DNA of 64,000 bases from assembly GCA_024637035.1 (NCBI GenBank), contig JAGXFW010000032.1, positions 1-64,000 of the forward strand. The letters run 5' to 3'. The position numbers and the translations under genes are program-made. The notes below the pieces were generated by a model. It did no database searches. It saw only the letters and a program-made list of their open reading frames with translations, and was not told where the DNA came from. The DNA is from Actinomycetes bacterium. GTDB lineage: Bacteria; Actinomycetota; Thermoleophilia; RBG-16-64-13. Of this stretch, positions 1 through 64,000 are shown piece by piece. Within the stretch, counting starts at the first letter, position 1. Every line of letters starts with the position of its first letter.

Positions 1-25
1 AGCGTCAGATGTGTATAAGAGACAG
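1..25. other. Residual Nextera/Tn5 sequencing adapter (artefact)
   Basis: Bases 7-25 are exactly the 19-bp Tn5 mosaic end, and bases 1-6 continue into the standard Nextera read 1 adapter. This is library-preparation sequence left on a contig end, not a genomic transposon. Real genome sequence starts at about position 26. Confidence 0.97.
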
Positions 26-30
26 CTGCT

Positions 31-85
31 GGCTCGGTGGCTCGGTTGCTCGGTTGCTCGGCGGCTGGCATGCTGGCATGCTGGC
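31..85. repeat. Degenerate octamer tandem repeat
   Basis: Seven near-copies of an 8-bp unit: GGCTCGGT twice, TGCTCGGT, TGCTCGGC, a 7-bp GGCTGGC, and ATGCTGGC twice. They lie just beyond the stop codon of the HPS-RraA gene and directly next to the adapter, so the array may explain why the assembly ended here. Confidence 0.7.
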
Positions 86-93
86 CGGCGTCC

Positions 94-1401
94 CTACTTC
101 TTCTCCCACTTGAGCAGGTAGGCCACCTGGCTGAGTGTGCTCCCTTGGCGGATCTCCTCCCGCAGCCGGTTCTCCTTCTCGAGCACGTCCATCGCCCGGT
201 TGGTGTACTCGACCGCCTTCTCGCGCGGGATCACGCAGACCCCGTCGTCGTCACCGATGATCCAGTCGCCCGGGGCGATGGTGACGCCGGCTATGCGGAT
301 GGGCACGCCGATCTCTCCGAAGCCCTTGGGTTCGCCGGCGGTGGGGGTGACGTGGCTCGTGAAGAGGGGGAAGCCCAGGTCGCGGATGTCCCCGGTGTCG
401 CGTGCAGCGCCGTGGATCACCACTCCAGCCAAGCGGCGTTGTATGGCCGAGTTCGTAGCCAGTTCGCCCCAGACAGCCGGAGGCACGCCACCCGCGTCGA
501 TCACCAACACGTCACCCTCGTTGGCCACGTCGATCGCTTCAACCGGCTTCGCCCAGTCGCCGGGGTAGGTGCGCACCGTGACCGCGGGGCCGACCATCCG
601 GGCCCCGGGTGTGCGGGCCACCAGGCCGGGCAGATCGCCTGAACGGTGCAGCGCGTCGCTGACGTTGGCCGCGGACACGCGGGAGAGCACCTCACGCAGG
701 TCGGGGCCCGAGGCGCGCACGAAGTACTCCGACTCCACCGAGACCAGGTGCTGCAACGCATGCTTGATCTGGCGGGTCGCTTCCGTCGCGTCGGTGGCCT
801 TGGTGACCGCGCCGCCCACTACGACGATCGAGGCGCCGGCTTTCAAGGCCTCGGCGGCCGTCACGGAGTTGATGCCCCCTGCTACCGACACCGGTATGGA
901 GACAGCCTCCGCCACCTTGCGCAGCGTGTCGAACGGAGTCTTCCCCTCCATCTGCTCGTCGATGGCCACGTGGATACCGATGTACGAGGCACCCATCGCC
1001 TCCGCTTCTCGCGCTCGCTGCACGGGGTCTGCGACCTGTACCATGTCGACGATGATCTCGGCTCCGTAGTTGCGCCCGGCCTCCACGCACTCGCGGATAG
1101 TCGCATCGGAGGCCGCTCCCAAGACGCCCACCACCTGCGCACCGGCCTTCGCCGCGAACTCGACTTCGGCCCGACCGGCGTCCATGGTCTTCATGTCCGC
1201 GACGATGGTCTTCTCGGGCCAACGCGCCCGCAGTGCGCGCACCGCCTCCAAGCCTTCACTCTTGATGAGGGGCGTGCCCGCTTCGAGCCAGTCGGCTCCA
1301 CCGAGGACCGCCTCTTCCGCGACCTTCAGCGCGCGAGGCAGGTCGACGAAGTCGAGGGCGATCTGGAGCTTCGGACCGGATGTACCACGATCGGCGCTCA
1401 C
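94..1401 (-). CDS. Fused 3-hexulose-6-phosphate synthase / RraA-like protein
   Basis: A 435-residue two-domain protein. Residues about 10-215 are an HPS-type TIM barrel of the OMP decarboxylase superfamily, with the DMKTMD motif (69-74, the DxKxxD active site), AGGIN (174-178) and GGA (196-198). HPS condenses formaldehyde with ribulose 5-phosphate, or runs in reverse to make ribulose 5-phosphate. Residues about 225-420 are an RraA/HMG-aldolase-like domain with GELATNSA (312-319), R334-D335 and GDDDG (383-387). The same fusion is known from archaea and some anaerobes. The partner isomerase PHI is not in the window, so the physiological reaction is open. The GTG start shares 4 bases with the stop of the upstream gene, so the two are translationally coupled. 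Confidence 0.88.
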   Translation of the reverse strand: MSADRGTSGPKLQIALDFVDLPRALKVAEEAVLGGADWLEAGTPLIKSEGLEAVRALRARWPEKTIVADMKTMDAGRAEVEFAAKAGAQVVGVLGAASDATIRECVEAGRNYGAEIIVDMVQVADPVQRAREAEAMGASYIGIHVAIDEQMEGKTPFDTLRKVAEAVSIPVSVAGGINSVTAAEALKAGASIVVVGGAVTKATDATEATRQIKHALQHLVSVESEYFVRASGPDLREVLSRVSAANVSDALHRSGDLPGLVARTPGARMVGPAVTVRTYPGDWAKPVEAIDVANEGDVLVIDAGGVPPAVWGELATNSAIQRRLAGVVIHGAARDTGDIRDLGFPLFTSHVTPTAGEPKGFGEIGVPIRIAGVTIAPGDWIIGDDDGVCVIPREKAVEYTNRAMDVLEKENRLREEIRQGSTLSQVAYLLKWEKK

Positions 1402-3005
1402 TCCATGACCCCCATGAACTGCGCGACGATCCGTCTATCGCGGGGTCGGCTGTCGAAGCAGACGAACACCGCCTCTTGCCAGGTGCCAAGCGTCAGGCGT
1501 CCCTCGGTGAAGGGGATGACCAGGGAAGGACCGAGGAGACCGGCTCTCACGTGAGAGTGGCCGTTCCCATCGGCGAGCAACAGGTTGTGGCGGTAGGGGT
1601 CGTCAGCCGGCACGATGCGGGCGAACAGCTGCTGGAAGTCGTGCACGACGCCGGGCTCGAACTCCAAGGTGGTGACGGCGCCGGTGGCCCCGGGCGCGAA
1701 GACGGTCACGGTACCGGCCGTGAGGTCGCTCTCCCGCAGGAGTCGGTTGAGGTGTTGGGTGATGTCGATGACGTCGCCCTCGCCTTGGGTCGAGAAGGAT
1801 ATGGTGCGCGTGAGTACGGTCAGGTCGCCCGTCACGGCTTGGCGGGCTCTCTCTTTCGTGATGGTCATGACGTTCTCCATTCTGTCGAGGAGCGACTCGG
1901 GCAGGTCGGCGCGACGGCGGACGAGGTCGAGTGTCGCGGCGCCGAGGGTGGTGTAGAGAGGTAGCAGGTCCGGGGTGCGTTCTTCGAGGGCGCGGAGGTG
2001 ACGTTCTATCGTGCCGACGTCGCCGCGGGCAAGGGGGCCGGTGAGAGCCGAGAGTGTGCCGCCGGCCGCGATGTTGTCCACGGCGCCACGGACCAAGGGA
2101 AGGAAGGCGTCGAGCACGTGCTCCTGAGGAAGGCCGCTCTCGAGGAACAGCCGTTCGGCGGCGGCCTCGAGGGTGACGAGGTAGTTGCTGGCCACCACGG
2201 CGGCCGCGTGGTAGAGAGCCCGGTCGCGCTCTTCGAGGCGGAACGGCCGCGCACCGAGCGCACGGGCCAGCCTGCCGGCGTAGGCGGACGCATCGTCCGC
2301 GGAAGCGGGATCCTGTGGGCCAGGGGTCAGCGCGATGGCGGCCCCACGCAGACGCTCGGGCCCGAGGGTGGGGTCGCTCAGGGTCTGTAGGGGGTGGAAC
2401 GAGAACGTCATGGCGCCCCGTGCCGCGCACGGAGCGAGCACGTCGGTGGATGTCGCCCCGCTCACGTGGGCGACCGCCCACCGGGTTCCATCGTGAGCCG
2501 GATCTCGCACCGCGTCGGCCAGCGCGGAGACGACCGAAGGCAACTCGGCGTCGGGGACCGCGAGGAGGAACAGCGGGGGAGGGGTGGGCTGTCCGCCTGA
2601 GCCCTGCCGTGCGGGCGGCCGAGGGGATGTCAAGCTCATCTGCGCGACCAGTTCCGAGAGCGTGTCGGAAGAGGGGATGCCGAGGAGCCCGGCGGCGCGG
2701 CTGCGCCCGGCCTCGGACCGTCCGGTATGTCCCACGAGCCGGGCACCGGCCGCTGAGAGAGCCAAGGCGATCGAGACGCCGGCCCGCCCGGCCCCGATGA
2801 GCGCGAAGCGAACGTCGTCGAGGCGGTCTGAGTCACCGCCGGCCGAAGCGCCCGGATCGTCCGGCCATGGCGTGCGCCGCCCTTCGGCCGTTTCGTGGGC
2901 GACCTGGGTGTTCCGGGGTGAGGGCGAAGAATCGTCGATGATGTGACCTTCCGTTCCAGTTCTGCGTTCAGATACCAGACATCGGTCGTGCTGTGCATGA
3001 CGCAC
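1398..3005 (-). CDS. Fused Rossmann/DUF2520 protein and YjbQ (UPF0047) domain
   Basis: One open frame joins two families normally found as separate proteins. The N-terminal part has a Rossmann motif, IGAGRAG (about 2806-2786), then a DUF2520 helical domain of the kind seen in putative NAD(P)-dependent oxidoreductases. The last about 150 residues are a complete YjbQ domain with FAPGATGAVTTLEFEPG, NGHSHVRAGLLGPS and TEGRLTLGTWQ; members of that family have thiamine-phosphate-synthase-like activity. No stop or good start separates the halves, although an internal ATG (ENVMTITK) lies at the junction. The frame stays open to 3257, but that would overlap the divergent promoter. The GTG at 3005 is a best guess, and the first about 60 residues look low in complexity. 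The stop overlaps the start of the HPS-RraA gene (GTGA). Confidence 0.75.
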   Translation of the reverse strand: MRHAQHDRCLVSERRTGTEGHIIDDSSPSPRNTQVAHETAEGRRTPWPDDPGASAGGDSDRLDDVRFALIGAGRAGVSIALALSAAGARLVGHTGRSEAGRSRAAGLLGIPSSDTLSELVAQMSLTSPRPPARQGSGGQPTPPPLFLLAVPDAELPSVVSALADAVRDPAHDGTRWAVAHVSGATSTDVLAPCAARGAMTFSFHPLQTLSDPTLGPERLRGAAIALTPGPQDPASADDASAYAGRLARALGARPFRLEERDRALYHAAAVVASNYLVTLEAAAERLFLESGLPQEHVLDAFLPLVRGAVDNIAAGGTLSALTGPLARGDVGTIERHLRALEERTPDLLPLYTTLGAATLDLVRRRADLPESLLDRMENVMTITKERARQAVTGDLTVLTRTISFSTQGEGDVIDITQHLNRLLRESDLTAGTVTVFAPGATGAVTTLEFEPGVVHDFQQLFARIVPADDPYRHNLLLADGNGHSHVRAGLLGPSLVIPFTEGRLTLGTWQEAVFVCFDSRPRDRRIVAQFMGVME

Positions 3006-3078
3006 CCATCCGGAGTGCGGGGCCGTCGCCGTTCGGTACACCTCGAGAACGTAGGCATCCAGGCTATGACCTGATATG

Positions 3079-3107
3079 AGGATAGCAGGCGTGGCTGGCG
3101 CGTTCAA
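3079..3107 (-). promoter_or_regulatory. Promoter of the DUF2520-YjbQ / HPS-RraA operon
   Basis: On the minus strand TTGAAC (3107-3102) is followed by a 17-base spacer and TATCCT (3084-3079), with an extended -10 TG at 3087-3086. This is a strong match to a housekeeping sigma promoter. Transcription would start near 3072, which argues that the protein begins downstream of that point. Confidence 0.65.
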
Positions 3108-3222
3108 AGGGCCATCCGCGGGAACATCCGACCGCGTGGATACGTATCCTGAAGATGAGGGCACGATGCCTGGAACCCACGTCGGGGCTCCCGACGGTGC
3201 CGAGGCTGACGAGGAGGACATG

Positions 3223-3432
3223 ATGGCCAGGAAGCTGACGAGGTCCCGTGACGACAAGATGATCTGTGGTGTGGCAGCAGGTCTGGCCGATTACTTCGAC
3301 ATCGATGCCACGATCATGCGGTTGATCTGGGTGGTCGCCGTGCTCATGCCCGGACCGAACCTGATCATCATCGCGGCGTATCTGGTACTCTGCCTAATCA
3401 TGCCGCTCAAGGTCGCGAACCGCGCGTCCTGA
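3223..3432 (+). CDS. PspC-domain small membrane protein
   Basis: A 69-residue protein starting MARKLTRSRDD, with the PspC signature CGVAAGLADYFDIDATIMRLIWV followed by one hydrophobic helix (about residues 40-62). PspC-family proteins sit in the cytoplasmic membrane and in some bacteria take part in envelope-stress sensing. GAGGAGG at 3211-3217 places the start at the second of two adjacent ATG codons (3223). The frame is open upstream to 3076, but that section lies in the divergent promoter region and looks non-coding. It is probably a single-gene unit here. Confidence 0.85.
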   Translation: MARKLTRSRDDKMICGVAAGLADYFDIDATIMRLIWVVAVLMPGPNLIIIAAYLVLCLIMPLKVANRAS

Positions 3433-3490
3433 CCCGAACTGCCCGACCTTCGCGTGCGATCGGGGCGGCCGTCGGGTCGGAGGTCTCCCC

Positions 3491-4255
3491 ATGCCGAGTC
3501 GTGAAGAGCGGGCTTCGAGCCTGAACGCACAGCAGGTGGCGCTACGAGAATGCACCGCCTGCTCCCTTTCCTTGAAGCGCACGCAGGTGGTCTTCGGCGT
3601 CGGCGATGCCGCGGCCGAGATCATGTTCGTGGGAGAGGGCCCGGGGTTCCACGAGGACAAGCAGGGTGAACCCTTCGTAGGTCAAGCCGGCAGATTGCTT
3701 TCCGAACTCCTCGCGACCATCGGACTCCGCCGAGAAGACGTGTACATCGCCAACGTCGTGAAGTGTCGACCGCCGGACAATCGCGATCCTCTTCCTGACG
3801 AGATCCAGGCCTGCTCGCCCAACCTGCTCGAGCAGGTGCGCACCATCCGGCCGCGGGTGATCTGCACATTGGGACGTTTCGCCACGCGTCTGATCGGAGA
3901 GACCGAAGCGCCGATCTCCTCGGTGCGCGGGCGCGCGAAGGCCATGGATGTCGCCGGGATCCCCGTGCTGGTGTTCCCGTTGTTCCATCCGGCGGCGGCG
4001 CTCTACACGCCCTCGAACCGCGCACTCCTCGAAGAGGATCTTCGCAAGCTCCGGCTCCTCTTGGACCGCGCCGCCAAGCCTTCGACGCATGTTGAGTCGG
4101 AAGTCGTCGCGGGCGTCGAGGTGGAGCCGACGCTGGACGAAGAGGACGAAGCGACGCCGCAGGTCGAGACGGCACCGGGCGACGCGGCACCGGGTGACGC
4201 GCCTGTCGACGGGCGGGCCGGCGGAGAACGCGCCCGGCAACTGCCTCTGTGGTGA
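3491..4255 (+). CDS. Type 4 uracil-DNA glycosylase
   Basis: A 254-residue family 4 uracil-DNA glycosylase, which removes uracil from DNA in base-excision repair. The four cysteines that bind the 4Fe-4S cluster are visible at 21, 24, 92 and 108. The uracil-binding motif GEGPGFHEDKQGEPFVGQAG occupies about 48-67, and the second motif HPAAAL is at 166-171. Residues beyond about 195 form an acidic, alanine-rich tail not needed for the fold. GGAGG precedes the ATG. The stop overlaps the tsaE start (TGATG), so this gene probably leads the t6A operon. Confidence 0.93.
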   Translation: MPSREERASSLNAQQVALRECTACSLSLKRTQVVFGVGDAAAEIMFVGEGPGFHEDKQGEPFVGQAGRLLSELLATIGLRREDVYIANVVKCRPPDNRDPLPDEIQACSPNLLEQVRTIRPRVICTLGRFATRLIGETEAPISSVRGRAKAMDVAGIPVLVFPLFHPAAALYTPSNRALLEEDLRKLRLLLDRAAKPSTHVESEVVAGVEVEPTLDEEDEATPQVETAPGDAAPGDAPVDGRAGGERARQLPLW

Positions 4256-4833
4256 TGGGATCAGCCATGTCGAGCCGGACGGGAGTGCCGGGACCTGCGG
4301 GAAGCGGGCATGGCGGCGTAGGCGCGAACGCGGCAGGAGGACGGGACGAGGGCGGGGACGCCGCCGCGAACCTCGGCGTGCTTGTGGTGCGGCCGGCACC
4401 GGTGGATCTTTCGCGGTTGGCTGTCATGGCGGCCCGGCTCGCCCGGTCGTTGCTGCCCGGGGACCTGGTTCTTCTGGAGGGTCCGCTGGGTGCTGGCAAG
4501 ACCGCACTCGTGCGGATGGTCGCTGAAGCGCTCGGCGTCACCGACGGGGTTCGCAGCCCTTCTTTCACGATCGCCAACACCTACCAGGGGCGGGTGACCA
4601 TCAATCATCTGGATCTCTATCGCCTGGATGGCGAGGCCGATGAGGACGTGTTCGCACTTGAGGAGTATCTGACTCCCGACGCGGTCACCTTCGTCGAGTG
4701 GCCTGAGACCGCGCGTCACCGGTTGATCGCCGCCGAGTGGGTGATCCGCATGGACCACGACACCCCCGACACGCGGTTGGTTGCCATCGAGGCTCGCGAC
4801 GAGGGCGTGGCCGCACGGTGGGGCACGGCATGA
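4255..4833 (+). CDS. tsaE: tRNA t6A biosynthesis ATPase TsaE
   Basis: TsaE is the small ATPase of the TsaB-TsaD-TsaE complex that attaches threonylcarbamoyl to A37 of ANN-decoding tRNAs. The Walker A motif GPLGAGKT is at residues 76-83, followed by SPSFTI and the family motif HLDLYRL. About 45 low-complexity Gly/Ala residues precede the conserved core. Possible starts are GTG 4249, GTG 4252, ATG 4255 and ATG 4267; ATG 4255 is chosen because it makes a TGATG junction with the upstream stop. The stop overlaps tsaB by ATGA. Confidence 0.93.
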   Translation: MGSAMSSRTGVPGPAGSGHGGVGANAAGGRDEGGDAAANLGVLVVRPAPVDLSRLAVMAARLARSLLPGDLVLLEGPLGAGKTALVRMVAEALGVTDGVRSPSFTIANTYQGRVTINHLDLYRLDGEADEDVFALEEYLTPDAVTFVEWPETARHRLIAAEWVIRMDHDTPDTRLVAIEARDEGVAARWGTA

Positions 4834-5672
4834 TCGTGGCCTTCGACACCTCATCCGCCGTCTGCAGCGTGGCGGTAGTCGGACATGCGGGCGACGGGTC
4901 GCATCAGGTACTGGCCGCGCGCGATGTTCCGTCCCAAGCCGATCAGACCAAGTTGCTTCTGGGCCTGATCGACCAGGCGCTCACCGAGGTCGGAGCCACC
5001 CCCGAGCAGGTGACCGCCTTCTTCGTGGGCACCGGGCCCGGCACGTTCACGGGGGTGCGCATCGGCGTGGCTACCGCGCGGGCGCTGTCTCTTGCTCTCG
5101 ACGTGCCGGTCTTCGGTCGGAGCAGCCTCGATGCGCTCGCGGCGGCCGCTCTCATGCGCGGACTCGCGCCGGGGGAGGGTGGGACGGTCGCACCGGATAC
5201 GTTCGTGCCCGTGGTCGACGCCCGCCGTGGTCAGGTGTTCGCGACTGTGTTCGTGCGCGCCCATGGGTCGCAGGAGGGTCAAGGCCGCCCGCCGGAGACC
5301 GTCGTCGGATCGCACGAGCCCACGCTTGTCGATGCGGACGGCCTCTCGTGGGTGCGCCTCGGCGAGGTGTTCGCCGCCGACCCCGCCGGGGTCGCGGAGT
5401 CGGTCGATCTTGTCGCAGGACCCGGCGCGGGCGCTCGGGCGGTGTACCTCGGTCGCACCGACCTCCTCCCGGAGACGTCGGCGCGCCATGAGCCGGGTGA
5501 GGTCGAGGCCGGATTCCTCGTGCTTGGCCACGCGGTAGCCCTTCCGGAGCCAGCCGCGTTCCGAAAGGCGCGGCCCGGGGATCCGGGGACTCCGGAGTCT
5601 GTCAGGCCGATCTACGTACGGTCGCCCGACGCCGATGTACACATCGCCAAGATGCGTGATCCCTGGGCATGA
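4830..5672 (+). CDS. tsaB: tRNA t6A biosynthesis protein TsaB
   Basis: A 280-residue ASKHA-fold protein that dimerises with TsaD in t6A synthesis. The N-terminus MIVAFDTSSAVCSVAVV and the motif GTGPGTFTGVRIGVATARAL are typical of TsaB. The ATG at 4830 overlaps the tsaE stop. The C-terminal half carries Gly/Pro-rich insertions relative to minimal family members. Its stop overlaps the rimI start by ATGA, so translation is coupled along the whole cluster. Confidence 0.93.
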   Translation: MIVAFDTSSAVCSVAVVGHAGDGSHQVLAARDVPSQADQTKLLLGLIDQALTEVGATPEQVTAFFVGTGPGTFTGVRIGVATARALSLALDVPVFGRSSLDALAAAALMRGLAPGEGGTVAPDTFVPVVDARRGQVFATVFVRAHGSQEGQGRPPETVVGSHEPTLVDADGLSWVRLGEVFAADPAGVAESVDLVAGPGAGARAVYLGRTDLLPETSARHEPGEVEAGFLVLGHAVALPEPAAFRKARPGDPGTPESVRPIYVRSPDADVHIAKMRDPWA

Positions 5673-6142
5673 CCGGACTCGAGCCCGAACAGAAGAGGGG
5701 AGCGTACGCGCTTCGCGACATGCGTGAATCCGACCTACCGGACGTCCTCGGCATCGAGCGTGCCACCTTCCCCGTGCCCTGGACTGCGCAGATGTTCCGC
5801 GACGAGTTCGGTCATCCCAACTCGTGGAGGCGCGTGGTGGAAGATGAGGGAGGCACCACTGTGGCCTTCCTCCTCTCTCGTTTCTACGGGGACGAGTGGC
5901 ACATCATGGACGTGGTCGTCGCGTGCCGCGAGCGGCGTCGCGGGCTGGGCGGACTTCTTCTCGACGACCTCATGCGATCGTTGCCTGAGGAAGCCACCGT
6001 GACGCTCGAGGTGCGGCGGGGCAACGAGGCCGCCATCGCGCTTTACTCGAGTCGAGGATTCCACATGGTGGGCGTGCGGCGCGGGTACTACGGCAACACC
6101 GGCGAGGACGCACTGGTCATGACGCACGGGGTGGGAACGTGA
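5669..6142 (+). CDS. rimI: Ribosomal protein alanine N-acetyltransferase RimI
   Basis: A 157-residue GNAT acetyltransferase. RimI acetylates the N-terminal alanine of ribosomal protein S18 and is commonly placed between tsaB and tsaD. The acetyl-CoA binding segment RRRGLGGLLLDDLM and the later EVRRGNEAAIALYSSRGF-type motif are both visible, with the conserved tyrosine in YYGNTGEDALVM near the end. Start and stop both overlap neighbours. The substrate assignment rests on family and context, because other GNATs share these motifs. Confidence 0.88.
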   Translation: MTGLEPEQKRGAYALRDMRESDLPDVLGIERATFPVPWTAQMFRDEFGHPNSWRRVVEDEGGTTVAFLLSRFYGDEWHIMDVVVACRERRRGLGGLLLDDLMRSLPEEATVTLEVRRGNEAAIALYSSRGFHMVGVRRGYYGNTGEDALVMTHGVGT

Positions 6143-7173
6143 GCGGGCGGGAGGAGTTGATCCTTGCCATCGAGACCTCGTGCGACGACACGGCGGCAGC
6201 TTTGATCACCGTGTCGGGTGAGGTGCGAGCGTCCGTCTCCGCGTCGCAAGACGCGATACACGAGCGCTACGGCGGGGTGGTGCCCGAGGTGGCGAGCAGG
6301 GCGCACGTGGAGAGGGCGTCGGTGGTGGTGCGGGAGGCACTGTTGGAGGCCGGTGCGAGTATCGAGGATGTCGGGCGGGTGGCCGTGACCGTCGGACCGG
6401 GGCTCATCGGGGCGCTTCTCGTAGGGCTGCACACCGCGAAGGCCATCGCTTGGGCGCGTCGGCTGCCCCTGACCCCGGTGAACCACCTTCATGGTCACCT
6501 CGCGGCTGCGTGGTTGGCAGACCCGGACGCCCCATGCCCGATGGTGACCCTGGTGGCTTCCGGCGGGCACACGCTCTTAGTGCGGGTCTCCGATCGTCGC
6601 ACGTTCACCCTGTTGGGACAGACTCTCGACGACGCCGCCGGCGAGGCCTTCGACAAGGGGGCGCGGCTGCTCGGCCTCGGCTACCCCGGCGGCCGCGAGC
6701 TCGACTTGCTTGCCGAGACGGGCGATGCGCATGCGTTCGACTTCCCCATCGGATTGAAGCGCTCGGGTAGCCTCGACTTCTCGTTCTCGGGCGTCAAGAC
6801 CTCGCTGTTCTATCTACTGCGCTCGTGGACCGCGGAGGAACGTGCGGCGCGTGCGGCCGATGTGGCCGCCTCGTACCGACGGGCGGTGGTCGAGGCCCTG
6901 GTGTCGAAGCTGTTGGCGGCGGCTGAGGCTGAGGGCGTGGCCGCGGTGGCGATCGCGGGGGGCGTGGCCGCCAACTCGCTGCTGCGCCGACGGGTCGAAC
7001 GCGAGGCTGGCGAGCGCGGTCTCCACGTCGTCGTGCCACCCCTGCGCTTCTGCACCGACAACGCCGCGATGATCGGTGCGGCTGCTTTGACCGGGCCGGT
7101 CTTAGCGTACCCCGACTACCTGGGACTGGAGGCTTCGGCCTCGTTGTCGATCGAGGTCACGCCGGGGGTGTAG
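6139..7173 (+). CDS. tsaD: tRNA N6-adenosine threonylcarbamoyltransferase TsaD
   Basis: The catalytic subunit that transfers threonylcarbamoyl from TC-AMP to A37 of tRNA. The 344-residue length is normal for the family. Visible motifs are AIETSCDDT (10-18), metal-binding H116 and H120 in NHLHGH, SGGHT (141-145) and DDAAGEAFDKGARLLGLGYPGG. The GTG start shares GTGA with the end of rimI. The last 58 bases overlap, on the opposite strand, the end of the convergent membrane-protein gene. Confidence 0.96.
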   Translation: MSGREELILAIETSCDDTAAALITVSGEVRASVSASQDAIHERYGGVVPEVASRAHVERASVVVREALLEAGASIEDVGRVAVTVGPGLIGALLVGLHTAKAIAWARRLPLTPVNHLHGHLAAAWLADPDAPCPMVTLVASGGHTLLVRVSDRRTFTLLGQTLDDAAGEAFDKGARLLGLGYPGGRELDLLAETGDAHAFDFPIGLKRSGSLDFSFSGVKTSLFYLLRSWTAEERAARAADVAASYRRAVVEALVSKLLAAAEAEGVAAVAIAGGVAANSLLRRRVEREAGERGLHVVVPPLRFCTDNAAMIGAAALTGPVLAYPDYLGLEASASLSIEVTPGV

Positions 7174-7991
7174 GTGGGCACCTGTGGGTGCCGTAACCGT
7201 TCGGTGCCCATACGGATCGCCTCGAGCAGAGCCTCCGGAGCATCTACGGCCAGGTGCACTCGCAGAACCGGATAGTCGCCGCGGAGTCTGGTGAGGGGAA
7301 GGGCGCCGTCGAACTCCACGGTCACGTCGGTCTTTCCTCCCATCACGAACATGGCTTGGTCGCCGTCCACAAGGAGCCCTTCGCGAGGAAGGCCGAGGGA
7401 GCCTCGCGGTCCGTCTCGGCGCTCGGCCCTCGCGACGAGGATCCGCTGGAACGGTACCCACACCTCGGCCATCGCCCCGTAGCGGATCAGAAGACCTCCG
7501 GCCGTGACGTGGTGTGGCAACACGATCATCGACGCGTAGAGGGCAAGGACGAAGAAGAGGGCGTACACAGCTGCTACCAGCAGGAGCACGCGGATCCAGA
7601 AGACGGGGATCAGAAGCTCGAAGAGGAGTATCTCCACAGGTGTGGTCAGGAAGACGACCACCAGCATGGCGCCCATGGGCGAGCGTTTGTGGTAGGGGAA
7701 GACATCGGGGCCTTTCGGTCCGCGGCGGAGCAGCCACGTGCCGAAGCACCACCAGAGTCGCGGTTCGAGGATGAGAAAACGTGCGAGGGGGGCGGGGAGA
7801 CCCCAGCCGAGCGCCCCTTCTAGTCCAGACAGAGCCCTGTGCGGCCTCTCGGCCGGGCCTGCCCCGGGGGCGGCAGTGTCGCCCGCTGCGCGTGAGCGCC
7901 GGCGCTCACGAATGCGGTGCAGGGCGTATACTCCCCCGGCGAGGAGCAACGCGACTTCGGCGATCACGCCCAAGATGACCAGGATACGCAT
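7116..7991 (-). CDS. Membrane protein of unknown function
   Basis: A 291-residue protein I do not recognise. An N-terminal hydrophobic helix (about 3-23) is followed by an Arg/Pro-rich linker. Two more strongly hydrophobic segments at about 108-128 and 133-157 form a hairpin, and a soluble C-terminal domain of about 125 residues follows. The paired helices followed by a beta-rich domain resemble bacterial PH-domain membrane proteins, but no signature confirms this. The reading frame is clean over its full length. Its 3' end overlaps tsaD by 58 bases on the opposite strand. Confidence 0.7.
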   Translation of the reverse strand: MRILVILGVIAEVALLLAGGVYALHRIRERRRSRAAGDTAAPGAGPAERPHRALSGLEGALGWGLPAPLARFLILEPRLWWCFGTWLLRRGPKGPDVFPYHKRSPMGAMLVVVFLTTPVEILLFELLIPVFWIRVLLLVAAVYALFFVLALYASMIVLPHHVTAGGLLIRYGAMAEVWVPFQRILVARAERRDGPRGSLGLPREGLLVDGDQAMFVMGGKTDVTVEFDGALPLTRLRGDYPVLRVHLAVDAPEALLEAIRMGTERLRHPQVPTYTPGVTSIDNEAEASSPR

Positions 7992-8065
7992 CCTGTCGAT
8001 ATTGTCTCACGTGCTCTCTCACCCGTGTCTCGCGCGTGAGACCTGCGGGTTTTCAAGCTCCTCGT

Positions 8066-8094
8066 TTGACATTATCTGAGCGAGGGCATATCAT
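8066..8094 (+). promoter_or_regulatory. groESL promoter
   Basis: A perfect TTGACA at 8066-8071 is followed by a 17-base spacer and TATCAT at 8089-8094. It is the best consensus promoter in the window and would start transcription near 8101, just upstream of the CIRCE operator. Confidence 0.8.
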
Positions 8095-8104
8095 ACGTGA
8101 GGAG

Positions 8105-8131
8105 TTGGCACTCTCCGCCCGAGAGTGCCAA
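8105..8131 (+). promoter_or_regulatory. CIRCE operator (HrcA binding site)
   Basis: Inverted repeat TTGGCACTC (8105-8113), a 9-base spacer, then GAGTGCCAA (8123-8131). It differs from the consensus CIRCE only by a symmetric A-to-G/T-to-C pair, so the palindrome is perfect. It lies at the predicted transcription start, where HrcA repression of groESL is expected. hrcA itself is not in the window. Confidence 0.95.
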
Positions 8132-8204
8132 TTCAACGTAAAGGAGTAGACGGACGTTCGGTCCAGGACGTCCGGCAAGTTCGGACAAACAGGAGGGTTT
8201 GTGC

Positions 8205-8489
8205 ATGAAACTCGTTCCGCTTGAGGACAGGGTCGTAGTGAAGGTCCTGGAGGAAGAGGAGAAGACCGCGAGCGGTCTCGTCCTTCCCGACACGGCCAAA
8301 GAGAAGCCCCAGAAGGCGAAGGTAGTCGCAGTCGGCCCCGGCCGGTACGACGACGGCGCCCTGGTGCCCATGGGCGTAGGCGAAGGCGACATCGTTGTCT
8401 TCAGCAAGTACGGTGGCACCGAAGTCAAAGTCGACGGCGAGGAGCTTTTGATCCTTCGCGCGTCCGACATCCTAGCGATAGTACAGTAG
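8205..8489 (+). CDS. groS: Co-chaperonin GroES
   Basis: A 94-residue GroES of standard length, the heptameric lid of the GroEL chamber. [21 protein letters not shown] and the mobile-loop region [26 protein letters not shown] are typical. AGGAGG at 8191-8196 sits 8 bases before the ATG; an in-frame TTG six bases upstream is ignored. It is the first gene of the CIRCE-controlled operon and lies 15 bases before groEL. Confidence 0.98.
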
Positions 8490-10142
<1,653 letters not shown>

Positions 10143-10209
10143 GAACCCCCGTCACAGACGGCGCCGCCGGCCTCGTGTCGGTGGCCGCCTGATTTGACGA
10201 CGGTCCTTC

Positions 10210-10249
10210 GGGGGCCGCGGCCGATCCGGCCGCGGCCCCCGTTCTTTTT
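10210..10249 (+). terminator. Intrinsic terminator of groESL
   Basis: A 14-bp GC-only stem (10210-10223 with 10227-10240) and a 3-base loop are followed by GTTCTTTTT. It lies 68 bases after the groEL stop and closes the operon. Confidence 0.9.
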
Positions 10250-10613
10250 GACTCGGTCGCCCCCGGGTGAGTATCTGGGGTAGAGTCGCCGCGATTGCCG
10301 GCCCCCGAACTCAAAGTCGGAGTCAACATGCTCACGATGCTCTCTGAGAAGCCGCTGAACTGGGGGAGGGAGCAGATCTCGTCGCTCGCCGCGCGTGCCT
10401 TGCCGACGTTCGCGGTGAGCATCTTCCTGCTCTTCCGCAAAGAGCTCGACTACGCCGGGTCCTTTGCGCGCTACCCCGATGACCAGAACCTGGAGACCAA
10501 CTTCTTCGCGGGCGGTTGACGGGAGTCTCACGGTGATCCGCGCGACGTGGATGACTGCCCGGCCGCGCCCCGAAGCGGCCCCCGGGGTTTCCGGAGGACG
10601 CCCAAGATGGTAG
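10250..10613. other. Intergenic stretch with at most one weak small ORF
   Basis: Between the groEL terminator and the next promoter no recognisable gene is present. The best candidate is the frame from ATG 10328 to 10519 on the plus strand (63 codons, TCGGAG upstream). Its translation has no signature and has uneven composition, and the minus-strand frames over the same stretch are arginine-rich shadows. It may be a real short protein, but the evidence is thin. Confidence 0.4.
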
Positions 10614-10622
10614 TGATACAAT
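10614..10622 (+). promoter_or_regulatory. Extended -10 promoter before the roadblock-like gene
   Basis: TGATACAAT: TG, one base, then TACAAT at 10617-10622, with no recognisable -35 at the right distance. Transcription would start near 10629, giving a leader of about 55 bases. Confidence 0.5.
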
Positions 10623-10683
10623 TGATGCTGCTACCAGCGTTGCACCTGCGGTCTGAGGTCCGGTTCGAGAAAGGAGTCCCCTA

Positions 10684-11133
10684 GTGAAGGAACAGGCAGA
10701 GAAGGCCTTTGCGGAGATGTTGGAGATTTCCACAGATGTGGACAAGGCCGTCCTCTTCGCCGGCGACCAGGTCGTCGTGTCGAACTTTCCCGAGAGTCTT
10801 CAGGGGACCATGGTCAAGAAGGCGCATGAGTTAGCCGTGGCGGGTGCCGCCAGGGCCGCCGATATGGGGTCCGCGCCTCTCACGCAACTCGTGGCCGAGA
10901 CCGGCGGCGGCATGGTCTTCCTGGTGCAGGAACCTGAGGCTGCCGGCATGGGCATCCTGGCGACAGCGAAGAAGGACAGCCGCATCGGCCTGGTGTTCTA
11001 CGACATGAAGACCTGTATCCGTGACGCCCAAGAGATCGACGACGCGGGCTCGGCGGGAGTCGAGATAGTGGAGGAAGCGGTTTTCGAAGACGAGATCGTC
11101 GAGATGACGGACGATCCGGGAGTGGAGGCGTGA
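10684..11133 (+). CDS. Roadblock/LC7-like domain protein
   Basis: A 149-residue soluble protein. Residues 1-115 read like a roadblock/LC7 (MglB-like) fold: an N-terminal helix, a strand VDKAVLFAGDQVVVSNF, a long helix MVKKAHELAVAGAARAA, then strands GGMVFLVQEPEA and RIGLVFYDM with a final helix. The tail from about 120 is strongly acidic. Such proteins usually regulate small Ras-like GTPases, but none is nearby. The GTG start follows AAAGGAG. The stop overlaps the next gene's ATG. The family call is by pattern only. Confidence 0.55.
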   Translation: MKEQAEKAFAEMLEISTDVDKAVLFAGDQVVVSNFPESLQGTMVKKAHELAVAGAARAADMGSAPLTQLVAETGGGMVFLVQEPEAAGMGILATAKKDSRIGLVFYDMKTCIRDAQEIDDAGSAGVEIVEEAVFEDEIVEMTDDPGVEA

Positions 11134-11348
11134 TGAAGAAGCTGCTGAAGTTCTTCGGGTTCGTGTCGGTCATCGGGTCCGCGGCCGCCGGAGTCTATTA
11201 CCTCTTCTTCATGCGCAAGAAGAAGCCGCTTGTCGAACTCTACTTCGATGACGGTTCGATGCTCGCTCTCGATGATTCCGCGCCTGAGGCGGCTGAGTTC
11301 CTCGCCCTTGCAGACGATGTCCTGGCCATGAGCCCGGTCCTCGCCTGA
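11133..11348 (+). CDS. Small single-pass membrane protein
   Basis: A 71-residue protein of unknown function. Its N-terminus MKKLLKFFGFVSVIGSAAAGVYYLFF is one membrane helix followed by the positive stop MRKKK. An acidic stretch of about 40 residues (ELYFDDGSMLALDDSAPEA) lies on the cytoplasmic side. It starts on the stop of the roadblock-like gene (TGATG), so the two are co-translated and may work together, for example as a membrane anchor. The partnership is an inference from position. Confidence 0.75.
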   Translation: MKKLLKFFGFVSVIGSAAAGVYYLFFMRKKKPLVELYFDDGSMLALDDSAPEAAEFLALADDVLAMSPVLA

Positions 11349-11397
11349 TCGGTCGGCCCGCCGACCTCACCCAAACGTCTCCCAGAAGCGAGCGTAC

Positions 11398-12804
11398 ATG
11401 CCTATGCGGCATCTTTCCCCGGGTATCTCCCCGGAACTGACGGAGCATGTCCTCAGGGTGGCTCTGCGCAACGGCGGCGACTACGCCGAGGTCTTCGCGG
11501 AAGACCGGTCCTCGTTGTCCGTCCGTATGGATGACGGCAGGCTGGAAGAGGTCTCGTCGGGCATAGATCAGGGCGCATCGATCCGTCTTGTCAAGGGCCC
11601 AACGACTTCGTTCGGTTTCACAGACTCCCTCGACGAATCGGCGCTGGTCGCACTCGCCGAGCGGCTGAGTGCGAGTGTGAGAGGTGCCGCCGCGCTTCCT
11701 TCCTCCATCCGCGTGATCACCTTGGAGCCTCGCCCCCTGCCTCGATTGATGCCGATCGCCGTCGAGACTGCAGCGAAGACGGACCTGGTGCGGGCGGCCG
11801 AGAGCGTGGCCCGCGAGAGGTCAGCCGAGATCCGTCAGGTCGCGGTGGGATATTCCGAGGGGCGCCAACGCACGTGGGTGGGTTCGTCTCGTGGTCCTTT
11901 CGCCACCGACGACCGCACGCGGGTGGTGTTGAGCGTGAACGTGGTTGCTCAGCGTGACGGGTCCATCCAGACGGGCTACGAGACACTCGCAGGCACTGTC
12001 GGCTTTGAGATCTTCGACGGTGAGGCTCACCTGCGCACCGCTCTCGAGGCGGCCGACAAGGCGTTGATCATGCTCGACGCTCGGCCTGCTCCGGGCGGGC
12101 GTATGCCCGTCATCTTGGCCAACGGGTTCGGCGGGGTGCTGTTCCACGAGGCCTGCGGTCACGGGCTCGAAGCGGACTTCATCGTGAAGAAGACCAGTAT
12201 CTGGGAGGGCCGCCGCGGCTCGAGGGTGGCGGCACCGTTCGTCACAGCCTACGACGACGGAGTCACCCCTGGGATGTGGGGCAGCAACGCGATCGACGAC
12301 GAAGGCACGCCCACCGAGGCGACGGTGCTCATCGAAGAGGGCATCCTCACCGGGTACATCACCGACGTGCTGCGCGGGGAGAAGCTTGGGCTGGCTTCCA
12401 CGGGCAACGGTCGCCGCCAGAGCTACCGCCACCTGCCGTACCCGCGCATGACGAACACCTACTTCGCGGCGGGCGGCGTGTCGGCCGCCGACCTTATCGC
12501 CGACACTCCGCGGGCGTTCTACGCCAAGAGTCTCTCCGGCGGTCAGGTGGACCCCGCCACCGGAGACTTCGTCTTCGGGGTGTCCGAGGGATACCTGATC
12601 GAAGGGGGTCGTGTGGGCACACCCCTCAAGGGGGCGACGCTGATCGGTAACGGAGCTGAGGTGCTGGAGGCCATCGACGCTATCGCCGACGATCTCGAGG
12701 TGAGAGCGGGCATGTGTGGCAAGGAGGGGCAGGCGGTGCCGGTGGGCACCGGCCAACCCACACTCCGGTTGCGTGAGCTCACGGTGGGGGGGACGGCCGT
12801 ATGA
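11398..12804 (+). CDS. tldD: Metalloprotease TldD
   Basis: A 468-residue member of peptidase family U62. TldD is the catalytic subunit of the TldD-TldE (PmbA) heterodimer, which degrades unfolded or modified peptides and matures some bacteriocins. The metal motif HEACGHGLEAD is at 250-260 (H250, E251, H255). Later motifs GRRQSYRHLPYPRMTNTYF and GGQVDPATGDFVFGVSEGYLIE are family hallmarks. It is followed, with a 4-base overlap, by the PmbA-like partner. Confidence 0.95.
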   Translation: MPMRHLSPGISPELTEHVLRVALRNGGDYAEVFAEDRSSLSVRMDDGRLEEVSSGIDQGASIRLVKGPTTSFGFTDSLDESALVALAERLSASVRGAAALPSSIRVITLEPRPLPRLMPIAVETAAKTDLVRAAESVARERSAEIRQVAVGYSEGRQRTWVGSSRGPFATDDRTRVVLSVNVVAQRDGSIQTGYETLAGTVGFEIFDGEAHLRTALEAADKALIMLDARPAPGGRMPVILANGFGGVLFHEACGHGLEADFIVKKTSIWEGRRGSRVAAPFVTAYDDGVTPGMWGSNAIDDEGTPTEATVLIEEGILTGYITDVLRGEKLGLASTGNGRRQSYRHLPYPRMTNTYFAAGGVSAADLIADTPRAFYAKSLSGGQVDPATGDFVFGVSEGYLIEGGRVGTPLKGATLIGNGAEVLEAIDAIADDLEVRAGMCGKEGQAVPVGTGQPTLRLRELTVGGTAV

Positions 12805-14171
12805 CCGAGCTTGCGGGCCGCGAACTTATCGATGTCGGGCGCTCGGTGCTGGAGCGGGCGTCCGGGCTTCCCGGTGACATCGAGGTCTACGTGCAACACT
12901 CTGAGACGCTCACCGTGAAGGTGTATCAGGGTGAAGTCGAATCGCTGGTGACCGGTGAGCCCCGGGGCATCGGAGTGCGGTACGTGGCCGATGGCAGAGC
13001 CGGGTATGCGTACACCGGCGATTTCGCTCCGGCTGCGCTCGACGAGGTGGTGGCCATGGCCGCGACCAACGCGGCGGCTGCCGATGTCGATGAACACGTC
13101 TCGCTGCCCCAAGCGGCGGAATCGTACCCTGAGGTGCCGGGGCTGTGGCGGCCTTCCCTCCTTTCGACGCCCGTCGAGCGGAAGATCGCTCTGGCGATAG
13201 AGGCGGAGAAGACCGCTCTGGGCTCTTCTGAGATCGAGACCGTGGAAGAGAGCGCCTACGTCGATTCGGCGACACGCATGGCGATCGTCTCGAGCAAGGG
13301 AGTCGAGGCCTACGGCGAGCAGACCTTCTGCTACGTGTACCTTTCCGCCCATGCCCGCCGAGGGGACGACGTGCAGACCGGTCTGGGCTTCGTCACGGGA
13401 AGGGAACCTCAGGAACTCGACCCGGTGTCGGCGGCTCAGGATGCGGCGCTCCAAGCCTCGAGACTTCTCGGGGCGCGCCCCTGTCCCACGGGCAAGTACA
13501 CGGTGGTTCTCGACCGGGAGGTCGCAGCGGCTGTCTTCAGCGTGGTCGCCCGGGCGCTCAACGCGGACGCGGTGCAGAAGGGCCGGTCGCTGTTCGCCGG
13601 CAAGGTCGGCGAGCTGGTTGCAGCGCCCTCGTTCTCGCTCGTGGACCACGGACTGCATCCTGACGGCATGGCCAGCGCCTCCTTCGACGATGAAGGGGTG
13701 CCGCGCAAGGTGACTCCTCTCATCGAGGACGGCGTACTGAGGGGATTCCTGCACGACACGTATACCGCCGCCCGCGAGGGTGGCGGTGCGCGATCCACCG
13801 GCAACGCCGAGCGAGGCAGCTATCGTGGTTCTCCCGGGGTTGCGGCTTCGAACTTGATGCTCGCCTCGGGTGAGGGGACCCTCGAAGAGCTGTTCGCGCG
13901 CGTGGGCACCGGCTTGTACGTGGTGGGCATCACCGGTCTTGCCTCGGGCGCCAACCCGGTGAGCGGCGAGTTCTCGGTGGGGGCTCGCGGGCTGCTCATC
14001 GAGGGCGGCGCCCTGACGACGGCGGTGCGCGAGGTGACCATCGCCTCAGATCTCGTGGGCTTGCTGAGCAACGTGGGCGACAGAGCTGGCGATGCCCGCT
14101 GGATCCCCTTCTCCGGCAGCGTGTACACACCTTCGTTCGCCGTCACCGACGTCACTGTCGCCGGCACGTGA
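12801..14171 (+). CDS. pmbA: TldE/PmbA, partner of TldD
   Basis: A 456-residue U62-family protein lacking the HExxxH metal site, as expected for the non-catalytic TldE/PmbA subunit. DDEGVPRKVTPLIEDGVLRGFLHDTYTA and GEFSVGARGLLIEGG are conserved family segments. It starts inside the tldD stop (ATGA) and shares GTGA with pyrE, so tldD-pmbA-pyrE form one unit. No bacteriocin precursor is visible nearby, which favours a housekeeping role. Confidence 0.93.
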   Translation: MTELAGRELIDVGRSVLERASGLPGDIEVYVQHSETLTVKVYQGEVESLVTGEPRGIGVRYVADGRAGYAYTGDFAPAALDEVVAMAATNAAAADVDEHVSLPQAAESYPEVPGLWRPSLLSTPVERKIALAIEAEKTALGSSEIETVEESAYVDSATRMAIVSSKGVEAYGEQTFCYVYLSAHARRGDDVQTGLGFVTGREPQELDPVSAAQDAALQASRLLGARPCPTGKYTVVLDREVAAAVFSVVARALNADAVQKGRSLFAGKVGELVAAPSFSLVDHGLHPDGMASASFDDEGVPRKVTPLIEDGVLRGFLHDTYTAAREGGGARSTGNAERGSYRGSPGVAASNLMLASGEGTLEELFARVGTGLYVVGITGLASGANPVSGEFSVGARGLLIEGGALTTAVREVTIASDLVGLLSNVGDRAGDARWIPFSGSVYTPSFAVTDVTVAGT

Positions 14172-14722
14172 GCGGCACCGTGGAGAAGCGATCGCTTGGG
14201 AAGTTGCTTATGGGGGTGGCATATCTGGAGGGCGATTTCATCCTTCGGTCGGGTCGTCGCAGCACGTACTACCTCGACAAGTATCTGTTCGAGACGGAAC
14301 CCCGCGTCCTGCGGGGCATCGTCCACGAGATGGCACTGATGATCCGAGATCGCCTAGCGGCGGGTGCGGGCTATCAGCGCCTCGGCGCCCCGGAACTGGG
14401 CGCAGTGAGCCTCGGCGCGGGCCTGTCGCTTGAGCTCGGCATGCCATTCCTCATCGTCAGGAAGGGAGAGAAGGACTACGGCACCTCCAAGGCCATCGAG
14501 GGAGCCTGGTCGCCGGGTGAACGGGTGGCCATCGTGGAGGACATAGTCACCTCCGGCGGAGCGGCGCTGACTGCCGTCGACCGTCTGCGGGAGGCGGGTC
14601 TGATCGTGGAGGATCTCTTCTGCGTGGTCGATCGCGAAGAGGGGGGAGCCGAGGCCGCCGCGGCGCGGGGCCTCACGCTGCGGCCCCTTTTCACCTCGTC
14701 GGAACTCGGTATCGGGGCTTGA
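14168..14722 (+). CDS. pyrE: Orotate phosphoribosyltransferase
   Basis: A 184-residue PRTase that converts orotate plus PRPP to OMP, the fifth step of UMP synthesis. The PRPP-binding loop VEDIVTSGGA is at 123-132 and the substrate segment VRKGEKDYGT is at 97-106. The early motif GDFILRSGRRSTYYLDKY matches bacterial PyrE. The GTG start overlaps pmbA. The next pathway enzyme, pyrF, lies 450 bases downstream with an HU gene between. Confidence 0.95.
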   Translation: MSGTVEKRSLGKLLMGVAYLEGDFILRSGRRSTYYLDKYLFETEPRVLRGIVHEMALMIRDRLAAGAGYQRLGAPELGAVSLGAGLSLELGMPFLIVRKGEKDYGTSKAIEGAWSPGERVAIVEDIVTSGGAALTAVDRLREAGLIVEDLFCVVDREEGGAEAAAARGLTLRPLFTSSELGIGA

Positions 14723-14771
14723 AACGCCGCGCCCGCGGCGTGGCGATCTGCACTTCGTAAGGTCGCGCTCC

Positions 14772-14800
14772 TTGTGCGCGAATAGGGCTTTTGGTAAGGT
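14772..14800 (+). promoter_or_regulatory. Promoter of the HU gene
   Basis: TTGTGC (14772-14777), a 17-base spacer, then TAAGGT (14795-14800), with extended -10 TG at 14792-14793. The element lies in the 110-base gap after pyrE, so the HU gene can be transcribed independently. Confidence 0.65.
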
Positions 14801-14832
14801 TGCGCTGGACTACAAGACCAAGGGAGGCAACG

Positions 14833-15105
14833 GTGACCAAATCTGATTTTGTCGACAAACTCGCGGCCAAGACGGGGCTGAGCAAGAAAGACTCCGCGGC
14901 AGCAGTCGACGCGTTCGTGGATGTAGTGACGGAAGCTCTCGCAGAAGGTGAGGCCGTTCAGTTCACCGGCTTCGGCAAGTTCTACGTACAGAAGCGTGAG
15001 GCCCGCGAGGGTATCAACCCGCAGACCAAGGCCAAGATCCAGATCGCTGCTACCAAGGTTCCCAAGTTCAGCGCCGGCACGAGCCTCAAGGCCTCGGTCC
15101 GCTAA
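14833..15105 (+). CDS. hup: HU-family DNA-binding protein
   Basis: A 90-residue histone-like protein that bends DNA as a dimer. The start MTKSDFVDKLAAKTGLSKKDSAAAVDAF and the HU signature GFGKFYVQKREAREGINPQTK are clear. GTG 14833 is the start, with AGGGAGG at 14821-14827. It has its own promoter and is followed by a terminator-like hairpin. There is no Lys/Ala-rich C-terminal tail of the kind seen in mycobacterial HU. Confidence 0.97.
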   Translation: MTKSDFVDKLAAKTGLSKKDSAAAVDAFVDVVTEALAEGEAVQFTGFGKFYVQKREAREGINPQTKAKIQIAATKVPKFSAGTSLKASVR

Positions 15106-15129
15106 CGCTTTCCTCTCTTGTTCTGTTCA

Positions 15130-15159
15130 GGGCCGCCGGCTCGGGCGGCCCTTTCCTTT
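15130..15159 (+). terminator. Terminator after HU, immediately before pyrF
   Basis: Stem GGGCCGCC (15130-15137) with GGCGGCCC (15144-15151), a 6-base loop, then TTTCCTTT. The end of the U-rich tract is only 10 bases from the pyrF start codon. It could also act as an attenuator for pyrF. Confidence 0.75.
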
Positions 15160-15169
15160 GGCGGAGCCC

Positions 15170-16066
15170 GTGATCAACTTCGCAGACCGTCTCTTTGAGG
15201 CCGTTGAACGCAAGCGTTCGCACGTAGTACTGGGCCTCGACCCCGATTTCGACTTGCTGCCTCCCGATGTGCGGGCGCTCGTCCCTGACGGCGTGTCCGC
15301 CGGAGCGGAGGCCGTGGCTGAGTGTTTCCACTCGTTCCTCAGCGACCTTCTTGGGGCGCTGTCTGATGTCGTCGTGGCTGTGAAGCCCCAGCTCGCCTAC
15401 TTTGAGGCCCTCGGCTCCACCGGGTACCGGTTGTATGAGGAGATGGTCGCGGAGGCGCGGTCCTTGGGGTACCTGGTCATCGCCGACGCCAAGCGGGGGG
15501 ACATAGGCAGCACGGCGGAGGCCTATGCCCGGGCTCATCTCGACGTGGTGGGAGCCGATGCGGTCACCGTGAACCCGTGGTTCGGCACCGACGGCATGAA
15601 GCCGTTCTTGCGCCGTGCTCGCGAGGACGGCAAAGGCCTCTTCGTGCTGGTGAAGACCTCGAACCCAAGCTCCGCCGAGATCCAGGATCTCGTCACGGAA
15701 ACCGGCGACCTCGTGCACGATCGAGTCGCCGAGTTGGTGCTTCGGTGGTCGGAGGGCACGTACGGCGTCGCCGGATATTCCTCGGTGGGGGCGGTGGTGG
15801 GGGGCACGCATCCCGGCCAAGCCCAGATGCTACGCGCGAAGCTGCCCGGCATACCTCTTCTCGTGCCGGGATACGGGGCTCAAGGGGCGACAGCCGACGA
15901 CATCGGTGAGCTGTTCGACGCGAGCGGTACCGGGGCGGTGGTCAATTCGTCGCGTGCGATCCTCTATGCCCATCGTGCACGCGGCGGGCACTGGCTCTCC
16001 GCCGCGCGGGCCGAGGCCGAGCACATGCGGGCGGCCCTCTGGGCGGTCGGGAGCCCCGGTCGCTGA
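15170..16066 (+). CDS. pyrF: Orotidine 5'-phosphate decarboxylase, type 2
   Basis: A 298-residue OMP decarboxylase making UMP, of the longer type 2 subfamily found in actinobacteria and others. The active-site motif DAKRGDIGST is at 106-115 (catalytic K108), and LGLDPDFDLLP is at 21-31. The frame continues upstream through the HU gene, but homology begins at GTG 15170, preceded by GGCGGAG. No promoter is visible between the HU terminator and this gene, so expression may rely on readthrough. The stop overlaps the LysM gene start (TGATG). Confidence 0.94.
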   Translation: MINFADRLFEAVERKRSHVVLGLDPDFDLLPPDVRALVPDGVSAGAEAVAECFHSFLSDLLGALSDVVVAVKPQLAYFEALGSTGYRLYEEMVAEARSLGYLVIADAKRGDIGSTAEAYARAHLDVVGADAVTVNPWFGTDGMKPFLRRAREDGKGLFVLVKTSNPSSAEIQDLVTETGDLVHDRVAELVLRWSEGTYGVAGYSSVGAVVGGTHPGQAQMLRAKLPGIPLLVPGYGAQGATADDIGELFDASGTGAVVNSSRAILYAHRARGGHWLSAARAEAEHMRAALWAVGSPGR

Positions 16067-16590
16067 TGGGCACCGCGATCGCACGCGTGCTGGCGCCCTT
16101 TCTAGCCCTCGCGGCTTTCATGGCACTCATCGGTGCGCTGGCCGAGAGCGACCTCCTGGCGGGCGAGCTCAGACCTGTTGAGACCGGTGTCGCAACCCCG
16201 TCTACCCGGACCACGGTGATAGAGCTCTTCGGTCCCGGCGCCACCGGTCCGACGGGTGCGGAAAGCCCGGAAGCGGGCACCGACACGGGAAGTTCGGACT
16301 CGGGCGCCATGGACCCCGGGGTTTCTTCGCCCGGCACGGACGGCGCGGGAGGGGACTCCGCCACCACGACGATCGACCCGACCCAGGCCGGCGGGGACGG
16401 TTCCGGGGGATCGGACGCCGGCGAAGCCACCGCGGAGGAGCCCCGCACCTACACGGTGAAGGCGGGCGACAGCCCCTACGAGATCGCGCGGCAGTTCGAT
16501 GTGACCGCCGTCGAACTGATGGAGCTCAACGGCATCGGCGATCCCACGGAACTCCAAGTGGGCACGGTGTTGCGCATCCCTCAGCCCTGA
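16066..16590 (+). CDS. LysM-domain membrane-anchored protein
   Basis: A 174-residue protein with one N-terminal membrane helix (about 5-27) and a long Gly/Ser/Thr/Pro-rich extracytoplasmic linker (about 45-124). A single C-terminal LysM domain (about 126-174) starts RTYTVKAGDSPYEIARQFDVT. LysM domains bind peptidoglycan. There is no catalytic domain, so it may be a wall-anchoring or scaffold protein. It begins on the pyrF stop codon. Confidence 0.85.
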   Translation: MGTAIARVLAPFLALAAFMALIGALAESDLLAGELRPVETGVATPSTRTTVIELFGPGATGPTGAESPEAGTDTGSSDSGAMDPGVSSPGTDGAGGDSATTTIDPTQAGGDGSGGSDAGEATAEEPRTYTVKAGDSPYEIARQFDVTAVELMELNGIGDPTELQVGTVLRIPQP

Positions 16591-16614
16591 GCGGCACCCG
16601 CCTGCCGGTCTCGA

Positions 16615-16938
16615 CTATCTGCCGCGTCCGAGTGCCTTGCGTGCCGCGCGGAAGACGAACAAGCCGACCGTGAGCGCGGGGTTGCCCAGATAGCTGACGC
16701 TGCACGGGCCGATATCGACGTGGCGTCGACGCCGGGCGCCGCGGAGTAGCCGGGGACGGGCGTCGATGGGCAGCACCCACTCACGTGCCGCTGCCCGCTC
16801 ACCGAGCCACACGAACGCGCGCGACGGTCGGAGCTCGACGCCGCCCAACGGACCCGCGGTGAGGGCGAGGGCGCGCTCCTGGTTGCGCGAGGGAGTCTCA
16901 TCCATGACCGCCTTCGTCACCCCGGGACTCATCGCCAC
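16615..16938 (-). CDS. Hypothetical protein, second gene of a minus-strand membrane operon
   Basis: A 107-residue protein of unknown function. The composition looks coding and is rich in Arg in the middle (RPRLLRGARRRRHVDIG). It ends with a moderately hydrophobic segment, SYLGNPALTVGLFVFRAARKAL, which may touch the membrane. It may start at GTG 16938 or at ATG 16932. It lies 25 bases downstream of the polytopic membrane-protein gene and is probably co-transcribed with it. Confidence 0.55.
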   Translation of the reverse strand: MAMSPGVTKAVMDETPSRNQERALALTAGPLGGVELRPSRAFVWLGERAAAREWVLPIDARPRLLRGARRRRHVDIGPCSVSYLGNPALTVGLFVFRAARKALGRGR

Positions 16939-16962
16939 TTCACAGATCCTGCCGCCGATCGC

Positions 16963-17739
16963 TCACGCTCGACCCCGCCGCAGGTAGTCGAACGTGAAGA
17001 TGAGCACCACGTCGATAAGGACGGTGGCAAGCGCTTCGATGATGAGCTGACTGAGCAAGAACAGCGGGAACACCGAGGTGGCGTTGTCGTAGAAGTACCC
17101 AAAAGCCGCGAACATGCCTGCCCACAGCAGATAGATGGCGAGGTAGATGATGATGGCGATGTGCCAGCCGCGTCTCAGCAACTGCACGCTTCTGCGCATG
17201 GCCTGGAGTGGGCCGAGGCGTTCGAAGACGAGAGCATAGTCGGCGAACACCAGCAACACGGCCACCACGAGCAGTGCTGAGGCGAGGATCTGGCCTTCAG
17301 TAGACTCCGCGGTCACGGAGAAGAGCGGCAGGTAGAAGATGAAGTAGGTGATCGCTATGAAAGCCGCGAGGCGCAGGAACTCCCCGGGCGATTCGGGTGA
17401 GAGCGGGTATCGGTTGCCGGCGATCGCCCGATAGTAGGGCGCCCGAACGGCGGCCGTAAGCAGGCAGATGATCACGACACCCGCGGCCGCGGCAGACATC
17501 GCTGCCCAGTTGCCCGACAGCTGCACTAGGTGCTCCTGGATGTATTGCCAGCGAGAGTAGTCGGCTTTCGCGAAAGCGGTGAACGCGAGGGTGTCCTCGA
17601 GCGAGGAGTAGACGGCGAGGAACGCAAGCAGGTTCGCCATCCCCAGGAACAGAGGGTAGAAGAACAAGAACTGCTTGCGCGAGAGTCGCGTCCACGCGGT
17701 GCGCAGAGCTTCGCCTATCTCCGTACCTCCGTCCGTGAT
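16963..17739 (-). CDS. Polytopic membrane protein, apparent non-canonical start
   Basis: About 258 residues with roughly five or six membrane helices; no family recognised. The protein clearly includes GTEIGEALRTAWTRLSRKQFLFFYPLFLG near its start, yet the frame has no ATG, GTG or TTG between the promoter and that segment. A ribosome binding site (GGGGGAG) lies five bases before an in-frame ATC at 17739, which is proposed as the start. The frame also stays open upstream to 17844, but translation from there would run through the -10 element. A sequencing error is the alternative. Confidence 0.65.
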   Translation of the reverse strand: MTDGGTEIGEALRTAWTRLSRKQFLFFYPLFLGMANLLAFLAVYSSLEDTLAFTAFAKADYSRWQYIQEHLVQLSGNWAAMSAAAAGVVIICLLTAAVRAPYYRAIAGNRYPLSPESPGEFLRLAAFIAITYFIFYLPLFSVTAESTEGQILASALLVVAVLLVFADYALVFERLGPLQAMRRSVQLLRRGWHIAIIIYLAIYLLWAGMFAAFGYFYDNATSVFPLFLLSQLIIEALATVLIDVVLIFTFDYLRRGRA

Positions 17740-17760
17740 TGGAGCTCCCCCTTGGCCGCG

Positions 17761-17770
17761 AGTATAGCAT
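17761..17770 (-). promoter_or_regulatory. Extended -10 promoter of the minus-strand membrane operon
   Basis: The minus strand reads ATGCTATACT (17770-17761), an extended -10 with TATACT. Transcription would begin near 17753, about 14 bases before the proposed ATC start. The identical 10-mer occurs facing the other way at 17843-17852. Confidence 0.6.
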
Positions 17771-17842
17771 CGGGGTAGGTGCCGACACCTGGCCCGCGCA
17801 CGGGTATACCGGGTTCCTCGGGGGTCTTCGGGCAGATGCCGC

Positions 17843-17852
17843 ATGCTATACT
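17843..17852 (+). promoter_or_regulatory. Extended -10 promoter of the D,D-carboxypeptidase gene
   Basis: ATGCTATACT, with TATACT at 17847-17852 and TG at 17844-17845. Only seven bases separate it from the ATG at 17860, so the mRNA should be leaderless. No -35 match is present at 17824-17829. Confidence 0.6.
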
Positions 17853-17859
17853 TCCGCCC

Positions 17860-19167
17860 ATGGATCCCAGAATGACGCGTCGGGGCGCAGCGCTACTTCT
17901 GCTGCTCTTCTCTATCCTCGTCTTTGGATCCGGAACCACCTCCTACCTCGGCTTGGGCACCGCCTCGGGGATCACCGCCACCAGCACGAGCGTGGCGGCA
18001 ACCGGCGGGGAGATCGCAGCGCAGCCCCAGCAGGTGCAGGTATCGTCGGAAGTGGTGGTCGCTAGCGGCGGCGGAGACACTCAGGCTGCTCCACCCACGC
18101 CACCGGCGCCTCGGGGCGCGGCGGCGATCCTCATGAATCTGGACGATGGGCGGGTGCTGTACGAGACGGCCGCCGACGAGCGACGCTCCATCGCTTCGAC
18201 CACCAAGATCATGACCGGCATCCTCGCGATCGAGTTGCTGCCGCCCGAGCAGGTGATCAAGACCTCGAAGAAGGCGGCCGCGGCCGGGGAATCCGAGATC
18301 TGGCTCGAGCCGGGCGAAGAGCTCACTGTCGAGGAGATGCTTTACGCACTCATGGTGAAGAGTGCCAACGACGCTGCCGTCGCATTGGGCGAGGCGGCGT
18401 CGGGTGACCTCGAATCGTTCGTGAAGGCGATGAATGCGAAGGCAGTGGAACTCGGCATGACCAACACTCATTACGCAAATCCGCACGGGCTCGAGGCGAA
18501 GGAACACTATTCGTCTGCCCGCGATCTTGCGATCCTCTCGCGCTATGCGATGAAGAACGATCTGTTCCGGAAGCTCGTGGCGACCCCGACGGTGAAGATC
18601 CCGTGGCAGGGACGCGAGTACGACCGCGTTCTCGAGAACCGCAATGCGCTCGTGGGCGCCGTGCCGTTCATCACGGGCATCAAGACGGGGTATACCAGCC
18701 CGGCGGGGTTCTGCCTGGTCGGCTCCGGAGCTCAGGATGGAGCCTCGCTGGTGAGCGTGATACTTGGCGAGAAGGACAAGGGATCCGTGAACGACGACAC
18801 GGTGGCTCTGCTCGAGTGGGGGTTCGCCCGGTACCGGCAGGTGGATCTGATCGACGAAGGTCTGCCGATCGCCGAGATGGATGTGCCGTATCACGTGGGG
18901 GAGAAGCTGGCCGTCGGTACCGATCGGAAGCTGGTGCGCACCCTGTATGACGAGGACGTGGTCACCAAGACGGTGACCGTGCAGGAGAAGCTGGTACTGC
19001 CTGTGGTGAGGGGGCAGGCATTGGGGAAGGTCACGTTCGCCACGGCCGACGGGGTCATAGGCGAAGTAGATCTGGTCGCCGAGCGGGCGATCGAAGCACC
19101 TACGCTCGGCGTGAAGTTGCGCTACGTATGGGATCGGATGATCAGATGGTTGGGGAAGGTAGCGTGA
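17860..19167 (+). CDS. D-alanyl-D-alanine carboxypeptidase (family S11, PBP5-like)
   Basis: A 435-residue low-molecular-weight penicillin-binding protein that trims the terminal D-Ala of peptidoglycan stem peptides. The three active-site motifs are STTK (113-116, nucleophile S113), SAN (168-170) and KTG (275-277). A signal or anchor helix lies at 8-24, followed by a Thr/Ser/Pro-rich linker. A C-terminal PBP5_C-like beta domain and an amphipathic end (VWDRMIRWLGKVA) fit membrane attachment. ATG 17860 is chosen because the promoter lies immediately upstream; an earlier frame extension to 17779 would cross the promoter. Confidence 0.93.
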   Translation: MDPRMTRRGAALLLLLFSILVFGSGTTSYLGLGTASGITATSTSVAATGGEIAAQPQQVQVSSEVVVASGGGDTQAAPPTPPAPRGAAAILMNLDDGRVLYETAADERRSIASTTKIMTGILAIELLPPEQVIKTSKKAAAAGESEIWLEPGEELTVEEMLYALMVKSANDAAVALGEAASGDLESFVKAMNAKAVELGMTNTHYANPHGLEAKEHYSSARDLAILSRYAMKNDLFRKLVATPTVKIPWQGREYDRVLENRNALVGAVPFITGIKTGYTSPAGFCLVGSGAQDGASLVSVILGEKDKGSVNDDTVALLEWGFARYRQVDLIDEGLPIAEMDVPYHVGEKLAVGTDRKLVRTLYDEDVVTKTVTVQEKLVLPVVRGQALGKVTFATADGVIGEVDLVAERAIEAPTLGVKLRYVWDRMIRWLGKVA

Positions 19168-19174
19168 GTACAGC

Positions 19175-19210
19175 ATGAGCGTGACAGCAGCAAGCGCGAG
19201 TACAACATGA
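19175..19210 (+). CDS. Possible 11-codon leader ORF overlapping the sugar-kinase start
   Basis: ATG at 19175 opens [11 protein letters not shown], ending in TGA at 19208-19210. That stop overlaps the sugar-kinase ATG (19207) as ATGA. The stretch is bounded by a near-duplicate 17-mer (19162-19178 and 19194-19210, consensus GCGYGAGTACARCATGA). The kinase has no obvious ribosome binding site of its own, so this mini-ORF could couple its translation to upstream ribosomes. It could also be a by-product of the small duplication. Confidence 0.3.
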   Translation: MSVTAASASTT

Positions 19211-20154
19211 TCCTTACCGTTACGCTGAACGCGGCCGTGGACCGCACGCTCACCGTGCCCAACTTCGACGTGGGGTTCCGCCACCGAGCCAGCGGCACGA
19301 TCACCCTTGCGGGCGGCAAGGGCATCAACGTGGCGCGTGTGGTGAAGACCCTTGGGCAGCCGGTGATCGCCACGGGGTTCGCCGGCGGCCGCACCGGCGA
19401 CCGCATCATCGCCGACCTCAACCGCGAAGGCATCCTCTCCGACTTCGTGCGTATCGAAGACGTGTCGCGTACGTCGACGGCCGTGCTCGACCCGACCTCG
19501 AATCGATCCACCGAGATCAACGAGTACGGGCCGGATATCTCCGCCGCCGAGCTCGAGTTGATGCTCGAGAAGCTGGACTATCTCGTCAAGGCCGCCGATC
19601 TGGTCGTGCTGGCGGGCAGCCTTCCGCGCGGCTTGTCATCCGGCTTCTACGTCGAACTCATCACTCGTCTCAAGCGGACGTCGGTGCCCGTGCTGTTCGA
19701 CACCTACGGTGAGGCACTCCGGCTCGGAGTGCGTGCCGGACCCGACGTGGTCTTCCCGAACCAGGAGGAGGCCGAGATGGTGGTGGGGTACGAGTTCACC
19801 TCTAACGACGACTTCATCCGCGCGGCGGGCAACCTCCGTGAGTTGGGAGCAGTGTCTGTGGTCATCAAGTCGCGCCTGGGCTGTGTCGCCCAAGTCGAAG
19901 AGGGGGATACCGTTCGCACTCTGATGGGCAAGGCGCCGCAGGTGGAGGCTGTGTCCACCGTGGGCTCGGGCGATTCGATGGTGGGCGGCTACGCGGCGCG
20001 TCTTCTCGAAGGAGCCGCACCCGATGAGTGCATCCGTTTCGGACTCGCCTGCGCCGCGGCCAATGCGCTGCGGCTCGGGGCTGGAGTGCTCGATCCCCAA
20101 GATGCCCGCCGCCTGGCTCCCGGCGTGGATGTACAGGAGGTCACGCCGGTATGA
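19207..20154 (+). CDS. PfkB-family hexose phosphate kinase (1-phosphofructokinase/LacC type)
   Basis: A 315-residue ribokinase-fold kinase. [15 protein letters not shown] and [11 protein letters not shown] (35-45) are the substrate-side signature of 1-phosphofructokinase and tagatose-6-phosphate kinase. The catalytic motif is GSGDSMVGG (253-261), with D256 as base. No PTS gene is adjacent, so the substrate (fructose 1-phosphate, fructose 6-phosphate or tagatose 6-phosphate) cannot be fixed. The stop overlaps the guaA start (ATGA). Confidence 0.88.
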
Positions 20155-21695
20155 CGTTCGATGAGACCCTGCGCAAGGTCCTGGTGCTCGATTTCGGCGG
20201 CCAATACGCGCAGCTGATCGCCCGGCGCATCCGGGAGTGCCGCGTGTACTCCGAGTTGGTGCCGTACGACACTCCCGTCGAAGAGCTGCGGGCGATGGAT
20301 CCCGCGGGCATCGTGCTCTCCGGCGGGCCCCGCAGCGTGAACGAGGCCGGCGCGCCCACCTTGGATCCCGCGGTGCTCGAACTCGGCGTGCCGCTGCTGG
20401 GCATCTGCTACGGGCTGCAGCTGCTCACGAAGCTGAGCGGCGGCGTCGTCGCTCGCACCGACCGGGCGGAGTACGGCGGCATGGAAGTCGAAGTGGTGGC
20501 GGAGAGCCCGCTGTTCGGTGACCTGCCCCGCCATCAGCCGTCATGGATGAGTCACGGGGATGCGGTACTCGAGACGCCACCGGGGTTCAAGCTGACCGCT
20601 CGCAGCAGGAGCCTGCCGGTGGCCGCGGTGGAAGACGAGGTGCGGCGGCTCTACGGCGTTCAGTTCCATCCCGAGGTGCGTCATACCCAGTACGGGCAGG
20701 ACATCCTGAAGAACTTCCTCTACCGCATCTGCGACATCGCTCCCGTCTGGACGCCGGTGTCGATCATCGAGGAGTCGGTGTCGCGGATCCAGGCCCAGGT
20801 CGGCGACGGGCGCGTGGTGTGCGGGCTCTCTGGTGGGGTCGATTCCGCGGTGGCCGCGCTCCTTGCCTACAAGGCCGTTGGCGACCGGCTCACGTGCATC
20901 TTCGTCGACCATGGTCTGATGAGAAAGGGAGAGGGCGAGGAGGTGGAGAACGCCTTCGGGCGGCACTTCCACGTTCCCCTGATCCACGTACGCGCTCAGG
21001 ACCGGTTCCTCAGCAAGCTCGCCGGCGTCGAGGACCCCGAGACCAAACGCAAGATCATCGGGGAGGAGTTCATCCGCACCTTCGAAGAAGAGGCCCGCGG
21101 GTTGGATGGGGCGCGCTTCCTGGTGCAAGGCACCCTGTACTCCGACGTCATAGAGTCGGGCACCCGTGACGCGGCCAAGATCAAGTCGCACCACAATGTC
21201 GGCGGTCTGCCCGAACACATGGACTTCGACCTCGTCGAGCCGCTCCGTATGCTCTTCAAAGACGAGGTGCGCATCGTGGGCGAGGAGCTCGGTCTGCCCG
21301 ACGCCATGGTATGGCGGCAGCCGTTCCCCGGCCCCGGCCTGGCAATACGCATCATCGGCGATGTCACCGAGGAGCGCCTCCACATCCTACGCGAGGCCGA
21401 TGCCATCGTCCTCGAAGAAGTGCGCCGCGCTGGGCTGTATCGGGAGTTGTGGCAGTCGTTCGCGGTACTCCCCGGCATCCGTAGCGTCGGTGTCCAAGGT
21501 GACGAGCGCACGTACGCTTACCCCATCATCATCCGCGCGGTCACCTCTGAGGACGCGATGACCGCCGACTGGGCCCGCCTGCCCTACGACCTCCTCGAGC
21601 GCATCTCGAGCCGAGTGATCAACGAGGTGCCCGGCGTCAACCGTGTAGCCCTCGACGTATCCAGCAAGCCCCCCTCCACCATCGAATGGGAGTAG
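20151..21695 (+). CDS. guaA: GMP synthase (glutamine-hydrolysing)
   Basis: A 514-residue enzyme that converts XMP to GMP with glutamine and ATP. The N-terminal class I amidotransferase has C86 in GICYGLQ and H173/E175 in QFHPEV. The ATP-pyrophosphatase P-loop SGGVDS is at 227-232. The C-terminal dimerisation domain ends in the family-typical IEWE. ATG 20151 overlaps the preceding stop, so it is co-translated with the sugar kinase. Confidence 0.98.
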
Positions 21696-21703
21696 AAGAC
21701 CGT

Positions 21704-22201
21704 ATGCCCGAAGACGACCGCACGTCACCCCCCGAGGAACCCCAGGGAGGCCTCGTCGAGGATGCCCCGACAGAGTCCGACCAGGAGCCCCTGTCGTCGG
21801 ACATGGGCGTGCCGGCGCGCGACGAGCCGCGGCGACCGAGCACGAACGCCGAACTCGAGCTCATCCACCGCCACGCGTTCCTGGCCGCGGCGACCGCCTC
21901 AGGAATGAAGGCGGAGGAGATCCGTATCCTCGACGTGCACGAGCTGGTTCCCTACACCGACTTCCTGGTGATCTGCAACGGCCGCAGCGTGCGGCAGACC
22001 AGACGCATCGCCGAGGAGATCGGTTTCAAGCTCAAGACCGAGCTGGAGCGAGTGCCCAAGCAGGTGGAAGGGCAGGCATCCGGCGAATGGGTGCTGATGG
22101 ACTTCCTGGACTTCATCGTGCATGTCTTCACCCCAGAAGCGCGCGAGTTCTACCGGCTGGACGTCCTCTGGAAGGAAGCCCCGAGGGAAGTGCTCGAGTA
22201 G
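21704..22201 (+). CDS. rsfS: Ribosomal silencing factor RsfS
   Basis: A 165-residue member of the RsfS/Iojap family, which binds ribosomal protein L14 and blocks subunit joining in starvation. The core begins at about residue 50 (HRHAFLAAATASGMKAEEIRILDV) and includes YTDFLVICNGRSVRQTRRIAEEI and WVLMDFLDFIVHVFTPEAREFY. An acidic, Pro-rich N-terminal tail of about 45 residues is unusual for the family. The start is either ATG 21704 or ATG 21686; the latter overlaps the guaA end. Confidence 0.93.
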   Translation: MPEDDRTSPPEEPQGGLVEDAPTESDQEPLSSDMGVPARDEPRRPSTNAELELIHRHAFLAAATASGMKAEEIRILDVHELVPYTDFLVICNGRSVRQTRRIAEEIGFKLKTELERVPKQVEGQASGEWVLMDFLDFIVHVFTPEAREFYRLDVLWKEAPREVLE

Positions 22202-22373
22202 ACCGACGCGACTACGAGCCGGTCGCCCGAGCCGGCTGACTTGGCCGACTCGCCGGGCCGACAGCCCGCCAAGGGGCTCGGCCCAGGTCTCCCCACATGC
22301 CTGAATCAAATCGGACTCTGCGCTCGTAGAGTACGGGTGAATCCGGCAATCCCGAAGGTGGGGGTCCAACAGC

Positions 22374-24599
22374 ATGTCTTCTCAGTCGTTCCTCGAATCG
22401 CTTGCGCGCCGCTGCGGGTCGCATCCGTGGCGGGTCCTTTCCGCGTGGGCGGTCGCTCTCGTCGTCTGCGCGACGTTGGTCGTGCTCCTGCTCGGTGGCA
22501 ACCTCTCCGGTGACGGCAGCTTCACGAACGAGCCTGAATCGGTGCGGGCCGACAATCTGATCTCCGAGCGCTTGAACCCCACGGAGCAGGTGACGGAGCT
22601 TGTTGTGGTGAGTTCGGACACTTTGACGGTAGATGACGCGGCGTTCCGCGCCAAGGTCGACGCGGTGATCGCAGCGGCCGGAGGGCTCGGCACGGACGTC
22701 GTCTCGGGCGCAGTGGGTTACACGATGGTGCCCGATCCGTCCCTTGTCTCCATCGACCGACACTCCGCGGTGGTCTCGGTGTCCATGCCCGGAACTCTCG
22801 ACACCGTCACACCGCGCCTCGAGGCTCTCCATGCAGCGGTCAAGTCCGCCGGTGGCGAAGGGGACTTCGAAGTGCTCGTGACCGGGGGAGCCAGCATCCA
22901 GCAGGAGTTCAACGAGATCGGCGAGAGCGACCTGCGCACCGGCGAGACCTTCGGCATAGGCGTCGCCCTCATCATCTTGGTGCTCGTGTTCGGCGCGGTG
23001 GTGGCGGCGGGTATCCCGCTCGCTCTGGCGCTGGTGTCCATCACCGTGGCCCTGGGAATGGCGGCCGTCACGAGCCAGGTGCTCGAGCTGAGTTCGTTCA
23101 TCACCAACATGGTCACCATGATCGGCCTCGCCATGGGGATCGACTACTCCTTGTTCATCATCTCGCGCTTCCGCGAGGAACGGCGGCTGGGGCGTTCGAA
23201 ACTCGACGCGGTGGCGCGCACCGGAGGCACCGCCGGCCGGTCTGTGCTCTTCAGCGGCGGATGTGTGGTGCTCGCGCTGGCCGGTCTGCTCCTTGTGCCC
23301 AGCAGTATCTTCCACAGCATGGCCCTAGGGGCGATGTTCGCGGTGTTCGGCGCCGTACTTGCGGCCCTCACCCTGCTCCCCGCCATCCTCGGCTTGATCG
23401 GGGATAGGATCGACTCCCTGCGCGTGCCCTTCCTGGGACGCGCCCAGCGAGAAGGCCGTGCCGATCGCGGGTTCTGGCATTGGGCCAGTCATGCCGTCAT
23501 GCGCCGACCGGTGCTCAGTCTCATGGTCGCCTGCGGTCTGCTGTTGGGCGCATCGAGCTTCTACTTCCAACTCGAGAAGGGCGCCGGCGGCGCCGACACC
23601 ATGCCGCCTGCGGCGGAGTCGGGACGCGCCTACCAGATCTTGGCCTACGACTTCCCGAGCTCGCTGCTCACAAGCGTCTACGTAGCCGTGGACGGTGACG
23701 CCGCGGACCCATCGGTGATAGCGGCGGTCGAGCGGCTGACCATCTCGATCCAGGAGGAGCCCGCCTTCGAGGGAGCCATCACCACACAGGTGGCCCCGAG
23801 CGGCGATCTGACCCTTCTCCAGTTCCCTCAAACCGCGAACCTCACCTTCGAGCAGGCCCGCGCAGCGGTCGACCAACTCCGAGGCACGTCCGTGCCGGCC
23901 GCCTTCTCCGGTGTGGATGCCGAGGTGCTCGTGACCGGGCAGACGGCCAGCATCGCGGACTACCTCACGACCATAGACGCCTACACGCCCTGGGTGTTCG
24001 CGTTCGTGCTCAGCCTGAGCTTCGTGTTCCTCATGGCAGTGTTCCGCTCGATCGTCGTGCCGCTCAAGGCCATCTTGATGAACCTGCTCTCGGTAGGCGC
24101 GGCGTATGGCCTCCTGGTCATGGTGTTCCAGAAGGGTTGGGGCGCCGAGTTCCTCGGCCTGCAGCAGGTGGAGTACATCGAGGCCTGGATCCCGCTGTTC
24201 CTCTTCGCCATCCTGTTCGGCACCTCGATGGACTACCACGTCTTCCTGCTCAGCCGGATTCGCGAGCACTTCGACGAGGGCCACAGCAATACCGACTCGG
24301 TGGCCTTCGGCCTCGGCTCGACCGCCCGCATCATCACGGGGGCTGCGGTCATCATGGTGGCGGTGTTCGGTGGATTCGCCGCCGGTTCACTGGTGATGTT
24401 CCAACAGCTCGGTTTCGGCCTGGCGGTGGCGGTGTTCCTGGATGCCACCATCGTCCGCACGGTGCTGGTGCCCGCGGCCATGAAGCTGCTGGGAAACGCC
24501 AACTGGTGGTTGCCGCGGGGCCTCCACTGGCTGCCCGACCTCAGGGTGGAGGCGCGGCCGGTGCGCAAGCTGAGCGAAGAGCCTGCTACCTGCGACTGA
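22374..24599 (+). CDS. MMPL-family RND transporter
   Basis: A 741-residue membrane transporter with the classic duplicated layout. A helix at about 24-44 and a large exported loop precede six helices (about 185-345). A second copy follows with a helix near 380, another large loop, and helices in the last 200 residues. GIDYSLFIISRFREE and TSMDYHVFLLSRIREHF are the paired MMPL motifs carrying the proton-relay Asp-Tyr. Actinobacterial MMPL proteins export lipids or drugs; the substrate here is unknown. A GGTGGGGG ribosome binding site precedes the ATG. Confidence 0.92.
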   Translation: MSSQSFLESLARRCGSHPWRVLSAWAVALVVCATLVVLLLGGNLSGDGSFTNEPESVRADNLISERLNPTEQVTELVVVSSDTLTVDDAAFRAKVDAVIAAAGGLGTDVVSGAVGYTMVPDPSLVSIDRHSAVVSVSMPGTLDTVTPRLEALHAAVKSAGGEGDFEVLVTGGASIQQEFNEIGESDLRTGETFGIGVALIILVLVFGAVVAAGIPLALALVSITVALGMAAVTSQVLELSSFITNMVTMIGLAMGIDYSLFIISRFREERRLGRSKLDAVARTGGTAGRSVLFSGGCVVLALAGLLLVPSSIFHSMALGAMFAVFGAVLAALTLLPAILGLIGDRIDSLRVPFLGRAQREGRADRGFWHWASHAVMRRPVLSLMVACGLLLGASSFYFQLEKGAGGADTMPPAAESGRAYQILAYDFPSSLLTSVYVAVDGDAADPSVIAAVERLTISIQEEPAFEGAITTQVAPSGDLTLLQFPQTANLTFEQARAAVDQLRGTSVPAAFSGVDAEVLVTGQTASIADYLTTIDAYTPWVFAFVLSLSFVFLMAVFRSIVVPLKAILMNLLSVGAAYGLLVMVFQKGWGAEFLGLQQVEYIEAWIPLFLFAILFGTSMDYHVFLLSRIREHFDEGHSNTDSVAFGLGSTARIITGAAVIMVAVFGGFAAGSLVMFQQLGFGLAVAVFLDATIVRTVLVPAAMKLLGNANWWLPRGLHWLPDLRVEARPVRKLSEEPATCD

Positions 24600-24628
24600 T
24601 CCCTCTCCCGGTCCCCCCGCCGGGTCAC

Positions 24629-24677
24629 GCCCCGAAGGGCTCCTCGCCGCCTTCTGCAGCCGGGAGCCCTTCGGGGC
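24629..24677. terminator. Bidirectional hairpin between convergent MMPL and flotillin genes
   Basis: A 15-bp perfect stem (24629-24643 with 24663-24677) has a 19-base loop. It lies in the 90-base gap between convergent stop codons, and the plus-strand tail is only moderately U-rich (CACCTTCTT). Its position suggests it ends transcription from both sides. Confidence 0.7.
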
Positions 24678-24689
24678 CACCTTCTTGGA

Positions 24690-26477
24690 TCAGCGCTTCC
24701 GCGGCATGAGGGCCTTGACCCAACTGCGCACGGTGGGATCGGTGCGGGCCAACTGCACCAACTGCTCGAGTCCCTCGCCGAAGGGCAACTCCATCACCTT
24801 CGCGTAGCGCTTGAGGATCTCTCCGGTGACCGCCTCCGGCAAGAGGTTGGAGAGCTTCTCATCGAGCTTCTCGCCCTCGGCTTGAAGTACCAGCTCGCGC
24901 AGATCGGCCCCCAGGTCGCGCTCCGCGGCGGCTGGCGCCGACTGATTCGCAGCCGTGGTCTGGGCCGCGGTCGGAGTGGGGGGAGGGGTGGGAGCGGAGG
25001 GAGAGGTGGGAGCAGGGCTGCGGGTGGCGGCGGGACCCGCTTCGGTCCTCTTCCTGCTCGTCGCGCCGGCTGCGGAAGTCACTCTTCGGGCCGCTGGAGC
25101 GGGGCTTTGCGTCAGGCCCGATCCGTCGTCGTCTCCGCCCAGGAACCCTCCCGTGGACGCGTTCATGTACTCCTTCACCAGCACCGGCAGCATCCCTATG
25201 AACGACTTCAAGCCTTGATCCCCCGTCAAGACCACGTGGTCGATGCCCTGGAAGGCCTGAGCTCCCGCGCGGACGATCTCGGGCTGCACTTCGAGCATCC
25301 TCAGCTTCACCGAGGAGTCGGTGAGCGCGTTGATGGCCTCCGCCTCCTTCATCTGGCCCTCTGCATGGGCCAGCGCCACCTCGCGCACCTGTGTGCCTTC
25401 GGCTCTGGCCTGAGCCTCGGCGGCCTCAGCTGTGGCCTTACCTTCCAGCTTGATCGTCTCTGCCTTCGCCTCGGCCATGCTGATCGCCTTGTCTTTCTCC
25501 GCTTCGGCCGTGATACGGATGCGGTGGGCGTCGGCTTCGGCCGGCTTCTTGATCTCGGCCACCAGTTCCTCTTCGCGCCTGGCCGCGGTCAGTCGGGCGA
25601 CATGGGTCTCCGTCTCGACCACCTGCTTGCGCGCCTCTGCCTCCGCCAAGGGGCCCGCCTGCTTGGCCCGCATGTCGGCGGCGCTGGTCTGTTGGAGGAT
25701 CTCGGCATTCAAGAGGTCGCTCTTCTGCCGAGCCTGCGCCTTCTCCCGGGCAGTACGTTGGTTCTCCTGCTCGATGGCTAGATCGGCGACGAAACGGGCC
25801 ATCTCGGCCTCGCGGCGCACCTCTTGGACACGGGGCACCCCCAGGTTCTGGATGTACTCCTGGTCGTCCGTGATCTCCTTGACGTTCATGACGTCGATCA
25901 CCAGGCCCATCGAGCGGAGGTCCTCGGCCGCCACCGCCTGCACCTGTTTCGTGAACTCCGTACGGTCCTCGATGATGCGCTCCACGGTCATGGTGCCGAT
26001 GATGGCGCGAAGGGAGCCCTCCAGGATCTCGTTGATGCTCTGCACGAGAGCCTTGTCGTCCCAGGAGAGGAAGCGGGTGGCGGCGGAGTTGATCTCCTCC
26101 ATGGTGTTCCCGATTCGCACGTTGGCGGTAGCGCCCACGGTGATGGGCACCTTGTTCGAGGTGGGGACCGAGCGCACCGTCACCGGGAGCTGCATCGCTT
26201 CGAGCGACATACGGCTGGCCCGTTGGACAAGAGGCCAGATGAACGTGCCTCCCCCGGTGACCACTTTGAGCGCCCCCTCGTGGGCCACCTCGATGCCGGC
26301 TACCTGCGCCCGTCCGGCTGTCTTCTTGCGCGTGCCGCTGATTATGAGGGCCTCGTTGGGGCCCACCACTTTGTACCGGCTGCGCACGGCTAGCGCGAAC
26401 AGCAGGATCGCCGCCGCGATGAGCAGCAGGATCACGAGGACGCCAGCCAGCCTCCCCAAGCCAAGTAGATCAGTCAT
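24690..26477 (-). CDS. Flotillin-like SPFH-domain protein
   Basis: A 595-residue protein with an N-terminal membrane helix (about 7-32) and an SPFH/band 7 domain (about 33-220, with VVGPNEALIISG). A long Ala/Glu-rich coiled coil (about 225-385) follows, rich in EAEA and KAET repeats. Flotillins organise membrane microdomains and control fluidity. Beyond residue 440 is a Pro/Ala/Thr-rich linker and then a helical C-terminal domain of about 80 residues not usual in YqiK/FloT. The ATG overlaps the nfeD stop by 8 bases, so the pair is coupled. Confidence 0.93.
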   Translation of the reverse strand: MTDLLGLGRLAGVLVILLLIAAAILLFALAVRSRYKVVGPNEALIISGTRKKTAGRAQVAGIEVAHEGALKVVTGGGTFIWPLVQRASRMSLEAMQLPVTVRSVPTSNKVPITVGATANVRIGNTMEEINSAATRFLSWDDKALVQSINEILEGSLRAIIGTMTVERIIEDRTEFTKQVQAVAAEDLRSMGLVIDVMNVKEITDDQEYIQNLGVPRVQEVRREAEMARFVADLAIEQENQRTAREKAQARQKSDLLNAEILQQTSAADMRAKQAGPLAEAEARKQVVETETHVARLTAARREEELVAEIKKPAEADAHRIRITAEAEKDKAISMAEAKAETIKLEGKATAEAAEAQARAEGTQVREVALAHAEGQMKEAEAINALTDSSVKLRMLEVQPEIVRAGAQAFQGIDHVVLTGDQGLKSFIGMLPVLVKEYMNASTGGFLGGDDDGSGLTQSPAPAARRVTSAAGATSRKRTEAGPAATRSPAPTSPSAPTPPPTPTAAQTTAANQSAPAAAERDLGADLRELVLQAEGEKLDEKLSNLLPEAVTGEILKRYAKVMELPFGEGLEQLVQLARTDPTVRSWVKALMPRKR

Positions 26478-27072
26478 CGCCGTTCCTTTCCAGAAGCTCG
26501 ACCTCGACATCTCGGGCCGAATCGGCCTTCACTATTCTCACGCGATCGCCTGCGGCGACGCGGTCGCTCGTTCGCGCCCGCAGTTCCTCGCGCATACCAC
26601 CAACGTGCACGACCACCAACCCACGCTTCACGCCGTCGCCCTCTTCAACGGTCAGCGTCCACTCGCCCTCCACTCCGGTGACCCGGTCGGAAGAGAGGGT
26701 GCTGCTCGTCTGGTTGGACTCGAGCCAGCGCATCCCCCTCACCGCGACTAGGAAGGCGACCACTCCCAGGCCCAGGCCCCAGGCGACCGACCACCCCGGC
26801 GAGGCGCCCAGTATCAGCGAGAGCGCTCCCCCCAGCGCGAAGAGGAGCACGCCCAGTCCCATCGCCGGGAACGTGCCTTCGCCGCCGAAGTCGAGAAAGT
26901 CGAAGAAGTCGCCGATCTCTCCGAACACCAGGGAGGCCAGCACCCAGATGAAGGCCAGCACGGCCACGATGAGGTACAAGACCAGGACGACCATGAAGGT
27001 CATCTGGTCGCTGAGCGCCTCGAAGCGCGCCTCTTGGCCGAACAGCTCGAAAACAAAGCGGAGCAGATCCAT
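26470..27072 (-). CDS. NfeD-like membrane protein
   Basis: A 200-residue partner of the flotillin gene. Hydrophobic segments lie at about 25-50 (MVVLVLYLIVAVLAFIWVLASLVF) and 72-120 as a tight helix group. A soluble C-terminal domain from about 135 is beta-rich (GEWTLTVEEGDGVKRGLVVV) and fits the OB-like fold of NfeD proteins. ATG 27072 has AGGGAGG just upstream. NfeD-flotillin pairs are a recurring two-gene unit; the same association is seen here. Confidence 0.82.
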   Translation of the reverse strand: MDLLRFVFELFGQEARFEALSDQMTFMVVLVLYLIVAVLAFIWVLASLVFGEIGDFFDFLDFGGEGTFPAMGLGVLLFALGGALSLILGASPGWSVAWGLGLGVVAFLVAVRGMRWLESNQTSSTLSSDRVTGVEGEWTLTVEEGDGVKRGLVVVHVGGMREELRARTSDRVAAGDRVRIVKADSARDVEVELLERNGDD

Positions 27073-27113
27073 GGCCCTCCCTGTCACTGCGGCGCCGGGC
27101 ACACCCTCAAAGC

Positions 27114-27142
27114 ATTCTAAACAATCGACGGTGGCACGTCAG
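27114..27142 (-). promoter_or_regulatory. Promoter of the nfeD-flotillin operon
   Basis: On the minus strand CTGACG (27142-27137) is followed by a 17-base spacer and TAGAAT (27119-27114). Both hexamers match the housekeeping consensus in four or five positions. Confidence 0.55.
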
Positions 27143-27284
27143 AAGTCAAGCGATCGACCGCGAAGCGTCCGTGCGGGAGTCGGCCGGGGACGGCTCCGAG
27201 GACCGGGTTGGGCCCGGGATCTGGGGGCGCTTGGCGCCGGGCCGGTGCCTCTGGATCGTCGGCGCTCAGACCGCATGCGCTCGG

Positions 27285-27313
27285 TTGCACGCCCAAGAGG
27301 GAGCCGGTATACT
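27285..27313 (+). promoter_or_regulatory. Promoter of the tRNA-Ala gene
   Basis: TTGCAC (27285-27290), a 17-base spacer and TATACT (27308-27313), ending 17 bases before the mature tRNA. There is no TG extension; the recognisable -35 makes this a conventional promoter. Confidence 0.75.
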
Positions 27314-27330
27314 CCGTCTCCGCTCGACGT

Positions 27331-27403
27331 GGGGGTATAGCTCAGCTGGGAGAGCGCGACGCTGGCAGCGTTGAGGCCAGGGGTTCGAGTCCCCTTACCT
27401 CCA
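27331..27403 (+). tRNA. tRNA-Ala, anticodon GGC
   Basis: A 73-base tRNA. Acceptor arm GGGGGTA (27331-27337) pairs with TACCTCC (27396-27402), including one G-T wobble. The D arm is GCTC/GAGC, the anticodon loop CTGGCAG carries GGC (reads GCC), and the T arm is AGGGG/CCCCT around TTCGAGT. The discriminator is A at 27403. The genome continues CCT, so the full CCA end is not encoded. Confidence 0.96.
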
Positions 27404-27419
27404 CCTTGGTAGATGAGAG

Positions 27420-27458
27420 GCCCCGGTAGTCCCGAGCGGACGCCGGGGCTTCTTCGTT
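27420..27458 (+). terminator. Terminator of the tRNA-Ala unit
   Basis: GCCCCGG (27420-27426) pairs with CCGGGGC (27443-27449) across a 16-base loop, followed by TTCTTCGTT. It lies 17 bases after the tRNA. Confidence 0.75.
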
Positions 27459-27609
27459 CGATGCGGAGACGCTTCCGATCCCACTGCCGCCCGCGTGGTC
27501 CCCGCCGCCACTTGCCTCGCACCGTGTCCCGGTATACCGTTGTCGGGAGGGTTGCGCGCGTGCTCGGCCCTTCCTTGAACCGACATCCATGACGCATCTG
27601 GGAGGGATC

Positions 27610-30588
27610 GTGCGTTCTAGACTTCCGAAGCGTTCGAACAGCTTGCATGCCATTGCGCTGGCGACGGTGGCTCTCGTGTTCCTCTTCGCGTCGGCCGCAC
27701 CGGCGCTGGGGGCATACATAGTGGGTACGCTCGCCGGGCCCGCCGTCGCGTCGGGCGACGCCGACGGCTCCGGCTCTACTGCGCGGTTCGATTGGCCCCA
27801 GGGAGTCGCCGTGGACTCTGCCGGCAACCTGTTCGTGGCCGATAGCTTCAACCATACCGTTAGAAAGATAACCCCCGCGGGAGCCGTGACGACGGTGGCC
27901 GGCACGGCGGGGGTCGCCGGAAGCGCCGACGGCACCGGCTCGGCCGCGCGCTTCGCCTATCCGAGCGCGATCGCCATCGACTCCGCCGACACCGTGTATG
28001 TGGCCGATTCCGGGAACCACACCATCCGGGTGATCAGTCCCGCCGGGGTCGTGCAGACTCTTGCCGGTCTCGCGGGCTCTCGCGGGAGCGCGGACGGCGC
28101 CGCGAGTGTCGCGAGGTTCGACTTCCCCGAGGGCGTGGCGGTCGATGCGGCGGGCGTCGTCTATGTGTCCGACTCCGGGAACCACACGATCCGCGTGATT
28201 GCAGTGGGGGGCGCCGTGAGCACGCTGGCCGGTGCCGCGGGCCAGGCGGGCAATGCCGACGGCACCGGCGCAGTCGCACGCTTCGACCACCCCTTCGGCA
28301 TCGCGGTCGATGCCGGCGGCACTCTGTTCGTGGCCGACCATGGCAACCATACGATCCGCACTGTCGACCCGGCGGGAGTCGTGGCGACGTTCGCCGGTAC
28401 GGCGGGCGTGGCCGGTGACACCGACGGCACCGGGGCCGCGGCTCGTTTCTCGATGCCGAAAGGTCTGGTCATCGACGTGGCCGGGAACCTCTTGGTGGCC
28501 GATTTCGGCAACCACACGGTACGTGCCGTCACCTCGACGGCAGTGGTGACCACGGTCGCCGGCAAGCCGGGGTCGTGGGGAAGCGCCGACGGCGACAGCG
28601 CGACGGCGCGTCTGCTGTTCCCGGGCGGCGTCGCCGTCGATACCGGCGGCTCCGCGTACATTGCCGACTCGGGGAACCATGCGGTGCGGAAGGTCGCTCC
28701 GGGTGGGGCCGTCACGACGCTTGCCGGCAAGTCGGGCATGGGAACGGACGACGGCACCGGTCCGCAGGCTCGCTTCTTCCTCCCGTATGGCATCGCGGTC
28801 GGCTCTTCGGGCACGGTGTTCGTGGCCGACACCTACAACCACACCATCCGTTCGGTGAGCCCAGTAGGGGTAGTGACTACGTTGGCCGGCACGGGCGGGT
28901 TGTCGGGCGACAGCGACGGCCTGGGTGCCGCCGCTCGCTTCGATCACCCGACGGGCATGGCCGTTGACGACACCGGCACGCTCTTCGTGGCCGACACGGG
29001 CAACCACACCATCCGAGTGATCAGCTCCTTGGGTGCGGTCGGCACTCCGTTCGGCACCGCGGGCGCCGCGGGCAGCGCCGACGGCTTGGGTCCCAACGCG
29101 CGGTTCAGCAGTCCCAAGGCTGTGGCGGTGGACGATGGAGGCACTATCTATGTAGCTGACACCGGCAACCACACCATCCGCGCCATCGATCCCACCGGCG
29201 CGGTGACGACCATCGCGGGGAAGGCGGGCGAACCGGGCACTGCCGACGGCGCGGCCTCCGACGCGCGCTTCCGCTCGCCTGCGGGCATCGCGGTCGACTG
29301 GACGGGCACCGTGTATGTGGCCGACACAGGCAACCATGCGATCCGCATGATCCTCCCCACGGGAGTGGTGACCACGCTCGCCGGAGCTCCTGGCGTGCGT
29401 GGTGCCGCGAACGGTCTCGGTTCGAGCGCACGGTTCTCCGCTCCCGCCGGCATCGCCCTCGGCGCTGAAGATGCTCTGTTCGTGGCCGACGCGGGGAACA
29501 GCGCGGTGCGCAGAGTGAGCCACATGGGCGCGGTGACCACGGTAGCCGGCCTCCAGGGCGCAACGGGCCGCGCTGACGGCGTCGGTTCCGCCGCCCGTTT
29601 CGCACTACCCTCGGACATCGCTGTGGGCCCGGATGACTTCCTCTACGTTGCCGATACCTTCAACCACATCCTCCGGAAGATAGATCCCCCGCCTGTCTAC
29701 TCCGTGTTCACGGGGAAGGACCGCTACGAGACCGCGATACTGGTGGCGAAGTCCGCCTATCCCACCGGTGCCAACACGGTGTTCCTGGTGAAGGGTGACG
29801 ACTTCCCCGACGCGTTGGCGGCGGCGCCTCTCGCGGCCGCTTTCGATGGTCCCATCATCCTGACGCCCTCCACCGGGCTGACGCAGGCGGTGCGTGACGA
29901 GCTCACCCGTCTTGCGCCGAACACGGTGTACTTCATCGGCCTGCCTGCCGCGGTGCGCACGCAGCTCGAAGCCGCGCTCCCTGGCATCACGGTGAAGTCC
30001 TTCGTGGGCACCGATCGCTACCACACCGCGGCACTCCTCGCGGAAGAGCTCAAATTGAAGCTAGGTCCGGTAACACGCGTGGTGCTCGCCTCCGGGGACA
30101 AGTTCCCCGACGCGCTCTCCGTAGCGCCACTGGCGGCCAAGAAAGGCTGGGCCATCGTGCTCACCCCTCAGAGCGGGCCGCTTCCCGCCGTCACGGCGGC
30201 GGCCATCCAGTCGCTGGGGGTGAGCTCGGCGCTGGTCGTAGGCACCTACGTCAAGCCGGCGGCGCCTGTGACCGCCACCTCTCTCGTGGGCACCGATCGC
30301 TACCACACGAGCGCTCTCATCGCGGCGTACGGCGCCGCGCAGGGACTCTCCTTCTCGCACATCGCTCTGGCTACCGGTGAGAACTACCCCGATGCTCTGG
30401 TCGTGGGCCCGTACCTCGCGATGGACGGGGGGATCCTGCTGCTGACCCAGTCCACAGGAGTGCCGACCGGCATCGGCGACGTGCTGACCGGCCACGCTGT
30501 CGAGATCAGGTTCGTGGACTTCGTCGGCCTGGGCGATGCCATCATCGCGAAACTCAAGGCGAAGGTGGAGCCCCTAGCGGGGCCGTGA
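27610..30588 (+). CDS. Exported protein with 12 NHL repeats and three cell-wall-binding repeats
   Basis: A 992-residue secreted protein. A signal peptide (about 1-34, ending ALG-A) is followed by twelve about 57-residue NHL-type repeats, each with a variant of GVAVDxxGxLFVADxxNHTIR. Twelve copies would build two six-bladed propellers or one large one. The last about 290 residues hold three cell-wall-binding repeat 2 units, recognisable by GKDRYETA, GTDRYHTAAL and GTDRYHTSAL. These anchor proteins to secondary wall polymers in Gram-positives. GTG 27610, with GGGAGGG upstream, is preferred over the ATG at 27589. The ligand or enzymatic activity, if any, is unknown. Confidence 0.88.
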   Translation: MRSRLPKRSNSLHAIALATVALVFLFASAAPALGAYIVGTLAGPAVASGDADGSGSTARFDWPQGVAVDSAGNLFVADSFNHTVRKITPAGAVTTVAGTAGVAGSADGTGSAARFAYPSAIAIDSADTVYVADSGNHTIRVISPAGVVQTLAGLAGSRGSADGAASVARFDFPEGVAVDAAGVVYVSDSGNHTIRVIAVGGAVSTLAGAAGQAGNADGTGAVARFDHPFGIAVDAGGTLFVADHGNHTIRTVDPAGVVATFAGTAGVAGDTDGTGAAARFSMPKGLVIDVAGNLLVADFGNHTVRAVTSTAVVTTVAGKPGSWGSADGDSATARLLFPGGVAVDTGGSAYIADSGNHAVRKVAPGGAVTTLAGKSGMGTDDGTGPQARFFLPYGIAVGSSGTVFVADTYNHTIRSVSPVGVVTTLAGTGGLSGDSDGLGAAARFDHPTGMAVDDTGTLFVADTGNHTIRVISSLGAVGTPFGTAGAAGSADGLGPNARFSSPKAVAVDDGGTIYVADTGNHTIRAIDPTGAVTTIAGKAGEPGTADGAASDARFRSPAGIAVDWTGTVYVADTGNHAIRMILPTGVVTTLAGAPGVRGAANGLGSSARFSAPAGIALGAEDALFVADAGNSAVRRVSHMGAVTTVAGLQGATGRADGVGSAARFALPSDIAVGPDDFLYVADTFNHILRKIDPPPVYSVFTGKDRYETAILVAKSAYPTGANTVFLVKGDDFPDALAAAPLAAAFDGPIILTPSTGLTQAVRDELTRLAPNTVYFIGLPAAVRTQLEAALPGITVKSFVGTDRYHTAALLAEELKLKLGPVTRVVLASGDKFPDALSVAPLAAKKGWAIVLTPQSGPLPAVTAAAIQSLGVSSALVVGTYVKPAAPVTATSLVGTDRYHTSALIAAYGAAQGLSFSHIALATGENYPDALVVGPYLAMDGGILLLTQSTGVPTGIGDVLTGHAVEIRFVDFVGLGDAIIAKLKAKVEPLAGP
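27720..29690 (+). repeat. Twelve about 171-bp coding repeats (NHL blades)
   Basis: The NHL-coding part is a tandem array of about 171-base units that repeats at DNA level, for example the recurring GGCAACCACACCATCCG segments. Units are diverged rather than identical, so this is not a recent expansion. It could still recombine or confuse short-read assembly. Confidence 0.7.
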
Positions 30589-30636
30589 TCCCGGGCGGCT
30601 ATTCGCCGGCCCAGATGTGTGTCTCGCCAGGTCGGT

Positions 30637-32589
30637 TCAGCGAGCGAGGGCAGCCGCGACCCGCGTAGCGAGCGTCGCTGGGTGGAAGGGCTTCTCCAGC
30701 AGATCAGTGCCCGGAGGCAGGATGCCCTGGCGTGCGATGGCATCCTCCGCGTACCCAGACATGTAGAGCACACGCAGATCGGGTAGACGCGACCGGATCT
30801 TGTTGTAGAGCTGCATCCCGTTCATGCCTGGAAGGACTACATCGGTCACCAGGAGGTCGATCTCCCATCCGCAGTCCTCCAGACAGGTGAGGGCTGCGGT
30901 GGGCGAATCTGCGTCGAGCATCTCGTATCCGGCCTTCTTTAGTACGCGTGCCGTCAGTCTGCGCACGTTGGCCTCGTCCTCGACCAAGAGTACTCGCCCC
31001 CTGTTGACATAGGCCGGTGGCTCCGGAATGAGAGCTTCGTCTGCCACCGGTACGTCTGTTCGTGGGAGGTAGACGCGCAACTCGGTGCCCTCTCCCAACG
31101 CGCTGTCGACCTCCGTGAACCCGCCGTGTTGGGCCACGATCCCGTAGACCGTGGCTAATCCAAGTCCGGTCCCCGTGCCGCGGGGTTTGGTGGTGAAGAA
31201 TGGCTCGAAGATCCGCTCTTTCAGCTCCGGCGTCATGCCCTGACCGTTATCCCTGACCCTCAGAACGGTGTACGGTCCGGAAGCAGGGTGCCCATCGGTG
31301 AGCAGGTGGCGGGAGGTGGGATCCAGCGTCTCGTTCGAGGTGCTGATGGTCAGCCGCCCGCCGTCCGGCATGGCGTCGCGGGCGTTGACGACGAGGTTCA
31401 AGACGACTTGGTCCAACTGGCCGGGATCGATGAGCACGGCCCAGGTGTCCTCGTCCAGCCGTAGTTCGAGTTCGACGCCCGCCCCGACCAACTGAGCGAG
31501 CACCATCTTCAGGTCCGCGAGGTACACGGACGGTTTGATGGCGTGCGGCTGTGTGATCTGGCGTCGACTGAGCGCCAGCAGCTGACGGGTCATCGCCTGA
31601 GCGCGTTCAGCGGCCCGGCGGATCTCGTCGACGTCATCGCGGGCTTGATGGTCGTGTTCCAGCCGTTCCCTGGTGAGATGCGCGAACCCAAGGATGGCCG
31701 TGAGCATGTTGTTGAAGTCGTGCGCGATCCCACCGGCGAGGCGACCGATGGCTTCCATCTTCTGCGATTCACGCAGGCGGATCTCCAGCTCCTCCCGCAT
31801 CTCGCCCTGCGCCACTCGCTCCATTTCGGCCGCCAGAAGGGCCCGGGTCTCGGTCTCCAGGCGGACATTGACCGAGCGCAGCTCACCGTGGCTTTCGTGC
31901 AACGCTTGGTACGCTTCGCGACTCCGCTCCATAGCGGCTCTCAACTCGGCCAGTACCCCGCCGACTATCATCGACCCAGCGAATCCCACGAAGCCGAAGT
32001 TCGCCCCTGTCGCCAGCCAATCCGCCACGTGCATCTTCCCTGGGGTCATTGAAGGGCCGGTGTACGAAGCCCAGAGTGCGATGCCGAGGACGACGACCAG
32101 ATTGCAGAAGGTGGAAGCCCACATTCCGGTACGGTCGAAGAGTACCGTGGCGAGGAACGGGGCGAACACCAGCCAGACCGTGGCTCCCCCGATCCTGCTG
32201 GATGCGATGAGTAGGCCGAATCCCAACACGTGGATAGTGGTGACGAGCGCGACACCCCGAAGTCTGGGAGAGACTTTGGGGTTGAACGTCACGAACACCA
32301 GCGTGGAGTAGACGAGCAAGTCGATGACGACCATGCCCCATTCGTGGGCATATATTCCGAACAGGAGACTGGGGAGCATCGGCACGAGCCCAAGCGGGAC
32401 TAGCGTCTTCATGAGCGTTTCGAGCACGCGGTTCCGCCAGGCGTCGAGGTCCCCCTCGATGTCGATAGGGGGGAGGCCGGCGCTCTTCTTGATGATGTCC
32501 CCGAGACCCACGAATACGACTCCCGATGTGCCCATAGCGGGGCGGTCTGCGGAAGCAGACTGTTTCGCCCGAGTTCGCCTTCTCTGCAC
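30637..32589 (-). CDS. Orphan hybrid histidine kinase with C-terminal receiver
   Basis: A 650-residue sensor kinase. About five or six membrane helices (64-215) form the input module, with no extracytoplasmic domain. A coiled coil (about 216-280) leads to a HisKA-type dimerisation domain with H290 in GGIAHDFNN, an HATPase domain (N403 in [13 protein letters not shown] at 471-478) and a receiver domain from about 531 with D583 as phosphoacceptor. No separate response regulator or DNA-binding output lies nearby, so its target is unknown. GTG 32589 and ATG 32535 are both possible starts, neither with a convincing ribosome binding site. Confidence 0.9.
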
Positions 32590-32659
32590 TATCGGCTCGT
32601 GGACGCGTCATCTGTAGGCCGGGAAGCGTTCCGTTCAGGCGCGGCCCGTGATGCGTGTG

Positions 32660-33061
32660 CTACTCGTCCCTCAGAATGCCGATCGCTCGGATCTCGTCAT
32701 TGGTCAACATGACTATGGTCATGGTGGGCGCATCGGTGGAAGTGGCGTGCAGCTGAGCCACGTTGATGCCGGCGTCGGCGAGACGACGGGCTATCGCAGC
32801 GAGCTCCCCGGGCCGGTTGTCGACCTCGGTGACCACCACGGGGACGAGGCCCACCTCGCCGCCCAGGGGTGCGAGGGCCTCACCGGTGAGGCGGTTGTCG
32901 CTGGTGAGAAGGAGGAACTCGGCGGTGTCCCCCTTATCGTAGGCGCCGATGGCAGTGATGTTCACGCCCGCCGCCAGTAGGGCACCGGTGACGTCGGCGA
33001 GAAGGCCGATGCGGGTCGGTGCCTTGAACAGGATCTCGTTGCGTATCTCGGCTTTGGCCAT
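32660..33061 (-). CDS. Tandem ACT-domain protein
   Basis: A 133-residue protein made of two ACT domains: residues about 8-65 (FKAPTRIGLLADVTGALLAAGVNITAI) and 70-128 (VDNRPGELAAIARRLADAGINVAQL). ACT domains bind amino acids and control metabolic enzymes, but no catalytic domain is attached. Stand-alone proteins of this type are common in Actinomycetota and their roles are mostly unknown. GGGAGG lies six bases before ATG 33061; the upstream open frame is ignored. Confidence 0.85.
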   Translation of the reverse strand: MAKAEIRNEILFKAPTRIGLLADVTGALLAAGVNITAIGAYDKGDTAEFLLLTSDNRLTGEALAPLGGEVGLVPVVVTEVDNRPGELAAIARRLADAGINVAQLHATSTDAPTMTIVMLTNDEIRAIGILRDE

Positions 33062-33166
33062 GACAAGCCTCCCGTCGCTGCGTGCATGGGTGCGGATGAT
33101 GTTAGATGGTTCATACCGCGGATGCGGCAACTCTAGTCTGGAGGGGAGGAGCGCCGGCCGGGCGTA

Positions 33167-33445
33167 CTACTGGAGCATCCTGAATACGCCCCAGGCTGCC
33201 AGCGCGCCACCGGCCAGCAGGAGGAAGACCGCCCGTACCACGACGTCCAGACGATGAATCCCCATGCGGAAGGCAAGGCTGGGTTTGAGGGGCCACCACC
33301 CATAGCGCCACGCATTCCCTTGCGCGTACCGGGCCCATTCGGCCAGCGAAGCCCTGTAGATGATGAACACGATCCCCAGCACCATCAGGACAACGCCGAC
33401 CCAGAGCTGGAACGCAGGCAGTGTCCCCACCACGAACGCTGCCAC
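33167..33445 (-). CDS. Small two-helix membrane protein
   Basis: A 92-residue protein with hydrophobic segments at about 1-30 and 68-90 separated by a Trp/Arg/Tyr-rich cytoplasmic stretch (WARYAQGNAWRYGWWPLKP). No family recognised. The hydrophobic frame continues upstream of GTG 33445 (AAFLIQAATIAGL) to a stop near 33508 without an ATG, GTG or TTG, so the true start is uncertain. Confidence 0.55.
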   Translation of the reverse strand: MAAFVVGTLPAFQLWVGVVLMVLGIVFIIYRASLAEWARYAQGNAWRYGWWPLKPSLAFRMGIHRLDVVVRAVFLLLAGGALAAWGVFRMLQ

Positions 33446-33627
33446 CAGCCCTGCGATCGTGGCTGCCTGGATCAGGAAGGCGGCTTTCCACCCCCGAGAC
33501 GTAGGTCACTCGCTCCTATCGACGAGACGGTTCTTTCCGCCACCGATCGTATCAAGGGGAGTCCGCGCGAATCCATGGCACACTTTGCGCGGCGAGAGTC
33601 CCCACCTTCGGGACGCCGGGTGGCGCC

Positions 33628-33843
33628 GTCAATTGGGCTCCACCTGGATCGAGGCTTGACCCGCCCGGTGGCGCGACAGGTTCCAGGACCTCCAGCCACC
33701 GGTCAGCATCAATACCCCCAGCACCGCCACAAGCCATACGAGCATCGCCCCGGCGTAGACGCGTGACTCGGTGAGACCGAACGCCGACCGGTGGAGAAGA
33801 AGACGCAGCGCGGCAGAGGCGGCTATCGCCCCGAGTAGCCCCT
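33628..33843 (-). pseudogene. 5'-truncated membrane-protein remnant (DUF4173/4153-like)
   Basis: The minus strand reads about 71 codons, including RSAFGLTESRVYAGAMLVWL and VAVLGVLMLTGG, to a TGA at 33630-33628. This resembles the end of a large DUF4173/DUF4153 membrane protein, where a GLTE-R-Y segment precedes a membrane helix. The frame is closed by TAG (33846-33844) and has no good start, and the remnant begins 12 bases after the VOC gene stop. The family call is by pattern only. Confidence 0.4.
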
Positions 33844-33855
33844 AGGAGGCTGCTA

Positions 33856-34284
33856 CTAACCCTGGTCGGCGTCAGCGGGCGCTTTGATCGAACTGATCTC
33901 CAGCAGGTGCCCGTCAGGGTCGCGGAAGAACGCCCGGGTCTCCCAACCGCTCTCGACGGGAGGCGTGAGGAACACTGCACCTCGGGACCGAAGAGTCTCA
34001 TACGCGGCTCGGCAATCGGGCACGCGGAGGGTGAGCTCATGGGTCGCCGTGTCCGGATCGGACGGAGGAGCGAAGGTGACGGTGGGCTTGTCCGGGGTGG
34101 GGTCCCCGCCGGTGACCAGCAGCAGCCAGCTGCCTTGGAACTGCAGCACGCAGCTCGAGCCGCCGTACTCGCGGTAGACTGTCGAGCCCAGCACGTCGCG
34201 GTAGAAGTGCTTGGAGCGTTCCACGTCGCTCACCACGAGGAGGATCGTGAGTTCGACTCCGTCGACGGGGAAGGGTTGCGTCAT
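33856..34284 (-). CDS. VOC-family (glyoxalase/bleomycin-resistance) protein
   Basis: A 142-residue protein with the vicinal-oxygen-chelate fold: LTILLVVSDVERSKHFYRDVLGSTVYREYG at the start and AFFRDPDGHLLEISS at the end. The E of LLEIS and H of HELTLRV are at expected metal-ligand positions. The family covers glyoxalases, dioxygenases and antibiotic-binding proteins, and the function here cannot be assigned. GGAGG precedes the ATG. Confidence 0.88.
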   Translation of the reverse strand: MTQPFPVDGVELTILLVVSDVERSKHFYRDVLGSTVYREYGGSSCVLQFQGSWLLLVTGGDPTPDKPTVTFAPPSDPDTATHELTLRVPDCRAAYETLRSRGAVFLTPPVESGWETRAFFRDPDGHLLEISSIKAPADADQG

Positions 34285-34394
34285 CGTCGCCTCCGCTCAG
34301 TCTGTCCTCTGATGGATACAGCGGCCTGTTCCCGCGAAGAACGCGACGGCAAACTCGTCCGGGTTGGGCATTCCCGTCTTCCGTCCGACCCCGA

Positions 34395-34403
34395 TGGTAG
34401 AAT
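34395..34403 (+). promoter_or_regulatory. Extended -10 promoter of uvrA
   Basis: TGGTAGAAT (34395-34403), with no -35 match. It ends 10 bases before the uvrA ATG, so the leader is only about 3-4 bases. The same 9-mer precedes gap. Confidence 0.55.
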
Positions 34404-34413
34404 CTGATTCCCC

Positions 34414-37371
34414 ATGAGCACCAGCGACCTTGTCATCGTCGGCGCGCGGGAACACAACCTGAAGGACATCTCCCTCCGGCTGCCCCGCGACCGCTTCATC
34501 GTCATCACCGGCCTCTCGGGGTCGGGTAAGTCGAGCCTCGCCTTCGACACGATCTACGCCGAAGGTCAGCGGCGCTATGTGGAGAGCCTCTCCTCGTACG
34601 CCCGCCAGTTCCTGGGGCAGATGGACAAGCCCGACGTCGACTCCATCGAGGGTCTCTCGCCGGCCATCTCCATCGACCAGAAGACCACGTCGCGCAACCC
34701 GCGCTCCACCGTGGGCACGGTCACCGAGGTCTACGACTACCTACGCCTGCTGTACGCGCGCATCGGTCAGCCGCATTGCTGGATCTGCGGGCGCCTGATC
34801 GAGGGTCAGAGCCGCGAGCAGATCGTCGAGCAGATCCTGAGTCTGCCCATGGGCGCGAAGTTCGTGCTGCGCGCTCCCGTGGTCCGAGGTCAGAAGGGGT
34901 GGCACAAGGAGGTCTTCGAGCGCATCCGCCAAGAGGGTTTCGCGCGCATCGAGATCGACGGCACGCAGTTCGTCATGGACGAGGCTCTGCCCGAACTCGA
35001 CAAGAACGTGCGCCACGACATCAGCATCGTGGTCGATCGGCTGGTGATGAAGGAGGGTGTGCGGCGCCGGCTTTCGGAGTCGGTCGAGACCGCCCTGAGC
35101 GAAGCCGGCGGTCTCCTCGAGGTCGACGTGTTCAACGGCTTCCCCACGGACCGTCGCGATGATGATGTCCGCCATGATGACGAAGACCGCCAGGACGAAG
35201 AAGACCGGGGAGGCGCGAGCGCACCGAAGCCGGCGTCAGCCGGTCGTCCATCCACCCTGCTCTTTTCCGAGAACCTGGCCTGCCCCGAACACGGGGTCTC
35301 TCTGCCCGAGATCGAGCCCCGCATCTTCTCGTTCAACTCGCCCCACGGCGCGTGCAGTTCTTGCGGCGGCCTCGGCTCGCGGCGGGAGATCGATCCGGGG
35401 TTGCTCATCGGGAACCCCTCGCTCTCGATCGCAGAAGGGGTCGTGCTTCCCTGGAGTGGTACATCCTCCGAGTTCTACGAGCAGATCATGCAGGCGATCG
35501 TCGAGAAGTACGAAGCCTCGCTCGATACGGCATGGGAAGACTTGACGCAGAAGGTGCGCGATGTCGTGCTCTACGGCACGGGCGACGACAAGCTCTACAT
35601 CTCTTTCAAGAACCGGCGCGGTATCCACCGCAGCTACATGACTCGCTTCGAGGGCCTCGTGCGCAACCTCGAGCGCCGGTATCGCGAGACCGACTCCGAG
35701 TACATGCGCGGCCGCATAGAGGAGTACATGGCTGAGGTGCCGTGCGCAGCGTGCAAGGGGGCGCGTCTCAAGCCGCAGAGTCTGGCGGTGACGGTTGGGG
35801 AGAAGAGCATCCACGATCTCAGCCTGCTGCCGGTCACCGGGGTGGTGAGCTTCCTCAGAGATCTCGAGCTCACCGAGCGCGAGCGACTGATCGGGGGCCG
35901 TATCCTCAAGGAGATCCGAGAGCGGCTTTCTTTCCTCGAGTCGGTGGGTGTGGGCTACCTCAACCTGCACCGCAACGCGGGCACACTCTCGGGCGGCGAA
36001 GCCCAACGCATCCGCCTGGCCACCCAGATCGGCTCGAGCCTGGTGGGCGTGCTCTACATCCTCGACGAGCCCTCCATCGGTCTGCACCAACGCGACAACA
36101 AGCGTCTCATCGAGACCTTGCTGCGGCTGCGCGACCTGGGCAACACCGTGATCGTGGTGGAACACGACGAAGAGACCATGCAGACGGCCGACCACATCGT
36201 CGACATGGGGCCGGGAGCAGGCGAGCACGGGGGAGAGGTGGTCGCAAGCGGTTCGTTGGCCGACGTGCTGGCCGAGCCTCGCTCCGTCACGGGCCGCTTC
36301 CTTTCGGGGGAACGTTCCATCGCCGTGCCGGCCACCCGACGACAGGGCCGCGGCGAGATCATGGTGCGCGGGGCGCGACAACACAACCTGCGCGGCATCG
36401 ACGTGCGTATCCCCACGGGCATGTTCGTGTGCGTCACCGGGGTGTCGGGTTCGGGCAAGTCGACCCTGGTGAACGACATCGTGTACCGCAGCCTGTCGAA
36501 CTTGGTGAACCGAGTGGCGGTGCGCCCCGGAGACCACGACCGCATCGAGGGCATACAGCAGCTGGACAAGGTCATCGATATCGACCAGTCGCCCATCGGT
36601 CGCACGCCGCGCTCGAACCCAGCCACCTACACGGGTGTCTTCGACCACATCCGCGAGCTCTTCACGCAGACCAAGGAGTCGAAGGTGCGCGGCTACAAAC
36701 CGGGCCGCTTCAGCTTCAACGTCAAGGGCGGGCGATGCGAGTCGTGCCGGGGGGACGGCAACCTGAAGATCGAGATGCACTTCCTGCCCGACATCTACGT
36801 GCCGTGCGAGGTGTGCCACGGGCGTCGGTACAACCAGGAGACGCTGGAGGTGCGCTTCAAAGGCAAGAACATCGCCGAGGTTCTTGCCATGTCCGTCGAG
36901 GAAGCACTCCCGTTCTTCGAGAACCAGCCGAAGATCAAGCGCCGCCTGCAGACGCTGCACGACGTGGGCCTCGACTACATCAAGCTGGGTCAACCCTCCA
37001 CGACGCTCTCGGGCGGGGAGGCTCAGCGGGTGAAGCTGGCCACCGAGTTATCGAAGGTGGCCACGGGCAACACCCTCTACATCTTGGACGAGCCCACCAC
37101 CGGCTTGCACTTCGCCGATGTGGAGAAGCTGCTGGTGGTGCTCCAACGTCTGGTGGACGCGGGCAACACCGTCTTGGTGATCGAGCACAATCTCGACGTG
37201 ATCAAGTGCGCGGACTGGATCATCGACCTGGGCCCCGAAGGCGGCGACGCGGGTGGGCTGCTGATCGCCGAGGGCACGCCGGAGCACGTGGCAGAGGTGG
37301 CGGCGAGCCACACCGGTGAGTTCCTGAAGCGGGTGCTCGCGGGGCGCGGCGCGGTCGTGGCCGACTCGTGA
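34414..37371 (+). CDS. uvrA: Excinuclease ABC subunit A
   Basis: A 985-residue damage-recognition ATPase of nucleotide-excision repair. The two ABC modules have Walker A motifs GLSGSGKSS (N-terminal) and GVSGSGKST, and two signature segments [14 protein letters not shown] and [14 protein letters not shown]. The C-terminal zinc finger is CESC...CEVC, and another set of cysteines lies in the insertion module. A charged insert rich in Asp, Arg and His (about 247-278, [20 protein letters not shown]) is not part of the usual sequence. uvrC lies 8 kb downstream; uvrB is absent from the window. Confidence 0.98.
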
Positions 37372-37520
37372 TCCGCCCGCCGCCCGGCGATGTCCGCCCG
37401 GGCAACGCTCGAGGAGTGAGAAGGGTGGTTCGCCCGCCTCGACTACGCAGCGTGGTTGCGCCGCCGAGGCCGGAGTACTAGCGGAGGCCGGGCCGCGATC
37501 GGGCCAGCCGCACGCCGCCC

Positions 37521-38396
37521 TCAGGCTTCGAACAGATGAAGTATGGTGATGGCCTCGCCGGGAGGCACGACTACGATCTCGGAGTCCCATGGGCCCGCGA
37601 AGAGACGTTCGAGGAGTACGAGAGAGCCGGGAGCCTCCGTGTGATCGAGGTCGAGGTCACGGGCGAAGGCGCGGCTCTCCGGAAGCGTCGCGGCCACGTC
37701 GAAGGCGCCGGTGTCGATCAGGGTCACCCGTTCGTAGGCCGCAAGAGTGGTCTTTCGCAGCTGCCGGGCCTTCTCGGCGCCGAAGCGCTCCGTCCACGTG
37801 TCGAGCGATTCCTGCACCGGGTTGTCGTGGCAGAGCCAGCCTTTGGTGAGATAGAAGGCGTGGGCGTCGCGCACGATCTCGTCACGGGTGCACCCGTGAT
37901 TGAGGAAGAGGGAGATGCAGTCGTCCACCCGGGGGAACACGAGCCGGTGATGCCTGGAGACGAGACCCTGGAGGCCGTTGCCGCAGTAACCCAGGGCGAG
38001 GAGGATGTCGCGACCGTTCTCGGTGCCGCGTTCGTCCTCAAAGGGGGGAACGATCACAGTCTCCCCGCGGTTGGCGGCTGGGCCTACGCCGGGCCGCACC
38101 GAAGGTAGCTCGGCTAGCTCTCCGGTCTCGACCGCATCGTCCAGGCGATCGATGAGCAGCTGGATGTGGTCCCGCAGCCTCTCGGGACGCTCGTGAAGGC
38201 CGCTCTCTATCCACACAAGGGGCGCGGCGGCGGACGCCTCGCTGGCGTGGCCTGCACGTGTTCGCTCCAGAGCAGACGCGACCTCATCCTCGATCATCTC
38301 GCAGGCGAGTATCACGGCGCCGGGGGCGGGGCTCGCCGTCGAGGAAGTCGCGAGCGTTACGGAGGTGTCTGGGGAGGAGTTGATGACATCTTCCAC
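37521..38396 (-). CDS. DUF1638 domain protein
   Basis: A 291-residue protein whose core matches DUF1638: VILACEMIEDEV, VWIESGLHERPERLRDHIQLLID, DILLALGYCGNGLQGL and RVDDCISLFLNHG. Conserved Cys, His and Asp residues suggest metal binding. Known family members occur in anaerobes and methanogens, often near corrinoid methyltransferases, but none is adjacent here. The GTG start lies seven bases after TAGCAT, which suggests a leaderless mRNA. The function is unknown. Confidence 0.8.
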   Translation of the reverse strand: MEDVINSSPDTSVTLATSSTASPAPGAVILACEMIEDEVASALERTRAGHASEASAAAPLVWIESGLHERPERLRDHIQLLIDRLDDAVETGELAELPSVRPGVGPAANRGETVIVPPFEDERGTENGRDILLALGYCGNGLQGLVSRHHRLVFPRVDDCISLFLNHGCTRDEIVRDAHAFYLTKGWLCHDNPVQESLDTWTERFGAEKARQLRKTTLAAYERVTLIDTGAFDVAATLPESRAFARDLDLDHTEAPGSLVLLERLFAGPWDSEIVVVPPGEAITILHLFEA

Positions 38397-38492
38397 GTCA
38401 TCGATGCTAGCACGGCCGGCGGGTGGCGTCCCACCTCTGGCGGCGACCGCCCCGCGCGCAACGGGCTAGGTCCGACGCTGCCAGGCACAGGG

Positions 38493-38501
38493 TGCTACAG
38501 T
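38493..38501 (+). promoter_or_regulatory. Extended -10 promoter of hflX
   Basis: TGCTACAGT (38493-38501), nine bases before the GTG start, with no -35 match. The leader would be only a few bases long. Confidence 0.5.
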
Positions 38502-38510
38502 TGCTTTAAG

Positions 38511-39881
38511 GTGACCAGCGACAAAGAACCATCAGCCGCCCGAACGCGCAAGGCCGATCCGGCTCAAGCGTCCCCCTTCCCGACCGCGAAGGCGCGTGAG
38601 CGAGCCTATCTCATCGCTGTCGACACGGGAAAAGACACTTCCTGGACCGCGGAGGAATCCCTCTTGGAACTTGCCGCGCTCGTCGAGACGGCGGGTGGGG
38701 AGGTCGTAGGCTCGGTAGTTCAGAACCGTCAGGCACCGCACCCCGTGTGGTACTTGGGCCCGGGCAAGGCCAAGGAGTTGAAAGAAGCGAAGAGCGCCTG
38801 CGACTTCAACCTCCTTGTGTCCGACGACGAGCTCTCGCCCAAGCAGCAGCGCTCGCTCGAGAAGCTCCTCGATGTCAAGGTGCTGGACCGGTCCGGGGTG
38901 ATCCTGGACATCTTCGCCCAGCGTGCCCGCACCCACGAGGGACGCCTCCAGGTCGAGTTGGCCCGCCTTGAGTACCAACTGCCCCGACTCACGCGCCTGT
39001 GGACGCACCTCTCTCGAATGGGTGGCGGCATAGGCACGCGCCGCGGGCCGGGCGAGACCCAGCTTGAGACCGACCGCCGCGTCATCAGGGAGCGCATCAA
39101 GAAGATGAAGGAGCAGGTGGCGGGGGTCAGCCTGCAGAGGACGACGGCGTCCCAGGAGCGTGCGCGTCGGGTTCTGCCGACGGTCGCGATCGTCGGCTAC
39201 ACGAACGCGGGGAAATCGACGCTACTGAACTCCCTCGTGGGGAAGGAGGTGGCCGCGGCGGCGAACAAGCTATTCGCCACACTCGACCCCACCAGCCGCC
39301 GCGTGGAACTGGGGGAGGGTCAAGTGGTGGTGGCGTCGGACACAGTGGGTTTCATCCACAAGCTGCCCCACCAACTGGTGAACGCGTTCCGGGCGACCTT
39401 GGAGGAGGTGGTGCGCGCCGACGTGCTCATCGAGGTCGTGGACGCCGCCGACACCCATTTTCGCGACCATCGACGCGCCGTGCAAGAGGTGCTCGACGAG
39501 CTGGGGGCAGGCCACAAGCCCCGCCTCGTCGCCTACAACAAGGTAGATGCCGTCGAGACGGCGGACGGGGCCGACTTCAACGTTCCGCGCGGCGACCCGC
39601 AAGCCGTGGCGGTCTCGGCACTCACAGGCGAGGGGCTCGACGAGTTGCGCAGCGGCCTTGCTGCGGTCCTGGCCGAACTATGGGTCGAGGTCGATCTGCG
39701 TCTGCCCTACACCGAGGGCGCGCTCCTGGCGCGAGTGCGCGAGCGCGGGGTGGTGCAGTTCGACTACGGCGACGCCGACGTGCGAGTGCATGGTCGGGTC
39801 GCTCCCACGATCGCCGGTGAACTTGCAGAATCCGCGCGCGCCTGGCGCCGGGCTCAGAAGGACGATTCCCTGCACGACTGA
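38511..39881 (+). CDS. hflX: Ribosome-associated GTPase HflX
   Basis: A 456-residue GTPase that rescues and splits stalled or hibernating ribosomes. The N-terminal HflX domain ends with GGGIGTRRGPGETQLETDRR, and the G domain has G1 GYTNAGKST, G3 DTVGF and G4 NKVD. A short C-terminal domain follows. The frame is open far upstream, but that part overlaps the DUF1638 gene, and GTG 38511 is supported by the promoter. Confidence 0.95.
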   Translation: MTSDKEPSAARTRKADPAQASPFPTAKARERAYLIAVDTGKDTSWTAEESLLELAALVETAGGEVVGSVVQNRQAPHPVWYLGPGKAKELKEAKSACDFNLLVSDDELSPKQQRSLEKLLDVKVLDRSGVILDIFAQRARTHEGRLQVELARLEYQLPRLTRLWTHLSRMGGGIGTRRGPGETQLETDRRVIRERIKKMKEQVAGVSLQRTTASQERARRVLPTVAIVGYTNAGKSTLLNSLVGKEVAAAANKLFATLDPTSRRVELGEGQVVVASDTVGFIHKLPHQLVNAFRATLEEVVRADVLIEVVDAADTHFRDHRRAVQEVLDELGAGHKPRLVAYNKVDAVETADGADFNVPRGDPQAVAVSALTGEGLDELRSGLAAVLAELWVEVDLRLPYTEGALLARVRERGVVQFDYGDADVRVHGRVAPTIAGELAESARAWRRAQKDDSLHD

Positions 39882-39949
39882 CGGGGCGTCGGTTCTCGTC
39901 TCGTGTGGACCGTCCGACCGGCCTCTCCAACCGCACATGTGCCAGGTTG

Positions 39950-39979
39950 TTGACGGGCGTATCCCAGCTTACTATGCTC
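39950..39979 (+). promoter_or_regulatory. Candidate promoter of the acyl-CoA synthetase gene
   Basis: TTGACG (39950-39955), an 18-base spacer and TATGCT (39974-39979). An overlapping choice is TTGTTG (39947) with TACTAT (39970). Either gives a leader of about 100 bases. Confidence 0.5.
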
Positions 39980-40082
39980 CATCGACGAGCATCCTCGTCG
40001 GGGACGCCGGCCTCAGGATGGGGCATTGGCCGGTGCTCCACCGTTTCGGGGGCCGATGTCATCCGCACAAGGGGGCCTGTTC

Positions 40083-41981
40083 ATGAGCTCGAAGTACGCC
40101 GAGGCATTCAGCCGTTCTCTGGAAGATCCTCAGGGGTTCTGGGCCGAAGCCGCCGAAGCCATCCACTGGGACAAGAAGTGGGACACGGTGCTCGACAGCA
40201 GCGCCGCTCCCATGTACAGCTGGTTCAGGGGTGGACGTCTGAACACCTGCTACAACGCCCTCGACCGCCATGTGGAAGCCGGCCGGGGAGAGCAAGCGGC
40301 TCTCATATACGATAGCCCGGTCACCGGTACCACGCGTACGTACTCCTACTCGGAACTCACCGATGAGGTCGCCCGCTTCGCCGGCGCCCTGCGGGCCTTG
40401 GGCGTGGACAAAGGCGACACGGTGGTCATCTACATGCCCATGGTGCCCGAGGCCGCGGTGGCCATGCTGGCGTGTGCCCGCATCGGTGCGGTGCACTCCG
40501 TGGTCTTCGGCGGCTTCGCCCCGCAGGAACTGGCGGTGCGCATAGACGACGCCAAACCGAAAGCCATAGTGTCGGCCTCGTGCGGCATCGAAGTGGCGCG
40601 AGTGATCGAGTACAAGCCGCTGCTCGACAGGGCGATCGAACTTGCCGAGAGCAAGCCGGAGAGCTGCGTGATCCTGCAGCGCCCGATGGCGACCGCGTCC
40701 ATGATCGATGGGCGTGATCACGACTGGGCCGACGTGATGGCGCAAGCCACGCCGGCCGATTGCGTGAGCGTGGAGGCTACCGACCCGCTCTACATCCTCT
40801 ACACCTCCGGCACCACTGGCAAGCCGAAAGGGGTCGTGCGAGATAACGGCGGTCACGCGGTGGCCCTTCTCTGGTCGATGGAGCACATCTACGACGTGCA
40901 GCCGGGTGACGTCTACTGGGCGGCCTCGGACGTCGGATGGGTCGTTGGCCATAGCTACATCGTCTACGCCCCGCTGTTCGCGGGATGCACCACGATCCTG
41001 TATGAAGGCAAGCCTGTCGGCACTCCGGACCCAGGGGCCTTCTGGCGAGTGATCCAAGATCACAAGGTCAAGGTGCTCTTCACCGCTCCCACCGCCTTCC
41101 GAGCGATCAAGAAGGAAGATCCCAATGGGGAGTTCCTCAAGAAGTACGACATCTCGCACTTCACGTACCTCTTCCTTGCCGGGGAGAGACTCGACCCGGA
41201 CACGTACTACTGGGCGACCGACCTGCTGGGCGTGCCCGTCATCGATCACTGGTGGCAGACCGAGACCGGGTGGCCCATCGCCGCGAACTGCATGGGCATC
41301 GAGCAGTTCCCGATCAAAGCGGGGTCTCCGACCAAGCCGGTCCCGGGCTACGACGTCCAGGTACTCGACGCCGACGCTCGACCGGTGCCCGCCGGCGCCG
41401 AGGGCATCGTGACGATGAAGCTGCCCATGCCCCCAGGATGTCTGCCCACGCTCTGGGAGGACGACGAGCGCTTCATCGAGTCGTACGTGAGCGCATATCC
41501 GGGCTACTACTTCACCGGTGACGGAGGCTACTTCGACGAAGACGGCTACCTGTACATCATGGGTCGTGTCGACGATGTGATCAACGTAGCCGGTCACCGG
41601 CTCTCCACGGGGCGCATGGAAGAGGTGATCGCTACTCACCCCGATGTGGCCGAATGCGCGGTCCTCGGCGTGGGGGATCAGCTCAAGGGGCAGGTGCCGC
41701 TCGGGCTGTGCGTGTTGAAGGCGGGGGTCGAGCGCGACTACGATGAGATCGCCAAGGAGGTCGTGCAGATGGTGCGCGACCAGGTCGGGCCGGTGGCGTC
41801 GTTCCGGGTTGCGACGGTCGTGCAGCGGCTGCCGAAGACGCGCTCGGGCAAGATCTTGCGGGGAACGATGCGCAAGATCGCCGACGGCGAGAAGTTCACG
41901 GTGCCCTCTACCATCGACGATCCCGTGATCCTTGACGAGGTGGCGGACCGCCTCCGCGGTGTGGGTTACGCCAAGGAATGA
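40083..41981 (+). CDS. Acyl-CoA synthetase, PrpE (propionate-CoA ligase) type
   Basis: A 632-residue AMP-forming ligase. GGRLNTCYNALDRHV near the start and WWQTETGWPIAAN are typical of propionyl-CoA synthetases rather than acetyl-CoA synthetases. The P-loop-like YTSGTTGKPKG is at 240-250, and the catalytic lysine is in TRSGKILRG, a site often acetylated. Substrates are propionate or other short acids plus ATP and CoA. AAGGGGG supports ATG 40083. It is followed by a 3-hydroxyacyl-CoA dehydrogenase-like fusion that may act on related acyl compounds. Confidence 0.92.
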   Translation: MSSKYAEAFSRSLEDPQGFWAEAAEAIHWDKKWDTVLDSSAAPMYSWFRGGRLNTCYNALDRHVEAGRGEQAALIYDSPVTGTTRTYSYSELTDEVARFAGALRALGVDKGDTVVIYMPMVPEAAVAMLACARIGAVHSVVFGGFAPQELAVRIDDAKPKAIVSASCGIEVARVIEYKPLLDRAIELAESKPESCVILQRPMATASMIDGRDHDWADVMAQATPADCVSVEATDPLYILYTSGTTGKPKGVVRDNGGHAVALLWSMEHIYDVQPGDVYWAASDVGWVVGHSYIVYAPLFAGCTTILYEGKPVGTPDPGAFWRVIQDHKVKVLFTAPTAFRAIKKEDPNGEFLKKYDISHFTYLFLAGERLDPDTYYWATDLLGVPVIDHWWQTETGWPIAANCMGIEQFPIKAGSPTKPVPGYDVQVLDADARPVPAGAEGIVTMKLPMPPGCLPTLWEDDERFIESYVSAYPGYYFTGDGGYFDEDGYLYIMGRVDDVINVAGHRLSTGRMEEVIATHPDVAECAVLGVGDQLKGQVPLGLCVLKAGVERDYDEIAKEVVQMVRDQVGPVASFRVATVVQRLPKTRSGKILRGTMRKIADGEKFTVPSTIDDPVILDEVADRLRGVGYAKE

Positions 41982-41997
41982 CCAACCTCCCCCGGAC

Positions 41998-42015
41998 GCC
42001 CGGGAGTTCCCGGGC
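41998..42015. other. Intergenic hairpin without U-tract
   Basis: GCCCGGG (41998-42004) pairs with CCCGGGC (42009-42015) around AGTT. It follows the acyl-CoA synthetase stop by 16 bases and precedes TACAAT at 42037-42042, a possible -10 for the next gene. Lack of a U-tract makes termination uncertain. Confidence 0.4.
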
Positions 42016-42100
42016 GGGCCGGGTGCACTGACGCGGTACAATCGACCGGCCGTCCCTCTGGGGCGGCCGGTGTCGTTATCGCATATGGAGGGAGACGCTC

Positions 42101-43525
42101 GTGACGAGCCCCGACAAGGGTGCACGCCCCGTGGCTGTGGTGGGAGCGGGCCTCACTGGAACGAGCTGGGCGGCCCTCTTCGCCGCACACGGGCGGGAAG
42201 TGCGCCTCTACGACCGCGACGGCGACCGAGCCCGCGCGGCCCTGCCCCGGGTGCGCCAGGCGGTCGAATTCCTGGTTTCGCATGATCTGGCGCCGGAATC
42301 TCTGGCGCGTGTAGGGCTCGAAGCGTTGCGGGCCGTGTCAGACATGGCCGCCGCTGTTGTGGGCGTGGCGCTGGTGCAGGAGGCGGTCGCTGAGGACCTC
42401 GCCGTGAAACGCGCGGTGTTCGCCGAGGCCGACGCGGCGGCGCCGCCCGATGCCATCCTGGCCACAAGCTCCAGCGGCCTGTCGATAACCGAGATCCAAG
42501 AGGGCCTCCCTGGGGCGGCCCGCTGCGTGGCCGCCCATCCGTACAACCCACCGCACCTGATACCTCTGGTCGAGATCGCGCCGGGAACGGCCACCTCGCC
42601 GGAGACCGTTGAGAAGGCGCGCGTCTTCTACGAGTCGGTGGGAAAAGACCCCGTCGTGCTTGCCCGCGATCTCCCCGGCTACCTCTCCAACCGTATGTCG
42701 GCGGCTCTGTGGCGGGAGGCGGTTGAACTCGTGCTATCCGGCGTGGCCTCGGTGGCCGACGTCGACCGCGCTATCGCCAGCGGGCCGGGTTTGCGCTGGG
42801 CGGCGATGGGACCGCACACGTTGTACCATCTCGGCGGCGGTGACGGCGGCATGCGCGGCCACATCGAACACCTAGGGCATGTCAAGGAAGGCATGCTGCG
42901 CGACATCGCCACCTGGACGGAATTCCCCGCCGATACGGTCGACGTGTTGGAGGCCGGTCTCGCCGACGCGCTGGCCGGTCGGTCGGCCGCGTCACTCGAA
43001 CGAGAGCGCGACGAGGCCCTCGCCGGGTTCCTCATGGCACGTGCGGCAGCCGCGTCATCCGCCGGTGAGGCGGCGGCGACCGGCTCTGGGGGAAAGGCTG
43101 CGCTCCCGGGGGCCGCCGACAACCAGGTGCCGCTTCTTCCTATGGTGGTGCAGTCCGCCGCGGGAGTGGCGGTGGAGGTGGCGCCGGGAGTCACCCGCAC
43201 TACTCTCGCCACAGGGTCGCGCACGATGCTCGTGCGCTTCGAACTCGAGCCGGGTACAGCCATCCCCCTCCACGCCCATCCTCACGAGCAGACCGGCCAC
43301 CTCGTCTCGGGCGACGCTGAACTCGTCGGGGCGGAGGGGTCGTGGCCGGTGCAGCCCGGGGATAGTTGGTCGATACCGGGTGACACTCCGCACGGCGCGC
43401 GGAGCGTGGAAGGGGCCGTGATCGTGGAAGCGTTCAGCCCCCCCCGCGACGACTACCTTCCGGCGCCACCCTCCGTAGCGCCGTCCAGTTCGACATCAGC
43501 GGCGTCGACAGAGCCGCCGGGCTGA
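42101..43525 (+). CDS. 3-hydroxyacyl-CoA dehydrogenase-like protein fused to a cupin
   Basis: A 474-residue fusion. Residues 10-190 are a Rossmann domain (GAGLTG 15-20) with the catalytic-type motif AHPYNPPHLIPLVEI (H146), and 190-310 are the helical C-terminal domain. This half is closest to carnitine/L-gulonate dehydrogenases and 3-hydroxyacyl-CoA dehydrogenases. After a Gly/Ala linker, residues 345-455 form a cupin with metal ligands H391, H393, H395 or E396, H400 and H431, ending FSPPRDDYL. This pairing is unusual, and the substrate is unknown. GTG 42101 has GGAGGG upstream. Confidence 0.85.
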   Translation: MTSPDKGARPVAVVGAGLTGTSWAALFAAHGREVRLYDRDGDRARAALPRVRQAVEFLVSHDLAPESLARVGLEALRAVSDMAAAVVGVALVQEAVAEDLAVKRAVFAEADAAAPPDAILATSSSGLSITEIQEGLPGAARCVAAHPYNPPHLIPLVEIAPGTATSPETVEKARVFYESVGKDPVVLARDLPGYLSNRMSAALWREAVELVLSGVASVADVDRAIASGPGLRWAAMGPHTLYHLGGGDGGMRGHIEHLGHVKEGMLRDIATWTEFPADTVDVLEAGLADALAGRSAASLERERDEALAGFLMARAAAASSAGEAAATGSGGKAALPGAADNQVPLLPMVVQSAAGVAVEVAPGVTRTTLATGSRTMLVRFELEPGTAIPLHAHPHEQTGHLVSGDAELVGAEGSWPVQPGDSWSIPGDTPHGARSVEGAVIVEAFSPPRDDYLPAPPSVAPSSSTSAASTEPPG

Positions 43526-43536
43526 AACGAACCGCT

Positions 43537-43563
43537 CGACCCGTCGCGATCGGCGACGGGTCG
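43537..43563. terminator. Hairpin between convergent genes
   Basis: An 11-bp perfect stem CGACCCGTCGC / GCGACGGGTCG (43537-43547 and 43553-43563) has a 5-base loop. It lies in the 63-base gap between the convergent dehydrogenase-cupin and M42 peptidase genes. There is no U-tract, so it is probably a bidirectional or Rho-assisted end. Confidence 0.5.
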
Positions 43564-43588
43564 GCGGCAGTTCGGGCGTCGGTAGACG

Positions 43589-44644
43589 CTACAGGTGCTC
43601 GTGCGCGCTGAGTATGGCTTGAGCGAGGAGTTCCGCACCCAAGTCGAGATCGGCAATTGAGAGCACCTCGATAGGGGAGTGTATGTACCGGGTGGCCACG
43701 CTGACCACGCCGGAGGGTATCCCGGTCTTGGTGAGGTGTATGGCGGTGGCGTCGGTCGTACCCCCGCTCCCCACGTCTAGTTGATACGGGATCGAGGCTC
43801 CGTCGGCGGACTGCCTGAGCCAGTCGACGATCGTCCGCGGCACGAGGACGCCTCGGCCGTCTGCGTCGGCGATGGTGATCACCGGGCCCTTGCCGATCTC
43901 GACATGCCGCTGGTCCTTGGTGACCCCCGGATGGTCACCTGGGATGGTCACCTCCGCGATGAGGGCCGCGTCGGGATCGAGGCCGTATGCGCTCGTGCGG
44001 GCGCCCTTGAGACCCACTTCCTCCTGTACCGTTCCCACCGCGTGCACCGTGGCCTTGACGTCCTTGCCCTTCAGTCGCTGCAGGGCCGAGATCATCATGA
44101 CCACTCCGGCTCGGTCGTCGAAGCTCTTCCCGGTCACCAGCCCGTTGGCCAGCGACACCATCGAGCGGTCCAAGGTGACCGGCGCACCGATCTCAACCCC
44201 GAGACCGCGGGCATCATCCGCGCTGGTGGCGCCGACATCTATGAACATATCGGTGATCTTGACGACCTTCTTCCTATCTTCGGCGTCCATGATGTGCGGA
44301 GGTTTGGAGCCGACGACCCCCGGGATGCGACCGTTGGGCGTGTGCACCATCACGCGAAGCCCGAGCACCATCTGATCGAACCAGCCGCCCAGCGGCACGA
44401 AGCGCAGGAAGCCCTTTTCGTCGATGTATTTCACCATGAAGCCGATCTCGTCCATGTGTGCGGCGATCATCACGGTCGGCCCCTCGCCCTTCCTGGTGCC
44501 GATCACGTTGCCCATGAGGTCCACCGAGACCTCGTCGACCAACGGCCGCAGTTCCTCGGCGACCAGCGCCGAGGCTTCACTCTCGTAGCCCGAGACGCCA
44601 TGGGCGTCGGCGAGCAGGGCGAGCAGTCGGCGAAGCTCTTCCAT
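43589..44644 (-). CDS. M42-family aminopeptidase
   Basis: A 351-residue dinuclear metallopeptidase of family M42 (glutamyl aminopeptidase/endoglucanase-like). The metal ligands are in AAHMDEIGFMV, SFDDRAGVV, VQEEVGLKGA and IAEVTIPGDHP, with the last ligand in RYIHSP. These enzymes form dodecamers that degrade cytosolic peptides. AAGGGAG precedes the ATG. It is divergent from fabI across 216 bases. Confidence 0.93.
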   Translation of the reverse strand: MEELRRLLALLADAHGVSGYESEASALVAEELRPLVDEVSVDLMGNVIGTRKGEGPTVMIAAHMDEIGFMVKYIDEKGFLRFVPLGGWFDQMVLGLRVMVHTPNGRIPGVVGSKPPHIMDAEDRKKVVKITDMFIDVGATSADDARGLGVEIGAPVTLDRSMVSLANGLVTGKSFDDRAGVVMMISALQRLKGKDVKATVHAVGTVQEEVGLKGARTSAYGLDPDAALIAEVTIPGDHPGVTKDQRHVEIGKGPVITIADADGRGVLVPRTIVDWLRQSADGASIPYQLDVGSGGTTDATAIHLTKTGIPSGVVSVATRYIHSPIEVLSIADLDLGAELLAQAILSAHEHL

Positions 44645-44786
44645 GTGGTTCTCCCTTCGAGACGGACCTGGTCATCTGACGATGCGCGGTGCGCGCGGCA
44701 GTCGCAAAGCTCGTGGCGTGAGTGTACCGCGTGACGGCGAAGAGCGAACCTCGGGCTCCCCGCCGAGCGCTCGGGCATGGTGCGCG

Positions 44787-44795
44787 TGGTATCCT
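44787..44795 (+). promoter_or_regulatory. Extended -10 promoter of fabI
   Basis: TGGTATCCT (44787-44795), with no -35 match. The predicted start near 44802 gives a leader of about 59 bases. Confidence 0.5.
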
Positions 44796-44860
44796 GCATC
44801 CCCTCATCCGTGTGGTCCCGGCCGTGTGGCCGGAGCAGTCATGGCAAAGGGAGGAAGTAC

Positions 44861-45655
44861 GTGGCAGGGCTTCTCGAGGGGCGTCGCGGCCTCATCATGG
44901 GTATCGCCAACGAGCGTAGTATCGCCTGGGGCATCGCAAAGTCGGCCAAGCGGGAAGGCGCCGAACTTGCCTTCACCTTTGCGGGGGAGATCCTAGAGAA
45001 GCGCGTGCGGCCTCTGGCGGCTGAACTCGGTTCGGATATCGTCTTGCCCTGCGACGTTCAGGTGGACTCGGACATCGAAGCGGCGTTCGTATCTCTTGGA
45101 GAACACTGGGATTCATTCGACTTCCTGGTGCATTCCATCGCGTTCGCGAACCGCGACGACCTGAAGGGCCGGTTCATCGACACATCCCGTGATGGCTTCG
45201 CCCTTGCGCTCGATGTGTCCGTGTATTCGTTGATAGCCACGGCACGGGCCGCGCTGCCCATGCTCCGCCCGGGGGGGAGTATCCTCACGATGACCTACCT
45301 GGGCGGCGAGCGGACCATCCCTCATTACAACGTCATGGGCGTGGCTAAAGCTGCGCTTGAATCCGCGCTGCGATACCTGGCCGCCGACCTCGGTCCGAGC
45401 GGCATCCGCGTGAACGCTATCTCCGCAGGCCCGGTGCGCACTCTCGCTGCGGCCGGCATCGGTGATTTTCGCAAGATCCTCGACTGGTATGAGCAGAACG
45501 CTCCCTTGCGAAGGGCGACCACCCAGGACGAGGTCGGCGACGCCGCCCTCATGCTTCTCTCTGAGTGGGGTCGGTCGATCACCGGCGAGATCGTGCACGT
45601 GGACGGTGGCTACCACGCTGTGGCCGTACCGCCCGCGGCTGAGGATGCCGAGTAG
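44861..45655 (+). CDS. fabI: Enoyl-ACP reductase (NADH) FabI
   Basis: A 264-residue short-chain reductase that completes each cycle of type II fatty-acid synthesis and is the target of triclosan. The N-terminal GLIMGIANERSIAWGIAKSA motif binds NADH. The catalytic pair is Tyr and Lys in YNVMGVAK (Y-x6-K), and the ending GEIVHVDGGYH is typical. GGGAGGA at 44849-44855 selects GTG 44861. No other fab genes are adjacent. Confidence 0.95.
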   Translation: MAGLLEGRRGLIMGIANERSIAWGIAKSAKREGAELAFTFAGEILEKRVRPLAAELGSDIVLPCDVQVDSDIEAAFVSLGEHWDSFDFLVHSIAFANRDDLKGRFIDTSRDGFALALDVSVYSLIATARAALPMLRPGGSILTMTYLGGERTIPHYNVMGVAKAALESALRYLAADLGPSGIRVNAISAGPVRTLAAAGIGDFRKILDWYEQNAPLRRATTQDEVGDAALMLLSEWGRSITGEIVHVDGGYHAVAVPPAAEDAE

Positions 45656-45669
45656 GGACCTAGCGAAGT

Positions 45670-45691
45670 GACGGAGGCTGCCGCCTCCGTC
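45670..45691. other. Hairpin between fabI and uvrC
   Basis: A 9-bp perfect stem GACGGAGGC / GCCTCCGTC (45670-45678, 45683-45691) with loop TGCC. It begins 15 bases after the fabI stop and ends 17 bases before uvrC. With no U-tract it may be a weak terminator or a processing site separating the two genes. Confidence 0.45.
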
Positions 45692-45708
45692 GAGCCGGTG
45701 GGAAGGTG

Positions 45709-47577
45709 ATGGACGTCGCCGAGCTCGAGCGTCAGATAAGAGAAGCGCCCGATCTTCCGGGCGTCTATCTCTTCCGCGACCCCACTGGAGACGTCCTCTA
45801 CGTGGGCAAGGCGCTCTCCCTGCGCAAACGCCTGGTGAGCTACATCTCCGCCGTCAAGGGCCACGAGGGTTCGCGCGTGCCGGTGAAGGTGGCGGAGATG
45901 GCTCAGCGGGCGGAGTCCGTGGAGTGGATCGTCACTTCCACCGAGGTGGAAGCCCTCCTGCTCGAGCACAACCTCATCAAGCGACACCGCCCGGGCTTCA
46001 ACATCGCGCTGCGCGACGACAAGTCGTATCCGTACATCGTGATCACCATGGAGGAAGAGTTCCCCCGCGTGATGTTCACGCGGCAGCCGCATCGGCGTGG
46101 GAACCTCTACTTCGGGCCGTACGGCAGTGCCGCGAAGGTGCGGGAGACACTCGATACCCTGGGTCGGGTTTTTCCATTCCGCAAGTGTCGTGGGCCGCGG
46201 CCCGGCCGGCGGAACGGGTCGCCGTGCCTGCAGTTCCACATCAAACGCTGCACCGCCCCGTGCGTGGGAGGCGTCACCTCGGACGACTATCGCGCCATGC
46301 TGCAGGGGGTGGCGGACATCCTGGCGGGGCGCCACGCGAGAGTGCTCTCCACCATGGATGCCCAGATGAAGACGGCGTCCCTGTCGCTCGACTTCGAGAA
46401 GGCCGCCCTCATGCGCGACCGCCTCGACGCTCTGCGGCACGTGCTCGAGCGCCAACAGGTGAAGGGGGCGGTGCAGGGCACCGTCGATGTGGTGGGCTTG
46501 GCGCTCGACGAGCGCGGCGCCAACGTGCAAGTGTTCCTGACCCGGGACGGCTTGCTCTCCGACCGACGGAGTTTCACCCTTCTCGGCGTCGAGGGAGCGA
46601 CGGAGCAGGATGTGCTGGAGCGGTTCATCGGGGAGTACTACTCGACCGCTGTGATGGTGCCTCCCGAGATCGTCGTGCCTCGCACGGTGACGCGTCTCCA
46701 GGAACTCTCGCTCTTTCTCGAGACGTTGAGGGGGACCCGGGTCCAGCTTCGGCACGCCGAGCGGGGGGACAAGCGTCGATTGCAGGAACTCGCCGACCGT
46801 AACGCGGCCCTCGGACTCGAGCACGAGCGCCTGCGGGGCGAGCGGAGCCGAGAACGCAGGTACGGTGCGTTGACGTCGCTTCAGACCGCGCTCGGACTGG
46901 AGGAGCCTCCCGTGCGGATCGAAGGGTTCGACATCTCCAATCTCGGCGGGGAGCATATCGTCGCCGCCATGGTGGTGTTCGAGGGGGGTGCCCCGAAGAA
47001 ATCCGACTACCGCAAGTTCTCGATGCGGAGTCTGAGCGGACCCGATGACGTGGCTGCCATCAACGAGGTCGTCCTGCGCCGCTTCTCGAGGAATCAAGAC
47101 CCAGACGAGATGTCCACGTACGATCCTTCGTTCGAGGCCGTTCCCGACCTGGTTCTGATAGATGGCGGCCGGGGTCAGCTGTCGGCAGCCGTCGCGGCGT
47201 TGAGCGAAGTGGGTCTCGACGAAGTGGTGCCCGTGATATCTCTGGCGAAGCGCGACGAGGAGGTGTACCTGCCTGGGAGGCGGGAGCCACTGCGACTACC
47301 GCGAGACGACGCCGGTCTCCTTCTTCTCCAGCGCGTGCGCGATGAGGCCCATCGCTTCGCGATCGGTTTTCACAGGGCGCGCCGGTCGACGAAGACCACG
47401 GAGTCGTTCCTCGACGGGCTGCCCGGAGTGGGAGAGAAGCGCAAGCGGGCGATCCTGGCCCACTTCGGCTCGCCGGAACGGTTCCTGGAGGCGGGACGCG
47501 AGGAACTCGAGGCCGTGCCCGGTCTTCCTGGCAAGATCGCGCGCACGGTCTACGCCTACGTGCACAAGAACGGGTAG
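45709..47577 (+). CDS. uvrC: Excinuclease ABC subunit C
   Basis: A 622-residue endonuclease that makes both incisions in nucleotide-excision repair. It has an N-terminal GIY-YIG domain (GVYLFRDPTGDVLYVGKA), a UvrB-binding UVR motif (about 200-235), a C-terminal RNase H-like domain (IEGFDISNLGG...DLVLIDGGRGQL) and tandem HhH (LPGVGEKRKRAIL). ATG 45709 after GGGAAGG is preferred to the GTG three bases earlier. It leads a run of same-strand genes through gpmI. Confidence 0.97.
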   Translation: MDVAELERQIREAPDLPGVYLFRDPTGDVLYVGKALSLRKRLVSYISAVKGHEGSRVPVKVAEMAQRAESVEWIVTSTEVEALLLEHNLIKRHRPGFNIALRDDKSYPYIVITMEEEFPRVMFTRQPHRRGNLYFGPYGSAAKVRETLDTLGRVFPFRKCRGPRPGRRNGSPCLQFHIKRCTAPCVGGVTSDDYRAMLQGVADILAGRHARVLSTMDAQMKTASLSLDFEKAALMRDRLDALRHVLERQQVKGAVQGTVDVVGLALDERGANVQVFLTRDGLLSDRRSFTLLGVEGATEQDVLERFIGEYYSTAVMVPPEIVVPRTVTRLQELSLFLETLRGTRVQLRHAERGDKRRLQELADRNAALGLEHERLRGERSRERRYGALTSLQTALGLEEPPVRIEGFDISNLGGEHIVAAMVVFEGGAPKKSDYRKFSMRSLSGPDDVAAINEVVLRRFSRNQDPDEMSTYDPSFEAVPDLVLIDGGRGQLSAAVAALSEVGLDEVVPVISLAKRDEEVYLPGRREPLRLPRDDAGLLLLQRVRDEAHRFAIGFHRARRSTKTTESFLDGLPGVGEKRKRAILAHFGSPERFLEAGREELEAVPGLPGKIARTVYAYVHKNG

Positions 47578-47586
47578 ACTTGGAGC

Positions 47587-48153
47587 ATGCGCCACGAAGC
47601 GACATTCCCGACTCCTCACGGTGACGGCCATGTCTTCGTCGAAGACGGCCTGCTGGTAGAGGTACGCCTGCCGCGGCTCGGTGAGGCATCGGCCGCCGGG
47701 GCGGGCACGACCGCCGCCGCCGGGACGGACCCATCTGTGGCGATGCCCTCGTCCGCCACCCCCGAGATCGAGGCCGCCGCGCGACCCGATGCTTCCGTCG
47801 AGACGGCCGCGCGCTGGGCCGAAGAATTCGCGGCCTACTTCCGGGGCGAGAAGCGCACCTGGTCGGCTGAAGGGATCGGCCTCGAACGCTACGGGTTCAC
47901 GCCGTTCCAGGAAGCGGTGTATCGCGCTCTATTGAGCGTGCCGTCGGGGGCTGTCGTCACCTACGGGGAACTCGCCCGCTTGGCCGGCTACCCTCGCGCG
48001 GCCCGGGCGGTAGGGACGGCCATGGCCACCAACCCGATCGCCATCGTCGTGCCCTGCCATAGGGTAGTCAGAGGCGACGGTTCGCTCGGCCGCTACGGCT
48101 TCGGCGACGGCTGGAAGCCACTCCTTCTGGCGATGGAGGGGTCGAGGACGTGA
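47587..48153 (+). CDS. Methylated-DNA-protein cysteine methyltransferase
   Basis: A 188-residue suicide repair protein for O6-alkylguanine. The acceptor motif IVVPCHRV has C157, preceded by the DNA-binding segment YGELARLAGYPRAARAVGTAMATNP. An Ala/Thr-rich stretch at about 33-75 expands the N-terminal domain relative to minimal Ogt proteins. The start lies 10 bases after uvrC, so both are likely part of one repair unit. The stop overlaps the rapZ start. Confidence 0.94.
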   Translation: MRHEATFPTPHGDGHVFVEDGLLVEVRLPRLGEASAAGAGTTAAAGTDPSVAMPSSATPEIEAAARPDASVETAARWAEEFAAYFRGEKRTWSAEGIGLERYGFTPFQEAVYRALLSVPSGAVVTYGELARLAGYPRAARAVGTAMATNPIAIVVPCHRVVRGDGSLGRYGFGDGWKPLLLAMEGSRT

Positions 48154-49031
48154 CTTCGGGGCGCGATCTTCACCTCACGGTGATCACCGGCCTCTCGGGC
48201 GCGGGGAAGTCACAAGCGGTGGCCACGTTCGAGGACATGGGGTTCTTCTGTATCGATAACCTCCCGCCGCAGATGCTCGGGCGCGTGGTGGACCTCTTCT
48301 CCCTGGAGGGCAGCAGGGTCGATCGCCTGGCGGTGGTGTTCGACGCGCGGGGGGCTCAGTATTTCGTGGAACTGATGGCAGCGCTCGACGAGATGGCGGA
48401 GCGAGGCATCCAACCGCGCATCGTGTTCCTCGAAGCCTCCGACGACGCTCTGGTGGCCCGTTACCAATCGACCAGGAGGCCGCACCCGACGGCTCACGAC
48501 CGGCCGGTGCACGTTGGGATCGCCGAGGAGCGGGACATCCTCGCGCCCCTGCGTGACCGCGCGGACGTGGTGATCGACACTACCTCGCTGAATGTGCACG
48601 AGCTGCGCGCCCGCCTGCACGAGACGCTGTTCGCCGACGACCTTACCGACGAGGTTCTGATCACGTTCTTGTCGTTCGGCTTCAAGTTCGGGTTGCCGAT
48701 CGAGGCGGACATGGTGCTCGATGTACGCTTCCTGCCCAACCCGCACTGGGTGGAAGAGCTGCGTCCGCTCACGGGGCTCGATCCCGCGGTGCGCGACTAC
48801 GTGGTGGCACGACCAGAGTCACACGGCTTCATCGAGCGGGCTGCGGCGCTGATCTCGTACCTTGCTCCGGCGTACGTGGCGGAGCAGAAGACGCAGTTGC
48901 TGGTCGCCGTGGGCTGTACGGGCGGGAGACATCGGTCTGTGGCGCTTGCCGAGGCACTGGCCGCCTCGCTGTCGAAAGACCCGACGGTTAAGACTCTGGT
49001 GCGACACCGCGATCTAGCGCGCGCCGGCTGA
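48150..49031 (+). CDS. rapZ: RapZ/YvcJ nucleotide-binding protein
   Basis: A 293-residue P-loop protein (GLSGAGKS, 14-21). The C-terminal half has FGFKFGLPIEADMVLDVRFLPNPHWVEELRPLTGLD and GCTGGRHRSVALAE, typical of RapZ/YvcJ. In enterobacteria RapZ adapts RNase E to small RNAs; in Gram-positives its role with YvcK and WhiA is less clear. GTG start, GTGA overlap with the MGMT gene. The rapZ-yvcK-whiA order is conserved in Gram-positive bacteria. Confidence 0.95.
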   Translation: MTSGRDLHLTVITGLSGAGKSQAVATFEDMGFFCIDNLPPQMLGRVVDLFSLEGSRVDRLAVVFDARGAQYFVELMAALDEMAERGIQPRIVFLEASDDALVARYQSTRRPHPTAHDRPVHVGIAEERDILAPLRDRADVVIDTTSLNVHELRARLHETLFADDLTDEVLITFLSFGFKFGLPIEADMVLDVRFLPNPHWVEELRPLTGLDPAVRDYVVARPESHGFIERAAALISYLAPAYVAEQKTQLLVAVGCTGGRHRSVALAEALAASLSKDPTVKTLVRHRDLARAG

Positions 49032-49038
49032 GGCATCG

Positions 49039-50157
49039 GTGAAGTCCTCGGGAGCTTCGTCACAGGCGAACGGCGTCGCGCCCATCGGCGACCAACCACC
49101 CCACGATCGTTCATCGGACGACCAGCCGTCCCACGAAGAGTCGACCCACGAAGAGTCACCTCGGGTCGTGGCAGTCGGCGGCGGCTCGGGGCTGTCTGCT
49201 CTTCTGCGCGGGTTGAAACGACTCACTCCCCACCTTACCGCCATCGTGACGGTGGCTGATGACGGAGGATCTTCCGGTCGTCTGCGGGCGGATCTGGGCG
49301 TGCTCCCACCTGGGGACATCCGCAACTGCCTGGTGGCCCTCGCCGACGACGAGTCGCTGCTGAGCGCCCTCTTCTCGCACCGCTTCAAGGCGGGGGAGTT
49401 GGCGGGTCACAGCTTCGGCAACCTCTTCCTCGCCGCGCTCACCGAGGTCACTGGTGACTTCGACCGGGCGATCAAGGAATCGAGCAAGGTACTGGCCATC
49501 CGCGGCACGGTGCTTCCCAGCACCACGTCCGATGTTCGCCTGCACGCGCTTCTCAGCGATGGCCGCCACCTGGTGGGGGAATCTCTCATCGGTCGTTCGC
49601 CGGTCTCGGTGCAACGGGTGTGGCTGGAGCCAGAGGGCGCCGTGGCGCTACCGCTTGCCCTGGAGCGCATCGCGCAGGCCGACATCGTCGTGCTCGGACC
49701 CGGCAGTCTGTTCACCAGCGTCGTGCCCAACCTGCTTGCGGGGGGCCTGATCGAGGCCTTGGCCGCCGCCGAAGCTCCCGTCGTATACGTGGCCAACGTC
49801 ATGACCCAGCCGGGGGAGACCGCTGCGTTCAGCGGACCAGACCACATCCGAGCGCTCATAGGGCATCTCGGACACGGAGTGCTGGACGCGGTCCTGGTGA
49901 ACTCGACCCCGGTGCCCTCAGGGCTCTTGGAGCGATACAGCCAGGAGGGGGCCGAGCCGCTCCGGTGGCCTGAGCCGAGCGCGGCGGCGACATCGGCGCA
50001 GGTGGACGACGTCCGGAACCCCCCACCAGATGTGGAGCGGATCGAGGGGATACCGGTGATCCGCCGAGACCTCCTGCACGTCACCGATCACGCCCGGCAC
50101 GATCCCGACATCCTTGCCGCGTGCTTAGCGTCGATGGCGAAGGTGCGCCGGCGGTGA
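49039..50157 (+). CDS. yvcK: Gluconeogenesis factor YvcK (CofD-like)
   Basis: A 372-residue protein of the YvcK branch of the CofD-like fold, which binds UDP-sugars and supports growth on gluconeogenic carbon and cell-wall synthesis. VVAVGGGSGLSALLRGLK and VTVADDGGSSGRLRADLGVLPPGDIRNCL are the signature segments. A hydrophilic N-terminal tail of about 40 residues contains a small DNA repeat (CCACGAAGAGTC twice, 49132-49157). It overlaps whiA by GTGA. Confidence 0.94.
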   Translation: MKSSGASSQANGVAPIGDQPPHDRSSDDQPSHEESTHEESPRVVAVGGGSGLSALLRGLKRLTPHLTAIVTVADDGGSSGRLRADLGVLPPGDIRNCLVALADDESLLSALFSHRFKAGELAGHSFGNLFLAALTEVTGDFDRAIKESSKVLAIRGTVLPSTTSDVRLHALLSDGRHLVGESLIGRSPVSVQRVWLEPEGAVALPLALERIAQADIVVLGPGSLFTSVVPNLLAGGLIEALAAAEAPVVYVANVMTQPGETAAFSGPDHIRALIGHLGHGVLDAVLVNSTPVPSGLLERYSQEGAEPLRWPEPSAAATSAQVDDVRNPPPDVERIEGIPVIRRDLLHVTDHARHDPDILAACLASMAKVRRR

Positions 50158-51131
50158 GCACCGTGAGCTTCTCACGGCGGGTGCGGGAAGAGCTCATGCA
50201 CATGGAGACGAAGAGGTCGTGTTGCAGGGCCGCGGAAGTGGCCGCGTTGGTTCGAGCCACGGGCACCTTCAGCATCAGGGGGGGCTCTGGGGACGAGGAG
50301 GCGCGTTACGGCCTGCGGCTCTGCACCCCGCTGCGCCCCGCTGCGCGATCGGTGTACTCGTACTTCAAGAGTTTCGGGGCGGAGGCGCGGCTGCTCACCC
50401 GCCGTGAGCCCCGGTTCCAGCGCAGACTCCTATACGAAGTACACCTGTCGGGCAGTCCCGCCGTACTGCAGTCTCTCAACGAACTCGGCATCCTGAGCGA
50501 CAGCTTTCGCTTGGAACCCGGCATACCGCGACGGTTGCTGCGGGGCCGGTGTTGTCGTAGCGCGTTCATCCGGGGCTGCCTGGTCGGCTCTGGGTCGGTG
50601 AATCCCCCTACCCGCGCCGCCCACCTAGAGATCCGGACCCCGTATGAAGCGTTCGCTGCGGACCTGGCGCGCCTGCTCGCGGACCTCGGCTACTCGCCCG
50701 GCATGTACGTGAGACGAGGCGCGCACGTGGTCTACCTCAAAACGGGTGACGAGGTGGCGGCCTTGCTGGCCTTCGCTGGGGCGCCTGAGGCGGCTTTGGA
50801 GGTGGAAGAGCAGTCCGTCGTCAAGGATGTGCGGGCCCGAGCGAACCGCTTGGCGAACTGGGACGAGGCCAACACCCGCCGCACGAGCGACGCCGTCACC
50901 CGTCAGCTGGCCGCCGTGGAATATCTCGATGAGATCGGCGTGTTGGCGACCCTGCCGGCGGCTTTGCAGGAGGCTGCCGAACTGCGCAGGGAGCACCCGT
51001 ATCTGAGCTTGAACGAGCTGGCGGCCGAGGCGCCGGGGGAGTTGAGCCGATCCGCACTCAATCATCGCTTCCGGCGGCTGGTGAAGGCGGCCGTGGACGA
51101 GGGTGCACCGGGTCTCGACCTACCAGAGTAG
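50154..51131 (+). CDS. whiA: DNA-binding protein WhiA
   Basis: A 325-residue regulator with an N-terminal LAGLIDADG-like fold (FSRRVREELMHMETKRSCCRAAEVAALVR) and a C-terminal helix-turn-helix (PYLSLNELAAEAPGELSRSALNHRFRRL). In Streptomyces it is needed for sporulation septation; in Bacillus it affects division and metabolism. It is present in non-sporulating Gram-positives too. GTG 50154 overlaps the yvcK stop; GTG 50163 is an alternative. Confidence 0.95.
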   Translation: MSTVSFSRRVREELMHMETKRSCCRAAEVAALVRATGTFSIRGGSGDEEARYGLRLCTPLRPAARSVYSYFKSFGAEARLLTRREPRFQRRLLYEVHLSGSPAVLQSLNELGILSDSFRLEPGIPRRLLRGRCCRSAFIRGCLVGSGSVNPPTRAAHLEIRTPYEAFAADLARLLADLGYSPGMYVRRGAHVVYLKTGDEVAALLAFAGAPEAALEVEEQSVVKDVRARANRLANWDEANTRRTSDAVTRQLAAVEYLDEIGVLATLPAALQEAAELRREHPYLSLNELAAEAPGELSRSALNHRFRRLVKAAVDEGAPGLDLPE

Positions 51132-51187
51132 GTGCGGCGGACGTCCGACCTCTCGATCTGGGTTCGGACGGGCGGCGCAGGGGGGTA

Positions 51188-51196
51188 TGGTAGAAT
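51188..51196 (+). promoter_or_regulatory. Extended -10 promoter of the glycolytic operon
   Basis: TGGTAGAAT (51188-51196), the same 9-mer found before uvrA, with no -35 match. It lies in the 102-base gap between whiA and gap and allows gap-pgk-tpiA-gpmI to be expressed separately from whiA. Confidence 0.55.
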
Positions 51197-51209
51197 CCAG
51201 CCGGTCTGA

Positions 51210-52229
<1,020 letters not shown>

Positions 52230-52239
52230 AGGAGAGGTC

Positions 52240-53424
52240 ATGGCGAAGCAGACCCTGCGCAACGTCGACGTCACAGGCAAGCGCGTGCTTGTGCGTGTTG
52301 ACTTCAACGTTCCGCTCTACGCCGGCCGCGTGGCGGACGATACTCGCATCACAGCGGCGCTTCCCACGATCGAGCATCTGCGCAAACGGGGAGCGCGCAT
52401 CGTCCTCGTATCCCACCTGGGCCGGCCGGAGCAGGGGTCTCCCGAGAAGTATCGACTCGATCCGGTGGCTGCGCACCTGGCCCACGTCCTGAAGATGCCG
52501 GTGCGGAAGTTGGACGAACTCTCGGGTCCCGCGGTGGAAGAGGCTGTCGATCAGCTGGAGCCAGGCGAGATCATTCTTCTGGAGAACTCACGTCTCGATC
52601 CGCGGGAGAAGGCGAACGATCCGACGCTGGCGGCGGAGATGGCGCGCTTCACCGACATCTTCGTCAACGACGCTTTCGGAGTGAGCCATCGGGCGCACGC
52701 CACCACAGTGGGCATAACCGAGCACGTGCCCTCGGTGGCAGGGATGTTGTTGGAGCGCGAACTGCACACCCTGGGCTCGCTCCTCGCGGCGCCGCGAAGG
52801 CCGTTCATCGTGATCCTCGGTGGCGCCAAGGTGAGCGACAAGATCGGTGTGATCGAGCGGTTCCTCCAGCTGGCCGATTCTCTGCTCATAGGCGGGGCCA
52901 TGTGCTTCACCTTCTTCCTCGCCCGTGGTCTCCCCGTCGGCTCCTCCAAGGTGGAAGGGGCGGAGGGTGTCGAGGTCGCGCGGCGTCTACTCGACATCGC
53001 CGCCGCGAGTCGCTGCGAACTCGTGCTCCCCACCGATGTGGTGGTGGCCGACGAGTTCAAGGCGGAGGCCATATCGAAGGTGGTGCCCGCAGAGGAGATC
53101 CCTGATGGGTGGATGGGCCTCGACATCGGCCCGCGGACCGCGGCGCTCTACGCCGAGAAGATCGCGGAGGCCGGTGAGATCTTCTGGAACGGGCCGATGG
53201 GCGTGTTCGAGATGGAGCCCTTCGCGCACGGAACGGGTGCGATCGCCCAAGCCATGGCGGAGACCGACGGGCTCACCGTGGTGGGTGGCGGAGATTCGGT
53301 GGCCGCGCTGCGGATGTTCGGATTGGAGCATCGAATGGACCATGTCTCCACCGGTGGTGGGGCCGCACTCGAGTTCGTCGAGGGCGGCGTCCTACCCGGC
53401 GTGGAGGCGTTGGCCGACCTTTAG
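52240..53424 (+). CDS. pgk: Phosphoglycerate kinase
   Basis: A 394-residue kinase that makes ATP from 1,3-bisphosphoglycerate. KRVLVRVDFNVPLYAGRV is the N-terminal signature, and the nucleotide loop GGGDSVAAL and hinge WNGPMGVFE are in the C-terminal domain. AGAGG precedes ATG 52240. Length and motifs are ordinary. Confidence 0.98.
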   Translation: MAKQTLRNVDVTGKRVLVRVDFNVPLYAGRVADDTRITAALPTIEHLRKRGARIVLVSHLGRPEQGSPEKYRLDPVAAHLAHVLKMPVRKLDELSGPAVEEAVDQLEPGEIILLENSRLDPREKANDPTLAAEMARFTDIFVNDAFGVSHRAHATTVGITEHVPSVAGMLLERELHTLGSLLAAPRRPFIVILGGAKVSDKIGVIERFLQLADSLLIGGAMCFTFFLARGLPVGSSKVEGAEGVEVARRLLDIAAASRCELVLPTDVVVADEFKAEAISKVVPAEEIPDGWMGLDIGPRTAALYAEKIAEAGEIFWNGPMGVFEMEPFAHGTGAIAQAMAETDGLTVVGGGDSVAALRMFGLEHRMDHVSTGGGAALEFVEGGVLPGVEALADL

Positions 53425-53433
53425 GAGGCGGGC

Positions 53434-54198
53434 GTGACCGCACGGACACCGGTTGTGGCTGGAAACTGGAAGATGTACAAGACGCCCTCCGAAGGCGCCG
53501 CCTTCGTGACCGCGCTCTCTGTTCGCATCGGCACCCCGGTCGGCGTCGAGGTGCTCGTGGCCCCTCCCTTCACGGGGCTTGCATCTGCGGCCGGCGCTGC
53601 TCAAGGCTCGTGCGTGGGGGTCGCCTCTCAGAACGTCTTCTGGGAGGAGCAGGGCGCCTACACTGGTGAGATCGCGCCGGGCATGCTCGCGGATGTGGGC
53701 GTGGGGTGGGCGATCATCGGGCACTCCGAGCGGCGACAGTTGTTCGGCGAGACCGATCAGGCTGTGGCTCGGAAGGTGCGCGCGACCATCGCACACGGTC
53801 TCCGCGCGATCCTGTGCGTAGGTGAGTCCGAGCAGGAACGCGATGCCGACCTCACCGAGGAACGGCTGACGAGTCAGGTGGCGAAAGGTCTTGGGGAACT
53901 CGACGTAGGCCGGTGTTCCGAGCTGGTCGTCGCCTACGAGCCTGTCTGGGCGATCGGCACGGGCCGCACCGCGACGCCGCAGATGGCACAAGAGGCGTGC
54001 GCGCTCATCCGCCGCCGCCTTTCCGAGATCCTGGGTGCCGCAGAGGCCGAGTGCGTCCGGATTCTCTACGGCGGCAGTGTCAAGCCCGACAATTTCGCGG
54101 AACTGATGGCCCAGCCGGACATCGACGGGGGTCTCGTGGGGGGCGCCAGTCTCGACGTGGAGTCGTTCGCCCGCCTCGTCGAGATCGCGGGTTCTTAA
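53434..54198 (+). CDS. tpiA: Triosephosphate isomerase
   Basis: A 254-residue TIM barrel. The catalytic residues are K13 in AGNWKMYK, H97 in IIGHSERR and E169 in AYEPVWAIGTG. GGAGGCG precedes the GTG start. It lies between pgk and gpmI with gaps of 9 and 6 bases. Confidence 0.98.
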   Translation: MTARTPVVAGNWKMYKTPSEGAAFVTALSVRIGTPVGVEVLVAPPFTGLASAAGAAQGSCVGVASQNVFWEEQGAYTGEIAPGMLADVGVGWAIIGHSERRQLFGETDQAVARKVRATIAHGLRAILCVGESEQERDADLTEERLTSQVAKGLGELDVGRCSELVVAYEPVWAIGTGRTATPQMAQEACALIRRRLSEILGAAEAECVRILYGGSVKPDNFAELMAQPDIDGGLVGGASLDVESFARLVEIAGS

Positions 54199-54204
54199 CC
54201 GGTG

Positions 54205-55833
54205 ATGGATCCGGCCCTCGATGACGCGGAGAGTGCATCGACGGTGGGCGGAAGCTCGGCGCCGGCCGGGGCCTCGGTGGCCGGGCGGAGGCGACCGGTC
54301 GCGCTGATCATTCTCGACGGCTGGGGCTACGCGGAACCGGGCCCCGGCAACGCGATCTCCCTGGCCCGCACCCCGATCATCGATGGGCTGCTCGAACGCT
54401 ACCCCTGGGTGCTCCTCGAGGCCAGCGGATGCGCCGTGGGCCTGCCCGAGGGCGTCATGGGCAACTCCGAGGTGGGTCACTTCACCATGGGCTGCGGCCG
54501 GGTGCTGTTCCAGGACCTATCGCGCATCAACCACGCCATCGCAGACGGCTCCTTCTTCGACAACCCGGTTCTTGGTGATGCCATGACCGCCGCGGCCTCC
54601 GCGGACGGCTCGGTGCATCTGATGGGCCTTCTCTCAGACGGCGGCGTCCATTCGGCGATCGAGCATATCCACGCATTGGTGGAGCTCGCGAAGTCGCGAG
54701 GCGTCCAGCGGGTGTACGTGCACACGTTCATGGACGGCAGAGACACGTCGCCGAACGCGGGTGCTGTCTTCACGGCCGATCTCGAACGTGTCTTGGCAGG
54801 CGCGGGCCTGGGTGAGATCGCCACCGTGGTGGGACGCTTCTATGCCATGGACCGCGATCTTCGTTGGCCTCGCGTGAAGCTGGCGTACGATGCCCTGGTC
54901 CATGGAGTCGGGTCCACTGCCGGTTCCGCCGGCGAAGCGGTTGCCGCATCGTACGAAGCGGGCATCACCGACGAGTTCATCGAACCTTCGATCACCAGCC
55001 GCGACCCGCGCTCTAGGGTGCGTGACGGCGACACAGTGGTGTTCTTCAATTTCCGCCCGGATCGGGCGCGTGAGCTCACCAGAGCGTTCGTCGATGCCGG
55101 ATTCGAGGGTTTCGACCGTGGGGGAGCGGCGCCCAGGGTCCATTTCGTCGGCATGACCGAGTACGACGCAGAGTTCGAGATCCCGGTGGCGTTCGCCGAC
55201 AAGCCCCCGGAGCGTGTATTGGCCGAAGTGCTCTCCGACGGGGGGCTCCGCCAACTGCACATCGCCGAGACCGAGAAGTACGCGCACGTCACGTTCTTCT
55301 TCAATGGAGGCCGCGAAGAGCCGTTTCCCGGAGAGACCCGCCGTTTGATCCAATCGCCCACCGACATCTCCACCTACGACCAACGTCCGGCCATGAGCGC
55401 CTACGAGGTAGCGGCCGCATTCCGGGATGAGCTCCAAGCCGGCATACCCGACTTCGTGGTTCTGAATTTCGCGAACCTCGACATGGTCGGTCACACCGGC
55501 GACCTCCAGGCCACGATCGAAGCCGCCGAGCATGTGGATGCGTGCCTGGGTGTGGTGATCGAGGCCCTCGCCCCTTCGGGGGCGCGTGTTTTCGTGACCG
55601 CCGATCACGGCAACGCGGAGCGAATGATCGACGCGGTGACCGGTGCGGCGGAGACGGCCCATACCACCAACCCGGTGCGGCTGGTGTGTCTGGAGGAGGG
55701 GGTCGTGCTTCGCGAAGGCGCGGGCCTCGCCGATATCGCGCCTACCGTGCTGTGCCTCCTGGATCTGGAGGTGCCGGTGGAGATGACCGGCGAACCTCTT
55801 TGCATGCCGGAGACCGGCGCCGGGCCGCTCTAG
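54205..55833 (+). CDS. gpmI: 2,3-bisphosphoglycerate-independent phosphoglycerate mutase
   Basis: A 542-residue manganese enzyme of the alkaline phosphatase superfamily. S88 in GVMGNSEVGH is the phosphoserine nucleophile, and metal ligands are in DGWG, HTGDL and VTADHGNAE. An Ala/Gly-rich N-terminal tail of about 28 residues precedes the core. ATG 54205 is used, although a GTG is in frame three bases earlier. It is the last gene of the gap-pgk-tpiA-gpmI operon; eno is not in the window. Confidence 0.97.
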   Translation: MDPALDDAESASTVGGSSAPAGASVAGRRRPVALIILDGWGYAEPGPGNAISLARTPIIDGLLERYPWVLLEASGCAVGLPEGVMGNSEVGHFTMGCGRVLFQDLSRINHAIADGSFFDNPVLGDAMTAAASADGSVHLMGLLSDGGVHSAIEHIHALVELAKSRGVQRVYVHTFMDGRDTSPNAGAVFTADLERVLAGAGLGEIATVVGRFYAMDRDLRWPRVKLAYDALVHGVGSTAGSAGEAVAASYEAGITDEFIEPSITSRDPRSRVRDGDTVVFFNFRPDRARELTRAFVDAGFEGFDRGGAAPRVHFVGMTEYDAEFEIPVAFADKPPERVLAEVLSDGGLRQLHIAETEKYAHVTFFFNGGREEPFPGETRRLIQSPTDISTYDQRPAMSAYEVAAAFRDELQAGIPDFVVLNFANLDMVGHTGDLQATIEAAEHVDACLGVVIEALAPSGARVFVTADHGNAERMIDAVTGAAETAHTTNPVRLVCLEEGVVLREGAGLADIAPTVLCLLDLEVPVEMTGEPLCMPETGAGPL

Positions 55834-55887
55834 ACTAACTTCCTGTATGGTGGAATCGTCGGAACCTGCAAGAGGAAGGATCGGCCG

Positions 55888-56445
55888 ATGGAACAACCCT
55901 CGGCGAGACTGATCAGCAGGGCCGCTCGCGGTGAGGAGCGGGCACTTGAGACTCTCGTCAGTATGTACTGGAGTCCCATCCAGCGCTATCTGGCGCGGAT
56001 GGTGTCCGACGAAGCCGATGCCGAGGACCTTGCACAAGAGGTGTTCCTGCGGATGGCTCGTGGGCTCCCCGGTTTCGCCTCGAAGTCGAAGTTCACCACG
56101 TGGCTCTTCCAGATCGCGAAGAACCAGGGTATCGACTTCCTTCGGCGTCACGAGGTGGAGAGGGTCCCGCTGGACCGGGCGCCCGCTGGGACGGTGGCGG
56201 CCGAACCTCCGGAGTATGGAATCGAAGAGACTGAGCTGTTGTGGTCGTGCATAGCCGGCCTCGATGTCGACCTACGATCAGCGCTGATCCTGCGCGATGT
56301 ACACGGATTCACGTACAAGGAGATCGCCGAGATCGTCGGGGCGACTCTCTCTACGGTGAAGTGGCGTATCTATCAGGCGCGTTCTCTTGTCCACGGGCGC
56401 TATTTGGAAGCCTCGGGGGAGAGCCGTTCGGTATTGGAGTCGTGA
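55888..56445 (+). CDS. ECF-family RNA polymerase sigma factor
   Basis: A 185-residue sigma-70-like factor with region 2 (ARYLARMVSDEADAEDLAQEVFLRMA type, residues about 25-90) and region 4 (about 125-170, DVHGFTYKEIAEIVGATLSTVKWRIYQAR). Regions 1 and 3 are missing, as in ECF sigmas. AGAGGAAGG precedes the ATG. The next gene, six bases on, encodes a matching zinc anti-sigma factor, so the pair should form a signal-responsive switch. No likely target promoter could be identified. Confidence 0.93.
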   Translation: MEQPSARLISRAARGEERALETLVSMYWSPIQRYLARMVSDEADAEDLAQEVFLRMARGLPGFASKSKFTTWLFQIAKNQGIDFLRRHEVERVPLDRAPAGTVAAEPPEYGIEETELLWSCIAGLDVDLRSALILRDVHGFTYKEIAEIVGATLSTVKWRIYQARSLVHGRYLEASGESRSVLES

Positions 56446-56451
56446 GCCAGC

Positions 56452-57135
56452 ATGCGGTTGCGTAGTAGGCATAGTCCTCCTGGATCGAGCGGAACGCCGT
56501 TCGTCTCCTGCCTGGAGGCACGACAGCTGTCATCCCTTGTCGTCGATGGGGAAGCCGACGATCTCGAGGCGGCGCGGGCCGCCCAGCATCTCGCCGTTTG
56601 CCCTACCTGTCGCCGTTTTCACGCTTTCGCGGATCGCGCCGGCGCGATCTTGCGGGTGGAAGAGGTCGGCGACGAGAGGCTTCCTTCGAGGGTGGGTCAT
56701 CCGCGGGCCCGCCAACAGGCGGTCTCGATGCGCGAGCATGAGCTCGCGGCCCGTTTGGCCTCGCACATGAGGCGCGACCAGGTGGCACGCGACGCGAAGG
56801 TGGCACGCGACGCGAGATCCACTATCCGTGCTTCTGCGCCCGCAGTCGTGGCTGTCATCGCGGCGCTTTCCTTGGGCGTCCTCATCGGGGGGTTCGGAGT
56901 CTGGACGATCGTCCAGCCGAGTGGATCCGAGATGGTCCAACAGGTGCCCGGCTCTCCTCGGATCATCGCGTCGCGTACCCTCGATCCCGGTACCGACGTG
57001 GATGGGCGCGTCTCCATACTGGCCTCGTGGGTGCCGCCCCGACGCGGTGACGACCCATACTGGGAGAAGCGCATGATGGGGCTGACTCCGATGTCCCTTT
57101 GGGACGAGCTTCACTACCGGCCGGACAACCTCTGA
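56452..57135 (+). CDS. Zinc-containing (ZAS) anti-sigma factor
   Basis: A 227-residue single-pass protein. The N-terminal ZAS motif is HLAVCPTC (H-x3-C-x2-C, about 47-54) with an upstream Cys at 20. One membrane helix follows (about 128-152, VVAVIAALSLGVLIGGFGVWTIV). The extracytoplasmic part is short (about 75 residues) and without a recognised sensor domain. A perfect 16-base repeat with 18-base period (56782-56815) encodes VARDAK-VARDAR just before the membrane. Confidence 0.85.
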   Translation: MRLRSRHSPPGSSGTPFVSCLEARQLSSLVVDGEADDLEAARAAQHLAVCPTCRRFHAFADRAGAILRVEEVGDERLPSRVGHPRARQQAVSMREHELAARLASHMRRDQVARDAKVARDARSTIRASAPAVVAVIAALSLGVLIGGFGVWTIVQPSGSEMVQQVPGSPRIIASRTLDPGTDVDGRVSILASWVPPRRGDDPYWEKRMMGLTPMSLWDELHYRPDNL

Positions 57136-57329
57136 ACCGACGCGGTCTTGCCCTGCAGAATCTCGGTGCCGGCGCGGCGGCCAAACGTGTTCGGCCCCAC
57201 GGATCGTCGGTGCAGCAACCGATGTTTCAGTCGGTCCACCAACTTCCAGGCGATCTCGCTCGTCTAAAACCTTTGGATGGGTGCCGATCGTAGAAGAGTT
57301 GTCGCTGTGCCCGTGAATCAGACTACGTG
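57136..57329. other. Intergenic region before secG, no gene seen
   Basis: The about 195 bases between the anti-sigma stop and the secG promoter hold only short frames without signature. No hairpin with U-tract, tRNA or known riboswitch motif is apparent. Confidence 0.5.
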
Positions 57330-57338
57330 TGGTAACCT
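57330..57338 (+). promoter_or_regulatory. Extended -10 promoter of secG
   Basis: TGGTAACCT (57330-57338), with no clear -35. It is followed by a T-rich run (TTTTTTGGG) and a leader of about 60 bases. Confidence 0.45.
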
Positions 57339-57406
57339 TTTTTGGGTTGTAGTCTATTCGGGTTGATCGGTGAAGTATGATCCGGCAGCAGAAGGAGTGA
57401 CATTTC

Positions 57407-57628
57407 GTGGTCTATGTACTTGCTCTTCTTGACACGGTGCTGGGAGTGGCCGTTCTCGTGCTCGTCTTCCTCCACTCGGGCAAGGACTCCGGCCTATCCG
57501 GGGCTTTCGGCGGAGGGATCCAATCGGCCGGAGGCACCGGTGTCGTCCAGAAGAACCTCGATCGGCTCACGGTGGCCTGCGCTATCGCGTTCTTTGCAGT
57601 CACCGTCGTCCTTGGCTTTTTGGTCTGA
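57407..57628 (+). CDS. secG: Preprotein translocase subunit SecG
   Basis: A 73-residue SecG with two membrane helices (about 3-23 and 52-72) around the conserved loop HSGKDSGLSGAFGGGIQSAGGTGVVQKNLDRLT. It associates with SecYE in the export channel. AGAAGGAG precedes the GTG start. Its position after the gpmI region is the usual one in Gram-positive genomes, here separated by the sigma/anti-sigma pair. Confidence 0.93.
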   Translation: MVYVLALLDTVLGVAVLVLVFLHSGKDSGLSGAFGGGIQSAGGTGVVQKNLDRLTVACAIAFFAVTVVLGFLV

Positions 57629-57756
57629 ACGCTCTGGCGGCCCCGCCTTTCCCGGCCAGCCTCTAGGACGTTGAAGCGCCGCTTCGGCGGCATGAACAAC
57701 CCGACTCCAAGCGTCGGGACTGTGGTCTTTTGTGCGGAGAGAAGGAGGAACATACT

Positions 57757-59421
57757 TTGGACGGTTTGAAGCGTACTTGGTTGGGCGTGATACTGGTGGT
57801 GGCGTTGGTCGCCGCGCTCGGGGTCGTCGTTGGATGTGGTGACACCACCACGACGGTCGCCCCCGGTGGGGATTCCACATCCACCACTGCCACCGACATG
57901 GGTGATCTCGCGGAGGATCAGACGCTGGCGCTCAACCTCAGCGCTGAGCCGCCGAGTCTGGATCCGAACCTGGCCACCGACACCACGTCGGCCCTGGTGA
58001 TCAACAACATCTTCGAAGGTCTGGTCCATTTGGACAACGACGGGAACCCACTTCCGGGTGCGGCCGAGTCGTGGGAGAGTTCGGACGACGGACTGACCTA
58101 CACCTTCAACCTGCGCGGCACCGACACGTGGTCGAACGGCGACCCGGTCACCTCCATGGACTTCAAGAACTCGTGGACGCGCATCCTCGACCCGGCGACG
58201 GCCGCCGACTACGCCTACATGCTGTATCAGATCGTGGGCGCCGAGGACTTCAACGGGGGCACTGGTACCGCTGATGCCCTCGGTATCGACGCGACCGATC
58301 CGAACACCCTTGTGGTCACACTGACGAGCCCGGCTCCGTGGTTCGTGCCGATGATGAACCACCAGGCCTTCTTCCCGATCCCGAAGGCCACCGTGGACGC
58401 GTTCGGCGACAAGTGGACCGAACCGGTGAATATCGTCACCAATGGCCCGTACTCCTTCGTCGAGTGGAACCACGACTCCGACATCTTGCTGACGAAATGG
58501 GCCGACTTCCGTGAGGCCGAGAGCATCACCCTCGAGACCGTCAAGATGTCGATGATCAACGAGGAGACCACCGCGGTCGCGGCCTTCGAGAACGGCGAGA
58601 TCGACGTTCAGGACGCACTGCCGACCGCCGACATGCCTCGGCTCAAGCAACTGCCGCAGTACAAGATGTTCCCGACGCTGGGCGTCTACTACTACGGCTT
58701 CAACACCAAGCAGCCGCCGCTCGATGACGTGAAGGTGCGCAAGGCCCTCGCTCTGGCCATCGACCGCCAGGCGATCATCGACAACATCGCCCAAGCCGAC
58801 CAGCAGGCGGCGTCGAGCATCACGCCTCCCGGCATCCCCGGCTTCGACGTGATGGTGCAGGACTTCCTGAAGCCCACGGCTCAGGTGGACGAAGCCAAGG
58901 CGCTCCTCGCCGAGGCCGGCTTCCCGGACGGCGCGGGCATGCCCGAGATCGTGATCTACCACAACACCAGTGAAGGCCACGCCGCCATCGCGACGGCCGT
59001 GCAGGAACAGTGGAAGGCCATCGGCGTCAACGTGACCATCAAGAACATGGAGTGGAAGCAGTACCTCGACTTCGTGCAGAACAACGACGACGTCATGGTC
59101 TACCGCATGGGTTGGATCGCCGACTTCGCGGATGCCTACAACTTCCTCGAATTGTTCCGCACGAACAGCGGCAACAACTACACCCGCTGGGGCAGCGCTG
59201 ACTTCGACAAGGCACTCACCGACTCCCTGTCGGCTGCCGACGATGCGGCTCGTTGGGATCTCTACACGCAGGCCGAGAAGATCGCCAGCGATGAGATGCC
59301 GATCATGCCGATCTACTGGTACACCAACCCCGACCTCGTGCAGGAGTGGGTCGACGGTTACTTCGCTCAGCCCCTGGGCAACCAGGTTAACCTCTGGGTC
59401 ATCAAGATTCTGAAGCACTAG
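57757..59421 (+). CDS. oppA: Oligopeptide ABC transporter substrate-binding lipoprotein
   Basis: A 554-residue SBP family 5 (OppA/DppA) lipoprotein. The signal sequence ends in the lipobox VVGC (C27), followed by a Thr/Ser-rich tether. PPSLDPNLATDTTSALVINNIFEGL is the family start, and VRKALALAIDRQAII lies in the middle. The start is TTG 57757, eight bases after AAGGAGG; a frame extension upstream lacks support. A strong terminator follows it, so it can be made in excess over the permease. Confidence 0.94.
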   Translation: MDGLKRTWLGVILVVALVAALGVVVGCGDTTTTVAPGGDSTSTTATDMGDLAEDQTLALNLSAEPPSLDPNLATDTTSALVINNIFEGLVHLDNDGNPLPGAAESWESSDDGLTYTFNLRGTDTWSNGDPVTSMDFKNSWTRILDPATAADYAYMLYQIVGAEDFNGGTGTADALGIDATDPNTLVVTLTSPAPWFVPMMNHQAFFPIPKATVDAFGDKWTEPVNIVTNGPYSFVEWNHDSDILLTKWADFREAESITLETVKMSMINEETTAVAAFENGEIDVQDALPTADMPRLKQLPQYKMFPTLGVYYYGFNTKQPPLDDVKVRKALALAIDRQAIIDNIAQADQQAASSITPPGIPGFDVMVQDFLKPTAQVDEAKALLAEAGFPDGAGMPEIVIYHNTSEGHAAIATAVQEQWKAIGVNVTIKNMEWKQYLDFVQNNDDVMVYRMGWIADFADAYNFLELFRTNSGNNYTRWGSADFDKALTDSLSAADDAARWDLYTQAEKIASDEMPIMPIYWYTNPDLVQEWVDGYFAQPLGNQVNLWVIKILKH

Positions 59422-59454
59422 AGCACCAAATCTTGATCGACCGCAGATGATTCT

Positions 59455-59497
59455 GGAGGTGGCGCCGGTTGCACCGGCGCCACCTCCTTCTTTGTTG
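59455..59497 (+). terminator. Intrinsic terminator between oppA and oppB
   Basis: A 15-bp perfect stem (59455-59469 with 59473-59487), a 3-base loop TGC, then TTCTTTGTTG. It is the most stable terminator in the window and separates the binding protein from its transporter. Confidence 0.92.
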
Positions 59498-59514
59498 TCC
59501 CCCGTGGTCTGCTA

Positions 59515-59543
59515 TTGCCCCGTTGAGGCAGTATTGGTAACGT
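59515..59543 (+). promoter_or_regulatory. Promoter of oppBCDF
   Basis: TTGCCC (59515-59520), a 17-base spacer and TAACGT (59538-59543), with extended -10 TG at 59535-59536. It begins 18 bases after the oppA terminator and would give a leader of about 100 bases. Confidence 0.6.
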
Positions 59544-59648
59544 AGCTGGTATGACCTCGTTTGGCCCGCGAACTCCTTTCTCGAGATCGCCGACGGGGGC
59601 TTTCTGGGCCCTGGTGTCCGTGAAGAATGAACACGAGGTGGGTGTTTC

Positions 59649-60566
59649 GTGACCAAACTGATCGTTCGCCGCGTCCTGTGGACAATACCAGTGGTCATCG
59701 TTGTCATATTCCTGACGTTCCTCCTGATGAAAGCCATTCCTGGCGGGCCCTTCACCAGCGAACGGGGGGTCCCTGAGGAGATCTTGCGGAATATGAACGC
59801 CAAGTATGGCTTGGACAGACCGTGGTACGAGCAGTTCTTTCGGTACATATGGCACGCCGCCCAGGGCGATCTAGGCGTCTCCATGACGCAGAAGAGCCGG
59901 ACCGTCGTCGACGTGATAGGCGATGCTTTTCCCGTATCGATCCACCTAGGAGTGCTGGCGTTCGGCCTGGCCATGCTCATCGGCATCCCTGCCGGAGTAG
60001 TCGCCGCCCTGAAGCACAACACGTTTTGGGACTACGGTGCCATGTTCTACTCCACAGTCGGATGGGCGCTTCCGCATTTCATCGTGGGTCCTGTTCTCAT
60101 GTATGTCTTTGCGCTGAAGCTCGGCTGGCTCCCGACATCGAGGTGGACAGGACCCCAATCTTGGATTCTACCCACGATCACCTTGGGGACGGCCCTGTCG
60201 GCCTACTTCGCGCGGCTGACGCGAGGAAGCATGCTTGAGACTCTTCAGCAGGACTACGTCCGGACGGCCATGGCGAAAGGCCTCCCGTTCCGCACGGTGG
60301 TGCTGAAGCATGTACTGAGGAACTCTCTCATCCCCGTCGTCACCCAGGCGGGGCCCTTGCTTGGCTTTGTGATCACCGGGTCGTTCATCACCGAGTATGT
60401 ATTCGCCATCCCCGGCCTCGGCAAGTACTTCGTGAGCAGCGTGGGCAACAGGGATTACTCCGTCGTCATGGGTCTGGCGGTGCTGCTCTCTTCTATCATC
60501 ATCTTCGCTAACCTCGTGGTAGACATCCTGTACGGGGTGCTCGACCCGCGCATACGCTACGAGTAG
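59649..60566 (+). CDS. oppB: Oligopeptide ABC transporter permease OppB
   Basis: A 305-residue permease with six membrane helices. RRVLWTIPVVIVVIFLTFLLMKAIPGGPF is the N-terminal OppB/DppB signature. The EAA loop that contacts the ATPases is RTAMAKGLPFRTVVLKHVLRNSLIP. The GTG start follows GAGGTGGG. The C-terminus LVVDILYGVLDPRIRYE is typical. First gene of oppBCDF. Confidence 0.96.
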   Translation: MTKLIVRRVLWTIPVVIVVIFLTFLLMKAIPGGPFTSERGVPEEILRNMNAKYGLDRPWYEQFFRYIWHAAQGDLGVSMTQKSRTVVDVIGDAFPVSIHLGVLAFGLAMLIGIPAGVVAALKHNTFWDYGAMFYSTVGWALPHFIVGPVLMYVFALKLGWLPTSRWTGPQSWILPTITLGTALSAYFARLTRGSMLETLQQDYVRTAMAKGLPFRTVVLKHVLRNSLIPVVTQAGPLLGFVITGSFITEYVFAIPGLGKYFVSSVGNRDYSVVMGLAVLLSSIIIFANLVVDILYGVLDPRIRYE

Positions 60567-60575
60567 GGGCGACCG

Positions 60576-61526
60576 GTGAAAGACGAACCAATCGGGAAGG
60601 GCGTGAAGAAGTTCACTTCGGTGGACGGCGAGACCTTCGATGCGGGCGAGCCGCTCGTCCTCGAGCAGTCGACGCTCCTTGGCGACGTAGTCAGGCGGTA
60701 CTCGCACAATCGCGCCGCGATGGCGGCGTTGTTCATACTGCTGTTCATGATCATCTACTCTACCGTCGGGCCTTGGCTCAGGCCGTGGTCCTTCGATGAG
60801 GGGCTGTACTCGAATCCCAGTCTAATCCCATATCAACTGCCGAATCTCGCCCACTGGTTCGGCACCGACCAGAACGGGCGCGACCTGTTCGTCAGGCTGG
60901 CGATGGGTGGCCGCGTCTCGCTGTTGATCGCCTTCGCGGCGACAGGCATCGTCCTGGTGATCGGGGTCCTCTACGGTTCGCTGGCCGGATTCATCGGTGG
61001 AAAGACCGATGAGGTGATGATGCGGTTCGTCGATGTCCTCTATGGCCTGCCGTATCTGCCGTTCGCCATAATCTTGCTCGTGATCCTTGGTGCCGGCATC
61101 GTACCTATGCTGTTGGCCCTGGCGGTGGTCTCGTGGTTGACTCCCTCTCGACTCGTGCGGGGGCAGATGCTAACGCTGAAGCAGAACGAGTACGTGGAGG
61201 CCGCGCGGGCGCTCGGGGCTACCCGCGGCCGCATCATCTTCCGCCATCTGCTCCCCAACACCTTGGGTATCATCGTGGTCGCGATGTTCCTCGAGGTGCC
61301 CGGCATGATTCTGGGAGAGGCGACCCTATCCTTCCTGGGACTCGGCATCTCGTCACCCGATGCGTCCTGGGGGACGCTGGCCTCCGAAGGGTGGAAAGCG
61401 CTGCGGTCGCACCCGTGGATGATCATACTGCCGGGCATCTTCATCGCCGTGACCGTGCTTTGTTTCAACTTCGTGGGTGATGGCTTCAGGGACGCCATCG
61501 ATCCGCGGACGAAGGAGACGAAGTGA
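60576..61526 (+). CDS. oppC: Oligopeptide ABC transporter permease OppC
   Basis: A 316-residue permease with a hydrophilic N-terminal stretch (about 1-48) before six helices. [28 protein letters not shown] and the EAA loop [25 protein letters not shown] are diagnostic. The end [17 protein letters not shown] is typical of OppC/DppC. GTG start nine bases after oppB, GTGA overlap with oppD. Confidence 0.96.
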
Positions 61527-62515
61527 CCCGGCTACTGGAGGTCATGGACCTCAAGACCTATTTCTACACTCGAGAAGGTACGGTCCATGCGGTGGACGGC
61601 ATCAGCTATACGCTGGACCAGGGGGAGACTCTCGGTGTCGTTGGAGAGAGCGGCTGCGGGAAGAGCGTCGGCGCGCTGTCGCTGATGAGGCTGATTGCTG
61701 AGCCTCCCGGTCGCATCGAGTCGGGAAAGGTGCTCTTCGAGGGCAGGGACCTCCTCGAGTTGTCCGAGAATGAGATGCGATCGATCCGGGGCAACGACAT
61801 CTCCATGATCTTCCAGGATCCGATGACGTCGTTGAATCCCGTGCTCAAGATCGGATATCAGCTCGCCGAATCGACGCGCCTGCACCTTGGGCTGAGTCGC
61901 AAGGAGGCGGACGACCGTTCGGTCGAATTGCTGGAGGCGGTGGGTATGCCTGATCCGCGCAGGCGCCTCAAGGACTATCCGCATCAGTTCTCCGGAGGTA
62001 TGCGCCAGCGGGTCATGATCGCCATGGCCTTGAGCTGCGAGCCGAAACTGCTTATCGCCGACGAACCGACCACGGCACTGGACGTGACTATTCAGGCTCA
62101 GATCCTCGATCTTCTGGAGCGACTACAAGAGCGCTTCGGTATGTCGATCCTCTTGATCACGCACGATCTTGGCGTGGTCGCCGGGGTCAGCGACAACATC
62201 GTCGTCATGTATGCCGGAATGATCGTGGAGCGGGCGTCGGCCGAAGAGCTTTTTGCGAACCCGCAGCACCCCTACACGGAGGCATTGTTGGCGTCGATCC
62301 CGCGGCTCGACGAGGAAGGGCGCAAGAAACTGGCCAATATCCCGGGCCTGCCGCCGGACCTGGTGGTCCCGCCCCCGGGATGCAGTTTTCACCCGCGGTG
62401 TACCTACGCGACTGAGAAATGCTCGGAGGTCGAGCCGGTGCTGTCTGCTTATGACGGGCAACCCGGCCACATGGTCGCATGCTGGCACTACCGAGACCTG
62501 AGGGAGGAATCGTGA
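61523..62515 (+). CDS. oppD: Oligopeptide ABC transporter ATPase OppD
   Basis: A 330-residue ABC ATPase: Walker [11 protein letters not shown], signature [15 protein letters not shown], Walker [13 protein letters not shown]. The C-terminal oligopeptide-transporter domain has three cysteines in [17 protein letters not shown], which in related DppD bind a 4Fe-4S cluster. Start and stop overlap oppC and oppF (GTGA both). Confidence 0.96.
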
Positions 62516-63549
62516 GCGCCACCCTCGTTGAAGAGCTGAGCGTCCCGGTCGCGACGGATTACTCCGGGCCGCTGCTGCAGGTGCGTGATCTGGTGAAGCG
62601 CTTCCCCATCACGTCGGGGACGATCATACAAAGGACCATCGGCACGGTGCACGCGGTGGAGGGTGTGACGTTCTCCATCAGCGAAGGGGAGACTCTCGGC
62701 CTCGTGGGTGAATCCGGCTGTGGAAAGACCACCCTGGGGCGCTGTATCCTCCAACTGCACAAGCCCACCTCGGGCAGCGTCGTGTTCGAGGGGACGGAGC
62801 TGACCAAGCTCGATCGCGACAGTATGCAGCGTATACGCCGCGACATGCAGATCGTCTTCCAGGATCCCTACGCGTCGCTCAATCCGCGCATGACCGTGGG
62901 TACCATAGTCGGGGAAGCACTGACCATCCACCGGGTCGGCAGCAAGGCCGAGAGAAAGGAGAGGGTGCGCGAACTCCTCGACCTCGTGGGGCTCAACCCC
63001 TCGTTCACGAACCGCTACCCTCATCAGTTCTCCGGTGGTCAGCGTCAGCGCATCGGACTGGCACGGGCGCTGGCTCTTAGTCCGAAGCTGATCATCGCCG
63101 ACGAGCCGGTCTCGGCTCTGGATGTCTCCATCCAGGCTCAGATCTTGAACCTGTTCGACAAGCTGCAGCAGGATCTTGGCCTTACCTACCTGTTCATCGC
63201 CCACAACTTGTCCGTGGTGAAGCATATCTCCGACCGGGTGGCGGTCATGTATTTGGGCAAGATCATGGAGATCGCTCCGAGTCGAGAACTGTATGCCTCG
63301 CCCGTCCATCCCTACACGTATGGCTTGCTCTCGGCCATCCCCATTCCGGATCCCTCGGTGCAGAAGCGCCGTGAGCACGTGGTCCTGGAGGGTGACGTGC
63401 CGAGCCCTGTGGACCCGCCGTCTGGGTGTGTGTTCCACCCGCGCTGCTTCCGTGCCAAGGAGATCTGTACGCAGCAAGTCCCGCAGATGGAAGACCACGG
63501 CACCGGACACGAAGCGGCCTGCTTCTTCCCGCTCGATCGGTCGGAATAG
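62512..63549 (+). CDS. oppF: Oligopeptide ABC transporter ATPase OppF
   Basis: A 345-residue ABC ATPase partner of OppD: Walker [13 protein letters not shown], signature [15 protein letters not shown], Walker [13 protein letters not shown]. The C-terminal [18 protein letters not shown] holds the same cysteine set as OppD. GTG 62512 overlaps the oppD stop; the frame extension to 62479 lies inside oppD. Last gene of the operon. Confidence 0.96.
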
Positions 63550-63552
63550 GAC

Positions 63553-63585
63553 CGCCTCCGACGCGTGCATCACGCTTCGGAGGCG
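63553..63585. terminator. Hairpin after oppF
   Basis: CGCCTCCG (63553-63560) pairs with CGGAGGCG (63578-63585), with an inner GCGTG/CACGC stem. It lies 3 bases after the oppF stop and just upstream of the rnpB promoter. No U-tract follows, so termination may be partial. Confidence 0.5.
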
Positions 63586-63598
63586 AACAGCACCTCGC

Positions 63599-63607
63599 TG
63601 GTATACT
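63599..63607 (+). promoter_or_regulatory. Extended -10 promoter of rnpB
   Basis: TGGTATACT, with TATACT at 63602-63607, six bases before the P1 stem of RNase P RNA. The region at 63579-63584 (GGAGGC) lies in the preceding hairpin and is not a -35. Confidence 0.65.
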
Positions 63608-63610
63608 TCT

Positions 63611-63985
63611 GAGGCAGCCCGGGTAGTCGCGGCGGAGGAGTGTCGGCGACGACACCCCGTCCGTCGAGGAAAGTCCGGACACCATAGAGCAGGGTGCTGG
63701 ATAACGTCCAGCCGGGGAGACCCGCGGGAAAGTGCCACAGAAATTACACAGCACGTTGGTCAGGGTCCGCCTTGATCGGCTGCAACGGTGAAATGGTGCG
63801 GTAAGAGCGCACCGGCGTCGTGGTGACACGGCGGCCAGGCAAACCCCACCTGGTGCAAGGCCGAATAGGGGGGCGTTCGAGGGCTGCTCGCCCGATGCCC
63901 CCGGGTTGGCTGCAGGAGGCGCACGGTAACGTGCGTCCCAGATGGATGGCTACTCTCGACAGAATCCGGCTTACAGGGCTGCACG
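63611..63985 (+). ncRNA. rnpB: RNase P RNA component, class A
   Basis: The catalytic RNA that removes tRNA 5' leaders. The conserved P4/CR-I segment GAGGAAAGTCCGGACACC lies at about 63665-63682, and its partner ACAGAATCCGGCTTACAG at about 63959-63976. P1 is formed by GCAGCCC (63614-63620) and GGGCTGC (63976-63982). The length of about 370 bases fits bacterial class A. The gene appears complete, with its 3' end 15 bases from the window edge. Confidence 0.96.
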
Positions 63986-64000
63986 CGTGAAATGCCCCTC

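Follow-up and report, generated by a model that had tools for sequence, protein, structure and literature searches.

A candidate pantothenate operon of Thermoleophilia in which a fused HPS-RraA protein probably takes the place of PanB

Two adjacent genes at one contig end, encoding a DUF2520-YjbQ and an HPS-RraA fusion protein, are identified here from sequence and gene order as a pantothenate (vitamin B5) operon. It is probable that this operon makes pantoate for vitamin B5 and coenzyme A (CoA), with HPS-RraA replacing the ketopantoate hydroxymethyltransferase PanB. Cofactor or one-carbon chemistry had been guessed at in the original prediction, which was correct as to the class of chemistry and did not reach the cofactor itself. 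The assignment to pantothenate/CoA follows from linkage to panC and panD, a pan-type leader RNA and mutual exclusion with PanB. The synthesis of vitamin B5 and CoA seems to be within reach of many lineages that lack the textbook enzyme of its first committed step.

Results

The window is a 64,000-nucleotide stretch from the end of one contig of an uncultured actinobacterium, and both genes studied lie on its minus strand. The proximal gene, DUF2520-YjbQ (1398..2939, start approximate), encodes about 513 amino acids. The distal gene (94..1401) encodes HPS-RraA, the proposed ketopantoate-forming enzyme, with 435 amino acids and a GTG start. Both open reading frames are found where the original prediction placed them, and the sequence contains the GTGA overlap said to join them (GTG at 1401-1399, TGA at 1400-1398). 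The claimed single promoter ahead of both genes, TTGAAC-N17-TGCTATCCT (3107-3079, minus strand; TATCCT as -10 with a preceding TG), is kept in the congener G001 despite a diverged spacer; it was not among the sites listed by a strict promoter-consensus scan. The two genes form one operon, and the arrangement is judged deliberate, as had been proposed. Bases 7-25 of the contig are a Nextera adaptor remnant, so the sequence downstream of HPS-RraA is cut off here.

The DUF2520-YjbQ frame (1398-2939, minus strand) is single and stop-free, with Pfam matches to Rossmann-like, DUF2520 and UPF0047/YjbQ domains. The Rossmann and DUF2520 half (1875..2822, minus strand; PF10727/PF10728) is dehydrogenase-like, and the YjbQ/UPF0047 half (1401..1823, minus strand) is of the HPS-RraA-linked subtype. 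The frame is also unbroken in G001 (84% identity) and in G005, which belongs to another genus (59%). The open frame in three genomes rules out a frameshift or missed stop between the two halves, so that sequencing error does not account for the fusion, and the prediction is confirmed in independent genomes. It is lineage-specific, being found in three genomes, and other family members have separate adjacent genes, some with an ATGA overlap. Three further genomes considered fused on the basis of equal open-frame lengths (G009, G015 and G016) have separate open reading frames. The unbroken frame in G001 and G005 and the split neighbors in other members indicate that the fusion is real but recent.

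The fusion has no ATG, GTG or TTG where it would naturally start. Its frame opens with ATC in the window genome or ATT in G001, behind GGAAGG, and the start codon is probably the ATC near 2942-2937. An internal YjbQ start, GGAGAACrTCATG (1878-1866), is retained in the window genome and G001. Since this good Shine-Dalgarno sequence (GGAG) and ATG (1866..1878, minus strand) are kept inside the fusion frame, free YjbQ may also be made. The four domains had been expected in fixed 1:1 stoichiometry, which is not supported given the internal YjbQ start and the separate translation of the second gene.

The order DUF2520-YjbQ-HPS-RraA occurs in all 14 HPS-RraA genomes sampled from the family of the window genome, so that the predicted co-occurrence is constant in the family as sampled. 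In this family the operon is divergent from a conserved UDG-tsaE-tsaB-rimI-tsaD cluster (named by sequence similarity and reading), and in most of the 14 genomes panC lies just past HPS-RraA on the opposite strand. The relatives of the window genome are recorded as Actinomycetota/Thermoleophilia. The order is DUF2520-panC-YjbQ-HPSRraA in family f3, panC-panD-YjbQ-HPSRraA in family f6, and DUF2520-panC-panB in families f4, f5 and f7; PanB in the last three occupies the slot held by YjbQ-HPSRraA in sister families. One PanB-containing genome (G008) has kept DUF2520, followed by an Asp/Glu racemase and an amidohydrolase in place of YjbQ-HPSRraA. Outside Thermoleophilia, no linkage of HPS-RraA to panC or panD was seen within 8 kb.

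A pan-type leader RNA (2938..2988, core 2953-2980, minus strand) precedes the operon (29-sequence alignment; model R1, 62.1 bits). The 30-nucleotide element, GTCTGGTATC-hairpin-GAACyGGAAC, is found upstream of the operons in families f1, f6 (before panC) and f5 (before DUF2520-panC-panB). Its stem has 11 pairs and two invariant bulged A's (A16 and A37 of the alignment). Within the stem, 98.7% of cells are paired, two pairs show changes in both partners, and pairing is lost when the partners are shifted against each other. The leader fits the description of the pan RNA motif, in which two conserved A's bulge from a stem ahead of pantothenate genes. A search of the Rfam library matched no family at permissive E-values, and a covariance model of the leader had no match in other phyla among the loci examined. 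Translational control is suggested by the position of the 3' end of the stem, which extends into the ribosome-binding site.

The second open reading frame (94-1401, minus strand) has an OMPdecase/HUMPS domain and an RraA-like domain in Pfam, and its AlphaFold model has a mean pLDDT of 93.4. The HPS domain (residues 10-218; 748..1374, minus strand) is of the 3-hexulose-6-phosphate synthase/formaldehyde-lyase type and passes the TIGR03128 cut-off of 200 with 221.4 bits. Its model aligns with solved 3-hexulose-6-phosphate synthases (3ajx, Z 33.1, 40% identity), and residues D17, E40, D69-x-K71-xx-D74 and H144 are invariant in 55 sequences. The HPS half thus retains the catalytic residues of 3-hexulose-6-phosphate synthase. 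The RraA-like aldolase domain (residues 231-435; 97..711, minus strand) matches PF03737 with 151 bits. In this domain E313-x20-R334-D335 is invariant and occupies the D-x20-R-D site of HMG/CHA aldolase; the model of this half aligns with 3noj with Z 27.0 and an rmsd of 1.8 over 199 residues. Neither window protein has a match to PF02548 (PanB) in the Pfam search. By its sequence, HPS-RraA would at most work like PanB and is not a member of the PanB family.

Among 41 Thermoleophilia relatives, HPS-RraA is present in 22 and PanB in 21, with only five genomes having both (the window genome, G001, G005, G024 and G034); PanB is absent from 17 of the 22. The PanB of the window genome is encoded on another contig (C5), where it adjoins an Lrp/AsnC-type regulator and is away from the pan genes. 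As this genome holds both proteins, the ketopantoate step may be redundant in the species.

A scan of the genomes of 84,980 species returned 402 stretches encoding HPS-RraA relatives, of which the best 80 were examined. These 80 are from Actinomycetota, Elusimicrobiota, Omnitrophota, Firestonebacteria, Desulfobacterales, Planctomycetota, Poribacteria, Nitrospirota and others, with 60-71% identity outside the family of the window genome. Fifty HPS-RraA genomes, spread over about ten phyla and including metagenome-assembled genomes (MAGs) deposited as whole chromosomes (G068 and G082), contain PanC in 48 cases and full-length PanB in one. PF02548 matches that were weak and partial (two scoring about 30 bits, one scoring 21 bits; G063, G059) were not counted as PanB. 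The PanB search found none in the control genomes of M. jannaschii, M. acetivorans and L. lactis, and HPS-RraA is over the cut-off in one of 14 control genomes. Another, unseen enzyme could act in PanB-less genomes.

The evenly drawn sample of 149 Planctomycetota contains 133 genomes with PanC, of which 47 have HPS-RraA only, 82 PanB only, one both and three neither (Fisher p about 4e-31, uncorrected for shared ancestry). In a PanC tree built from 80 of these PanC-containing genomes, which is a rough guide to species history as PanC may itself be transferred, the HPS-RraA/PanB label changes 17 times by parsimony, with at least six changes across well-supported branches. The three samples (Thermoleophilia relatives, 50 HPS-RraA genomes and Planctomycetota) overlap slightly. 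The distribution strongly supports a pattern of non-orthologous displacement between HPS-RraA and PanB, as read from gene content.

It is conceivable that organisms lacking PanB take up pantoate or ketopantoate from outside and that HPS-RraA acts at another step of CoA metabolism, which would be consistent with the retention of PanC where PanB is missing. However, the PanB-less genomes span many unrelated phyla and include whole-chromosome MAGs, a reductase-like DUF2520 gene is retained in the operon, and HPS-RraA has taken the exact place of PanB in the gene order. Import is thus highly improbable as the explanation.

In 50 of the 80 best loci YjbQ and HPS-RraA are no more than 8 kb apart, and in 42 YjbQ is directly upstream. 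6-Phospho-3-hexuloisomerase (PHI) is directly upstream in six of the 80, all six recorded as Desulfobacterales, Desulfobaccales or Desulfobacca, and the two are never both present at one of these loci. A full PHI is found in none of 26 genomes with a local YjbQ versus 10 of 24 without. PHI is present in 46 of 53 HPS-RraA Planctomycetota versus four of 96 other Planctomycetota, and no recognizable PHI was found in any of the 41 Thermoleophilia relatives. Since YjbQ holds the position taken by PHI in other phyla, it may provide HPS with its substrate in a different way. The YjbQ half passes the TIGR00149 cut-off of 67.75 (88.9 bits) and has a Z of about 21 to 1vph. The HPS-RraA-linked copies form their own clade (98/90 support), separate from the second YjbQ that these genomes carry. 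A thiamine role had been anticipated for YjbQ, to which the family name alone points, and it was not upheld.

The proximity of YjbQ to HPS-RraA, the separate clade of linked copies and the fusion to DUF2520 in the window could also mean that YjbQ replaces PanB, while HPS-RraA merely supplies formaldehyde or pentose phosphate. This is quite unlikely, however, as PanB is also absent where HPS-RraA occurs without a local YjbQ, in Planctomycetota and Desulfobacterota; such loci disfavor YjbQ as the sole substitute. Alternatively, HPS-RraA may make pentose phosphate by running the ribulose monophosphate pathway in reverse, in which case RraA would be a side activity or a regulator and the link to PanB loss an inherited coincidence. 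PHI does accompany HPS-RraA in Planctomycetota and Desulfobacterota, and the NCBI family is named for HPS and a ribonuclease regulator. Yet PHI is missing from all 41 Thermoleophilia relatives, HPS-RraA is linked to pan genes behind a pan-type leader RNA, and it has alternated with PanB repeatedly. A pentose phosphate role of this kind is therefore unlikely.

Discussion

Replacement of PanB by HPS-RraA requires a route to ketopantoate, and the one proposed here is putative in its reaction, in the hand-over of formaldehyde inside the fusion and in the use of DUF2520 as the reductase. Running its textbook reaction backwards, the HPS half would release ribulose 5-phosphate and formaldehyde from hexulose 6-phosphate; alternatively, it may capture formaldehyde. 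Where PHI is present, fructose 6-phosphate could feed HPS, and YjbQ is perhaps equivalent. That the Thermoleophilia relatives have no recognizable PHI to provide the hexulose phosphate counts against the proposal. The RraA half, as a metal-dependent 2-oxoacid aldolase, would then convert 2-ketoisovalerate and formaldehyde to ketopantoate without tetrahydrofolate. The reaction of free formaldehyde with 2-oxoacids is carried out by E. coli PanB and YfaU (PMC10127515), which provides a chemical precedent for the proposed RraA step. The title of reference 37 of PMC7610986 names a reaction of M. tuberculosis PanB that is independent of tetrahydrofolate.

The DUF2520 half would reduce ketopantoate to pantoate, which PanC would join to beta-alanine. 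The top fold match of this half (3d1l, Z 23.2) is a putative NADP oxidoreductase, and the DUF2520 gene adjoins panC-panB in families f4, f5 and f7. The dehydrogenase fold and the pan-operon context are consistent with a ketopantoate reductase. PanG is presumably a DUF2520 protein. PanG is cited as a ketopantoate reductase in PMC5449765.

In a broader form of the proposal, HPS-RraA is a ketopantoate synthase that works without tetrahydrofolate, its one-carbon unit coming from sugar phosphate via channelled formaldehyde. It would be a general and hitherto unrecognized stand-in for PanB among many anaerobic and candidate-phylum bacteria, with YjbQ and PHI as alternative suppliers of the HPS substrate; the chances for and against this generalization appear evenly balanced. 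Methanogens are perhaps included, given the methanogen controls without PanB and the single control genome with HPS-RraA over the cut-off. If true, the proposal would give a function to a large family now named "ribonuclease regulator", close an apparent gap in the pantothenate pathway of many uncultured phyla and add a folate-free biosynthetic use of formaldehyde. YjbQ, a family with many crystal structures whose function is unsolved, would also gain a concrete pathway to test. No paper linking HPS-RraA to pantothenate was found in the open-access literature, which is weak evidence of novelty.

Several known systems share features with the operon. The leader resembles the pan RNA motif (Weinberg et al. 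2010, PMC2864571), in which the two bulged A's of the stem are highly conserved, in being a bulged-A stem upstream of pantothenate genes. That motif is usually in tandem, whereas the leader of the window is a single copy without an Rfam match. The four domains had been thought usually to occur alone, but HPS-RraA is already a named fusion family, the bifunctional hexulose-6-phosphate synthase/ribonuclease regulator NF005442/PRK07028. The window protein has the same two-domain architecture over its full length (588.8 bits, slightly short of the cut-off of 593; residues 10-435 against 4-429 of 430). The family name gives the RraA half no role, whereas the family is linked here to pantothenate synthesis and the loss of PanB. 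HPS-PHI fusions (NF041755, for example 9lj9) have an HPS half that is 48% identical, with formaldehyde and ribulose 5-phosphate chemistry in common, but their second domain is an isomerase, in contrast to the RraA aldolase of the window protein. The RraA half shares its fold (Z 27.0) and catalytic R-D with HMG/CHA aldolase (3noj) and RraA-like 2-oxoacid aldolases. Unlike HMG/CHA aldolase, it has an acidic E for D and is fused to HPS, and its proposed acceptor and donor are formaldehyde and 2-ketoisovalerate. Finally, HPS-RraA would share with PanB (PF02548) its proposed product, as it does the operon slot, and the two are complementary in distribution. PanB uses 5,10-methylene-tetrahydrofolate, whereas the HPS half of HPS-RraA points to formaldehyde from sugar phosphate.

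Neither ATG, GTG nor TTG occurs at the natural start of the minus-strand DUF2520-YjbQ fusion gene (window 2937-2952). The start region instead reads GGAAGG followed by ATC ATC, and the counterpart in the congener reads ATT ATC. From the sequence, it is possible that the ATC behind GGAAGG (ATT in the congener) serves as a non-standard start codon. Window 2938-2988 holds a leader RNA of the pan type, in which two bulged A's are invariant; the pan operons of relatives have such a leader at the equivalent place. The leader RNA of the window and of these operons is not recognised by the Rfam library. The window begins with a Nextera transposase adaptor (AGATGTGTATAAGAGACAG, 7-25), followed by a repetitive stretch reaching approximately position 93; this start of the contig is an assembly end and not genome.

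PanB copies in genomes with HPS-RraA may serve another pathway. The copies at L246 (contig C5 of the window's own genome), L253 and L254 adjoin no pan genes; the neighbor is an Lrp/AsnC-type regulator, an identity checked by domain in L246, or, at L253, an aminotransferase.

Omnitrophota and one member of the Nitrospirota encode YjbQ-HPSRraA amid CdhD-like and methyltetrahydrofolate:corrinoid methyltransferase-like genes of the Wood-Ljungdahl pathway (L110, L142, L147, L155, L158, L160, L161, L163 and L165). Elusimicrobia have an 8-oxoguanine DNA glycosylase-like gene near HPS-RraA (L111, L123, L125, L133, L135 and L141). A 121-aa QueD/6-pyruvoyl-tetrahydropterin-synthase-like gene is found near HPS-RraA at L157, L164, L170, L171, L173 and L174; at L157, L170, L171 and L174 it is directly upstream, the position held by YjbQ or PHI (6-phospho-3-hexuloisomerase) at other loci.
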